From the NCBI GenBank assembly GCA_017303975.1, contig JAFLBG010000034.1, positions 1-43,005 of the forward strand: 43,005 nucleotides of DNA, written 5' to 3'. Below, piece after piece: positions 1-43,005 of the stretch. The notes under the pieces are model-generated. The model saw only the letters and a program-made list of their open reading frames with translations, searched no databases and was not told where the DNA came from. Numbering within the stretch: position 1 is the stretch's first letter; every line of letters begins with the position of its first letter. This DNA is from Bacteroidota bacterium (lineage in GTDB: Bacteria > Bacteroidota > Bacteroidia > JAFLBG01). Position numbers and translations under genes: made by a program.

Positions 1-512
1 GCATAAAAATTCCCATAACTAAAATAGGCTCGTACCAATGCATGCCTATCTTCCGAAGATATGGCATACTGCATGCTCAAATCGTTCATCTCTTTGGCTT
101 TTAAAAGGTTGTTGTTGTCGTAATAATAGTAGCTAAGTAGTTGGTAGATTTGTTGGGTTAGGGCATGATAATTTATAGCAGTGCTGTAGTCAAGAGCTTT
201 TTCTGCCATCCATAAAATACTATCATTACTAGCGTTGTATGCATTTTGTGCCTTTAAAAACAGGGCTGTTGCTATACCTTTTTTGTAATCTATTTTTCTT
301 GCAATTTTTAGTGCATGCGTTGCTTGATTAAGAGAAAGGTTTAAATCTCTGTTTTTATTTAGTTCTGCTAAATAGTTTAGTAAATCAACCTTAGCAGAGT
401 CATTCTTTTCAATTTGCACTCTTCTTTCTAATGAGTCTATTAGCTTCACTTGCGCGAATAAGTTCGCAAATAAAAAACTGAAAATAATAAGTAAAAACCT
501 TCGAATGTGCAT
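1..512 (-). CDS. Partial secreted TPR-like protein (5' part only)
   Basis: This minus-strand reading frame is open from an ATG at 512 to the window edge, giving about 170 codons with no stop, so the 3' end lies outside. The first 21 residues form a signal peptide (basic MHIRR, a hydrophobic run, then FANLFAQ). The rest is alpha-helical with the spacing of degenerate tetratricopeptide repeats, for example NLSLNQATHALKIARKIDYK followed by a second helix pair. In Bacteroidota such N-termini commonly precede a transmembrane segment and a histidine kinase or a LuxR/AraC-type DNA-binding domain; that is inference because the C-terminus is not visible. It diverges from fadN across a 136-bp gap. Confidence 0.75.
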   Translation of the reverse strand, partial: MHIRRFLLIIFSFLFANLFAQVKLIDSLERRVQIEKNDSAKVDLLNYLAELNKNRDLNLSLNQATHALKIARKIDYKKGIATALFLKAQNAYNASNDSILWMAEKALDYSTAINYHALTQQIYQLLSYYYYDNNNLLKAKEMNDLSMQYAISSEDRHALVRAYFSYGNFY

Positions 513-648
513 AATGCCTTAATATACAGATTTTGCCATTATTTATGACGATCAAGACTATGTTTTTCTACTTTTTTAGTATCTTGTTGTTCTGTTTTGT
601 ACCCTAGTAGGGTTAAGCATTTTATTTTAACATCTAATTTTTCTATAT

Positions 649-3027
649 ATGAAGCGAATAATTAAAAAAGTTGCGGTATTAGGTTCAGGTGTAATGGGAT
701 CTAGAATAGCTTGTCATTTTGCAAATATTGGTTTAGAGGTATTGCTACTCGACATAGTTCCAAAAGATGCTCCGGCAGGCGATAAGAAGGCTCGTAATAA
801 AATAGTAAATGACGCATTACAGTTTGCCTTGAAGTCAAATCCATCTCCTATTTACCATAAATCATTTGTTAATAGAATAGCCACAGGAAATTTTGAAGAT
901 GATATGAAAAATATCTCTTCTTGTGATTGGATTATAGAGGTTGTTGTGGAAAGATTAGACATTAAAAAAGTAGTGTTTGAAAATGTTGAAAAATATCGTA
1001 AGCCGGGAACTCTTATAACATCAAATACTTCAGGTATTCCAATGAAATTGATGAGTGAAGGCAGAAGCGAAGATTTTCAAAAGCATTTTTGTGGAACACA
1101 TTTTTTCAACCCTCCTCGTTATTTAAAATTACTCGAAATTATTCCTGCACCTCATACATCTCCCGAAGTAATTGATTTTTTAATGAATTATGGGGAGCAG
1201 TTTTTAGGAAAAACTACCGTTTTATGTAAAGATACTCCAGCCTTTATTGCCAATAGAATTGGCGTGTTTGGTATAATGAGTTTGTTTCATTTAGTAGAAA
1301 AAATGGGATTAACTATCGAAGAGGTTGATAAACTTACTGGTCCTGTTTTTGGTCGCCCGAAATCTGCAACTTTTAGAACATGCGATGTAGTTGGTTTAGA
1401 TACCTTGGTGCATGTGGCGAATGGTGTAGCAGCATCTTGCCCAAATGATGAGGCTAAAGATGTATTTAAAATTCCGGCATACATAACCAAAATGGTGGAG
1501 AATAAATGGTTGGGATCTAAAACTGAACAAGGTTTCTTTAAGAAGGTAAAAGGTGCTGGCGGGAAAAGCGAGATTCATGCGTTAGACCTTACAACTCTTG
1601 AATACAAGCCATCTCAAAAGGTTAAGTTTGCTACACTTGAAACAACAAAATCTATTGATAATTTAAAAGATAGATTAAAAGTGTTGCATGCCGGAAAAGA
1701 TAAAGCTGGTGAGTTTTACAGAGCTAGTACATTTGGCCTGTTGCAATATGTTTCTAACCGTATTCCGGAGATAGCTGATGAATTGTTTAAAATTGATGCT
1801 GCTATGAATGCCGGATTTGGATGGGCTTTAGGTCCATTTGAAATGTGGGATGCACTTGGTGTGGAAAATACACTAACCGAAATGGAAAAGGCTGGTAACA
1901 AAGCAGCTGCTTGGGTTACAGATATGGTAAAAGCCGGACATAAAAGCTTTTATAAAATTGAAGATGGTGTGAAAAAATATTATGATATCCCATCTAAATC
2001 ATACAAAACTGTCCCTGGTACAGAACAATTTATATTGCTTGATACAATTCGCCCTACAAAAACAGTTTGGAAAAATGCGGGTACAACTATAACCGATATT
2101 GGTGATGGAATTTTGAACTTGGAATTCCATACCAAAATGAATACGATTGGTAGTGAAGTTATACAAGGCATACATACTGCTATTGATATGGCAGAGAAAG
2201 ATTATCGTGGTTTAGTGATATCAAATGAAGGAGATAATTTTTCTGCAGGGGCCAATGTCGGTATGATTTTTATGATGGCTGCAGAGCAAGAATGGGATGA
2301 ATTAAATTTTGCTATCAAAGCATTTCAAAATGCTATGATGCGTGTAAGATATTCCTCTATTCCGGTTGTTGTAGCTCCTCACAATATGGCATTGGGCGGT
2401 GCAACTGAAATGAGTTTACACTCAGATAAAGTAGTTGCTCATGCTGAGTTGTATATGGGGCTTGTAGAGTTTGGGGTAGGTCTCATCCCTGGTGGTGGCG
2501 GAACTAAAGAGTTTGCTGTTAGATTGTCGGATGAGTTGCACGAAGGTGATGTGGAGTTAAACGCATTCCGCAATCGCTTCCTCACTATCGGACAAGCAAA
2601 GGTGTCCACATCTGCTCACGAAGCGTTTGATTTAGGTTATTTACGTAAAGGTAAAGATGTAGTGGTGGTATCACGCAATCGCTTATTGGCCGAAGCAAAA
2701 GAACAATGTTTAGAGTTAGCAAACGCTGGATATGTAAGACCAATTGAACGAAAGGATATCAGAGTGCTTGGTAAGCAAGGCCTTGGATTAGCTTATTTAG
2801 GAGCCAATTCAATGCTTTCCGGAAATTATATTTCTGAGCATGATGCTAAAATTTCTCAAAAACTAGCGCATGTATTATGTGGTGGTGATTTATCTTCTCC
2901 TACTATTGTAAGCGAACAATATTTACTAGACTTGGAAAGAGAAATGTTCTTGTCATTATGTGGCGAGAAAAAAACATTAGAGCGAATTCAAAGTATTATT
3001 ACTGGTGGTAAAGTGCTTAGAAACTAA
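649..3027 (+). CDS. fadN: FadN-type 3-hydroxyacyl-CoA dehydrogenase / enoyl-CoA hydratase
   Basis: A fused beta-oxidation enzyme of 792 aa that hydrates 2-enoyl-CoA and oxidises the 3-hydroxyacyl-CoA with NAD. The dehydrogenase half comes first: a Rossmann fold with GSGVMG at residues 12-17, SNTSG near 125-129 and the catalytic His in GTHFFNPP (H151). The crotonase half follows at about 475-690, with the oxyanion-hole motif FSAGAN near 531, ALGGATE with a probable catalytic Glu, and GLIPGGGGT near 610-617. Dehydrogenase-then-hydratase order and this length match Bacillus-type FadN rather than E. coli FadB/FadJ, where the order is reversed. The thiolase that completes the spiral follows 55 bp downstream. 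The start is the first ATG after the signal-free AT-rich leader. Confidence 0.93.
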   Translation: MKRIIKKVAVLGSGVMGSRIACHFANIGLEVLLLDIVPKDAPAGDKKARNKIVNDALQFALKSNPSPIYHKSFVNRIATGNFEDDMKNISSCDWIIEVVVERLDIKKVVFENVEKYRKPGTLITSNTSGIPMKLMSEGRSEDFQKHFCGTHFFNPPRYLKLLEIIPAPHTSPEVIDFLMNYGEQFLGKTTVLCKDTPAFIANRIGVFGIMSLFHLVEKMGLTIEEVDKLTGPVFGRPKSATFRTCDVVGLDTLVHVANGVAASCPNDEAKDVFKIPAYITKMVENKWLGSKTEQGFFKKVKGAGGKSEIHALDLTTLEYKPSQKVKFATLETTKSIDNLKDRLKVLHAGKDKAGEFYRASTFGLLQYVSNRIPEIADELFKIDAAMNAGFGWALGPFEMWDALGVENTLTEMEKAGNKAAAWVTDMVKAGHKSFYKIEDGVKKYYDIPSKSYKTVPGTEQFILLDTIRPTKTVWKNAGTTITDIGDGILNLEFHTKMNTIGSEVIQGIHTAIDMAEKDYRGLVISNEGDNFSAGANVGMIFMMAAEQEWDELNFAIKAFQNAMMRVRYSSIPVVVAPHNMALGGATEMSLHSDKVVAHAELYMGLVEFGVGLIPGGGGTKEFAVRLSDELHEGDVELNAFRNRFLTIGQAKVSTSAHEAFDLGYLRKGKDVVVVSRNRLLAEAKEQCLELANAGYVRPIERKDIRVLGKQGLGLAYLGANSMLSGNYISEHDAKISQKLAHVLCGGDLSSPTIVSEQYLLDLEREMFLSLCGEKKTLERIQSIITGGKVLRN

Positions 3028-3082
3028 TATAACTTATTATTATAACTCAAAACATTAAACTAGCAACATTAAACTTTTTTTT

Positions 3083-4258
3083 ATGAACGCATACATAGTA
3101 GCAGCATATCGCACCGCAGTTGGAAAAGCCGGCAGAGGTGGTTTTCGTTTTACACGTCCTGACGATTTAGCAGCAGACGTAATTAAACACTTAATGAAAT
3201 CAGTGCCTAATGTGGCGCATGATCAAGTAGATGATTTAATTGTTGGTAATGCTATGCCTGAAGCCGAACAAGGAATGAATTTTGCTCGATTTATTTCGTT
3301 GGCAGCCTTTAATACAGATAAGGTATCTGCCATGACGGTTAATCGTTATTGTGCATCTGGTTTAGAAACTATTGCAATTGCCTCTGCTAAAATTCATGCA
3401 GGACAGGCTGATTGTATTGTAGCCGGTGGATCTGAGTCCATGAGTTTAATTCCGATGGGCGGTTGGAGAATTATTCCAAATTACGAAGTAGCAAAAACTA
3501 ATCCTGATTATTATTGGGGAATGGGACTTACAGCCGAAGCGGTGGCAAAAGAATATAAAGTTTCTAGAGAAGATCAAGATGCTTTTTCTTTCAACTCTCA
3601 TATGAAAGCTATGAAAGCTATTAAAGATGGCAAGTTTAAAGAAGAAATTGTCCCAATTACTGTGAAAGAAACATTCTTAGATGCAAGCGAAAAAAAACAA
3701 ACTCGCGATATTATTATAGATACAGATGAAGGTCCTCGTGCTGATACTACGTTGGAAGCATTGGCTAAATTAAAGCCTGTGTTTGCTGCAAATGGTAGTG
3801 TTACAGCAGGTAATTCTTCACAAACTAGTGATGGTGCAGCTTTTGTAATGGTAGTGAGCGAGAAATTTTTAAAAGCAAATAATCTTAAACCAATTGCGCG
3901 TTTAGTAAGCTTTGCATCTGCAGGTGTACCTCCACGTATTATGGGTATTGGTCCAGTAGCAGCCATTCCAAAAGCATTGAAATTGGCAGGTTTAAAGCAA
4001 GATCAAATTGATTTGTTTGAATTGAATGAAGCCTTTGCTTCTCAGTCATTAGCAGTAGTGCGTGAGTTGGGCATTAACCAAGAACTAGTAAATGTAAACG
4101 GTGGAGCCATCTCCTTAGGACATCCCCTAGGATGCAGTGGGGCTAAACTTTCTGTTCAACTATTTAACGAACTAAAACGAAGAAATAAAAAATATGGTGT
4201 AGTAACCATGTGTGTAGGTACAGGGCAAGGTGCTGCTGGAGTGTTTGAAATGTTGTAA
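3083..4258 (+). CDS. fadA: Acetyl-CoA acyltransferase (3-ketoacyl-CoA thiolase)
   Basis: A thiolase of 391 aa, the usual family length, that cleaves 3-ketoacyl-CoA with free CoA to release acetyl-CoA. The nucleophile is C90 in NRYCASG, the general-base His is H347 in [10 protein letters not shown], and the second active-site Cys is C377 in MCVGTGQG. It lies directly behind fadN on the same strand, so the two are probably co-transcribed and work on the same fatty acyl-CoA chain. An acyl-CoA dehydrogenase (fadE), the usual third partner, does not follow here. Confidence 0.95.
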
Positions 4259-4400
4259 AATTTAAATGAATGAAGTACAAGGCCTCGCTTGATTTAATAG
4301 CGAAAGTTACAACGTATGGATAAATAGTTTTTTGTGTTTTTGAAGGGCTGCTTTTTCTGCGGTTCGAAAATAGTGGTAATAACTATATTCACGGAATTGT

Positions 4401-4748
4401 ATGTTTAATTTTGTTGCTTACAATTCTTATAAGTTTTTTTTTGCACCTAGATATTATATCCTTAATGACACACAACTCATAATCGTTAGACCTATTGCAA
4501 ATAAAGTTTTTGAAAGAAAATCAATTGTTAATGCCAAGGTTATTGATAATGCAGCTTTCTTAAAAATTCAACGGACATTTGGTGTAGGTGGATTATTTGG
4601 TTATTTCGGTGTTTTTAGTGGAATTTATGTTTTCGCTACCCAGAAAAAGAATGGTATTTTATTTACTACAGCAAGTGATAATAAGGAGTATATAATCTCT
4701 CCAGATGATACAGCTTTGTATGATAACTTAATTTCAAAGACAAATTAG
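4401..4748 (+). CDS. Small bacterial PH-domain protein
   Basis: A 115-aa protein. After a short N-terminus it reads as alternating beta-strands (YYILNDTQLIIVRP, a FERKSIVNAKV strand) followed by RTFGVGGLFGYFG at residues 58-70 and IISPDD at 99-103. From memory this pattern is typical of bacterial PH-like domains (bPH family) that often occur as tiny stand-alone or membrane-tethered proteins; no molecular function is established by it. An in-frame stop 21 bp before the ATG (4380-4382) shows the start is not further upstream. No signal peptide or clear transmembrane segment is visible. Confidence 0.7.
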   Translation: MFNFVAYNSYKFFFAPRYYILNDTQLIIVRPIANKVFERKSIVNAKVIDNAAFLKIQRTFGVGGLFGYFGVFSGIYVFATQKKNGILFTTASDNKEYIISPDDTALYDNLISKTN

Positions 4749-4794
4749 TTTTTTAAGGTTTTCTTTAGTTTCTAGAACCTAAGCTTATAAATGA

Positions 4795-5538
4795 ATGAAG
4801 CGCATTTTTTTATTTTTATCATTTCTATTTCTCTTTCTCTTTAATTTTTCTAGAGCAGAAGACAATACAAATACGTATAGAAAAACTCAAATTGGATTTA
4901 CTATTTCTCCGGATCTATGCTATAGAAAGCTAACGAATGGTTTTTCATATCGATACGACCTCGAAAAACCTAAACTTGGTTATACTTTGGGTGCAAGTGT
5001 TTGGTGGCAACTTCGCAAAAAAATTGGATTAGAATTAGGGCTTAGTTATTCTAATAAAGGATATAAATTTAAGTTTAATGATTTTAGTTTTCTAACCTAT
5101 GGAGATTTTATTGATCCAACCAAAGGATTTGTCTTTAATACAGGCCCAACAGCAGATGTGAAAGGGAAATATGTTTATAATTTTAGCTATATAGAAGTGC
5201 CATTCAAATTAACATTTTTAGCAGGCACTAAATCTCTTCATTTTTTCTATAGTGTTGGAGTAGCTCCTGGTTTTCTTTTTTATAGTTCAACCAAGTCAAT
5301 TGTTTCAATTGATGGTGAAGAACCCAATGTTACTAAAAACGCCACGCCATTCAATGGTATCCCGATTAATATTTCACCGCTGCTAAGCATTGGAATAAAT
5401 TACAACATAAACGATAAATCTAACCTTCGTATTGAACCGTTAGTTAAATACGGTTTAATAGATATAAGTGGAGCAGCTACATCCGGAGAATTTTTGTGGA
5501 GTGCAGGATTAAGTATTTCGTGCTTTTTTATCAAATAA
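4795..5538 (+). CDS. Outer-membrane beta-barrel protein, PorT-like
   Basis: A 247-aa protein with a signal peptide (residues 1-21, hydrophobic LFLSFLFLFLFNFSRAE) followed by alternating amphipathic strands, many Tyr/Phe at strand ends and a terminal aromatic-rich strand ending ISCFFIK. This is the pattern of the PorT/OMP_b-brl_2 family of small barrels of Bacteroidota. Phrases such as GASVWWQLRKKIGLELGLSYSN are characteristic. Two overlapping ATGs occur: the one at 4791 is in another frame, so 4795 is the start. No partner or substrate can be inferred. Confidence 0.75.
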   Translation: MKRIFLFLSFLFLFLFNFSRAEDNTNTYRKTQIGFTISPDLCYRKLTNGFSYRYDLEKPKLGYTLGASVWWQLRKKIGLELGLSYSNKGYKFKFNDFSFLTYGDFIDPTKGFVFNTGPTADVKGKYVYNFSYIEVPFKLTFLAGTKSLHFFYSVGVAPGFLFYSSTKSIVSIDGEEPNVTKNATPFNGIPINISPLLSIGINYNINDKSNLRIEPLVKYGLIDISGAATSGEFLWSAGLSISCFFIK

Positions 5539-5567
5539 GTTGTTTCATTAACCACTTTCCTCGGTTA

Positions 5568-5588
5568 GTCGTAGTGTCTCGCTACGAC
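5568..5588. terminator. Possible weak hairpin terminator
   Basis: A 7-bp perfect inverted repeat (gtcgtag, 7-nt loop, ctacgac) lies 30 bp after the stop of the beta-barrel gene. The following sequence is only modestly T-rich, so termination here is uncertain. Confidence 0.35.
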
Positions 5589-5642
5589 TTCAACAATTTT
5601 AATTTTGTATTCTTGTAAATACTTTTAATGCCATCAACAGCG

Positions 5643-5690
5643 CTGTAGTCGAAAGCCACAACTTCCTAAGAATATGTAAAATCTTTGCCT
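5643..5690 (+). pseudogene. Decayed duplicate of the DUF1801 gene 5' end
   Basis: These 48 bases align without gaps to the first 16 codons of the DUF1801 gene at 6179-6226, with 40 of 48 identical and 35 of 39 identical from base 5652. In the same frame the copy reads K-A-T-T-S-stop-E-Y-V-K-S-L-P, against K-A-T-T-P-E-E-Y-V-K-S-L-P in the intact gene. The start ATG has become CTG, codon 2 is TAG and codon 6 of the matched block is TAA. Similarity fades after SLP, so only a relic remains, not an expressed gene. Confidence 0.7.
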
Positions 5691-5781
5691 TTCCATAGAA
5701 ATTTTGACCTCTTTCCAATTTCAAACTATGCCCAAAGGAACAGGCTGTAGCTTTATAAAAACGGGTACTGGGTTGTTTGGG

Positions 5782-5928
5782 TTAATCTAGGCATCCACGA
5801 GTAACCCAATATTTATAACCAATGATAGCTTTTTCCCATGTTTTTAGTTTTGTCAAATCACGTTTATAATATTTGGGTAGCACTATCTTATTTAATTTAG
5901 CTAACAACTGAAAAATACTTTTTCTCAT
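5782..5928 (-). CDS. 48-aa basic small protein of unknown function
   Basis: An ATG at 5928 opens 48 codons ending in TAA at 5782-5784. The peptide is strongly basic and helical (begins MRKSIFQLLAKLNK, then a VLPKYYKRDLTKLKTW stretch) and ends in IIGYKYWVTRGCLD. From memory, Bacteroidota genomes carry short proteins of about 50 aa with the same plan (LLAKINK, LP, an AIIGWR/AIIGYKYWV segment, final LD), sometimes labelled SsrA-binding protein although they are far too short for SmpB. I could not verify this by search. It is isolated between the DUF1801 relic and the intact DUF1801 gene and has an A-rich leader typical of the phylum. Confidence 0.6.
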   Translation of the reverse strand: MRKSIFQLLAKLNKIVLPKYYKRDLTKLKTWEKAIIGYKYWVTRGCLD

Positions 5929-6148
5929 TTTATATATTTTGTTTTGGGAGCAAGGTAAAATTAATTAGGACTAACTATGTTGTTCAATAGTCAAAATAAA
6001 TTTAGTACAAATTGTTTGTATATAACAAAGTCATTTTCAGATTAATCTTAATGATGCCTGTGCTGAGGTTTTGGCTAGCCCCAAAAACTACACTGAGAGT
6101 TTTTTTTGAATGAGTTTAAGATTAAATATTTCGTATCTTCTATACAAT
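5929..6148. other. Intergenic stretch with small inverted repeats
   Basis: I see no gene here. It holds the leader of the minus-strand small ORF, a short inverted repeat at 6006-6020 (TACAAA, TTG, TTTGTA) and a second at 6069-6086 (TTTTGG, six-base loop, CCAAAA). Neither is followed by a convincing T tract on the expected strand. Confidence 0.4.
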
Positions 6149-6156
6149 TATGTTTG
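6149..6156 (+). promoter_or_regulatory. Putative -7 box of the DUF1801 gene
   Basis: TATGTTTG matches the Bacteroidota -7 consensus TAnnTTTG exactly and ends 22 bp before the ATG at 6179, which leaves a short leader. I see no clear -33 TTG at the usual spacing, so this is tentative. It supports 6179 over the upstream ATG at 6110. Confidence 0.4.
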
Positions 6157-6178
6157 TTTCATTAGATATTATTTTAAT

Positions 6179-6631
6179 ATGCAATCAAAAGCCACAACCC
6201 CCGAAGAATATGTAAAATCATTGCCTGTAGACAGAAAGCCTGCAATTACCAAACTTAGAGAGGTAATTCTGAATAATATCCCTAAGGGGTTTAAAGAGGA
6301 AATGAGCTACGGCATGCTTGGATACGTAGTACCTCATTCTCTCTATCCTAGCGGTTATCATTGTAATCCTAAGTTGCCATTACCTTTCATAAATTTAGCA
6401 TCACAAAAAAATTATATTTCTTTTTATCACATGGGGCTATATAAGGGCGAACTGCTTACTTGGTTTGAGAAGGAATGGAAGTCCACTTCAAAAAACAAGC
6501 TAGATATGGGCAAATGCTGTGTGCGTTTCAAAAAGCTCGATGAAATCCCCTTTGAGCTTATTGGCAAACTCGTTTCTAAAGTCACACCTAAACAGTGGAT
6601 TGATATTTACGAAAGTAGCATTAAAAAATAG
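6179..6631 (+). CDS. DUF1801 (YdhG-like) domain protein
   Basis: A 150-aa protein that fits the DUF1801/YdhG family: TPEEYVKSLPVDRKPAITKL at the N-terminus, then EEMSYGMLGYVVP and INLASQKNYISFYHMGLY, and a C-terminal MGKCCVRFKKLDEIPFELI segment. The family is cytoplasmic with an iron-chaperone-like fold, but its role is not established. The frame is also open from an ATG at 6110, but those 23 extra residues do not resemble the family, and a -7 box lies between the two, so 6179 is chosen. A decayed copy of its first codons lies 536 bp upstream. Confidence 0.85.
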   Translation: MQSKATTPEEYVKSLPVDRKPAITKLREVILNNIPKGFKEEMSYGMLGYVVPHSLYPSGYHCNPKLPLPFINLASQKNYISFYHMGLYKGELLTWFEKEWKSTSKNKLDMGKCCVRFKKLDEIPFELIGKLVSKVTPKQWIDIYESSIKK

Positions 6632-6697
6632 GAAACTATATTTATCTGTTACTTATAGAAGTATTTTATTTGCTTTAAAATCTTATATCTATTATAA

Positions 6698-6713
6698 TAC
6701 TACATTTGTAGTA
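6698..6713 (+). promoter_or_regulatory. -7 box embedded in a small palindrome
   Basis: TACATTTG (6701-6708) matches the Bacteroidota -7 consensus TAnnTTTG and lies 19 bp before the ATG at 6728. It sits inside an inverted repeat, TACTAC-ATTT-GTAGTA. The nearest TTTG upstream (6669-6672) is about 28 bp away, too far for a normal -33 box. Confidence 0.45.
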
Positions 6714-6727
6714 CATTAAATTAAAGT

Positions 6728-9427
6728 ATGTATAAGCGCGTTTTAATTGCATTAGCGGCATTGGCGTTAATTATAACTGCCGGTATATACTTGCTTAAGT
6801 CGTCCAATCAAAGTAATGAGGTTAAATTACTTGATATATCTTGTATACCAATAAATGCAATTTGCATTGTAGAATCTCATAATGCCATATCTGGTTTAAA
6901 TTCCATTGTTAATCAAAATGAAGTTTTTGAAAAGTTAGCACAAACAGAATTGTTTAATTACAATACGTCCTTAGCTGTTTTAGACTCTCTAATACAGAGA
7001 AATAGCGCTGCAAAAAAATATTTTAAAAACAAAACCACTTATTTGTCAATACATCCCCGAGGCGTTAATAAAATTGGTGTCTTGTTTTCTTTTACTACCG
7101 GATCTTCTCAGCAAAACGATTCTCTGCAGCAATTTATTAGTAGTTATAAAAGCGACTCTCTTATTTTATCAAAAAACTATGATGGTGCTATAATTTCTCA
7201 ATTGGCTATTGCAGGAGGAATTTATAATGCAACCATTTACAAAAATTATTTTTTGGTTAGTCAGCACATTACTTTAATTGAAGATGCTGTGCGGCAAATC
7301 AATTCGAAAATATCGTTGATAAATAATGAAGTGTTTAAGAAAGCCTATCAAACAAAGGGAAACAAAGGTTTGGGGACGCTTTTTTTAAATCTAGAGCAAT
7401 TCCCTTTTTTAGCAAAAGATATACTTACTCCTGCAACTCAAATCAGTTTCAATAGAATTGAAAATTTTTGTCAGTGGATAGCTCTTGACATTGATAATGT
7501 TGCTAACTCAATTGTTCTAAAAGGGTTTTCTGCAGTTAAAGATTCTTTGAAAAGCTACCTTTCCATTTTTCGTAAGCAAGAACCTGTTGCTATTGACTTG
7601 TATTCTGTTATTCCTGATAATGTGTCTTTTTTTTCTGTTTGGGGTGTAAGCAATCAGATGGCTTTTAATCAATCATACAAAAGCTATTTACGCTCGTATA
7701 ATTTGTTGCAGGATAATGAGGCCTATTTTAAAAAGGTTAAACGGAAAACCGGATTGGATGTAGAGCGTTTATTGATAAACGAATGGTCGTCCCAATTAGC
7801 ACATTATTCTATTGAAAGTAAAGATGCGGAAAGCGCTAATTATATGGTTTTACAAGTGAAGGATGTGGATAAATTTGTTGAACTTACAACAGCTATTGTT
7901 GATTCTTTATCGGCAGATTCTATCCCTAAAGTTGATACTATTCACTATCAAACATATCCAATTTATAGTTTTCCCTTGCCCGAGTATTTTAATTATTACC
8001 TCCAAAGTTCTGTACCCAATTTTAAGTGTAATTACTTTACTGTTATTTCTAACGAATATGTTGTTTTTTCAGCTAGTATAGACAATTTGAAAAATTGTAT
8101 CGAATCCTATGTTGCATCCGAAACTTTTGTCGGAACGTACTACTACAAAAACTATTTTTCGAAAAAATATAATTCCGATTGCAATTTTCTTACATACTAT
8201 TCTTCTGCTTTTTTTATTGATAAACTTAAAACTAGTACCGTTCTTAATTATGCTACAAATGTTACAAAAGCTGAGCCATTGCTAAAAGAGTTTTATCCAT
8301 TAGCGTTTCAGTTTTCAAATACCTCTAAATTAATGTATTCCTATGCAGCCATTGGACTTAAAGACTCTTTGGCGCAAACCATTGATGAGTATTGGAAAAT
8401 AAATTTTGACACCACTATCACTAAAAAGCCTGTAGCTATTTACAATCATAGCGACAAAAGGGAAGATGTTTTTGTACAAGACAATGCCAATAAAATTTAT
8501 TGGGTTAACTGTACCGGTGAAATAGCTTGGCAAATGCAGCTAAAAGATTCTATTGTAGGTAATGTTATTCAAATTGATGCCTATAAAAACAACAAGCTTC
8601 AGTTATTATTCGCTACGAAAAACGAAATTCACCTAATTGATAAAAATGGTAATTATTTAAAAGGATATCCTTTTAAAGTAAAGTCGACCATTGTTTCTAA
8701 TTTAATTACTTACAACAAAAAAAGAGAAACTCTAATTGGATTTGTTAATTCGCAAAACGAGCTGCAATCATTTAAAATAAGCTCTGTTGCTATCGAAAAA
8801 CATCAATCCGCAAAAATAGGTTTTGCTGCAAATTATCTTACCGCTTTCAATTTGTCAGACGGAACATCTGTAATAGCGGCTACCGATCCACAACATATTT
8901 CCTTTGTGAAGAATTTCAAGCAAGTTATACATACTGGGAATCTTAAAAACTCTATTATTTCTCCAATTTTGCTTTCTGAGAAAGCAAAAGATAAAATAGA
9001 GTTTTGTTTTGTTGATGCTAATTTTGAATACAATAGAATTGATTTGTTTTCCGGCAAGCATATTTCTAGTAAGGAAGATGTGTTTAGCGATGTCGAATTC
9101 GTAGTTTTATCCAATGCCAATTGGCTTATATACAAAGAAGGTTCTATAATACAGGTCGATGCTAATTTAAAAAACACGACTAGTCAGCTCTTCAAGAAAA
9201 AGTTGGAATCCGCAACAAATGCAGTAGAATTTGTTTCTAAAGACGCAAGTAAATATTGTGTTTCAAATAATAGTAAAACGGCTTTATATCTAAAGTCGTC
9301 AGAACGCGTTTTACCAACAGTTTTTAATGGCAAAATGTGTTGTATTGTTAAGTCCTTTAATAATTCCTACCAACTTATCACACTTCAAAAAGATAGAAAA
9401 TTGGCTTCTTTTAGGTTAGAAGAATAA
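6728..9427 (+). CDS. Large single-pass envelope protein, DUF3352-like
   Basis: An 899-aa protein with one N-terminal membrane anchor (residues 4-24, VLIALAALALIITAGIYLL), so the bulk should face the periplasm. The first 550 residues are mixed alpha/beta and resemble the poorly characterised DUF3352-type proteins of Bacteroidota. From about residue 570 the sequence turns to repeated beta-strand blades such as NKIYWVNCTGEIAWQMQL, IHLIDKNGNYLKGYPF and LATFRL-like endings, suggesting a degenerate propeller. No catalytic motif is visible. The next gene, an OmpA/TSP3 protein, starts 33 bp downstream on the same strand, so the pair is probably one operon acting in the envelope. Confidence 0.7.
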   Translation: MYKRVLIALAALALIITAGIYLLKSSNQSNEVKLLDISCIPINAICIVESHNAISGLNSIVNQNEVFEKLAQTELFNYNTSLAVLDSLIQRNSAAKKYFKNKTTYLSIHPRGVNKIGVLFSFTTGSSQQNDSLQQFISSYKSDSLILSKNYDGAIISQLAIAGGIYNATIYKNYFLVSQHITLIEDAVRQINSKISLINNEVFKKAYQTKGNKGLGTLFLNLEQFPFLAKDILTPATQISFNRIENFCQWIALDIDNVANSIVLKGFSAVKDSLKSYLSIFRKQEPVAIDLYSVIPDNVSFFSVWGVSNQMAFNQSYKSYLRSYNLLQDNEAYFKKVKRKTGLDVERLLINEWSSQLAHYSIESKDAESANYMVLQVKDVDKFVELTTAIVDSLSADSIPKVDTIHYQTYPIYSFPLPEYFNYYLQSSVPNFKCNYFTVISNEYVVFSASIDNLKNCIESYVASETFVGTYYYKNYFSKKYNSDCNFLTYYSSAFFIDKLKTSTVLNYATNVTKAEPLLKEFYPLAFQFSNTSKLMYSYAAIGLKDSLAQTIDEYWKINFDTTITKKPVAIYNHSDKREDVFVQDNANKIYWVNCTGEIAWQMQLKDSIVGNVIQIDAYKNNKLQLLFATKNEIHLIDKNGNYLKGYPFKVKSTIVSNLITYNKKRETLIGFVNSQNELQSFKISSVAIEKHQSAKIGFAANYLTAFNLSDGTSVIAATDPQHISFVKNFKQVIHTGNLKNSIISPILLSEKAKDKIEFCFVDANFEYNRIDLFSGKHISSKEDVFSDVEFVVLSNANWLIYKEGSIIQVDANLKNTTSQLFKKKLESATNAVEFVSKDASKYCVSNNSKTALYLKSSERVLPTVFNGKMCCIVKSFNNSYQLITLQKDRKLASFRLEE

Positions 9428-9460
9428 TTTACTAAATTCGCTGTTCAAAAAACTTTAATC

Positions 9461-11800
9461 ATGGTAAGGGCAGGAAAATTATTCTTTTTGTTGGTAATCT
9501 TAACAACAAGTATAAAGTCGCAAGATTTTTTAGGTTACATCAACAGTAATTATTCCGGTGTAAATGGAATAAACCTGAATCCAGCCTCTATTGCCGATAG
9601 TCGTTATAAAGTAGATGTCAATCTTATTGGTGCCAGTGGGTATTTATATAATAATTACGTTGGTATGCTTTCCGATGCTTTTAAAGAAGAAGGTGCTTTC
9701 GATGATACATTGTTTAAAGTAAACTATCTCCGACTAAAAGAAACCGATAAAAGCAAATCTCTTTTTTTAAGAAATAATTTCGAATTGCCCTCTGTGATGG
9801 TTTCTATTACACCAAAAGATGCTATTGGTTTCTCTTGGCGTATTCGCAATTACATTAACATTGATGGAGTAGAGCAGGAAATGGCCGATTTGATTTACAA
9901 CGATTTTAGTATGAATAATTTATACAATAAATCTATTTCCAATGAACGATTAAGCGCTCAATTTATGAGTTGGTCAGAGGTTGGATTTTCATACGCACGA
10001 GTGTTATTGGATAAGGAACGAAATTTCATGAAGGCAGGAGTGCGAGCTAAAATTATTCGAGGTATTGCCGGAGGATATTTGTTTGTTGATAATTTGAATT
10101 ATAAGATTAAAAACAATGACACCATTTCTATAGAGAATACAACAGTTAGATATGGCGTATCAGATAACTTAGATTTTTCTGGGGAAGGAAATATTAAATT
10201 CGGCTCTTCTCGCTCACTTGGGCTTGACGTTGGATTTGTGTACGAGTATCGCCCTAACTGGAAAAAATATCGCTACGAAATGGATGGAGATACTAATTTG
10301 GTTCGAAGAGATAAAAACAAATATAAACTTCGTTTAGGGCTTTCCATACTTGATATTGGCGGTGTTAAATTTACTAAATCATCTACTAGTAGCGATTATT
10401 ATGCAAATGTGAGCAATATGGCACTAAGTGAATTAGATGTAGAAGATACAGATGAATTAAGCGATTCCCTAGCTGGAATTTTTCAACCCATTTCCAGTTC
10501 AAGTACTTTTAAAATGAATTTGCCAACCGCTATTTGTGCGCAAATTGATTACAATATTTACAAAGATTTTTATATAAATTTTACACCTTATATTGCTTTT
10601 AAGTATAAGAAAAATGAGAATAAAGTTCATGATTTTACAACTATCAGTATTACCCCACGTTGGGATCATAAATGGTTTGGGGTGTTTTTACCCGTGTCGC
10701 ATAATGGATTAACCGGAACAAATTTGGGAGTGTCTTTTCGTTTAGGTCCTGTAATATTTGGAACAACTGATGTATTGCCAATTATAGGTACTCGTGATAT
10801 TTATGGTGTCGACTTTCATTTAACAACTAAAATTCCAATATTCTTCAAGCATCCACGAGATAAAGACAAAGACAAAATTTCTAATAAAAAAGATAAATGT
10901 CGTGAAATACCCGGTATATGGAAGTTTCAAGGTTGTCCGGATTGCGATAAAGATGGTATCGAAGATTCAAAAGACGCATGTCCTGACGATGCAGGTATTC
11001 CTGAATTTAATGGATGTCCTGATACAGATGGAGATAAATTAATGGATAAATTAGATAGTTGCCCCGAAGTGCCCGGATTAATTGAGTTTAACGGTTGCCC
11101 GGATAAAGATGGAGATAAGATTATTGATATGCGCGACTCTTGTCCTGATGTGCCCGGAATAAAACAGTTCAACGGCTGCCCGGATAAAGACATGGATGGA
11201 GTGCAAGATTCAGAAGATGCTTGTCCAAATGATGCCGGACCAATAGAGCAAAAAGGATGCCCTGATACAGACAAAGATGGCATATTTGATAACGAAGATT
11301 TGTGTCCTGCCGAGTTTGGAACTAAAGAAAACAAAGGCTGTCCTTTCCCTGATAAAGATGGTGATGGAGTATTTGACAAGGACGATAAATGCCCTGAAAC
11401 TGTTGGTGTAAAAGAAAATTTTGGCTGTCCTGTGTTGCAAAAAGAAGAGCAGGAAGTTATCAATACCGCATTTTCTAGCTTAGAGTTTGAAACAGGTAAA
11501 GATGTTATCAAACAAAATTCGTATGCATCGCTAGAGGAATTGGCTAAGTTGTTAACCAAAAAATCAGCATGGCAACTTAAACTCTCTGGACATACCGATA
11601 ATCAAGGCAATCCGAAAAAGAACATGAAATTGTCCGAGCTGCGTGCAAAAGCAGTTAAGAAATTTATTGTAGAAAAAGGAGTTGGCGAGGAGCGAGTTAT
11701 AGCCGAATGGTTTGGTCAAACAAAACCGGTTGCCAACAACAAAACTCCCGAAGGTCGCCAAAAGAACAGACGCGTGGAGATGAATATTATTTTTAAGTAA
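9461..11800 (+). CDS. Outer-membrane DUF5723-like / TSP3 / OmpA protein
   Basis: A 779-aa outer-membrane protein. It has a signal peptide (residues 1-21, ending SIKSQ), a long beta-rich part with the GYINSNYSGVNGINLNPASI start typical of DUF5723-type barrels, then seven thrombospondin type-3 repeats at about 466-660 (pattern DxDxDGxxDxxDxCPxxxG...NGCP), which bind calcium in related proteins. The C-terminal 110 residues are an OmpA peptidoglycan-binding domain with SGHTDNQG, LSELRAKAVKKF and GRQKNRRVEM. The architecture points to a barrel linked to peptidoglycan by a rigid calcium-dependent spacer. It is likely co-transcribed with the preceding envelope gene. Confidence 0.88.
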   Translation: MVRAGKLFFLLVILTTSIKSQDFLGYINSNYSGVNGINLNPASIADSRYKVDVNLIGASGYLYNNYVGMLSDAFKEEGAFDDTLFKVNYLRLKETDKSKSLFLRNNFELPSVMVSITPKDAIGFSWRIRNYINIDGVEQEMADLIYNDFSMNNLYNKSISNERLSAQFMSWSEVGFSYARVLLDKERNFMKAGVRAKIIRGIAGGYLFVDNLNYKIKNNDTISIENTTVRYGVSDNLDFSGEGNIKFGSSRSLGLDVGFVYEYRPNWKKYRYEMDGDTNLVRRDKNKYKLRLGLSILDIGGVKFTKSSTSSDYYANVSNMALSELDVEDTDELSDSLAGIFQPISSSSTFKMNLPTAICAQIDYNIYKDFYINFTPYIAFKYKKNENKVHDFTTISITPRWDHKWFGVFLPVSHNGLTGTNLGVSFRLGPVIFGTTDVLPIIGTRDIYGVDFHLTTKIPIFFKHPRDKDKDKISNKKDKCREIPGIWKFQGCPDCDKDGIEDSKDACPDDAGIPEFNGCPDTDGDKLMDKLDSCPEVPGLIEFNGCPDKDGDKIIDMRDSCPDVPGIKQFNGCPDKDMDGVQDSEDACPNDAGPIEQKGCPDTDKDGIFDNEDLCPAEFGTKENKGCPFPDKDGDGVFDKDDKCPETVGVKENFGCPVLQKEEQEVINTAFSSLEFETGKDVIKQNSYASLEELAKLLTKKSAWQLKLSGHTDNQGNPKKNMKLSELRAKAVKKFIVEKGVGEERVIAEWFGQTKPVANNKTPEGRQKNRRVEMNIIFK

Positions 11801-11901
11801 ATTTTTTACTAACGAATTGTATGTGTTTGGAGGTTGTCCTTAGCCTTCAGAAGGGTTTTTTGAGGAGAAGCTATAGAAAATGCATATAACATAAATTTGA
11901 T

Positions 11902-11923
11902 TTTACTCAATATATTGAGTAAA
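11902..11923. promoter_or_regulatory. 22-bp perfect palindrome, possible operator
   Basis: TTTACTCAATA at 11902-11912 is followed directly by its exact reverse complement at 11913-11923. There is no loop, so a dimeric repressor site is more likely than an RNA hairpin. It lies 101 bp after the OmpA-type gene and about 190 bp before the transglutaminase start, in the 309-bp gap 11801-12109. The regulator is unknown. Confidence 0.45.
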
Positions 11924-11946
11924 TAATTTCCAAAAAGAATTTAAAC

Positions 11947-11968
11947 CCGATAAGGTACTTCTTATCGG
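11947..11968. repeat. 8-bp stem hairpin in the same intergenic gap
   Basis: CCGATAAG, a six-base loop, then CTTATCGG form a perfect 8-bp stem. No T tract follows on either side, so a standard intrinsic terminator is not supported. The rest of the gap 11801-12109 holds no gene I can support. Confidence 0.45.
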
Positions 11969-12039
11969 TAATTCAAGTTTACCATGGCAAGAGTTTCTAC
12001 AAATTAACCCTTCGGAAATATTTTAATAACTCTAAAAAC

Positions 12040-12070
12040 TTGTCTGTGTTGTCATATTTTGCTACACTTG
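12040..12070 (+). promoter_or_regulatory. Putative promoter of the transglutaminase gene
   Basis: TTG at 12040-12042 and TACACTTG at 12063-12070 are separated by 20 bp and match the Bacteroidota -33/-7 arrangement with one mismatch in the -7 box. Transcription would begin near 12077, downstream of the TTG codon at 12059 and upstream of the ATG at 12110. Confidence 0.45.
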
Positions 12071-12109
12071 CAAAATAATTTCGTTTTTAATTTTATAGAA
12101 TTTCAACCC

Positions 12110-13471
12110 ATGAAACTAAAATCTTTTCTTCCCCTTGCAATTTTATTTGCATTCAGTTCTTCTGTTTTTTCTCAAAAATATTATATCCTTGAAAGGTCAA
12201 TTGTAATAGATAATGTTCCCTTCCAAGCAATTAATAAACCCTGTAATTATTATTTGCTCTTGCCTAAAGATTTTCATGCCAAGCAAGATGTTATTAGCTA
12301 CGATTATTCAGTAAAACCAACTTCCTTATATGGAGCTAAGAATGAAAATTTTTATGCAAAATGGGAAAATATTATTTACTCTGAGTTCAAGGAAAAAAAG
12401 CTAACTGCTAAAATGAAAATTAAAACTACTAAATATGATTTAGCAACAGCAAGGTTAAAACCTCAACTAGATCCGGAAGATTTAGATACAAACAACTATT
12501 TGAAAGACGAGGCAAATCTAAAAATAAGTACGAAAGCTATTAGTGAAACAGCCCAAAAAATTACTGGAACTTCTCGAGAAGAACTAGTTAAAAATATCTA
12601 CAATTTTGTGTGCGATACATTGTCATATAAGAATTTCGTTATCGAGAAAAGAAGCGCTAAGAAGGCTTTAACCCAAGGAGCCGGTGATTGCACAGAATAT
12701 TCAGAGTTAATGGTTAGTTTATGCAGAGCAAAAAATATTCCTGCTAGATTAGTTGTCGGCCTTGTTCTTAAAGCAAAGTATGAAGCAGAATATCACAATT
12801 GGGTAGAGGTGTTTTTTCCTCAATATGGTTGGGTTGCGTTTGATCCTACTTGGGGCGATAGTAAAGTGAGTGGAACTACCTACGAGAAGATGAGAAACAT
12901 TTATGTGAAAAGCAGCAGTACGAGAGATGTTGGAGGGGTTCTTAGATCAGAGTGCTTCCAAAAAGACTTAGATTTTAAAGTGAAAGTAATTGATACCTAT
13001 ACTTTTGGTAATCAAGATTTGTATGTAAAAAAGGATTCGTTATATCAAGACTCTGTTAACATAACAAATAATGCTACAAAGGCACTTAAAATTTTAGACA
13101 CATTGCTTTCTTTAGAGCCAGATAATTATGCCTTTGCAATGCGAAAGGGAATTTGCTTGGCGCGTCTACAATCTTTTGATGAGGCTTTCAAATACATAGA
13201 AAAAGCTAATATTTTAACTGAAATTCCTTCTGAAAAGAGAAATGTTTTATATGCTTATGCAAATTATTACGCGCTTAAAAATGATGCTACGAATGCTGTT
13301 TTATATTTATATAAGTCATTCGATAACGGATTTAGTGGCTTTAATAGATCATTTCTTAAAGATGCCGATTTCGAAAAAATAAAAGATAATGCAGAGTTTA
13401 TTGAATTCCGAAAAAAAATACAAGAAAAAGTAGATGCTGCAGATGCCCAAAAACTAAAAAAGAAAGGGTAA
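12110..13471 (+). CDS. Secreted transglutaminase-like protein with TPR-like C-terminus
   Basis: A 453-aa exported protein. The signal peptide is MKLKSFLPLAILFAFSSSVF-SQ. The transglutaminase-like core has the Cys-His-Asp triad: C194 in GAGDCTEYSELM, H229 in YHNWVEVF and D245 in WVAFDPTWG. This fold covers peptidases and amidases as well as cross-linkers, so the substrate is open. The C-terminal 130 residues contain two or three TPR-like helix pairs (for example ALKILDTLLSLEPDNYAFAM). The frame extends upstream to a TTG at 12059, but that adds residues before the signal peptide and precedes the predicted transcription start, so 12110 is preferred. Confidence 0.85.
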   Translation: MKLKSFLPLAILFAFSSSVFSQKYYILERSIVIDNVPFQAINKPCNYYLLLPKDFHAKQDVISYDYSVKPTSLYGAKNENFYAKWENIIYSEFKEKKLTAKMKIKTTKYDLATARLKPQLDPEDLDTNNYLKDEANLKISTKAISETAQKITGTSREELVKNIYNFVCDTLSYKNFVIEKRSAKKALTQGAGDCTEYSELMVSLCRAKNIPARLVVGLVLKAKYEAEYHNWVEVFFPQYGWVAFDPTWGDSKVSGTTYEKMRNIYVKSSSTRDVGGVLRSECFQKDLDFKVKVIDTYTFGNQDLYVKKDSLYQDSVNITNNATKALKILDTLLSLEPDNYAFAMRKGICLARLQSFDEAFKYIEKANILTEIPSEKRNVLYAYANYYALKNDATNAVLYLYKSFDNGFSGFNRSFLKDADFEKIKDNAEFIEFRKKIQEKVDAADAQKLKKKG

Positions 13472-13510
13472 AAGCGGAAGAGAGTTTTTTATACTCCCCT
13501 AACTATCAAA

Positions 13511-13534
13511 CTTTACAACTTTACAACTTTATAA
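13511..13534. repeat. Three 8-bp tandem units
   Basis: Two perfect copies of CTTTACAA and a third with one change (CTTTATAA) lie between two convergent genes and end at the minus-strand stop codon of the SPOR gene. Confidence 0.6.
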
Positions 13535-13942
13535 CTACTTACCCCTCGTCATCTCCACCTTATCCTCTACAATAAAGGCATCAGGGAAGTTGTCTTTAAT
13601 TTGTTTTAAAAATTTATGTGCGTCCAATCTGTTTTTAAAATTGCCTACACGTACTTTAAAATTAGGCTGTTCGTACATCTCGTAGGTAGCAACATCAGGG
13701 TAGGATTGTAAAAATTTTGTTTTCTTTTCTTTCGCAACAGTTCTATCACTTCCAAAATGAATTTGTATCCTAAAGCCCGATGTTTTGCCATTGGTGCGTT
13801 TATTTGCATCTAGTTTCTTATCCAAAACAGCTTTAATTCCCGGATCGGAATAAACTATTGCCAACGAATCCGAATTAGCCTGCGCACAAGCTCCCCCGGC
13901 TATAAATAATAAATACAAAATAAAAAAATAGTGTCTTCTCAT
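13535..13942 (-). CDS. Small exported SPOR-domain protein
   Basis: A 135-aa protein with a signal peptide (MRRHYFFILYLLFIAGGACA-Q) and a C-terminal SPOR-like domain: FRIQIHFGS as the first strand, FKVRVGNFKNRLDAHKFLKQI for the middle strand-helix and DAFIVEDKV as the last strand. SPOR domains bind denuded glycan strands of peptidoglycan, often at division sites, so a periplasmic cell-wall role is likely. The frame is open to an ATG at 13987, but the internal ATG at 13942 places the signal peptide at the true N-terminus. It is convergent with the transglutaminase gene. Confidence 0.82.
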   Translation of the reverse strand: MRRHYFFILYLLFIAGGACAQANSDSLAIVYSDPGIKAVLDKKLDANKRTNGKTSGFRIQIHFGSDRTVAKEKKTKFLQSYPDVATYEMYEQPNFKVRVGNFKNRLDAHKFLKQIKDNFPDAFIVEDKVEMTRGK

Positions 13943-14132
13943 TTGTTCAAAAATAACATTAATTATGCCAAGTGCAATCAATTTCAAGCAAACTGCCCAT
14001 CCTTAAAAAAGCAAAGGGCACAGATTGAGGTTTGCGAATGCATTTCTTTACACCAAGGAGACAATCCTTATTTAGAATCGATATAAATTAAAAAATATTT
14101 AACTTTTTTTAACCACCGAATCATGTTTCTTA

Positions 14133-14140
14133 TAATTTTG
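14133..14140 (+). promoter_or_regulatory. Putative -7 box of the act-cox operon
   Basis: TAATTTTG fits TAnnTTTG and lies 45 bp before the actA ATG. The -33 position falls in a T-rich tract (14104-14110) without a clear TTG. The 243-bp gap 13943-14185 shows no gene and no other structure I trust. Confidence 0.4.
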
Positions 14141-14185
14141 TTATCGCTTTAAAACACTTAAACAAAGTACACATAGAAATAATTT

Positions 14186-15433
14186 ATGCGTCATTATAAA
14201 AAAAGCTTTCTAACACTCTGTCTCCTAGTATTGTCAATATTTTCAACTACTACTGCCTTTGCGCAGCCTGACGGAGCCAAACTATTCAAACAAAATTGTG
14301 CAACCTGTCATCGGCTAGATGATAAAAAACTTACAGGCCCCGGCTTGAAAGGCGTTGCAGATCGTGTGCCAAAGCCGGCCGATGAATGGTTATTCAAATG
14401 GGTAAAAAATAACGACAAACTTCGTGCAAGCGGAGATGCCTATGCCAACAAGGTTTTCAACGATTTTGGTGGTTCGGCTATGACTGTTTTCGAATACCTA
14501 AGTGATGATGAAATAAAAGCAGTAATTGCATATTTTAAAAATCCTCCTGTAGAGGTAGCCCCTACAGCTCCTGTTGCCGGTGCGACAAGCGATGCTACCG
14601 AAAAAAAATCAGAAGGATTAAATCCCACCCTACCACTTATCATTATTGCGGTTTTCTTAGTTATTCTTGCTGCTGTATTGCGCGGTGTAAAAAAATCACT
14701 AAAAAATGTATTAAACGAAAAAGAAGGAAAAGGCGCTGATGCAGACTTAACAGTTTGGCAAGAGCTTGTACTTTGGATGAATGCCAACAGAACAAAAGTT
14801 GCAGTTGTAATTTTATTTTTAATTGGTTGGGGTGGAAAATTAGCATGGGATGGAATGATGGGTATAGGAATTTACCAAGGTTACAAACCGGAGCAGCCAA
14901 TTGCGTTCTCTCATAAAATTCATGCCGGAGATAACGGAATCAATTGTGTGTATTGCCACTCTTATGTTGAAAAGAGCCGTCACGCAGGTATTCCATCTGT
15001 AAATATTTGTATGAACTGTCACCAAGGAATTGAAAAGGGGCCAAATACCGGTACTGCTGAAATAGCAAAAATATATGCTGCTGCAGGATGGAACACCGAA
15101 ACGCAAGCATACGATAAGCCACAATCTCCTATAAAGTGGATTAAAGTTCACAACCTACCCGATTTCGTATATTTCAGCCACCAACAACACGTAGTAGTTG
15201 GTAAGCAAGAATGTACTACTTGTCACGGAGAAGTAAAAGAAATGACTGTTGCACAGCAGCACGCTCCACTTACAATGGCTTGGTGTGTTGATTGTCACAG
15301 AAAAACGGAAGTAGCTATGGCTAACAATCCTTACTACGAAGATTTGCACAAAAAATTAGCCGAAAAGTACAAAGGCCAAAAAATTACTGTTGATAAGATG
15401 GGCGGCATAGAGTGTGCTAAATGTCATTACTAA
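14186..15433 (+). CDS. actA: Alternative complex III subunit A, multiheme cytochrome c
   Basis: A 415-aa periplasmic/membrane cytochrome of the menaquinol:cytochrome c oxidoreductase ACIII. After a signal peptide (to about residue 26) there is a monoheme cytochrome c domain with CATCH at 38-42, then two hydrophobic segments (about 149-165 and 204-219), then the multiheme domain with five CxxCH sites at C254, C275, C343, C367 and C410. That gives six heme c sites in all, one more than the pentaheme core known for ActA, because of the N-terminal cytochrome fusion. It receives electrons from the ActB clusters and passes them towards the oxidase. It is the first gene of the eight-gene operon; actB follows after 28 bp. 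Confidence 0.93.
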   Translation: MRHYKKSFLTLCLLVLSIFSTTTAFAQPDGAKLFKQNCATCHRLDDKKLTGPGLKGVADRVPKPADEWLFKWVKNNDKLRASGDAYANKVFNDFGGSAMTVFEYLSDDEIKAVIAYFKNPPVEVAPTAPVAGATSDATEKKSEGLNPTLPLIIIAVFLVILAAVLRGVKKSLKNVLNEKEGKGADADLTVWQELVLWMNANRTKVAVVILFLIGWGGKLAWDGMMGIGIYQGYKPEQPIAFSHKIHAGDNGINCVYCHSYVEKSRHAGIPSVNICMNCHQGIEKGPNTGTAEIAKIYAAAGWNTETQAYDKPQSPIKWIKVHNLPDFVYFSHQQHVVVGKQECTTCHGEVKEMTVAQQHAPLTMAWCVDCHRKTEVAMANNPYYEDLHKKLAEKYKGQKITVDKMGGIECAKCHY

Positions 15434-15461
15434 TCAAAAATTAAAAGGAAACGCTTAATTT

Positions 15462-18400
15462 ATGAGCACAAAAAAATACTGGAAAGGTTTAGAAGAACTA
15501 GCCAATACACCTGAATTCCAAAAGTCGGCACAAAACGAATTTGCTGAATCGATTCCTGTTGAAGACTTTCTTCAAAATGATTCGTTAGACAAAACGTCAA
15601 CAAGTCGCAGAGACTTTTTAAAGTACTTAGGATTCAGCGTTACTGCTGCATCTTTGGCTGCTTGCGAAACTCCTGTTACAAAAGCCGTACCTTATGTGGT
15701 AAAACCCGAAGAGATTACTCCGGGTGTTGCTAATTGGTATGCTTCTACTTATTTCGATGGCAGCGATTACGCAAGTATTTTAGTTAAAACTCGCGAAGGT
15801 CGTCCAATTAAAATTGAAGGAAATAAATTATCCAAAATAACTAGAGGAGGAACAAATGCACGTATTCAAGCATCTGTTTTGTCTTTATACGATTCTGCTA
15901 GAATTACTGCACCTTACGCAAAAGGGGCTCCTAGTACTTGGGATACTGTTGATAAAGAAATTTCCGAGAAATTAGCATCCTCAAGCGCAATAAGAATTCT
16001 TACTTCTACAATCATCAGCCCTTCTACAAAAGCTGTTATTGAAGAATTTAAAGCCAAACATCCTTCTGCAAAACATGTTACCTACGATGCTGTTTCTTAT
16101 TCTGCTTTAATAAAAGCAAACTGGCACAGTTTCGACAAAGGTGTTGTGCCTACTTATAATTTCGAAAAAGCAAATGTGATAGTAAGTGTTGGTGCCGATT
16201 TTTTAGGTACCTGGCTTTCTCCAATTGAATTTTCTAAACAATATGCTATAAATAGAAAAGTTGGTTCCAAGAAAAAGGAAATGTCTAAACATTACCAATT
16301 CGAATCAATTCTTTCGCTTTCCGGTAGTAATGCTGATAAGCGTTTCCCAATTAAACCTTCTCAAACAGGCTTGATTGTTCTTAACTTATATAATGCTGTC
16401 GCTAAATTAGCCGGTGTTGTGGGTGTTGGCTCTGCTGCATCTCAACATGATGCAGAGATTGCAAAAATTGCAAAACATTTGTTGGAGAATAAAGGAAAGT
16501 CTCTAGTAGTTTGTGGCGCAAATGATGTTGCAATTCAGTTTGCAGTTAATTCTATAAATTCTTTATTGGGTAATTATAGCAAAACAATCGATTTAGAAAA
16601 TTATTCTAACCTTAAACAAGGAGATGACGAGCGTTTTGCCGACTTTGTAAAAGAAATGAAAGATGGAAAGGTAGATGCTCTTTTTGTTTATAACGCAAAT
16701 CCAGTGTATAATACTTCTGCGTCTTTGGCTTTTAGTGAGGCGATGAAGAAAGTAAAATTAAAAGTTTCTTTTGGAGATAGAGTAGACGAAACATCCGAAC
16801 TGTGTGATTATGTGTGTCCAGATCATCACTATTTGGAATCTTGGAACGATGCAAATCCTTCAAAAGCACAATTTAGTTTACAACAACCAACAATCAATCC
16901 AATTTTTTCAAAACCTAAATACGAAGGCACACGCTCTGCTCAAGAGTCTTTGTTAAAATGGTCTGGAAATAATTCGGATTATTTATCCTATATCAAAAAG
17001 CATTGGTCTTCTCACGTATTCCCAATGCAAGGTAAACATATGATGTTTACTGAGTTTTGGAATAACTCATTGCACGATGGTGTAGTTGAAATTGGGTTTG
17101 GAAAACCGGAGAATGCTCCAAATGTTGTAGCAGATTCTACTGCATCTGTTGGAATAGTAGAGAAAGTAAAAGAAATTTTAGGAAAGGATGAAAAGCAAAC
17201 TTCGGAAGAAGTTAAAGATACCAACAGAATGTCTATTAATGATGCTTCTGCAGCTATTTCCAAATCCGCTAAAGGTGGAAATTGGGAAGTAGTGTTGTAC
17301 GAGAAAGTATCAATGGGCAATGGTAATCAAGCCAACAATCCATGGTTACAAGAAATGCCTGATCCAATATCAAAAGTTACATGGGATAATTACATAACCA
17401 TGAATCCTATTGATATGAAAGGCAAGTACAATTTGTTGGAACGTTACAACCAAATGGAAGATAAGGCTGATGTTGCAAAAATAACTGTAAACGGAACAAC
17501 AATCGAACTTCCTGTATTTCCTCAACCTGGTCAAGCATTAGGAACCGTAGGTGTTGCATTGGGTTATGGTAGAACAAAGGCTGGCAAATGTGCCGATAAC
17601 GTTGGTAAGAATGCGTTTACACTTGTTGGATATTCAAATTCGACATTTAATTATAATTTAACAGCAGAACTAAGCGAAAAAACTGGCGAGTTATATCAGT
17701 TGGCTTGTACACAAACCCACCATACCATGATGGGTAGATCGATTGTAAAAGAAACAGATTTAACTACGTTTGCTACACAACCTAAACAAGTTTGGAATCA
17801 TTCAGAAATGATTTCTACACATAAAGGTGCTAAACCAGTTAGTGAAGTTAACTTGTGGGCTGATCACGATAAATTAGGTCACAGATGGGGATTGACAATC
17901 GACTTAAACTCTTGTATTGGCTGTGGATCTTGTATTGTAAGCTGTAACGCTGAAAACAATGTGCCTGTTGTAGGAAAAGAAGAAGTTCGCAGAAGCCGTG
18001 AAATGCACTGGATGCGTATCGATAGATACTATACAAGTGACATGACCAAGGAAAAAGCAGAGGAAGAACATGTAGGTGCAATTGATATGTATCTAAAAAT
18101 GGAAAATCCAACTGCCGAAAATCCTAAAGTTGTTTTCCAACCTGTAATGTGTCAACACTGTAATCATGCACCTTGCGAGACTGTTTGTCCTGTATTGGCT
18201 ACAAATCATAGTTCTGAAGGTTTAAACCAAATGACCTATAACCGTTGTGTTGGTACTAGATATTGTGCAAACAACTGTCCGTATAAAGTAAGACGATTTA
18301 ACTGGTTTGAATACGATAGAAACCATCGTTTTACCGGAATTAATCCATCTCAAGACGATTTGGGTAGAATGGTTTTAAATCCAGATGTAACAGTGCGTTC

Positions 18401-18758
18401 AAGAGGAGTAATGGAAAAATGTAGCATGTGTGTGCAACGTGTACAGGAAGGAAAATTGAATGCAAAAAAACAGAATAGAAAATTGGGCGATGGAGATTTT
18501 ACTACAGCATGTGCACAATCTTGTCCTACAGATGCAATTACTTTTGGTGATTTGAATAATTCGGAAAGTGTGGTTGCTCAGTTATTCCAAGAAGATAGAA
18601 GCTATTTCCTATTGGAAGAAGTTGGTATTAAACCTTCTGTATCTTACTTGGTAAAAGTAAGAAATGAGGAGCCTTCTGAAATTGCTGCATCTCACGGAGG
18701 TCATGGTAATCATGGCGAGGAGAAGCATGAAGAGAAAAAAGAAAAAGCGCATAGCTAG
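15462..18758 (+). CDS. actB: Alternative complex III subunit B, Tat-exported molybdopterin-like/iron-sulfur protein
   Basis: A 1098-aa fusion of a molybdopterin-oxidoreductase-like domain (about 70-750) with a ferredoxin domain. An unusually placed twin-arginine signal (SRRDFLK, residues 48-54, after a 47-residue leader) is followed by a lipobox LAAC (C68), so it should be Tat-exported and lipid-anchored. Iron-sulfur cysteines form four sets: C818/C821/C824/C828, C897/C900/C905/C909, C929/C935/C939 and C987/C990/C1017/C1021. The set with three cysteines in its group fits a [3Fe-4S] site. In characterised ACIII the molybdopterin-like part carries no cofactor. The C-terminus is His-rich. It relays electrons from quinol oxidised at the membrane to ActA. 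Confidence 0.95.
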   Translation: MSTKKYWKGLEELANTPEFQKSAQNEFAESIPVEDFLQNDSLDKTSTSRRDFLKYLGFSVTAASLAACETPVTKAVPYVVKPEEITPGVANWYASTYFDGSDYASILVKTREGRPIKIEGNKLSKITRGGTNARIQASVLSLYDSARITAPYAKGAPSTWDTVDKEISEKLASSSAIRILTSTIISPSTKAVIEEFKAKHPSAKHVTYDAVSYSALIKANWHSFDKGVVPTYNFEKANVIVSVGADFLGTWLSPIEFSKQYAINRKVGSKKKEMSKHYQFESILSLSGSNADKRFPIKPSQTGLIVLNLYNAVAKLAGVVGVGSAASQHDAEIAKIAKHLLENKGKSLVVCGANDVAIQFAVNSINSLLGNYSKTIDLENYSNLKQGDDERFADFVKEMKDGKVDALFVYNANPVYNTSASLAFSEAMKKVKLKVSFGDRVDETSELCDYVCPDHHYLESWNDANPSKAQFSLQQPTINPIFSKPKYEGTRSAQESLLKWSGNNSDYLSYIKKHWSSHVFPMQGKHMMFTEFWNNSLHDGVVEIGFGKPENAPNVVADSTASVGIVEKVKEILGKDEKQTSEEVKDTNRMSINDASAAISKSAKGGNWEVVLYEKVSMGNGNQANNPWLQEMPDPISKVTWDNYITMNPIDMKGKYNLLERYNQMEDKADVAKITVNGTTIELPVFPQPGQALGTVGVALGYGRTKAGKCADNVGKNAFTLVGYSNSTFNYNLTAELSEKTGELYQLACTQTHHTMMGRSIVKETDLTTFATQPKQVWNHSEMISTHKGAKPVSEVNLWADHDKLGHRWGLTIDLNSCIGCGSCIVSCNAENNVPVVGKEEVRRSREMHWMRIDRYYTSDMTKEKAEEEHVGAIDMYLKMENPTAENPKVVFQPVMCQHCNHAPCETVCPVLATNHSSEGLNQMTYNRCVGTRYCANNCPYKVRRFNWFEYDRNHRFTGINPSQDDLGRMVLNPDVTVRSRGVMEKCSMCVQRVQEGKLNAKKQNRKLGDGDFTTACAQSCPTDAITFGDLNNSESVVAQLFQEDRSYFLLEEVGIKPSVSYLVKVRNEEPSEIAASHGGHGNHGEEKHEEKKEKAHS

Positions 18759-18803
18759 TTAATAGAATTTAACTTATTTAGAACTTAATATTAATAATAT
18801 TTT

Positions 18804-20198
18804 ATGCATCAGGAATCCGCAATTAGAGAACCGCTAATTTTAGGTGATGACGTAACGTACGGAAAAATTACCGCAGACATTGCAAAACCTATCGAGGGGA
18901 AAGCTAATAAGTGGTGGTACGTTTGTTTTGGTATTGCAATGGCAGCCTTCCTTTGGGGATTTGGCTGTATTTGCTATTTTATCGGTACCGGAATTGGAGC
19001 TTGGGGAGCAAACAAAACAGTAGGTTGGGCTTGGGATATAACCAACTTTGTTTGGTGGATTGGTATTGGTCACGCAGGTACCTTGATTTCTGCGGTGTTG
19101 TTATTATTCCGTCAAAAATGGAGAATGGCAATAAACCGTTCTGCAGAAGCAATGACAATTTTTGCCGTAATTTGTGCCGCGTTATTTGTTACACTCCACA
19201 CCGGTCGCCCATGGTTAGATTATTGGTTGTTTCCGCTTCCAAATCAGTTTGGTTCCTTATGGACAAATTTTAACTCACCACTTTTGTGGGACGTATTTGC
19301 AGTTAGTACATACTTCTCCGTATCATTAGTATTTTGGTATTTAGGCTTAATTCCTGACTTTGCCATGTTAAGAGATAGAATGACAAAACCATTGGCAAAA
19401 AAAATATATGGAATTATGAGTTTTGGATGGAGTGGTAGAGCGAGAGACTGGACAAGATACGAAGAGGTATCTCTTGTATTAGCCGGTTTATCAACACCTC
19501 TTGTGTTCTCTGTTCACTCTATTGTAAGTATGGACTTTGCTACTTCTATCGTACCTGGATGGCATACAACAATTTTCCCTCCTTACTTCGTAGCGGGAGC
19601 CGTTTTCTCAGGATTTGCAATGGTTTTAACACTTCTTATCATCTGTAGAAAAGTATTAAATCTTGAAAATTATATTACGTTAAAACACATCGAATACATG
19701 AACATTGTAATCATTGTTACTGGTTCGATAGTAGGTGTTGCTTATTTAACAGAACTGTTTGTGGCTTGGTATTCCGGTGTTGAGTATGAACAATATGCTT
19801 TCTTAAATAGAGCTACGGGGCCTTATTGGTGGTCTTATTGGGGAATGATGACGTGTAACGTTATTTCACCTCAGTTATTTTGGTTCAAAAAAATTAGAAC
19901 GAGCATCATTGCAACATTTATATTGTCAATTGTGGTAAATATTGGAATGTGGTTCGAACGTTTTGTAATTATTGTTACTTCTATTCATAGAGACTTTTTA
20001 CCATCTAGTTGGAGTATGTATTCTCCTACTTATATTGAAATTGGATTCTTTATCGGAACAATAGGATTTTTCTTTGTAATATTTTTGTTGTTTGCTCGTG
20101 TGTTCCCTGTTATTGCACAGAGTGAATTAAAAACTATTATGAAGAGTTCTTCAGAGAAGTATAAAAAACTTCATAAAGAAAATAATCATCATCACTAA
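18804..20198 (+). CDS. actC: Alternative complex III subunit C, NrfD/PsrC-like quinol-site membrane protein
   Basis: A 464-aa membrane protein of the NrfD/PsrC family with about ten hydrophobic segments starting at WWYVCFGIAMAAFLWGFGC (residue 37). In ACIII this subunit, next to ActB, forms the menaquinol-oxidising site. Recognisable family elements are WIGIGHAGTLISAVLLLF and TLHTGRPW near 130-140. It ends in a short His tail (NNHHH). It starts 45 bp after actB and is followed by actD after 19 bp. Confidence 0.94.
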   Translation: MHQESAIREPLILGDDVTYGKITADIAKPIEGKANKWWYVCFGIAMAAFLWGFGCICYFIGTGIGAWGANKTVGWAWDITNFVWWIGIGHAGTLISAVLLLFRQKWRMAINRSAEAMTIFAVICAALFVTLHTGRPWLDYWLFPLPNQFGSLWTNFNSPLLWDVFAVSTYFSVSLVFWYLGLIPDFAMLRDRMTKPLAKKIYGIMSFGWSGRARDWTRYEEVSLVLAGLSTPLVFSVHSIVSMDFATSIVPGWHTTIFPPYFVAGAVFSGFAMVLTLLIICRKVLNLENYITLKHIEYMNIVIIVTGSIVGVAYLTELFVAWYSGVEYEQYAFLNRATGPYWWSYWGMMTCNVISPQLFWFKKIRTSIIATFILSIVVNIGMWFERFVIIVTSIHRDFLPSSWSMYSPTYIEIGFFIGTIGFFFVIFLLFARVFPVIAQSELKTIMKSSSEKYKKLHKENNHHH

Positions 20199-20217
20199 TT
20201 ATTGACTAACTAGTTTT

Positions 20218-20736
20218 ATGAGTAAAAAAATTATACATGGAATTTACGATGATGACGACCAATTAAAAGTTGGTGCAAGAAAAATCGTTTCCAGTGGCTT
20301 TAAAGTTAAAGAAGTGTTTTCTCCATTTCCAATTCATGGTATTGATCCTATTATTGGAATTCCAAGAACGCGAATTGCTATTGCCGCATTTATGTGGGGT
20401 ATAACAGGTACTTGCTTGGCAACTCTAATGATGTGGTACATGATGATTTCTGATTGGCCTACCGATGTGGGTGGAAAACCAAACTGGTCGTATATATACA
20501 ATCTACCTGCGTTTATTCCAATTGCATTTGAATCAACAGTGCTTTGTGCTGCGCATTTAATGTTTTGGACATTTGCATTTCGTAGTTGGATATTGCCTGG
20601 CGTAAGTGCTAAAAATCCAGATCCTAGAACAACGGACAATATGTTTTTGATGTTGTTAGAAGTAAAAGAAGAAGATGCTGATAGAGTGGTGGGAATGCTT
20701 AAAGAAACAGGAGCTTTGGAAGTTAATGTAAAATAG
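20218..20736 (+). CDS. actD: Alternative complex III subunit D (DUF3341)
   Basis: A 172-aa DUF3341 protein. The N-terminal cytoplasmic domain (to about 55) leads into two transmembrane hairpin segments, IAIAAFMWGITGTCLATLMM (about 44-65) and IPIAFESTVLCAAHLMFWTF (about 100-120), then a short soluble tail containing DPRTTDNMFLMLLEV. This is the usual ActD build; it packs against ActC in the complex and carries no cofactor motif. It sits in the expected place between actC and actE. Confidence 0.93.
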   Translation: MSKKIIHGIYDDDDQLKVGARKIVSSGFKVKEVFSPFPIHGIDPIIGIPRTRIAIAAFMWGITGTCLATLMMWYMMISDWPTDVGGKPNWSYIYNLPAFIPIAFESTVLCAAHLMFWTFAFRSWILPGVSAKNPDPRTTDNMFLMLLEVKEEDADRVVGMLKETGALEVNVK

Positions 20737-20749
20737 GAGAGCGAGTAGT

Positions 20750-20865
20750 TAGTATGAAGTACCATGTATTAAGTACAATGAAAAAAAGAAATTATGAATA
20801 CCAATAAAAAAATAATTACGCTAAAAAAATTATTCTTCCTACTTAGTACTTTGTACTTTGTATTG
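20750..20865 (+). other. Long-range complementary AGTAC-rich arms around the actE start
   Basis: RNA arms 20750-20775 and 20840-20865 can pair over 26 positions with two mismatches and several G-U pairs. The actE ATG (20794) lies in the 64-nt loop. Both arms are built from AGTAC/GTAC-like words; the left is intergenic and the right encodes the hydrophobic part of the ActE signal peptide. Whether the structure forms is unknown. Confidence 0.4.
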
Positions 20866-21432
20866 TCTTCTTGTAAAAGCGATCCAAACAGTCCTGGAAT
20901 TGAGTATATGCCTGACATGTACAGAGGCATTTCTTATGAGGCCAATTTGGAGAATATTGTTACCGGAGATACTATTGCAACTAATTTAATGCCTCCAAAA
21001 GGCTCTATTGCTAGAGGTTTCATGCCCTATGCGTATGGGAATGACACTGCAGGCTATGCAAATTCAGGCAGGTATTTAAGAAATCCTATTGCAGCTTCTC
21101 CCGAAATTTTAGCTGAAGGAGAAATCCTTTATAGTAAATATTGTGTTCATTGCCATGGTGTAGAAGGAAAAGGAGATGGTGCTGTTTCTTCTAAACTACC
21201 AGGTGCTCCACCGTCCTATTCCGGAGCGTTGGCTAGTTTGCCAGAAGGTAAAATATTTCATTCCATAACATATGGAAAAGGTTTGATGGGACAACATGCA
21301 TCTCAACTATCTCAAGAGGAAAGATGGAAGTTGGTACATTATGTTCAAAAGCTTCAAAAATTGGGAGCTCCAGTTGCTACGGCTAGTGCGGCTTCTTCAG
21401 ATACAACAAAAACAACTACTGATAAAAAATAA
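20794..21432 (+). CDS. actE: Alternative complex III subunit E, lipoprotein cytochrome c
   Basis: A 212-aa monoheme cytochrome c. The N-terminus is a lipoprotein signal ending LSSC, so the mature protein should be lipid-anchored in the periplasm. The heme site is CVHCH at 117-121, and the distal Met is probably the one in GKGLMGQHASQL. Residues 30-60 contain MPDMYRGISYEANLEN, the conserved ActE lead-in. The last 20 residues are Ala/Ser/Thr-rich and low complexity. It is separated from actF by only 6 bp. Confidence 0.93.
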   Translation: MNTNKKIITLKKLFFLLSTLYFVLSSCKSDPNSPGIEYMPDMYRGISYEANLENIVTGDTIATNLMPPKGSIARGFMPYAYGNDTAGYANSGRYLRNPIAASPEILAEGEILYSKYCVHCHGVEGKGDGAVSSKLPGAPPSYSGALASLPEGKIFHSITYGKGLMGQHASQLSQEERWKLVHYVQKLQKLGAPVATASAASSDTTKTTTDKK

Positions 21433-21438
21433 TAGTTT

Positions 21439-22644
21439 ATGAATTTATCTTACGAGTTTACACAACGTTCAAAAAAAATAACCTACACTTTGATGGGTGT
21501 TGGTCTTGTTGGTGTTATTCTGGGTTTGGTATTGGCTCATGATGAGCATCTTGGTCAACGCTTATGGGCTAATGTGTTGATGAATAGTTTTTTCTTTTTA
21601 GGAATTTCTGTTGCTGCCTTATTCTTTTGGACATTGCAATATGCTACAGAATCAGCGTACGCAGTGGCTGTGAAACGTGTTTATGAGGCAATTGCTGGGT
21701 ATTTACCTGTTGGTGCTATCACCTTAATCATCGTTTTATTAGCGAGTTCTTTAGGTTTTAATCATATATATCACTGGATGGCACACGGAATATCTGATCC
21801 TACCAGCGAGCATTATGATGAAGTTATTGCGGGAAAATCAGGGTATTTGAATTTGCCTTTCTTTTGGATAAGAACTCTAGCGTATTTGGGTATTTGGTAC
21901 TTATTCTACAAAGGCTTCAGAAAAAGATCTTTGCAAGAAGATTTGGAAGGAGGATTAGATATACACTGGAAAAATGTTAAGATGGCCGCCATATTTTTAG
22001 TTTTATACGGAGTGACATCTTCAACTTCTGCTTGGGATTGGTTAATGTCTATCGATACGCATTGGTATAGCACTATGTTTGGATGGTATATTTTTTCCGG
22101 TACTTGGTGCAGCTCTATGATTATGTTGATTTTGTTTATTCTTTTCTTGAAAAGCAAAGGGTATTTGCAACAAGTAAACGACAGTCATATTCACGATATT
22201 GGGAAATGGATGTTCGCAACGAGCTTTCTATGGAGCTATTTGTGGTTTTGTCAATTTATGCTTATTTGGTATGCTAATATTCCTGAGGAGATCACATACT
22301 TCCAAACTCGTTTCGACCTTTACAAGCCAGTTATGTGGACAACTTTCTTTGTAAATTTTGCTCTACCAATGATATTTTTAATTGCTAGAGATGCAAAAAG
22401 AAATCCTAAATTTTTGGCTGTAGTAGGATGCATTATTTTCTTCTTCCACTGGGTTGATTTATTTCAAATTGTTATGCCGGGAACTGTTGGAGCACATTGG
22501 TATTTCTTTAATCCATTAGAGTTGGGGATGTTTATGATGTTTTTAGGTTTGTTTTTGTTTGTGGTTCACACCCAACTTACAAAAGCTCCTTTGATGGTAA
22601 AAAATCATCCTTATTTGGACGAGAGTTTACACCATGAATTTTAA
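21439..22644 (+). CDS. actF: Alternative complex III subunit F, quinol oxidoreductase membrane subunit
   Basis: A 401-aa polytopic membrane protein with about ten hydrophobic segments, related to ActC but without the NrfD motifs. Conserved-looking charged and polar residues lie in membrane regions, for example LVLAHDEHLGQRLWANVLMN (about 30-50) and STSAWDWLMSIDTHWYSTMF (about 197-216). In ACIII ActF is proposed to carry a proton path parallel to ActC. Position and size match the family. Confidence 0.93.
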   Translation: MNLSYEFTQRSKKITYTLMGVGLVGVILGLVLAHDEHLGQRLWANVLMNSFFFLGISVAALFFWTLQYATESAYAVAVKRVYEAIAGYLPVGAITLIIVLLASSLGFNHIYHWMAHGISDPTSEHYDEVIAGKSGYLNLPFFWIRTLAYLGIWYLFYKGFRKRSLQEDLEGGLDIHWKNVKMAAIFLVLYGVTSSTSAWDWLMSIDTHWYSTMFGWYIFSGTWCSSMIMLILFILFLKSKGYLQQVNDSHIHDIGKWMFATSFLWSYLWFCQFMLIWYANIPEEITYFQTRFDLYKPVMWTTFFVNFALPMIFLIARDAKRNPKFLAVVGCIIFFFHWVDLFQIVMPGTVGAHWYFFNPLELGMFMMFLGLFLFVVHTQLTKAPLMVKNHPYLDESLHHEF

Positions 22645-22677
22645 TTTGTACTAAAATTTAGAATAAAAAAATAACGT

Positions 22678-23694
22678 ATGGTAAAATTTCTAATTTACGT
22701 TGTAGTTGTACTTGCTGTGTATGCAATTGCTCAGCTAGTGAGAGTTTTTGAAATAGCTTCAGCTTTAAAAGGCTCTAAACCGCATGAAATAAATGATACT
22801 GACAATAAGAACCAAGGACGAATGATGTTGTTGTTTTGGTTGGCATTTGTAGTATTTTGTATATGGGAGGTAATGGAGCATGGTCATAAAATATTACCTA
22901 AAGCAGCATCTGATGTGGGTGCTGATATAGACTGGTTAATGTGGCTTAATATGTCAATAATATCTGTTGTTTTCCTTATAACCAATACACTACTATTTTA
23001 TTTTGCCTATAAATACCAAGGTAGCAAATCAAGAACAGCAACGTTTTATCCGCATAATAATAAATTAGAGTTGATTTGGACTGTTGTTCCTGCAGTGGTT
23101 CTTTTTGTAATTATCTTTTTAGGAATTAAGAAATGGAATAACATTACAGATGTTCCTTCAAACGATGCTATTGTAATTGAACTATATGCAAAACAGTTTG
23201 ATTGGACTGCTCGTTATGCAGGTAAAGACAATGTGTTAGGAAAATCTAATTATAAATTGATTTCAGGTTCTAACTCCTTGGGTATGGATTCTACAGATAA
23301 GGCAGGATGGGATGATATGTTAGTAAGAAATGAGTTTCATATTCCTAAAGGCAAGCAAATATCATTTAGAATGAACTCTCGAGATATTATACATAGTGCA
23401 TATTTTCCTCATTTCCGTCAGCAAATGAATGCGGTACCTGGTATGACTACTGAAATGCATTTTGTTCCAACAATGACTACAAAAGAAATGCGAGCTGAAA
23501 CGAAGAACGATAAATTCGATTATGTTTTGTTGTGTAACAAAATATGTGGTGCAAGTCATTACAATATGCAAATGATAGTTGTTGTTGACGAAGAAAAGGA
23601 ATACGCAGAATGGTTGTCAAAACAAAAGCCTTTTTTTACAAAAACTGTTTTAACTAGTAACGAAGAGAATAAAAAAATAGCTCTTAATAATTAA
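22678..23694 (+). CDS. coxB: Cytochrome c oxidase subunit II (CuA)
   Basis: A 338-aa subunit II. The extended N-terminus has an extra transmembrane segment (residues 2-20) before the usual two (about 49-65 and 87-108), a layout common in Bacteroidota. The cupredoxin domain holds a full CuA set: H239 in DIIHSAYFPHF, then C286, C290, H294 and M297 in CNKICGASHYNM. A Lys replaces the usual Glu whose backbone carbonyl binds copper, so the site should still work. It takes electrons from the ACIII hemes and passes them to subunit I. coxA follows after 11 bp. Confidence 0.95.
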   Translation: MVKFLIYVVVVLAVYAIAQLVRVFEIASALKGSKPHEINDTDNKNQGRMMLLFWLAFVVFCIWEVMEHGHKILPKAASDVGADIDWLMWLNMSIISVVFLITNTLLFYFAYKYQGSKSRTATFYPHNNKLELIWTVVPAVVLFVIIFLGIKKWNNITDVPSNDAIVIELYAKQFDWTARYAGKDNVLGKSNYKLISGSNSLGMDSTDKAGWDDMLVRNEFHIPKGKQISFRMNSRDIIHSAYFPHFRQQMNAVPGMTTEMHFVPTMTTKEMRAETKNDKFDYVLLCNKICGASHYNMQMIVVVDEEKEYAEWLSKQKPFFTKTVLTSNEENKKIALNN

Positions 23695-23705
23695 TAAAAA
23701 AATTT

Positions 23706-25523
23706 ATGGCAGCTCATACACATAGCCACGATTCGCACGCTCATGCTACTCCTCATCATCACGATGAACACGAGCACCACGACACTTTTTTGACTAAGTA
23801 TGTTTTTAGTCAAGACCATAAAATGATTTCAAAGCAGTTTTTGATTACTGCTATTTTTATGGGCTTGGTAGCAATGACAATGTCTATTATTTTCCGTTTG
23901 CAACTTGCATGGCCTGAGCAAAAATTTGCATTTATTAATTGGATGCTTGGGGATAAATGGGGAAAGGATGGAATTTTAGATCCAAACATGTATTTAGCGT
24001 TGGTTACTATCCACGGTACTATAATGGTGTTTTTCCTTTTAACAGGAGGATTGAGCGGTACCTTTGCAAATCTTTTAATTCCGTATCAAATTGGAGCTAG
24101 GGATATGGCATCTGGCTTTATGAACATGCTGTCTTATTGGTTCTTTTTACTATCGAGTGTGATAATGATTTTTTCGTTATTTATTGAAACGGGTCCAGCA
24201 TCTGCAGGATGGACTGTTTATCCTCCATTAAGTGCGTTGCCTCAAGCAATGCCTGGTTCTGGGTTAGGTATGACCTTGTGGTTGGTAAGTATGACATTCT
24301 TTGTGGTTTCATCTCTATTAGGCGGTTTAAATTACATCGTTACAATTGTAAACCTTAGAACAAAAGGAATGTCGATGACAAGATTGCCATTGACAATTTG
24401 GGCATTGCTTATTACAGCTATATTGGGGGTATTATCTTTCCCTGTATTGTTCTCGGCTGTATTACTATTGATTTTTGATAGAAGTTTCGGAACAAGTTTT
24501 TATTTGTCTGATATTTATATTGGAGGTCAAGCGTTAGAACAAACAGGCGGTAGCCCTATTTTATACCAACATTTATTTTGGTTTTTAGGACATCCTGAGG
24601 TTTATATCGTATTGTTACCTGCATTGGGTATGGCATCTGAAATTATATCCATAAACTCAAGAAAACCCATTTTTGGTTACAGAGCCATGGTTGGTTCTAT
24701 GTTAGCAATTGGTTTCTTGTCATTTATTGTTTGGGGGCATCACATGTTCTTAACCGGTATGAATCCGTTTTTAGGTTCGGTGTTTGTATTTACAACTTTA
24801 CTAATTGCAATACCGTCTGCAGTTAAGGCGTTTAACTATATTACTACTTTGTGGAAGGGTAATATTCAGTTTACTCCTGCAATGATGTTTTCCATAGGGT
24901 TGGTATCTACTTTTATTTCTGGTGGTGTAACAGGTATTATCCTAGCAGATTCTACGTTAGACATTCCTGTACATGATACATATTTTGTTGTAGCGCATTT
25001 CCATATTGTAATGGGGTTGTCAGCGGTGTTGGGTATGTTTGCAGGTGTATATCATTGGTTCCCAAAAATGTTTTTGAGAATGATGAACAAAAAACTAGGT
25101 TATTTACATTTTTGGATAACATTTATTTGTGCATATGGGGTGTTTTTTCCAATGCATTTCCTTGGATTAGCAGGTGTTCCAAGACGTTATTATTCCAATA
25201 CAGCTTTCCCAATGTTTGATAATTTGGTTGATATAAACGTTTTAGTTACAGTATTTGCGATAATAGGTTCTCTTGCACAATTCATCTTCTTGTTTAATTT
25301 TTTCTATAGTATTTTTAGAGGGCCTAAGGCTACAGAGAACCCTTGGAAGTCTAATACATTAGAGTGGACTAATGGTGTTGGCCATGTTCATGGAAATTGG
25401 CATGGAGCGCTTCCTGTAGTTCAACGTTGGGCGTATGATTATAGTAAGCCTGGCAAATCGGAAGATTTTGTGCCTCAGACTGTTCCGTTGGATGAAAACG
25501 AACAAGACGAAGGAGGACATTAA
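23706..25523 (+). CDS. coxA: Cytochrome c oxidase subunit I (heme a / heme a3-CuB)
   Basis: A 605-aa, twelve-helix heme-copper oxidase core that reduces oxygen to water and pumps protons. Ligands are visible: H103 (TIHGTIM) and H433 for heme a, H296 with the cross-linked Y300 (GHPEVY) and H345/H346 (WGHHMF) for CuB, and H431 (VAHFH) for heme a3. E298 in GHPEVY marks an A1-type (D-channel) enzyme. The N-terminus is a His-rich cytoplasmic tail, 11 His in the first 25 residues. It is the last gene of the operon; a strong hairpin follows 23 bp after the stop. Subunits III and IV are not nearby. Confidence 0.96.
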   Translation: MAAHTHSHDSHAHATPHHHDEHEHHDTFLTKYVFSQDHKMISKQFLITAIFMGLVAMTMSIIFRLQLAWPEQKFAFINWMLGDKWGKDGILDPNMYLALVTIHGTIMVFFLLTGGLSGTFANLLIPYQIGARDMASGFMNMLSYWFFLLSSVIMIFSLFIETGPASAGWTVYPPLSALPQAMPGSGLGMTLWLVSMTFFVVSSLLGGLNYIVTIVNLRTKGMSMTRLPLTIWALLITAILGVLSFPVLFSAVLLLIFDRSFGTSFYLSDIYIGGQALEQTGGSPILYQHLFWFLGHPEVYIVLLPALGMASEIISINSRKPIFGYRAMVGSMLAIGFLSFIVWGHHMFLTGMNPFLGSVFVFTTLLIAIPSAVKAFNYITTLWKGNIQFTPAMMFSIGLVSTFISGGVTGIILADSTLDIPVHDTYFVVAHFHIVMGLSAVLGMFAGVYHWFPKMFLRMMNKKLGYLHFWITFICAYGVFFPMHFLGLAGVPRRYYSNTAFPMFDNLVDINVLVTVFAIIGSLAQFIFLFNFFYSIFRGPKATENPWKSNTLEWTNGVGHVHGNWHGALPVVQRWAYDYSKPGKSEDFVPQTVPLDENEQDEGGH

Positions 25524-25546
25524 TCCATTAACAATTGAAAGTTATA

Positions 25547-25593
25547 AAATAACGAAAGAAGCCGCGAATATTACGCGGCTTCTTTCGTTATTT
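25547..25593 (+). terminator. Strong hairpin after coxA
   Basis: A perfect 20-bp inverted repeat (25547-25566 and 25574-25593) with a 7-nt loop AATATTA follows coxA. The stem is GC-rich near the loop (GCCGCG) and flanked by A and TTATTT tracts, as expected of an intrinsic, possibly bidirectional terminator closing the act-cox operon. Its base ends only 6 bp before the next start codon. Confidence 0.8.
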
Positions 25594-25599
25594 AGGGTT

Positions 25600-26250
25600 A
25601 TGAAGCGAGTTGGTCAATTCATTTTAATTTTTTTTCTAGGGTACACTTGTACACTATTAAGTCAGAGTAAAGGATTCGCGGATTTTTTTAACAGTAACTA
25701 CAGACTTACGGCTGCCTATACATCTCGTTATACATTTATTGATGGTATTCAACGGCCGGTTGCAAGTGTAAAGGCTGGGGTTTCTTTTTCAGAAAAATTG
25801 CGTGTTGGTTTAGGGTATGCACAATTAAGGCGTCCGTACGAGTTTAAGGGAATTGTGCAGTTGTCAGGAAATGTGTATAACGAAACGGATGTTCATTTTA
25901 AATTTTGGTATTTATATACCTACTTAGACTATGTTTTTTATAAAACCAAACACTGGGAGTTAAGCATGCCCCTGTATCTAGGAGCAGGAGCTTCAAATTT
26001 TAGATACACATTTCAAGATATAGAGTATAAGAAAAAAAATGGAATGGTATTTACCTACGAACCGGCCATTTCCGGACATTATAAGGCTTTGCCGTGGTTA
26101 GGAGTGGGTGCGGATATAGGTTATCGGTTTATGCATGTAAACAAACAGTATTGGAAACATCAATTTAATTCGCCTGTTTATACATTTAAAGTAATAGTTT
26201 TTTGGCGAGAACTGTATGAATCTGTGAAAGCAAAGAAAATACTGTTTTAG
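25600..26250 (+). CDS. Exported small outer-membrane-type protein
   Basis: A 216-aa protein with a signal peptide (MKRVGQFILIFFLGYTCTLLSQS) and alternating beta-strands (SVKAGVSFSEKLRVGLGYAQ, LPLYLGAGASNFRYTF-type strands), consistent with a small outer-membrane barrel. The frame is open upstream to 25435 inside coxA, but the signal peptide fixes the start at 25600. Oddly, the coxA terminator hairpin ends 6 bp before this ATG, leaving no room for a separate promoter. Its stop at 26248-26250 touches the stop of the convergent next gene. Confidence 0.72.
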   Translation: MKRVGQFILIFFLGYTCTLLSQSKGFADFFNSNYRLTAAYTSRYTFIDGIQRPVASVKAGVSFSEKLRVGLGYAQLRRPYEFKGIVQLSGNVYNETDVHFKFWYLYTYLDYVFYKTKHWELSMPLYLGAGASNFRYTFQDIEYKKKNGMVFTYEPAISGHYKALPWLGVGADIGYRFMHVNKQYWKHQFNSPVYTFKVIVFWRELYESVKAKKILF

Positions 26251-26832
26251 CTACCACCATTTTTGCTCCTTTACTAAGTCTAAATCATATTTGCGCTTTA
26301 ACTTTTTATACACACGGTTAATACGTAATTCTAGGCCTATTGATAAATGAGTCTCTTGAGGATTTAAACTTACTTCTATAAATGGGTAACACACGTACGC
26401 ATTAATTTGTAGCATTATTCCAAAGTTTGGAGGAATTATATCTTGCTGCAAATCAAATGGCATTGTCATTAGTTTAAGGCCTCCCAATGCATTTGCTTGT
26501 AAATATTTTGAAGCAAAAAAAGTATAGTAAACCGTAGTTGATAATCCTAAGCGATAACTGGAGTTAGGTGTGCCAATGAGTACTTCTCCCATAAACCGCC
26601 ATTTAGCAGGTTTTGCTTCTTGTTCTTCTTCGGTTGTTTCGTGCAATTCATCTAGAGTAAAAACTTTCCATCTGTTGGAAATGTAGCGTATGTTTAAGTA
26701 TCTACTTTGATAACGAGCAAGAGATGTACCTAACGAAAAACTACTTTGTTTCGGTCCTGGCAACTCATTTTGCGCAAGTAAAGATTGTAGGAGAAAAATA
26801 AATACTCCGCTGTATAAAACTTTTAGAAACAT
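26251..26832 (-). CDS. Exported protein of unknown function
   Basis: A 193-aa protein with a signal peptide (MFLKVLYSGVFIFLLQSLLA-Q). The mature part has several amphipathic strands (FMGEVLIGTPNSSYRLGLST, VYYTFFASKYLQANALGG, HLSIGLELRINRVY) suggestive of an outer-membrane or periplasmic beta-sheet protein, and a basic C-terminus. I do not recognise a named family. It is exactly tail-to-tail with the gene at 25600 and diverges from mlaE across about 160 bp. Confidence 0.65.
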   Translation of the reverse strand: MFLKVLYSGVFIFLLQSLLAQNELPGPKQSSFSLGTSLARYQSRYLNIRYISNRWKVFTLDELHETTEEEQEAKPAKWRFMGEVLIGTPNSSYRLGLSTTVYYTFFASKYLQANALGGLKLMTMPFDLQQDIIPPNFGIMLQINAYVCYPFIEVSLNPQETHLSIGLELRINRVYKKLKRKYDLDLVKEQKWW

Positions 26833-26993
26833 TTGTACGTGTTTTTAAAATGGAGTAGTTTATTTTCATTTGTCTTTATTTAGATTAGTATTTAAAGAAA
26901 TTCCTCTTAAATTCCAGCTTGTTTTACTTATAAGACGGAGTAACCTATTAATGGTTGCTTTTAAATACGCATTTTATTTTCTATATTAAGGCT

Positions 26994-27737
26994 GTGATAA
27001 AACTTTTATATCATTTAGGTAAGTATGTTTTGCTGATGAAGCGGGTGTTTAAAAAGCCCGAAAAGTGGTCTATTTACAGAGCTCAATTTTTTAAAGAGGT
27101 AAATTCTTTGGGGATTGGTTCGTTAGGAATCATAGCCATCATTTCTGTTTTTATGGGTGCTGTTGTAACTATACAATCTGCATTTGGCTTTGAGAGCCCG
27201 TGGATTCCTATTTATGCAATAGGTATAACAGCCCGAGATTCTATGATTTTGGAATTTTCGCCAACGATAGTGAGTTTGATATTAGCAGGAAAGGTAGGCT
27301 CCAACATCGCGTCAGAAATTGGAACTATGCGTGTTTCGGAGCAGATAGATGCGTTGGAGATTATGGGCGTGAATTCGGCAGGTTATTTAATTCTTCCCAA
27401 AACATTGGCTGCATTATTTATAAATCCTTTTTTGATTGTGATAAGTATGTTTTTAGGAATATTTGGAGGTTGGGCATTAGGTGTTTTAACGGGAGTGGTA
27501 ACATCTTACGAATATATTTATGGTATTCAGTATGAATTAAAAATGTATAATATTTATTATTCACTAATTAAAACGGTTGCATTTGCATTTATAATTACTA
27601 CAGTTTCTGCGTATCATGGATTTTACACCAAAGGTGGAGCATTGGAGGTTGGTAGAGCAAGTACCAAGGCTGTTGTTTATAGCAGTATTATTCTGTTGGT
27701 GGTTAATTTTCTATTAACTCAAATTTTATTAGCTTGA
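26994..27737 (+). CDS. mlaE: MlaE-type ABC lipid-transport permease
   Basis: A membrane permease of about 247 aa of the MlaE/YrbE family, which moves phospholipids between inner and outer membranes. The diagnostic motif SEIGTMRVSEQIDALEIMGV is present, and four to five hydrophobic segments follow FKEVNSLGIGSLGIIAIISV. The frame is open from a TTG at 26955, but family members start shortly before the LGKYVLL segment, so GTG 26994 is preferred; ATG 27036 would cut into it. It overlaps the ATPase gene by 4 bp (TTGA). Confidence 0.88.
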   Translation: MIKLLYHLGKYVLLMKRVFKKPEKWSIYRAQFFKEVNSLGIGSLGIIAIISVFMGAVVTIQSAFGFESPWIPIYAIGITARDSMILEFSPTIVSLILAGKVGSNIASEIGTMRVSEQIDALEIMGVNSAGYLILPKTLAALFINPFLIVISMFLGIFGGWALGVLTGVVTSYEYIYGIQYELKMYNIYYSLIKTVAFAFIITTVSAYHGFYTKGGALEVGRASTKAVVYSSIILLVVNFLLTQILLA

Positions 27738-28483
27738 TAGAAGCCAGAAACATAACCAAGAAATTCCGAGATAAAACAATCTTGAGTGATTTTTCCTTTA
27801 CGTTTGAGCGAGGGAAAACCAATTTAATTATAGGGCAAAGTGGATCGGGGAAAACGGTGTTGTTGAAATGCTTAGTAGGTTTGCATGATATTGATAGTGG
27901 AGAGGTGTTATATGAAAATCAAGATTTTTTCAAGTTGGATTTTGCGGGCAAAAAAAACATTAGAAGGCAGATTGGAATGCTTTTTCAGGGCGGAGCATTG
28001 TTTGATTCAATGACTGTAGAGGAAAATGTAATTTTTCCATTGTCAATGTTTACAGATATGACAAAAGAAGAATGTTTAGACAGGGCAAACTTTTGTTTGA
28101 ACAGAGTTAATTTGGTAAATACAAATAAACTTTTTCCGTCTGAAATAAGTGGAGGAATGAAAAAGCGCGTTGCTATTGCAAGAGCCATATCTACACAACC
28201 TAATTATTTGTTTTGTGACGAGCCCAATTCCGGCCTTGACCCTAAGACATCTATCGTAATAGATAATCTAATTAAAGAACTTACCGAAGAGTTTAATATG
28301 ACTACCGTGGTTATTACTCACGATATGAATTCCGTAATAGAAATAGGAGATAAAATTGCTTTTATTTTTGAAGGAAAAAAACGTTGGGAAGGAACACGAA
28401 CAGAAATTTTATCTGCCGAAGATCCTGAATTGGTAAACTTTGTATATGCCTCCAAATTTATGATGGAGCTGCGAAAAAAGTAA
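27734..28483 (+). CDS. mlaF: MlaF-type ABC transporter ATPase
   Basis: A 249-aa ABC ATPase that energises the MlaE permease. Walker A is GQSGSGKT (34-41), the signature is ISGGMKKRVAIARA (from about 138), Walker B is YLFCDEP with D162/E163, and the switch His is in VVITHD. It starts with TTG, overlapping the last codon and stop of mlaE by 4 bp, so the two are translationally coupled. The substrate-binding MlaD-like protein that usually follows is absent here and may be encoded elsewhere. Confidence 0.92.
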   Translation: MIEARNITKKFRDKTILSDFSFTFERGKTNLIIGQSGSGKTVLLKCLVGLHDIDSGEVLYENQDFFKLDFAGKKNIRRQIGMLFQGGALFDSMTVEENVIFPLSMFTDMTKEECLDRANFCLNRVNLVNTNKLFPSEISGGMKKRVAIARAISTQPNYLFCDEPNSGLDPKTSIVIDNLIKELTEEFNMTTVVITHDMNSVIEIGDKIAFIFEGKKRWEGTRTEILSAEDPELVNFVYASKFMMELRKK

Positions 28484-28665
28484 AAAATGCCTACTTTCTA
28501 TAACCTTTAGAAAACCTGTGTCTATTGTATTCCAGCCCTTGTCGTTTAATTTATCTGTTTAAACGAATATTTGCAACAAAAATCTTTATTTCGCAACATT
28601 AATACAAAAACCTACGTATAACTTGACCGAAGTTGGTATTTCTACTTAGTTAATAATAGTATATC

Positions 28666-30603
28666 ATGAAGAAGTTAATACTTATAATAAGCGTATTTTT
28701 TATCGAGTATGAATTGAATGCGCAAGGATTTGGAATTGGAGCCAGTAGTCCAAGTGAAATTTTGCACTTAAAGAAAAATGGTGATGTGGCGGTTCGATTT
28801 CAGGGGGCCACTGCGGGTTCCTCTTCTTTGGGTGCTCAAGCTCCTACTGCTAATACAACAGGTGTGTTGGGCAGCAAAACATGGTCTAGCGGAGGGAACG
28901 TATATAGCAACAATGCATCTTATGCAACCGTAGCAACAGGAACATCGGAGTATTTGGTGGCAAAGACATTTGATTTTTCCGCTATTCCGGCTGGTGCCAC
29001 TATTGATGGAATACAAGTAAGCGTTGATAGAAGTAGGACAGATGCTACGGATGTCGCATTATTGGATGCATGGGGATTTGATTCTGATGGTACTTATTCA
29101 TATGCCGTAAGCGCTGGAACTAATCGTTGTTTAATTCTTATTGCCGGTATGGGACATGATGCAGGAGATAGAGATTTAACTGCTGTTACGTATGGTGGCG
29201 TGAGTATGACAGAGGTTACGTCTGCTGCAACAAGTAATGGAGAGGAAACGCATTTGGAAATTTGGTATTTAGGAGAGGCTGGAATAGCAGCAGCTACATC
29301 AAGCAATTTTGCATTTACGTGGTCAGGAGGATTTGATGCCCAAATTTATGCAGTGGCTTCTTTTCAGTATGTAGATCAAGCTAGCCCGGTTGCTGATTTT
29401 GAAACTATTGGAAGTACTTCTACTGCAACGCTAACGTTTTCATCTACTTTAGCTGTAGAGGATGGTGATATGGTAGTATTAGGAGCCCTTGCCGGTGATG
29501 ATACAGATGATAACATAGATGGCGATTTTACAGATAATAATTTTACGTGTGCGGGGTATACAGAGGGGGGGGATATAAGTGTTGACAACGGTAATAATCC
29601 GAATAGCGAAGAGCTTCAGATGGCTTGTTATACAAAAGCTATATCTGCCAATGGAACAGAGAATCCTTCTGTGATTACTAATGTTGCCGCATTGAGAAAT
29701 TTTAATATGGTTGGTTTAGTTTTAAATAGTGTTCGTACCGTTTATGATAACTCTATAAAATTGGTAAAAGCAGATGGTACAATTGCCGGTACTGATAAAG
29801 CGGCTACCTCTACAAACTGGCCAACGGCAGATGCTACTGCTACTTATGGCGGAAGTTCCGATTTGTGGGGTATTTCTTGGACAGAGGCTGATGTTAAAGA
29901 TGCAGATTTTGGAGTGGCAATTTCTGTGCTTGCTTACAATGCAACTGCACAAATAGATTATATTGGAATTACTGTGTATTATACTCCATCCGGAAGTTTT
30001 AGTAATTATACAATGGGGATTGACCAAACCGATGGATATTTTAAGTTGTCTGGTTCTTCTTCATTGGGAACTAGCGATTATGTTACTGTTAATACCTCCG
30101 GAAATATGGGTATTAATTGTACTGCACCTACTCAAAAATTATATGTTGATGGCAATATCTATGCAACAGGCTCTGTATTGGGTTCTCAAGCTGCGTGTAG
30201 TGATAGACGATGGAAGACAGATTTTAAACCTATTGAAGGTGCTCTAAAAACGGTATTAGGCTTAGATGGTATTTATTACAACTGGAAATATAAAGAGTTC
30301 CCTGCAAAAAAATTTACCGAGCAACGTCAAATAGGGTTTATTGCCCAAGAGGTAGAGAAAGTGTATCCGGAGCTTATTTTTACAGACAACGAAGGATATA
30401 AATATTTGAATTATGCTAGCATGACCCCAGTATTAGTTGAGGCTATAAAGGAACAGCAACTTATGATCATCGATTTACAAAAGAAGTTGGATGTAGCTTC
30501 GGCTAAAGCAAGTAAGGTTGATGCATTAGAAGGCAGGTTAAATGAGTTGCAGAAATCCATTCAGGAGTTAAACAGCAAGCAAAATTTAGAAGCAAAAAAA
30601 TAA
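28666..30603 (+). CDS. Exported peptidase-S74 (endosialidase chaperone) protein with nested domain
   Basis: A 645-aa protein with a short signal peptide (to NAQ, residue 20). Residues 64-130 and 361-440 read as two halves of one beta-sandwich module, split by an inserted beta-rich domain at about 131-360 (YGGVSMTEV, IWYLGEAGIAAAT, AVEDGDMVVLGALAG). The C-terminus is an S74 intramolecular chaperone: SDRRWK with S512 and K517, IGFIAQEVEKVYPEL at 556-570 and LNYASMTPVLVEAIKEQQ, then a coiled coil. In tail-fibre homologues this domain assists trimerisation and cleaves itself off. No phage genes are nearby, so it is probably a cell-surface protein. The gene contains a G8 tract at 29565-29572. Confidence 0.83.
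   Translation: MKKLILIISVFFIEYELNAQGFGIGASSPSEILHLKKNGDVAVRFQGATAGSSSLGAQAPTANTTGVLGSKTWSSGGNVYSNNASYATVATGTSEYLVAKTFDFSAIPAGATIDGIQVSVDRSRTDATDVALLDAWGFDSDGTYSYAVSAGTNRCLILIAGMGHDAGDRDLTAVTYGGVSMTEVTSAATSNGEETHLEIWYLGEAGIAAATSSNFAFTWSGGFDAQIYAVASFQYVDQASPVADFETIGSTSTATLTFSSTLAVEDGDMVVLGALAGDDTDDNIDGDFTDNNFTCAGYTEGGDISVDNGNNPNSEELQMACYTKAISANGTENPSVITNVAALRNFNMVGLVLNSVRTVYDNSIKLVKADGTIAGTDKAATSTNWPTADATATYGGSSDLWGISWTEADVKDADFGVAISVLAYNATAQIDYIGITVYYTPSGSFSNYTMGIDQTDGYFKLSGSSSLGTSDYVTVNTSGNMGINCTAPTQKLYVDGNIYATGSVLGSQAACSDRRWKTDFKPIEGALKTVLGLDGIYYNWKYKEFPAKKFTEQRQIGFIAQEVEKVYPELIFTDNEGYKYLNYASMTPVLVEAIKEQQLMIIDLQKKLDVASAKASKVDALEGRLNELQKSIQELNSKQNLEAKK
29565..29572 (+). repeat. G8 homopolymer inside the S74 gene
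   Basis: Eight consecutive G residues span GAG-GGG-GGG-GAT (Glu-Gly-Gly-Asp) in an otherwise AT-rich gene. A one-base slip would frameshift the protein before the S74 domain. Confidence 0.9.
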
Positions 30604-30621
30604 GTATTATTCTGTGAAATC

Positions 30622-32163
30622 GTGTTTAAAAGAACATTCTATATTGCCATTTTTACATTAGGGAGTATTATTTTCTCAGGAACTCTTTTTGCACAGCTTA
30701 TAGCTTATAATGATGGATTGACGGTTGTTACAGTTACTACTTCTACCAATATTTATATAGATGGTAGTTACATGAGTAAGACCAACGGAACAGATGGAAT
30801 TATTACAAACGAAGGTTCGATTTACATAACACAAGATTTTTATAATTACAACACTTCTTCATCTGCATTTAGCGGTGCTGCGGGGGGAGCTGTTTATTTA
30901 AATGGTTCAACAGCAAGTCAGAATATACTAGGTACAACAGATCCAGCTTTTTACAACTTATATATTCAAAATACCTATACTACCACACCTCAAATTGTTT
31001 TAGGGTTAAACACCAGTGTTACTAATATTTTAGAAATGTCTTCTGGTACAATTAATTTAAATTCGAAAACACTTACGTTAGGAACTTCTATACTTAATAC
31101 GGGAACATTAAGTAGGACGGGAGGTTGGGCGTATGGTGGTAGTTTTAAAAGATGGGTTACCACTTCGGGTATATCATCCGGAAGTTCTGCAGGATTGTAT
31201 CCTTTGGGTGGTAGTTCCGATTATAGGCCATTTTCGTTGTACACATCATCAAGTCCATCTGTTGGAGGATTTGTTACCGTTAATCATAATTATGTAGGAG
31301 GCCGAACTGTTGTAAACTTTGCAGATGGGGCGTTTAATATCGATGCAAGAAGTAATTCCTATTGGGCTGTAAGTACAGGTGGTGGTCTGTCTGGTGGTAC
31401 TTACGGAATTTATGCCGGAGGTACCGGATTTGGGTTGGTGCAAACTGAATCGGATTTAAGGTTGGTACAGGCAAGCAGTGTTATAGGTACGGCAGGAACG
31501 AATACCGGCACATATTCTTCCCCGGAAGTAAATAGAACAGGCATTTCATTATTTAACTTGGCTAATAATTTTTATATAGGAACAACAGATGTTGCTAATT
31601 CTCCATTGCCTATTGAGCTGCTTAGTTTCGATGCAAAATTGAATAGTGATGTAGTTGATGTTGAGTGGGAAACTGCAACTGAGATTAATTGCGATTATTT
31701 TATTGTCGAGAAAACTATTGATGGAGATAATTTTGAGTTTGTAAGCAAAGTTGCCGGTGCAGGAAATAGTTTTTCTGTTCAAAAGTATTCAACTGTTGAT
31801 ACCAATCCATACGATGGAGTTTCTTATTATAGATTGAAACAAGTTGATTTTGATGGCTCTTTTACCTATTCAAATTTGGTTGCAGTAGAGGTGTTAATTA
31901 ATTCTGGATTTTCAGTATACCCCAATCCGTATATGAGCGGTAGTTTAAAAATAAAATTTGAGAGTGAGTTAGATAAAGAAGAGTTATTAGTAATTGTATA
32001 TAGCAATACGGGTGCCGAAATGTACTCCAAGGTAGTAGTTGTGAAAAAGGAAAATAATTATTTGGCAGTACTTGATTTGGAAAATCGTTTAGCACCCGGA
32101 CTATACCATATTGTTGGCGCCTCAAAGCATACTACAAAATCACAACGGTTGGTTATTTACTAA
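30622..32163 (+). CDS. Secreted protein with T9SS type A sorting domain
   Basis: A 513-aa secreted protein. It starts at GTG 30622, directly before a signal peptide (FKRTFYIAIFTLGSIIFSGT...FAQ), 18 bp after the S74 gene, so co-transcription is likely. The N-terminal half is repetitive beta-helix-like (SGTINLNSKTLTLG, TNEGSIYITQDFYNY). The region around residues 331-420 (PIELLSFDAKLNSDVVDVEW, YYRLKQVDFDGS) is the common spacer before sorting signals. The last 80 residues are a T9SS type A sorting domain with FSVYPNP and a final KSQRLVIY strand. Its stop codon overlaps the next minus-strand stop by 4 bp. Confidence 0.88.
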   Translation: MFKRTFYIAIFTLGSIIFSGTLFAQLIAYNDGLTVVTVTTSTNIYIDGSYMSKTNGTDGIITNEGSIYITQDFYNYNTSSSAFSGAAGGAVYLNGSTASQNILGTTDPAFYNLYIQNTYTTTPQIVLGLNTSVTNILEMSSGTINLNSKTLTLGTSILNTGTLSRTGGWAYGGSFKRWVTTSGISSGSSAGLYPLGGSSDYRPFSLYTSSSPSVGGFVTVNHNYVGGRTVVNFADGAFNIDARSNSYWAVSTGGGLSGGTYGIYAGGTGFGLVQTESDLRLVQASSVIGTAGTNTGTYSSPEVNRTGISLFNLANNFYIGTTDVANSPLPIELLSFDAKLNSDVVDVEWETATEINCDYFIVEKTIDGDNFEFVSKVAGAGNSFSVQKYSTVDTNPYDGVSYYRLKQVDFDGSFTYSNLVAVEVLINSGFSVYPNPYMSGSLKIKFESELDKEELLVIVYSNTGAEMYSKVVVVKKENNYLAVLDLENRLAPGLYHIVGASKHTTKSQRLVIY

Positions 32164-34217
32164 TCTAAAATAATTTTTCCTGTTGTATTTGTTTTGGAAC
32201 TCGAAAAGTTTATGAGATACATTCCAGATGAATTTAAGTCTAGCTTAATATCAATTCTATTTGTTCCTATTTTTGCCATGTGTTTAGTTTTATTTATCTC
32301 GCTGCCAACAATAGATACTAGTCTTATTTCTATTTCCTCTTGCTCCAAAGATGTATAAAAAACAGTAATTGAATTCGATTCTACACTGTGATAATATTTT
32401 AGAAAATTATTTTTTTCTATACCTGTAACACCAGTTATATTAATATCATCTAAGAAGAAATTATTTCCTCCTCCGTTTGTAAATTTAAATTTGAACAACA
32501 CATTATTTGAAGCTGTAAGCGGAGAAATATTTACAATCTGATTTTTCCATTGAGATGTATTTGAAGGGGTAAACGGATTGGTTTCAATAGCTGTTGTAGC
32601 TAGGGCGCTACCCGATTTAGTATAGCGTATGTTCCATGTTTGTCCGCAAGTAGTAGAAGAAAATATTTCCAATTTATCTGCGTCTGAACTTTGTATTTGT
32701 GCATATGCATATTTAAAAGTAAATGCAGGGCTTGACATGGAAGATATATCAATAGCAGGGCTGATAAGCTCTGTAGATTCTCCAAAAGAAGAAAAGTAAT
32801 TATCAATAAAAGCACTATTACTTCCAGAGTAAGCAACACTGTTTGTCTGATCCCACGTAATTGAATTTCCGATATTTACAATACTCCAGTCATTATTGGG
32901 AAGTATTCCTGATTCGTAACTTTCGAAAAAGGAACCGCTGTACGTTGCTGTTGTTGATAATACGTTTATATATCCTGTTTTTGTTGTTGTGTTTGCACCA
33001 ACATTGTTTGACACGGTAAGTGTAACAGAATATACTCCGGGTGAATTATAGATTACCGAAGGATTATTAATAGTTGATGTGTTGGGCGTTCCTCCGTCAA
33101 AATTCCATAGGTAAGAAGTTGGAGTTCCTCCCCAAGAAAGGTCTGTAAAGTTTATGGAATTTCCTTGACAGGTGTATTTTGTATTAGTTTTAAACTCAGC
33201 AATTGGTGCACAATTACTTGACGTGTTGGTGTATGTGCCTGTCGCTATAAGGTTGGAATATCCCCACAAATTATTTCTAAAGCCAATAGGGGAGTACAAC
33301 GCTGCATCCATTCTGTTTTTTTGTCCAGTTGTAAACATACGCGAGCAATAGGAGTATTCCATAAAATTTTGAACGTTGTCTACCAGATTGCCGCATGTTG
33401 CACCACTTGTGTTGCAATTAATCCAACCTTTGGTAGGAGGTGTGTCCGTTACAAAATCATCTCCACAGGCTACTCCCGGATTATTGGTACTTCCCCATGG
33501 ATGTAATAAATTAAAAAAATGTCCTACTTCGTGTGTAAGTATTCTTGATTTTGCATTATTGCTGGTGCCTATACTGCCAACGTAATCATGTAAAATTAGA
33601 ATGCCCTCGTTGTTAGCTGGTGTAGTTCCAGGTAAATAGGTATATCCTGCAACGCCAATAGATATGGAGTTTACAACCCAAATATTTAAATATTTCCAAG
33701 CAGGCCAACCATTTAATTTTGAATTGTCGTCTCCAATGTATGTTTCTAACGATGCTATTCTATTTATGCCATTCGTACAATTTCCATTTGGATCTTTTGT
33801 TGCAAGCCTAAATTCGATGGAACAATTAGCAATGTTGTTCTTAAATGCATTTACAACAAATGAAGTGTCTGAATTTTGCCTATTGAAATCTTCGTTTAAA
33901 ATTTGAAGTGCATCATATACTTGTGCGTCCGAAATATTTTCTATTCCATAATCGTGTATAATATGAACAACAACTGGAATAATAAAAGTGGAGTTTTGTT
34001 TATTGGCGAGATGGAAATTTTCGGTGAAATTTTCTAGCTGCTCTTGTTGTAAAAGTAACTCAGGATGTTTTAAAAACGACTGGCGGACCATTTCATCTGT
34101 TCCGCATACTTTTAAAGATTGCGCTAGGCTGATGGTAGCAAAAGTAAAGAATAGAAGCAGCAAATAAAGTCGTTGCACGTTATGTATCAGTTTAGTTGCC
34201 CAAAATTTCAATTGCAT
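32160..34217 (-). CDS. Secreted M43-type zinc metalloprotease with PKD and T9SS domains
   Basis: A 685-aa secreted protease. The catalytic domain carries HEVGHFFNLLH (zinc ligands H229, H233, H239; catalytic E230), VTDTPP and the Met-turn NFMEYSYC (M286), all features of pappalysin/cytophagalysin M43 enzymes. A PKD domain follows (about 340-420, SYLWNFDGGTP and PGVYSVTLTVSNN), then a MAM/jelly-roll-like region (DWSIVNIGN to FFLDDINITG) and a C-terminal T9SS sorting domain ending GKIILD. ATG 34217 overlaps tatD by 26 bp; GTG 34178 is an alternative giving a compact signal peptide (QRLYLLLLFFTFATISLA). It follows tatD on the same strand. Confidence 0.88.
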   Translation of the reverse strand: MQLKFWATKLIHNVQRLYLLLLFFTFATISLAQSLKVCGTDEMVRQSFLKHPELLLQQEQLENFTENFHLANKQNSTFIIPVVVHIIHDYGIENISDAQVYDALQILNEDFNRQNSDTSFVVNAFKNNIANCSIEFRLATKDPNGNCTNGINRIASLETYIGDDNSKLNGWPAWKYLNIWVVNSISIGVAGYTYLPGTTPANNEGILILHDYVGSIGTSNNAKSRILTHEVGHFFNLLHPWGSTNNPGVACGDDFVTDTPPTKGWINCNTSGATCGNLVDNVQNFMEYSYCSRMFTTGQKNRMDAALYSPIGFRNNLWGYSNLIATGTYTNTSSNCAPIAEFKTNTKYTCQGNSINFTDLSWGGTPTSYLWNFDGGTPNTSTINNPSVIYNSPGVYSVTLTVSNNVGANTTTKTGYINVLSTTATYSGSFFESYESGILPNNDWSIVNIGNSITWDQTNSVAYSGSNSAFIDNYFSSFGESTELISPAIDISSMSSPAFTFKYAYAQIQSSDADKLEIFSSTTCGQTWNIRYTKSGSALATTAIETNPFTPSNTSQWKNQIVNISPLTASNNVLFKFKFTNGGGNNFFLDDINITGVTGIEKNNFLKYYHSVESNSITVFYTSLEQEEIEIRLVSIVGSEINKTKHMAKIGTNRIDIKLDLNSSGMYLINFSSSKTNTTGKIILD

Positions 34218-34974
34218 TTTTAGTTGTTATTGCTGCAACATCATCAACAGAAACTTTTTTTATTTCTGCTAATTTAGTTGCTATAAGTGTAAGGTATTTA
34301 CTTTCGTTTCTTTTTCCGCGATATGGAGTGGGGGCAAGGTATGGAGAGTCTGTTTCTAAAACAAGATGCTTTAAATCTAATAATTCAACAACTTTATCTA
34401 ACCCTGAATTTTTAAATGTAAGAACTCCTCCAATACCCAATTTAAAGGTGTTTAGCGAAATTACTTTTTCTGCATCTGTTATTGTGCCTGAAAAGCAGTG
34501 AAAAATTCCTTTTAACGAAGTTTGTTTATATGCAGAAACTATTTCAAATGCCTCGTTAAATGCATTTCGTGTATGAATAATAATTGGCAAGTCAAATTCA
34601 ATAGCAATTTCAATTTGTTCGGCAAAGGCCTTTTTTTGTTCCTTTTCAAGTGTTTTATCCCAATACAAATCAATGCCAATTTCTCCAATTCCATGAAATA
34701 CTTTTTGTTGTTTATTGGCTGTAACTTTTTGTTTTACCCAATCCAACTGTTGGTGGTAATTTTGTGTTACTGAACACGGATGAATGCCAATAAGGGGAAA
34801 GCAATTAGATGGATATTTCGATGATAATCTCATCATTTCCTCATAGCTAGACTCATCTACATTGGGCAAATAAAATTTGGTAACAGTGTTTTTTATGGCA
34901 TTGTCAATCACAGAGTCGATATCCTCTTTAAATTCATCGGAAAACAAGTGTGTATGCGTGTCAATAAATGCCAT
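34192..34974 (-). CDS. tatD: TatD family metal-dependent hydrolase
   Basis: A 260-aa TIM-barrel hydrolase of the TatD family, cytoplasmic DNases/phosphodiesterases. Metal-site motifs are in order: DTHTHL at 5-10 with H7 and H9, GEIGIDLYWD, IIHTRNA, FHCFSG and ETDSPYLAPTPYRGKRNE. The frame extends 12 residues upstream to 35010, but the family begins with the FIDTHTH strand, so ATG 34974 is chosen. The physiological substrate is not settled for most members. It diverges from queD. Confidence 0.92.
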   Translation of the reverse strand: MAFIDTHTHLFSDEFKEDIDSVIDNAIKNTVTKFYLPNVDESSYEEMMRLSSKYPSNCFPLIGIHPCSVTQNYHQQLDWVKQKVTANKQQKVFHGIGEIGIDLYWDKTLEKEQKKAFAEQIEIAIEFDLPIIIHTRNAFNEAFEIVSAYKQTSLKGIFHCFSGTITDAEKVISLNTFKLGIGGVLTFKNSGLDKVVELLDLKHLVLETDSPYLAPTPYRGKRNESKYLTLIATKLAEIKKVSVDDVAAITTKNAIEILGN

Positions 34975-35100
34975 AAGCTGTTTTGCTAAAATTATTACTT
35001 TTTTATACAATGTGCCCTATGTTTTATATACTTTCAATTTTGTACTTTTAGTCAAGGCTAAATAGTATTATTTTTTATTTTAAAGCAAAGCCTAATTCGT

Positions 35101-35457
35101 ATGGTGATTTTTAAGAAATTTGTTTTTGATTCAGCTCATTTTTTGCCAAATGTTCCTGATGGGCATAAGTGCAAACGTGTTCACGGGCATACCTATAAGC
35201 TTACTATTTTTATAGAAGGAGATTTGCAAGAAAAGTTAGATTGGGTAATGGATTTTGGCGATTTAAAAAGTGTTGTTAATCCTGTTGTAGATAGATTGGA
35301 CCATAATTTTTTGAACGATATATCCGGCTTAGATAATCCCACTTGCGAACGAATAGCTCAATGGATTTGGGAACAAATAAAATCTCAATTGCCCGGCTTG
35401 GTAAAAATTGAATTGTACGAAACACCTACTTCGGGTGTAATTTACACAGGAAAATAA
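35101..35457 (+). CDS. queD: 6-carboxy-tetrahydropterin synthase
   Basis: A 118-aa member of the PTPS/QueD family that makes 6-carboxy-5,6,7,8-tetrahydropterin from dihydroneopterin triphosphate on the way to queuosine. The zinc ligands are H13, H28 and H30 and the catalytic Cys is C24, in the spacing C-x3-HGH that marks QueD; DHNFLND and ELYETPTSG supply the other active-site residues. The next gene starts 5 bp downstream. The other queuosine genes are not in the window. Confidence 0.92.
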   Translation: MVIFKKFVFDSAHFLPNVPDGHKCKRVHGHTYKLTIFIEGDLQEKLDWVMDFGDLKSVVNPVVDRLDHNFLNDISGLDNPTCERIAQWIWEQIKSQLPGLVKIELYETPTSGVIYTGK

Positions 35458-35462
35458 GTTAC

Positions 35463-36227
35463 ATGTTTTTTACACTATCCAAAATAACATCATTTTTAAC
35501 ATTTCCATTTACTTGGGTTGTAGTGTTGTTACTACTTTCTTTTTTTTGGAAGAAAGAGGTAGTAAAAAGAAAGTTGTGGATAGCCTCGATTGTGGTTTTA
35601 CTGTTTTTTTCTAATGGTTTTATTTTGGATGAAGTAATGAGGTATTGGGAAGTGCAGGCTATTAAACAAAATGAGATACCAGCAAACATAACTACTGCTA
35701 TTATTTTGGGCGGAAATGTTAGTTATGATGAGAGTTTGGATAGAGTGCAGATTCATAGAAGTGCAGATAGACTGATGCAAACAGTTGATTTGTACAAGAA
35801 AGGTATCGTGAAAAAAATAATTTTTACAGGTGGCTCTGCAAGCCTAGTTTATAAGCATAAAAGAGAGGCATTTTATGCCAAACGATTGTTGTTGAATTTA
35901 GGCGTGAAAATGGAAGATATTTACATTGAGTACGATTCTAAGAATACGTATGAGAATGCAATTTTTACGAAAGCAATTACTGAAAAGGAATTTCCGGCTC
36001 AAACATTTTTGTTGGTTACATCGGCATTTCATATGAGGCGTTCTATTCAATGTTTTGAAAAGGCGGGAATTTCTGTTTTCGCTTATAGTGCCGATAGATA
36101 CAGCGGACCTAGGAAGTTTTATTTAGATCATTTGTTATTGCCTAATGCAGAAGCACTTGCTATTTGGAATATTGTTATTCACGAAATTGTTGGAACCATT
36201 ACCTATAAAATTAAAGGATACATATAG
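35463..36227 (+). CDS. YdcF/ElyC-like DUF218 membrane protein
   Basis: A 254-aa protein with two N-terminal transmembrane segments (about 8-28 and 38-53) and a DUF218 domain: IILGGN at 80-85, KNTYENA near 160-166 and LVTSAFHMRRS near 182-192. ElyC and SanA, members with this fold, affect envelope integrity and lipid-linked precursor use, but the enzymatic role is not established. It lies 5 bp after queD and is probably co-transcribed. Confidence 0.85.
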   Translation: MFFTLSKITSFLTFPFTWVVVLLLLSFFWKKEVVKRKLWIASIVVLLFFSNGFILDEVMRYWEVQAIKQNEIPANITTAIILGGNVSYDESLDRVQIHRSADRLMQTVDLYKKGIVKKIIFTGGSASLVYKHKREAFYAKRLLLNLGVKMEDIYIEYDSKNTYENAIFTKAITEKEFPAQTFLLVTSAFHMRRSIQCFEKAGISVFAYSADRYSGPRKFYLDHLLLPNAEALAIWNIVIHEIVGTITYKIKGYI

Positions 36228-36264
36228 AGAATTTTGAATTTCTGAATTATTATTAGAGGATAGA

Positions 36265-38214
36265 ATGTCCGTTAAGAAAAACATACCAAACAGTAAAAAG
36301 AGCGCAGTTTCTAAAACTCCGGGTTATAAGGCTTATTTCCCTTGGATTATCGTAATTGCAATTTGTGTTGTTACTATTTTATCTTATCTCCCTGTTTTTG
36401 ATGAAAAAAAAGAGTTTACCAACTGGGATGACCCGGTATATGTTACCGAGAATAAATTAATTAGAAGCACTAATGCTGAAAATATAAAAAAAATATTTAG
36501 TCCTAAAACAGATGTTTCGCTTAATTACCATCCGTTAACCGTTTATTCGTTGGCATTAAATTATAAAAGTGGGCAACTAAATCCGCGTCCATATTTTAAA
36601 ACAAACCTTTTAATTCATGTTGCTAATGTAGCATTGGTTTTCTATTTAATTTTTTTATTTTCCGGCAGCAATTTATTTGTTGCCTCTGCTGTTGCTGCTT
36701 GGTTTGGGCTTCATCCCATGCATGTAGAATCAGTTGCTTGGATATCGGAACGAAAAGACGTTTTATATACTTTTTTCTTTTTGTCAGCACTAATTGCATA
36801 TGTAAAGTATCTAGATAAAAAACATATTTATTTTATACTCATATGCTTTTTGTTTTTTGTTTGCTCCGGATTATCAAAAGCAATGGCAGCCCCTTTGCCA
36901 TTCGTCCTTATTTTAATCGATTATTTAAAGCAACGTAAAATAAATCTTAAAGTTTTGTTGGAGAAAATCCCCTTTTTAGCATTTGCGTTTTTAATTGGAA
37001 TAAATGCCGTAATTATTCAGTCAAAAGAGGCTATTAATGAGTTTGATACATTTACCTTATTTCAACGTTTAATGTTTGCTTCTTATGGTTTTGTAATCTA
37101 TATCCAAAAAATGTTTGTGCCTATTAGTTTATCGGCATTTTATCCATACCCGAGTTTAGATAATTTGGGAAATATTCCGGTGTTTTTTTATTTAGCGCCA
37201 GTTGTTGCAGTCGCAATAGTAGTAGGTTCAATTATTGCGTTGTATAAGTATAAAAAAGAATGGCTTCCGTATGCTGTATTTGGTTTTACATTTTATTTTT
37301 TAACTATAGCCATGGTGTTGCAGTTTATATCTGTTGGTAGTGCATTAATGGCAGATAGATATACCTACTTGTCGTATATCGGGTTGTTTTTTCTAGTTGC
37401 TTTTTTAATGAATAAATTACTTGGCGATAAAAAAATTGTATTGATATTGATTATAGTTGTTACCAGCTCATTGCTGGCAAGTGCATGTTACGATAGAGTG
37501 AAAATTTGGCAGAATAACGATACGTTGTGGAGTGATGTAATTAAAAAGTATCCATTACAGGTTCAAGTAGCGTACAAGAATCGAGGAAATTATTATGCTC
37601 AAATAGGGAGATTAGATGAGGCTTATAAAGACCATATGACATTAATTAATATGAAGTCAACAGATGCAGGTGTATATGTTAATTTTGCAAATATTTGTGG
37701 CTTACGAAAGGAATTTGATAAGTCGCTAGAAGCATATTCAAAAGCATTGGAGCTAAAAAAGGAAAATACATTTGATATTTATTTAAACAGGGGTATTACG
37801 TATGCAATGGCTAATAAATTTAACGAAGCCATTAGTGATTTTAGCGTTGCAGATTCTATGCAGCCTAAGAATGAAAAATTGTATCAAAATAGGTCGTTTG
37901 TATTATTGCAAGCACAACAATACGAAGCATCTATTCGTGATTACAATTTTTTGATTGAGATTTTTCCTAGTGAAAAGGATTATTATTTTAATAGAGGGCT
38001 TGCTTATTTTAACCTGTCAAAATACTCCGAAGCTATAACAGATTTTAATTCGAGTATTAAATTAAAACCTGATTATGCCCAAGCCTATTTTAATTTGTCT
38101 GTAATCTATAATCAACTAAAGGACTATAACGCTGCGCTTGAAAATGCTAAGAGAGCAAAGCAATTTGGACATCCGGTTACCGATGCCTATTTGAACGAGC
38201 TTTCTTCTAAGTAA
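36265..38214 (+). CDS. TMTC-like membrane protein with C-terminal TPRs
   Basis: A 649-aa protein. About ten transmembrane segments fill residues 26-415. The first external loop contains TNWDDPVYV with D55/D56, then NYHPLTVYSLALNY and FGLHPMHVESVAWISERKDV, the hallmark of TMTC/GT-C-like glycosyltransferases. From about residue 425 there are six to seven TPRs (for example NRGITYAMANKFNEAISDFS, NRGLAYFNLSKYSEAITDFN). TMTC proteins in animals are O-mannosyltransferases; whether the bacterial ones transfer sugars is inference. A strong terminator follows 14 bp after the stop. Confidence 0.82.
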   Translation: MSVKKNIPNSKKSAVSKTPGYKAYFPWIIVIAICVVTILSYLPVFDEKKEFTNWDDPVYVTENKLIRSTNAENIKKIFSPKTDVSLNYHPLTVYSLALNYKSGQLNPRPYFKTNLLIHVANVALVFYLIFLFSGSNLFVASAVAAWFGLHPMHVESVAWISERKDVLYTFFFLSALIAYVKYLDKKHIYFILICFLFFVCSGLSKAMAAPLPFVLILIDYLKQRKINLKVLLEKIPFLAFAFLIGINAVIIQSKEAINEFDTFTLFQRLMFASYGFVIYIQKMFVPISLSAFYPYPSLDNLGNIPVFFYLAPVVAVAIVVGSIIALYKYKKEWLPYAVFGFTFYFLTIAMVLQFISVGSALMADRYTYLSYIGLFFLVAFLMNKLLGDKKIVLILIIVVTSSLLASACYDRVKIWQNNDTLWSDVIKKYPLQVQVAYKNRGNYYAQIGRLDEAYKDHMTLINMKSTDAGVYVNFANICGLRKEFDKSLEAYSKALELKKENTFDIYLNRGITYAMANKFNEAISDFSVADSMQPKNEKLYQNRSFVLLQAQQYEASIRDYNFLIEIFPSEKDYYFNRGLAYFNLSKYSEAITDFNSSIKLKPDYAQAYFNLSVIYNQLKDYNAALENAKRAKQFGHPVTDAYLNELSSK

Positions 38215-38227
38215 ATTCATTTTATTT

Positions 38228-38275
38228 AAAAACAAGAGCGCTCTCGAATTTTAATTCGGGAGCGCTCTTGTTTTT
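38228..38275. terminator. Bidirectional intrinsic terminator
   Basis: A 23-bp stem (38228-38250 with 38253-38275), all Watson-Crick except one G-T pair, has A and T tracts at its two ends. It lies between the convergent TMTC-like gene and lipoprotein gene, and works as a terminator read from either side. Confidence 0.88.
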
Positions 38276-38283
38276 AATTCTAT

Positions 38284-39141
38284 TTATTTCAATTTAATAT
38301 TGTAGGTGTTGTTATTTATTGTTACCGTAGCATCGTTATCACAGGCTCCAGAGCCAAAGTCTATAGTTCTAGTTAGCTTATTAGCAGGTGTAATGTCAAT
38401 TGTGCCTTGCACAAAATGCTTCTTGCATCCGGGAGCCATATTTCTAATTAAGGGGCTTGTAATTTGGGAAGTAAACGAATTTCCATTTGCTTTTGTTCCA
38501 CTTGCGCTACCAGTAATGCTGTATTGGTCATCTATCCAAGTGTAAGTGGAAGAACCTGCTGTCCATTCTCTATTTCTGTTCGATTGCCAAGTAATTGTTC
38601 CTCCTCCATTAGCAGACGATAATATGATAGAGCCATTTACTACAATATCATAATTTAAATTACCAGCCGCATTTCTACCTTTATTAGTAATTACTTTTGT
38701 CCCGATAACTTGATTATCGTTAACAAAATAGCTGTTTGGTGTTATGGTAATAACAGTTGCAGAGTCTCTGTATTTGCCGGTATAAGTAATTATAATCTGA
38801 CCTCTTCTGTTTCTGCCGTCTAAACATAAGCAATTTGATGAACCAAAGTCTATTGTAATGGTGTCTGTGTTTGAAGAAACCGCAGTATCTCTTGTAATTG
38901 TTACACAGCCACTTAAAAGACTAAAATTAGTTGGGTCATTTTTATAGGAACTCATTGTGTTTGATGAAGCAGCTTCATTAGCCATGTTGTGCATATCGTT
39001 AAATGTTTGTTCTGCTAACGCATTATCACTAGCATCTGAAGTGTCATTGTCTTCATCCTTTTCTTTTCGGCAAGAAGTTAAAAACAAACTACCTACGACT
39101 AAAGTAGATAAGGCGACTTTAAATAAATTTCTTGTTTTCAT
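38284..39141 (-). CDS. Lipoprotein of unknown function
   Basis: A 285-aa lipoprotein with a clear lipobox LTSC (C24) followed by an acidic linker (RKEKDEDNDTSDASD). The mature part is Thr/Asn/Gly-rich and beta-stranded, with a repeated short motif: TITIDFGSSNC and TRTIDFGSGAC. I do not recognise a named family. It is probably an outer-membrane-anchored surface protein. It follows two further minus-strand envelope genes, with a 114-bp gap before it that could hold its own promoter. Confidence 0.7.
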   Translation of the reverse strand: MKTRNLFKVALSTLVVGSLFLTSCRKEKDEDNDTSDASDNALAEQTFNDMHNMANEAASSNTMSSYKNDPTNFSLLSGCVTITRDTAVSSNTDTITIDFGSSNCLCLDGRNRRGQIIITYTGKYRDSATVITITPNSYFVNDNQVIGTKVITNKGRNAAGNLNYDIVVNGSIILSSANGGGTITWQSNRNREWTAGSSTYTWIDDQYSITGSASGTKANGNSFTSQITSPLIRNMAPGCKKHFVQGTIDITPANKLTRTIDFGSGACDNDATVTINNNTYNIKLK

Positions 39142-39255
39142 ATTCTATAGTTTTATTGATTTCTTGTTGGTATGACCAAGCAAAACATAAAAGGTTTAAT
39201 CTGTATGTAAAATTTTTTTAATTAACCTATCTTTTTGAAAGATACTCGTTTATGA

Positions 39256-40047
39256 TTAAAACTGAAATCCAGCAGTTAGTGTAGCCTGGCTTGTCCAAAA
39301 GCTATGATGCGCTTTTCCTGTTCCAATAACCAGCACATCCATATAGTTTGCAAAGGTTATTTTTCCTACTGTTTCAACAAAAAAATAGTTAAATGCCGTA
39401 AATCGTAGTCCGGCTTCAGGTCCGGTAACTATTCCAGCTATGTGAAATTTGTTATCTAGCTTATTGCCAAACAGTGTAACATTGGTTTTGGGTATTACCA
39501 TTCCTAGCCCGTATTTAACAATGCCATTGATCGCAAATTTTTTGTTTTTTGATGACAGAAAATCAAATCTCTTAATTCCGTTTACCATTAAAAAATTTGC
39601 GCCATCTGTATGTTCAAATAATAAAAAATCACGATCCACTAAAGTATCTTGATTAAAGTAAGATCCTCTGATTGTTCCTTCTAAATGGAGCGTTTGGTTG
39701 TCTTTTATGACATATTTTGTGTGGTCAAAATTTATTTCAATCCCCAAATTGTATTTATCGTTAAAAAAATAGCCAACTCTATAAACATACTGCGGCACTG
39801 TTAAAGGCTTATTTAGCATGTTTTCAAAGTCTGATTTGTCTTCGGCTGCAACATTTTTCAGAACAAAGTCATACTTGTCAGAACCATCATCTTTAAAATG
39901 AAGATTACTCTTACTATACGTTGCTCGAGTATAACCCCAAGAAAAATAAAACGTTCCTTTTGTTTTGGTTTCTAATGAAGTGGAAGGTTGAGATTGGGAG
40001 AAGAATGATAAAAGGCAAAAGAATAGCGTAATTAAATGCTTATACAT
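39256..40047 (-). CDS. Exported beta-barrel-type envelope protein
   Basis: A 263-aa protein with a signal peptide (MYKHLITLFFCLLSFFSQSQ) and many amphipathic beta-strands (GTFYFSWGYTRATYSK, YRVGYFFNDKYNLGIEINFD, GVLRFTAFNYFFVETVG-type), ending in TLTAGFQF with a terminal Phe as in outer-membrane barrels. The frame is open to 40077, but the added ten residues precede the signal peptide and overlap the upstream gene, so ATG 40047 is chosen. It starts 14 bp after the upstream stop, pointing to an operon. Confidence 0.72.
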   Translation of the reverse strand: MYKHLITLFFCLLSFFSQSQPSTSLETKTKGTFYFSWGYTRATYSKSNLHFKDDGSDKYDFVLKNVAAEDKSDFENMLNKPLTVPQYVYRVGYFFNDKYNLGIEINFDHTKYVIKDNQTLHLEGTIRGSYFNQDTLVDRDFLLFEHTDGANFLMVNGIKRFDFLSSKNKKFAINGIVKYGLGMVIPKTNVTLFGNKLDNKFHIAGIVTGPEAGLRFTAFNYFFVETVGKITFANYMDVLVIGTGKAHHSFWTSQATLTAGFQF

Positions 40048-40061
40048 AGTTGTTTTCGATT

Positions 40062-41477
40062 CTAATTTAAATACCACTCAATAAGTTCTATCGCAGTTGA
40101 TTGATTAGTATTTGGATTATTTGTAATTGCTAGTAATTCTTCAATGCTAATTTTTCCATCCAAATTGTTATCTGCAAATTGGTACTTAGGTGGATAATTA
40201 TTTTTTCCTTTCAAAGAAGTTGAATGACTCCTCATAGCCAGGGTGCTTTCATCTTCTAATTCTAGTGCAGAAAATGTTTTTTTATCTTCTGTTAAAAGTG
40301 CATAAGTAAAGTGTTTTTCGTTTAATACCAATTTCTTCGAAACATTTTTTTGCTCATTGGTAATAAATATATTTTCTGAGTTATTCAATTGTAGATTATC
40401 TTCTTTTGAAATGTCAAAAATATAATTTTTATCAGCCTCAACTCCTTTAAAAACGAACTCTCCGTTTTTGTCGGATGTGGCTGTTGCAATAATGTTGTTG
40501 TTTGCAATATTTACTAAATTTATTTTTGTGAATGCAAGGGGTTGATTGTCCTTGTTTGTTACAACGCCTCTATAGTTTGCTTCAAAAACAGAGTCGTCTT
40601 CTTCTAAAATCATCAATGTTTCTTTTTTTTCGGCTTCTAAAAATTTGAACTCAAAGCGTTCATTAGTTTTTGCAATTACTTGTACTTGTTCGCCTTTTTT
40701 GTTTTTCATGATAATTTTGTCGTTTATTTTTAGGGCATAATCTGTATCATCAATAATTACCACAAATTTTTCATCTGCAGGAAGCTCCGTAAAAACAAAA
40801 CCGCCTTTGTCATTTGTGATAGACGATTGAATTATTTCTCCGGCTTCATTAAGCAAGCTTACTCGAGTATGCTTAATAGGTTCTGTAGTTGCTTCAATAG
40901 ACAAATTGCCAAGTATTTTTTTTGTTTTAGGTTTTGCAACAGTAACAGCATCTGTTGTGCTTTGCTTTATAAAGATATTACTAGAGAAATCCGAAAAATA
41001 TTTTTCATCGTCTTTAAACGCTTTTTCTCCATCAAAAATTATTTTTAAAAAAGGATATTGGTACTTAGTTAAATCAATAGTTTTAGAGGTTTTTTCAAAA
41101 AAAACTACTTCAGTTTCGTAGTACGGAAGTATAGACTTTTTATCATCAGTAACTTGTGATGTATATACCATTAAGTGCATATTTACACATCCGGGAGCTT
41201 CAAATGTGATTTTATGATCTTCTCCGGTAAAGTCTAGATCAAACGCGAATTTTCCGGATTTTGTTGTAGTAACTTCCTTTATCAGCGCATCATTTCGGTA
41301 TAGCTTTATAATAGCGTCTTTTAGTGCAGTGTTGTTTTTTATAGCCTTACCTTTCAATTCGAGATAGCCTCTTATTTGACTAGAAAGCTGGAGTGCATTA
41401 AGGATTAGAATCATCGAGAAAAAAAATATTTTCCCTGGTAATATTCTTAAAGATTTTATTTTCACTTTATTCAACAC
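40062..41477 (-). CDS. Exported protein with CarboxypepD_reg/CNA-B-like repeats and C-terminal EF-hand
   Basis: A 471-aa exported protein (signal peptide ending NALQLSSQ, about residue 34). It contains three carboxypeptidase-regulatory/CNA-B-like beta-sandwich units: IRGYLELKG...SGKFAFDL, LGNLSIEA...KGGFVFTELPADEKF and YRGVVTNKD...NGEFVFKGVEADKNY. The C-terminus has a canonical EF-hand loop D436-N438-D440-G441-I443-E447 followed by a helix ending IELIEWYLN. Calcium binding is likely. The partner and role are unknown. It lies upstream of a barrel gene on the same strand and diverges from the WcaF-like gene across only 33 bp. Confidence 0.78.
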   Translation of the reverse strand: MLNKVKIKSLRILPGKIFFFSMILILNALQLSSQIRGYLELKGKAIKNNTALKDAIIKLYRNDALIKEVTTTKSGKFAFDLDFTGEDHKITFEAPGCVNMHLMVYTSQVTDDKKSILPYYETEVVFFEKTSKTIDLTKYQYPFLKIIFDGEKAFKDDEKYFSDFSSNIFIKQSTTDAVTVAKPKTKKILGNLSIEATTEPIKHTRVSLLNEAGEIIQSSITNDKGGFVFTELPADEKFVVIIDDTDYALKINDKIIMKNKKGEQVQVIAKTNERFEFKFLEAEKKETLMILEEDDSVFEANYRGVVTNKDNQPLAFTKINLVNIANNNIIATATSDKNGEFVFKGVEADKNYIFDISKEDNLQLNNSENIFITNEQKNVSKKLVLNEKHFTYALLTEDKKTFSALELEDESTLAMRSHSTSLKGKNNYPPKYQFADNNLDGKISIEELLAITNNPNTNQSTAIELIEWYLN

Positions 41478-41510
41478 TTTTCCTATCTAAATTTCTTATA
41501 TATTTAAGTA

Positions 41511-42059
41511 ATGCAAAAAACTAATTTACAATTATTTACTAATTCATGGTATAATCCTGGTCGTAATTATTTGGTACGTTCTGTTTGGTTTGTGGTGAGT
41601 GCGCTGTTTTTTTTGTCAGGATTCCCCATTAATTCTTTTAAAATTTTTTTGCTTCGCCTTTTTGGCGCAAGAATAGGTAAGATGGTAGTTGTTAAGCCTG
41701 GAGTTAATATTAAATATCCTTGGAAGTTGAGTATTGGGGATAATTCTTGGCTTGGAGAGCGTGTTTGGATTGATAATTTAACTAATGTAACTATTGAAGC
41801 TAATTGTTGTATTTCGCAAGGTGCAATGTTGCTCACGGGAAATCATAATTACAAAAAGCAAACATTCGATTTGATTGTTGGTGAAATTGTTTTAGAAGAA
41901 GGTGTGTGGATAGGAGCCCAATCTGTTGTTTGTCCTGGAGTTGTATGCGGTTCGCATGCTGTGCTTACCGTTGGATCTGTTGCTACCAAAACGATGGAGC
42001 CTTATTTTGTTTACCAAGGTAATCCGGCTATTCAAGTTAAAAAAAGAGAAATTAATTAA
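41511..42059 (+). CDS. wcaF: WcaF-like hexapeptide O-acetyltransferase
   Basis: A 182-aa acyltransferase of the left-handed beta-helix family, close to WcaF of colanic-acid synthesis. After a membrane-associated N-terminal region (VRSVWFVVSALFFLSGFP) come hexapeptide repeats (IGDNSWLGERVWI, TIEANCCISQGA, VWIGAQSVVCPGV) with the probable catalytic His in LTGNHNY (H112) and the terminal YFVYQGNPA. It acetylates a sugar of an exopolysaccharide or O-antigen; the exact sugar is not known. The glycosyltransferase gene follows after 8 bp. Confidence 0.88.
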   Translation: MQKTNLQLFTNSWYNPGRNYLVRSVWFVVSALFFLSGFPINSFKIFLLRLFGARIGKMVVVKPGVNIKYPWKLSIGDNSWLGERVWIDNLTNVTIEANCCISQGAMLLTGNHNYKKQTFDLIVGEIVLEEGVWIGAQSVVCPGVVCGSHAVLTVGSVATKTMEPYFVYQGNPAIQVKKREIN

Positions 42060-42067
42060 GCTACACT

Positions 42068-42814
42068 GTGAAAGTTTCTATCATTACAGTTTGTTATAAT
42101 AGTGCAAATACGATTGAATCTACCATTAAGTCGGTTATAGAGCAAAGCTATCCTGAAATTGAGTACATACTCATTGATGGATTATCAAAAGATGGAACAC
42201 TTGGTATAATAGAAAAATACAGAAATTCTATAGCAAAAGTTATTTCAGAAAAGGATAGTGGCATATACGATGCGATTAACAAGGGTATAGATGTTGCTAC
42301 AGGAGATGTCATCGGGATCCTAAACTCAGACGATTTTTATATAAATAATACAGTAATTGCTGATGTTGTAGATGCACTATTAAACTCTAATGCCGATTCG
42401 TGCTATGCAGATTTGCAGTATATAGATAGATTGAATATAAATAAAATTATTCGTAATTGGAAGTCGAAAAATTATTACGAAGGCATTTTTTATACAGGTT
42501 GGATGCCACCACATCCTACTTTTTTTGTAAAAAAAGCATGCTATGAAAAGTATGGAAAATTTAATTTGAAATTGAAAAGTGCAGCTGACTATGAATTAAT
42601 GCTCCGCTTTTTGCATAAGCATCATGTGTCTACTACATATTTGCCAAAAGTTTTGGTTAAAATGAGGGTAGGGGGAATGAGTAATAAAACACTTATGAAT
42701 AGAATAGCAGCAAATAGGGAGGATCGCTTAGCCTGGAAGATAAATGGCCTTAAGCCTGGCATGTTTACATTGTTATTTAAACCCTTGTCGAAGATTAAAC
42801 AATTTTTGGGGTAG
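42068..42814 (+). CDS. Family-2 glycosyltransferase
   Basis: A 248-aa GT-A fold transferase (family GT2), likely at the cytoplasmic membrane face. It has SIITVCYNSANTIESTI at the N-terminus, the acidic DGLSKDGT (37-44) and the metal-binding NSDD (86-89), then WMPPHPTFFVKK and an AADYELMLRFLHK region. The start is GTG 42068. It is coupled to the WcaF-like gene 8 bp upstream, so the two probably act on the same surface polysaccharide. It is the last protein gene before the tRNA. Confidence 0.9.
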   Translation: MKVSIITVCYNSANTIESTIKSVIEQSYPEIEYILIDGLSKDGTLGIIEKYRNSIAKVISEKDSGIYDAINKGIDVATGDVIGILNSDDFYINNTVIADVVDALLNSNADSCYADLQYIDRLNINKIIRNWKSKNYYEGIFYTGWMPPHPTFFVKKACYEKYGKFNLKLKSAADYELMLRFLHKHHVSTTYLPKVLVKMRVGGMSNKTLMNRIAANREDRLAWKINGLKPGMFTLLFKPLSKIKQFLG

Positions 42815-42847
42815 CGGAAAAAAAGTGTAAAACTTGATTTTTTTTTA

Positions 42848-42855
42848 TACATTTG
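42848..42855 (+). promoter_or_regulatory. Putative -7 box of the tRNA-Ser gene
   Basis: TACATTTG matches TAnnTTTG exactly and ends 10 bp before the mature tRNA 5' end, placing the transcription start just ahead of it. No -33 TTG is seen at normal spacing. Confidence 0.5.
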
Positions 42856-42865
42856 GCGCATTACT

Positions 42866-42955
<90 letters not shown>

Positions 42956-42966
42956 ACCATTAAGTT

Positions 42967-42990
42967 AGTCCCCTCAAGGGACTTTTTTTA
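42967..42990 (+). terminator. Intrinsic terminator of tRNA-Ser
   Basis: AGTCCC (42967-42972) and GGGACT (42978-42983) form a 6-bp stem with a 5-nt loop, followed by a run of seven T residues. Confidence 0.85.
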
Positions 42991-43005
42991 TGCCTTATTA
43001 TGTTT

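Follow-up and report, generated by a model that had tools for sequence, protein, structure and literature searches.

A split module with an inserted beta domain in a bacterial S74 fibre gene and its apparently conserved T9SS-type partner

Domains of the Peptidase_S74 family (PF13884) are found in phage fibres and in MyRF, and S74 fibres of bacteria are already known as well. The closest described systems are the mosaic adhesive trimer (MAT) proteins of Bdellovibrio bacteriovorus, which PMC10769870 presents as bacterial, non-phage proteins with a signal peptide and a trimeric capping-loop stalk that ends in an S74 domain with an SDxxxK motif or in another tip. According to the same paper, a conserved beta domain of about 130 aa directly follows the signal peptide of MATs, and Bd3182 and its S782A form provide the precedent for trimerization and cleavage by an S74 domain. 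Here, we describe a fibre gene in a window of 43,005 nucleotides from a Bacteroidota bacterium (GenBank assembly GCA_017303975.1, contig JAFLBG010000034.1, positions 1 to 43,005 of the forward strand). Like the MATs as portrayed in that paper, the encoded protein is non-phage, carries an S74 domain with the SDxxxK motif and has a stalk that matches the MAT protein Bd2133 (PDB 8ond). It is shorter, however (645 aa compared to typically about 1,000 aa), and, unlike the MATs described there, carries a nested jelly-roll in its stalk and adjoins a T9SS-type partner gene. With the S74 family as a whole it shares a domain that scores over the cut-off and the Ser and Lys of SDxxxK, but it is encoded on a bacterial chromosome, begins with a probable signal peptide and is only predicted to be cleaved. 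As far as our literature searches go, neither the nested module nor the fibre-partner pair has been described, and these two elements are considered new. The open reading frame comprises a probable signal peptide, a stalk, half A of a module, an insert, half B, a second stalk and the S74 chaperone:

28666..30603, + strand: S74 fibre gene, 645 aa (open reading frame, Pfam)
28666..28725, + strand: probable signal peptide, residues 1-20 (by eye from MKKLILIISVFFIEYELNAQ)
28732..28764, + strand: first capping-loop-like motif of the stalk, residues 23-33, GIGASSPSEIL (self-made pattern modelled on the motif in PMC10769870)
28825..29052, + strand: half A of the split jelly-roll module, residues 54-129 (profile of uninterrupted copies)
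29047..29739, + strand: inserted beta domain, residues 128-358 (insert profile and structure model)
29734..29988, + strand: half B of the split module, residues 357-441 (profile of uninterrupted copies)
29989..30198, + strand: stalk, residues 442-511 (match to the Bd2133 stalk, PDB 8ond)
within this stalk, + strand: second capping-loop-like motif, residues 482-492 (self-made pattern)
30199..30600, + strand: S74 chaperone and coiled tail, residues 512-645 (PF13884)
30199-30201 and 30214-30216, + strand: codons of Ser512 and Lys517
30622..32163, + strand: partner gene for a beta-rich protein with a T9SS-type tail

The pattern that located both capping-loop-like motifs is looser than the printed consensus V-G-G/N-pi-x-x-P-x-x-x-L. 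The S74 domain is the only Pfam family that passes its cut-off in the fibre (residues 512-570; 61.8 bits compared to a cut-off of 22); three further families match far below their own cut-offs and NCBIfam yields no family match. In the genome search, PF13884 scores the fibre gene at 66.5 bits, which is the one S74 match in its own genome. The SDxxxK motif given for S74 in PMC10769870 reads SDRRWK here, and both S512 and K517 are invariant in all three nested S74 proteins. The earlier note had placed an S74 chaperone at the protein end and had named a missing Ser/Lys pair as an argument against its reading; both the domain and the pair are present. Searches with the whole fibre returned 19 PHROGs families at E 1, with tail fibres and further tail proteins at the top, and 11 PDB sequences at E 10, including 8ond, 6f45 (a phage long tail fibre) and 7dc3 (MyRF). 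The match to Bd2133 (sequence E 1.4e-10) is best at residues 446-503 and extends to two more stretches. On the basis of this kinship and of the behaviour known for S74 proteins (such as Bd3182 and its S782A form), we infer that the fibre probably trimerizes via its stalk and C-terminal S74 chaperone, which would cut itself off before Ser512; a location at the surface is likewise suggested by these relatives.

That the two flanks of the central beta-rich region form the halves of a single module had been proposed from the sequence (residues 64-130 and 361-440, with an insert of about 230 residues), and this split is confirmed. A profile built only from nine uninterrupted copies of the module yields two complementary matches in the fibre, i.e., residues 54-129 against model positions 7-89 (i-E 5.3e-14) and residues 357-441 against positions 88-174 (i-E 1.7e-25), while the insert profile, derived from alignment A3, covers residues 128-358 in between. 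The refined borders lie close to those first proposed, and the insert length agrees. When residues 52-128 and 355-445 are joined into one query, nine other, uninterrupted open reading frames match in one run across the junction, with the run beginning only at query positions 48 and 39 in L032 and L025, respectively. Three of these nine uninterrupted copies (L002, L003 and L004) are present in the window's own genome. The insert does not correspond to a known Pfam family (no match at E 10 in any of four members), and its best PDB match by sequence, an antibody chain at E 0.19, is regarded as noise. As a single-sequence query against 395 genomes of the phylum, the insert found no genome other than the window's own at E 1e-4; its profile reached relatives where the single sequence failed. 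A third level of nesting, with the whole module inside a split stalk unit, was also tested and is not claimed. A profile of 11 stalk units, all from fibres without the module, matches the second half of such a unit in the window protein, L005 and L006 (i-E 3.6e-7, 5.5e-9 and 7.7e-9), but the match to the first half is weak (i-E 0.022, 0.77 and 27).

Structure prediction is consistent with an insertion into a hairpin. In L002, the uninterrupted module is modelled as a single domain (pLDDT 85.5, pTM 0.85) with main strands 57-61, 72-83, 89-98 and 119-124, helix 136-140 and strands 145-152 and 162-173, in which a five-residue hairpin turn links strands 72-83 and 89-98. The model of the nested unit (window residues 46-446; pLDDT 76.3, pTM 0.69) comprises strands 52-55 and 67-81, the insert strands within 86-308, strands 313-322 and 345-351, helix 362-366 and strands 371-379 and 381-395, an order as in L002, with strands 67-81 and 313-322 matching strands 72-83 and 89-98 of the latter. 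The insertion therefore lies in the turn that joins two adjacent strands, and the insert would thus sit at the jelly-roll's edge, accessible for binding. Within half A, the first strands (residues 46-94) have a pLDDT below 50, so their pairing is not supported by the nested model. The fold alignment comprises seven nested rows only, as the uninterrupted modules misaligned and were left out. In structure comparisons, the L002 model resembles meprin MAM, CBM4-2, CBM15, CBM32 and gingipain adhesin domains (Z 8.3-9.8), only modestly above the best Z of 7-8 usually reached by models that have no clear match. The uninterrupted module thus appears to share its fold with these jelly-rolls, although Pfam matches nothing on the module in either the window protein or L002, and neither a ligand nor binding residues were found. 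The nested model reaches no Z as high as 8; residues of both flanks align weakly to single beta-sandwich domains such as 2gsy (Z 5.8) and 3nru (Z 5.2), and IBDV VP2 and Eph receptor domains occur in the match lists of both models. Foldseek gave no PDB match for the nested model at E 0.001; among viral models (BFVD), 54 reached the same threshold. Among the best 50 of these 54, many measure 200-260 aa and several are named as minor tail proteins, with target TM values of about 0.53-0.72 (e.g., 0.68 and 0.64 for minor tail proteins of the Mycobacterium phages Stubby and Tonenili and 0.72 for an unnamed Caudovirales protein). Judged by its length, the matched part of about 230 columns is probably the insert, which would then resemble phage minor tail proteins in predicted fold, at an identity of at most 20% among the matches listed.

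The nest is conserved beyond this genome. Searched with a profile built from seven nested proteins (A7), at least 53 of 395 genomes of the class gave a match at E 1e-6; all counts from this search are lower bounds. The 113 matches listed include at least nine full-length nested proteins from nine genomes, at least 36 places with half A only, at least 65 with half B only and at least three with the insert only. A half B match lies at -9 to 87 bp after 35 of the 36 half A matches, and for the remaining one (G000:C1) half B was found by another search. A scan of named genomes (26 loci in all) added three nests, L045, L046 and L051. Twelve distinct nested proteins are thus known. Clean two-piece module matches are seen in the window protein, L005, L045, L046, L051, L110, L113 (first piece at i-E 3.4e-4) and L114. 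In the other four (L006, L007, L112 and L115) the second match extends back into the insert, so the seam is less sharp there; the first match of L006 is below significance (i-E 0.49). Three of the twelve end in S74, eight in a T9SS-type end, defined as the part matched by the partner profile, and one (L051) is cut off at the edge of its stretch. The sorting-tail model passed its cut-off in both T9SS-type nests to which it was applied (L007 and L046). The insert also occurs alone near the N-terminus of the T9SS-type proteins L053, L057 and L058, and a Chloroflexi protein (L056, 2825-4576) carries the module, as a partial match, beside the insert domain rather than around it. In a tree of 40 rows, the three S74 nests form one clade (100/99) and eight of the nine others form another (100/99), with L051 apart on weak branches. 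A single clade of all 12 nests is not rejected (p-AU 0.341), nor is one of 11 without L051 (p-AU 0.481), but neither has tree support. We do not claim a single origin of the nest.

The partner gene starts 18 bp behind the fibre gene. The earlier note took this T9SS-sorted neighbour as context only; the gap is as described, and for the sorting tail the window copy scores 23.3 bits, below the Pfam cut-off of 27 and without an NCBIfam match, but all five homologues scanned pass that cut-off. A GldL gene over its cut-off in the same genome makes the presence of a T9SS likely. In G005 and G015, too, the nested S74 gene is immediately followed by a partner homologue. From the S74 side the link is rare: in the loci compared, a partner follows four of 30 distinct S74 open reading frames, and one of the 30 has no downstream sequence. 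For the view from the partner side, the 395 genomes were searched with a profile of five partners, which yielded at least 25 short homologues (frames of 460-600 aa), for which an upstream fibre was scored when a frame within 600 bp on the same strand matched the S74 profile or held a capping-loop-like motif. Among the matches listed, 13 of the 25 have such a fibre-like frame, eight with an S74 domain (G000, G005, G015:C37, G011, G528, G600, G451 and G584) and five with the motif only (G015:C68, G503, G474, G554 and G482, the last with a 159-aa frame in between). Five of the 13 (G000, G005, G015 twice and G011) were members of the profile with fibre neighbours known beforehand; without profile members, the count is eight of 20 listed. 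Four further homologues (G596, G724, G058 and G550) are possible cases only: the gene directly upstream encodes a protein of about 500 aa that looks beta-rich and in two cases has an Ice_binding domain, and the remaining eight of the 25 have neither. With the possible cases included, a fibre-like gene precedes 13 of the top 14 homologues and four of the lower 11. As a control, 31 other proteins with the module or the insert were taken, of which two were dropped for short upstream DNA; none of the remaining 29 has an S74 or motif frame upstream, even at a looser S74 threshold (1e-3 compared to 1e-5). Seen from the partner side, the link is strong, and the neighbour looks like a conserved partner.

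Several further observations concern this neighbourhood. The partner frame (30604-32163) is in frame with the fibre stop without a stop in between, such that readthrough would fuse both proteins; the same arrangement occurs in L105, L186 and L103, with a chance expectation of one in three. Ice_binding (PF11999) proteins lie directly upstream of partner homologues in L179 (1623-3140) and L180 (2078-3727). In L103 (2230-5445), a capping-loop-like protein with no S74 match stands directly before a partner homologue that matches more weakly (E 8e-10) and just over its N-terminal part. Next to the window's partner gene, a M43 peptidase with PKD is encoded (32160-34217) that has sub-threshold MAM and T9SS tail matches; MAM domains are also among those that resemble the uninterrupted module in predicted fold. 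Farther upstream, multihaem cytochrome, iron-sulphur, NrfD and cytochrome oxidase genes stand in a row (14186-25523) that we take to be arranged as in alternative complex III and oxidase operons.

Two alternatives concern the origin of the flanks and of the whole gene. It is extremely improbable that the flanks are two unrelated small domains that resemble a split module by chance. Half A is a weak query when used alone (E 8e-9 to 7e-4 outside its closest relative) and its first strands are poorly modelled, but the profile of uninterrupted copies gives complementary matches, half B follows within 87 bp of nearly every place with half A only (35 of 36 in the 395 genomes) and the uninterrupted copy is predicted as a single domain. 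Nor do we think it at all likely that the gene is the leftover tail fibre of a decayed prophage, even though the PHROGs matches are mostly tail fibres, S74 and stalk are common to phage fibres and both nested parts are found in viral contigs. Besides the fibre, the window holds 43 frames of at least 100 aa, many of which overlap real genes on the opposite strand; Pfam found no phage family in the 22 that were scanned, as the earlier note had stated, but thiolase, OmpA, cytochromes, NrfD, cytochrome oxidase, MlaE, ABC transporter, TatD, TPR and other families, with some frames without any match. The N-terminus MKKLILIISVFFIEYELNAQ fits the signal peptide proposed there (by eye), and three other families have genomes with the same fibre-partner order. 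The module is common in IMG/VR contigs, with at least 158 frames and at least 111 distinct cores in the 167 viral loci covered, but none of the 111 cores has the insert or S74 in the same frame; relatives of the insert lie in eight viral loci, and of 50,697 phage records four give a match, half B being matched in two and the insert in the other two. The suggestion that the fibre was borrowed from tail-fibre modules thus holds in so far as tail fibres share the S74 domain and the stalk and relatives of each nested part occur in phages, but the nested pair was seen in bacterial genomes only, and eight of 12 nested proteins have a T9SS-type end instead of an S74 match. One viral contig (IMGVR_UViG_3300048834_000341; L321, 1-2067) encodes half A at residues 10-70, a near-complete module at 80-252, half B at 252-339 and another half B at 341-425, which can be read either as one module inserted into another at this same seam or as tandem copies from which halves were lost.

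Two other alternatives concern function. There is an appreciable, albeit minor, chance that the T9SS gene is a common neighbour of surface genes without a functional link to the fibre. The scarcity of partners behind S74 frames, the eight partner homologues without even a possible fibre gene and the five positives from within the search profile speak for this, whereas 13 of 25, or eight of 20 without profile members, compared to zero of 29 controls speaks against it. Less likely still is a role as an enzyme or as a structural component of the periplasm, with S74 as just a folding aid. S74-type domains do occur in non-adhesins such as MyRF (PDB 7dc3), but Pfam, NCBIfam and PHROGs revealed no enzyme family, and by its fold class the split module belongs with binding modules.

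In our view, the interpretation that best accounts for the locus, and a reasonably probable one, is a secreted, trimeric, self-cutting surface adhesin or glycan receptor with a nested jelly-roll, displayed together with its T9SS partner. The interpretation advanced in the earlier note is partly supported, namely as regards the split module, the S74 dyad and the non-phage setting. The fibre would be exported by Sec and, once trimerized and relieved of its chaperone, would have a mid-stalk jelly-roll of the type that binds carbohydrates, in which a beta domain of 230 aa replaces a hairpin turn. The T9SS-sorted partner may help to display it at the surface. The fibre itself has no Por_Secre_tail match at E 1 (Pfam, NCBIfam), and it could stay in the periplasm. 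For the MAT fibres, the main text of PMC10769870 does not contain the word 'secretion'.

Beyond this locus, we tentatively propose that Bacteroidota possess a two-gene cassette for surface display, made up of a trimeric fibre that lacks a secretion tail and a T9SS-sorted beta protein as escort or anchor. It is conceivable, with similar reservation, that the cassette fibre has exchangeable tips (S74-cut, other beta or ice-binding-like) and a stalk jelly-roll whose hairpin accepts whole domains. If true, the cassette might be the T9SS counterpart of the Bdellovibrio MAT system, a parallel that we regard as speculative for now. The nested module offers a checkable case of how adhesive fibres gain binding parts, namely by taking up a whole domain in a fixed hairpin of an older one. 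This nest has been kept over long divergence and occurs both in S74 fibres and in T9SS-tailed proteins, and distant relatives with the same arrangement indicate that adhesive fibres may be built from swappable parts. If the partner is necessary, the pair would hint at how trimeric, self-cutting fibres without a T9SS tail reach the cell surface.
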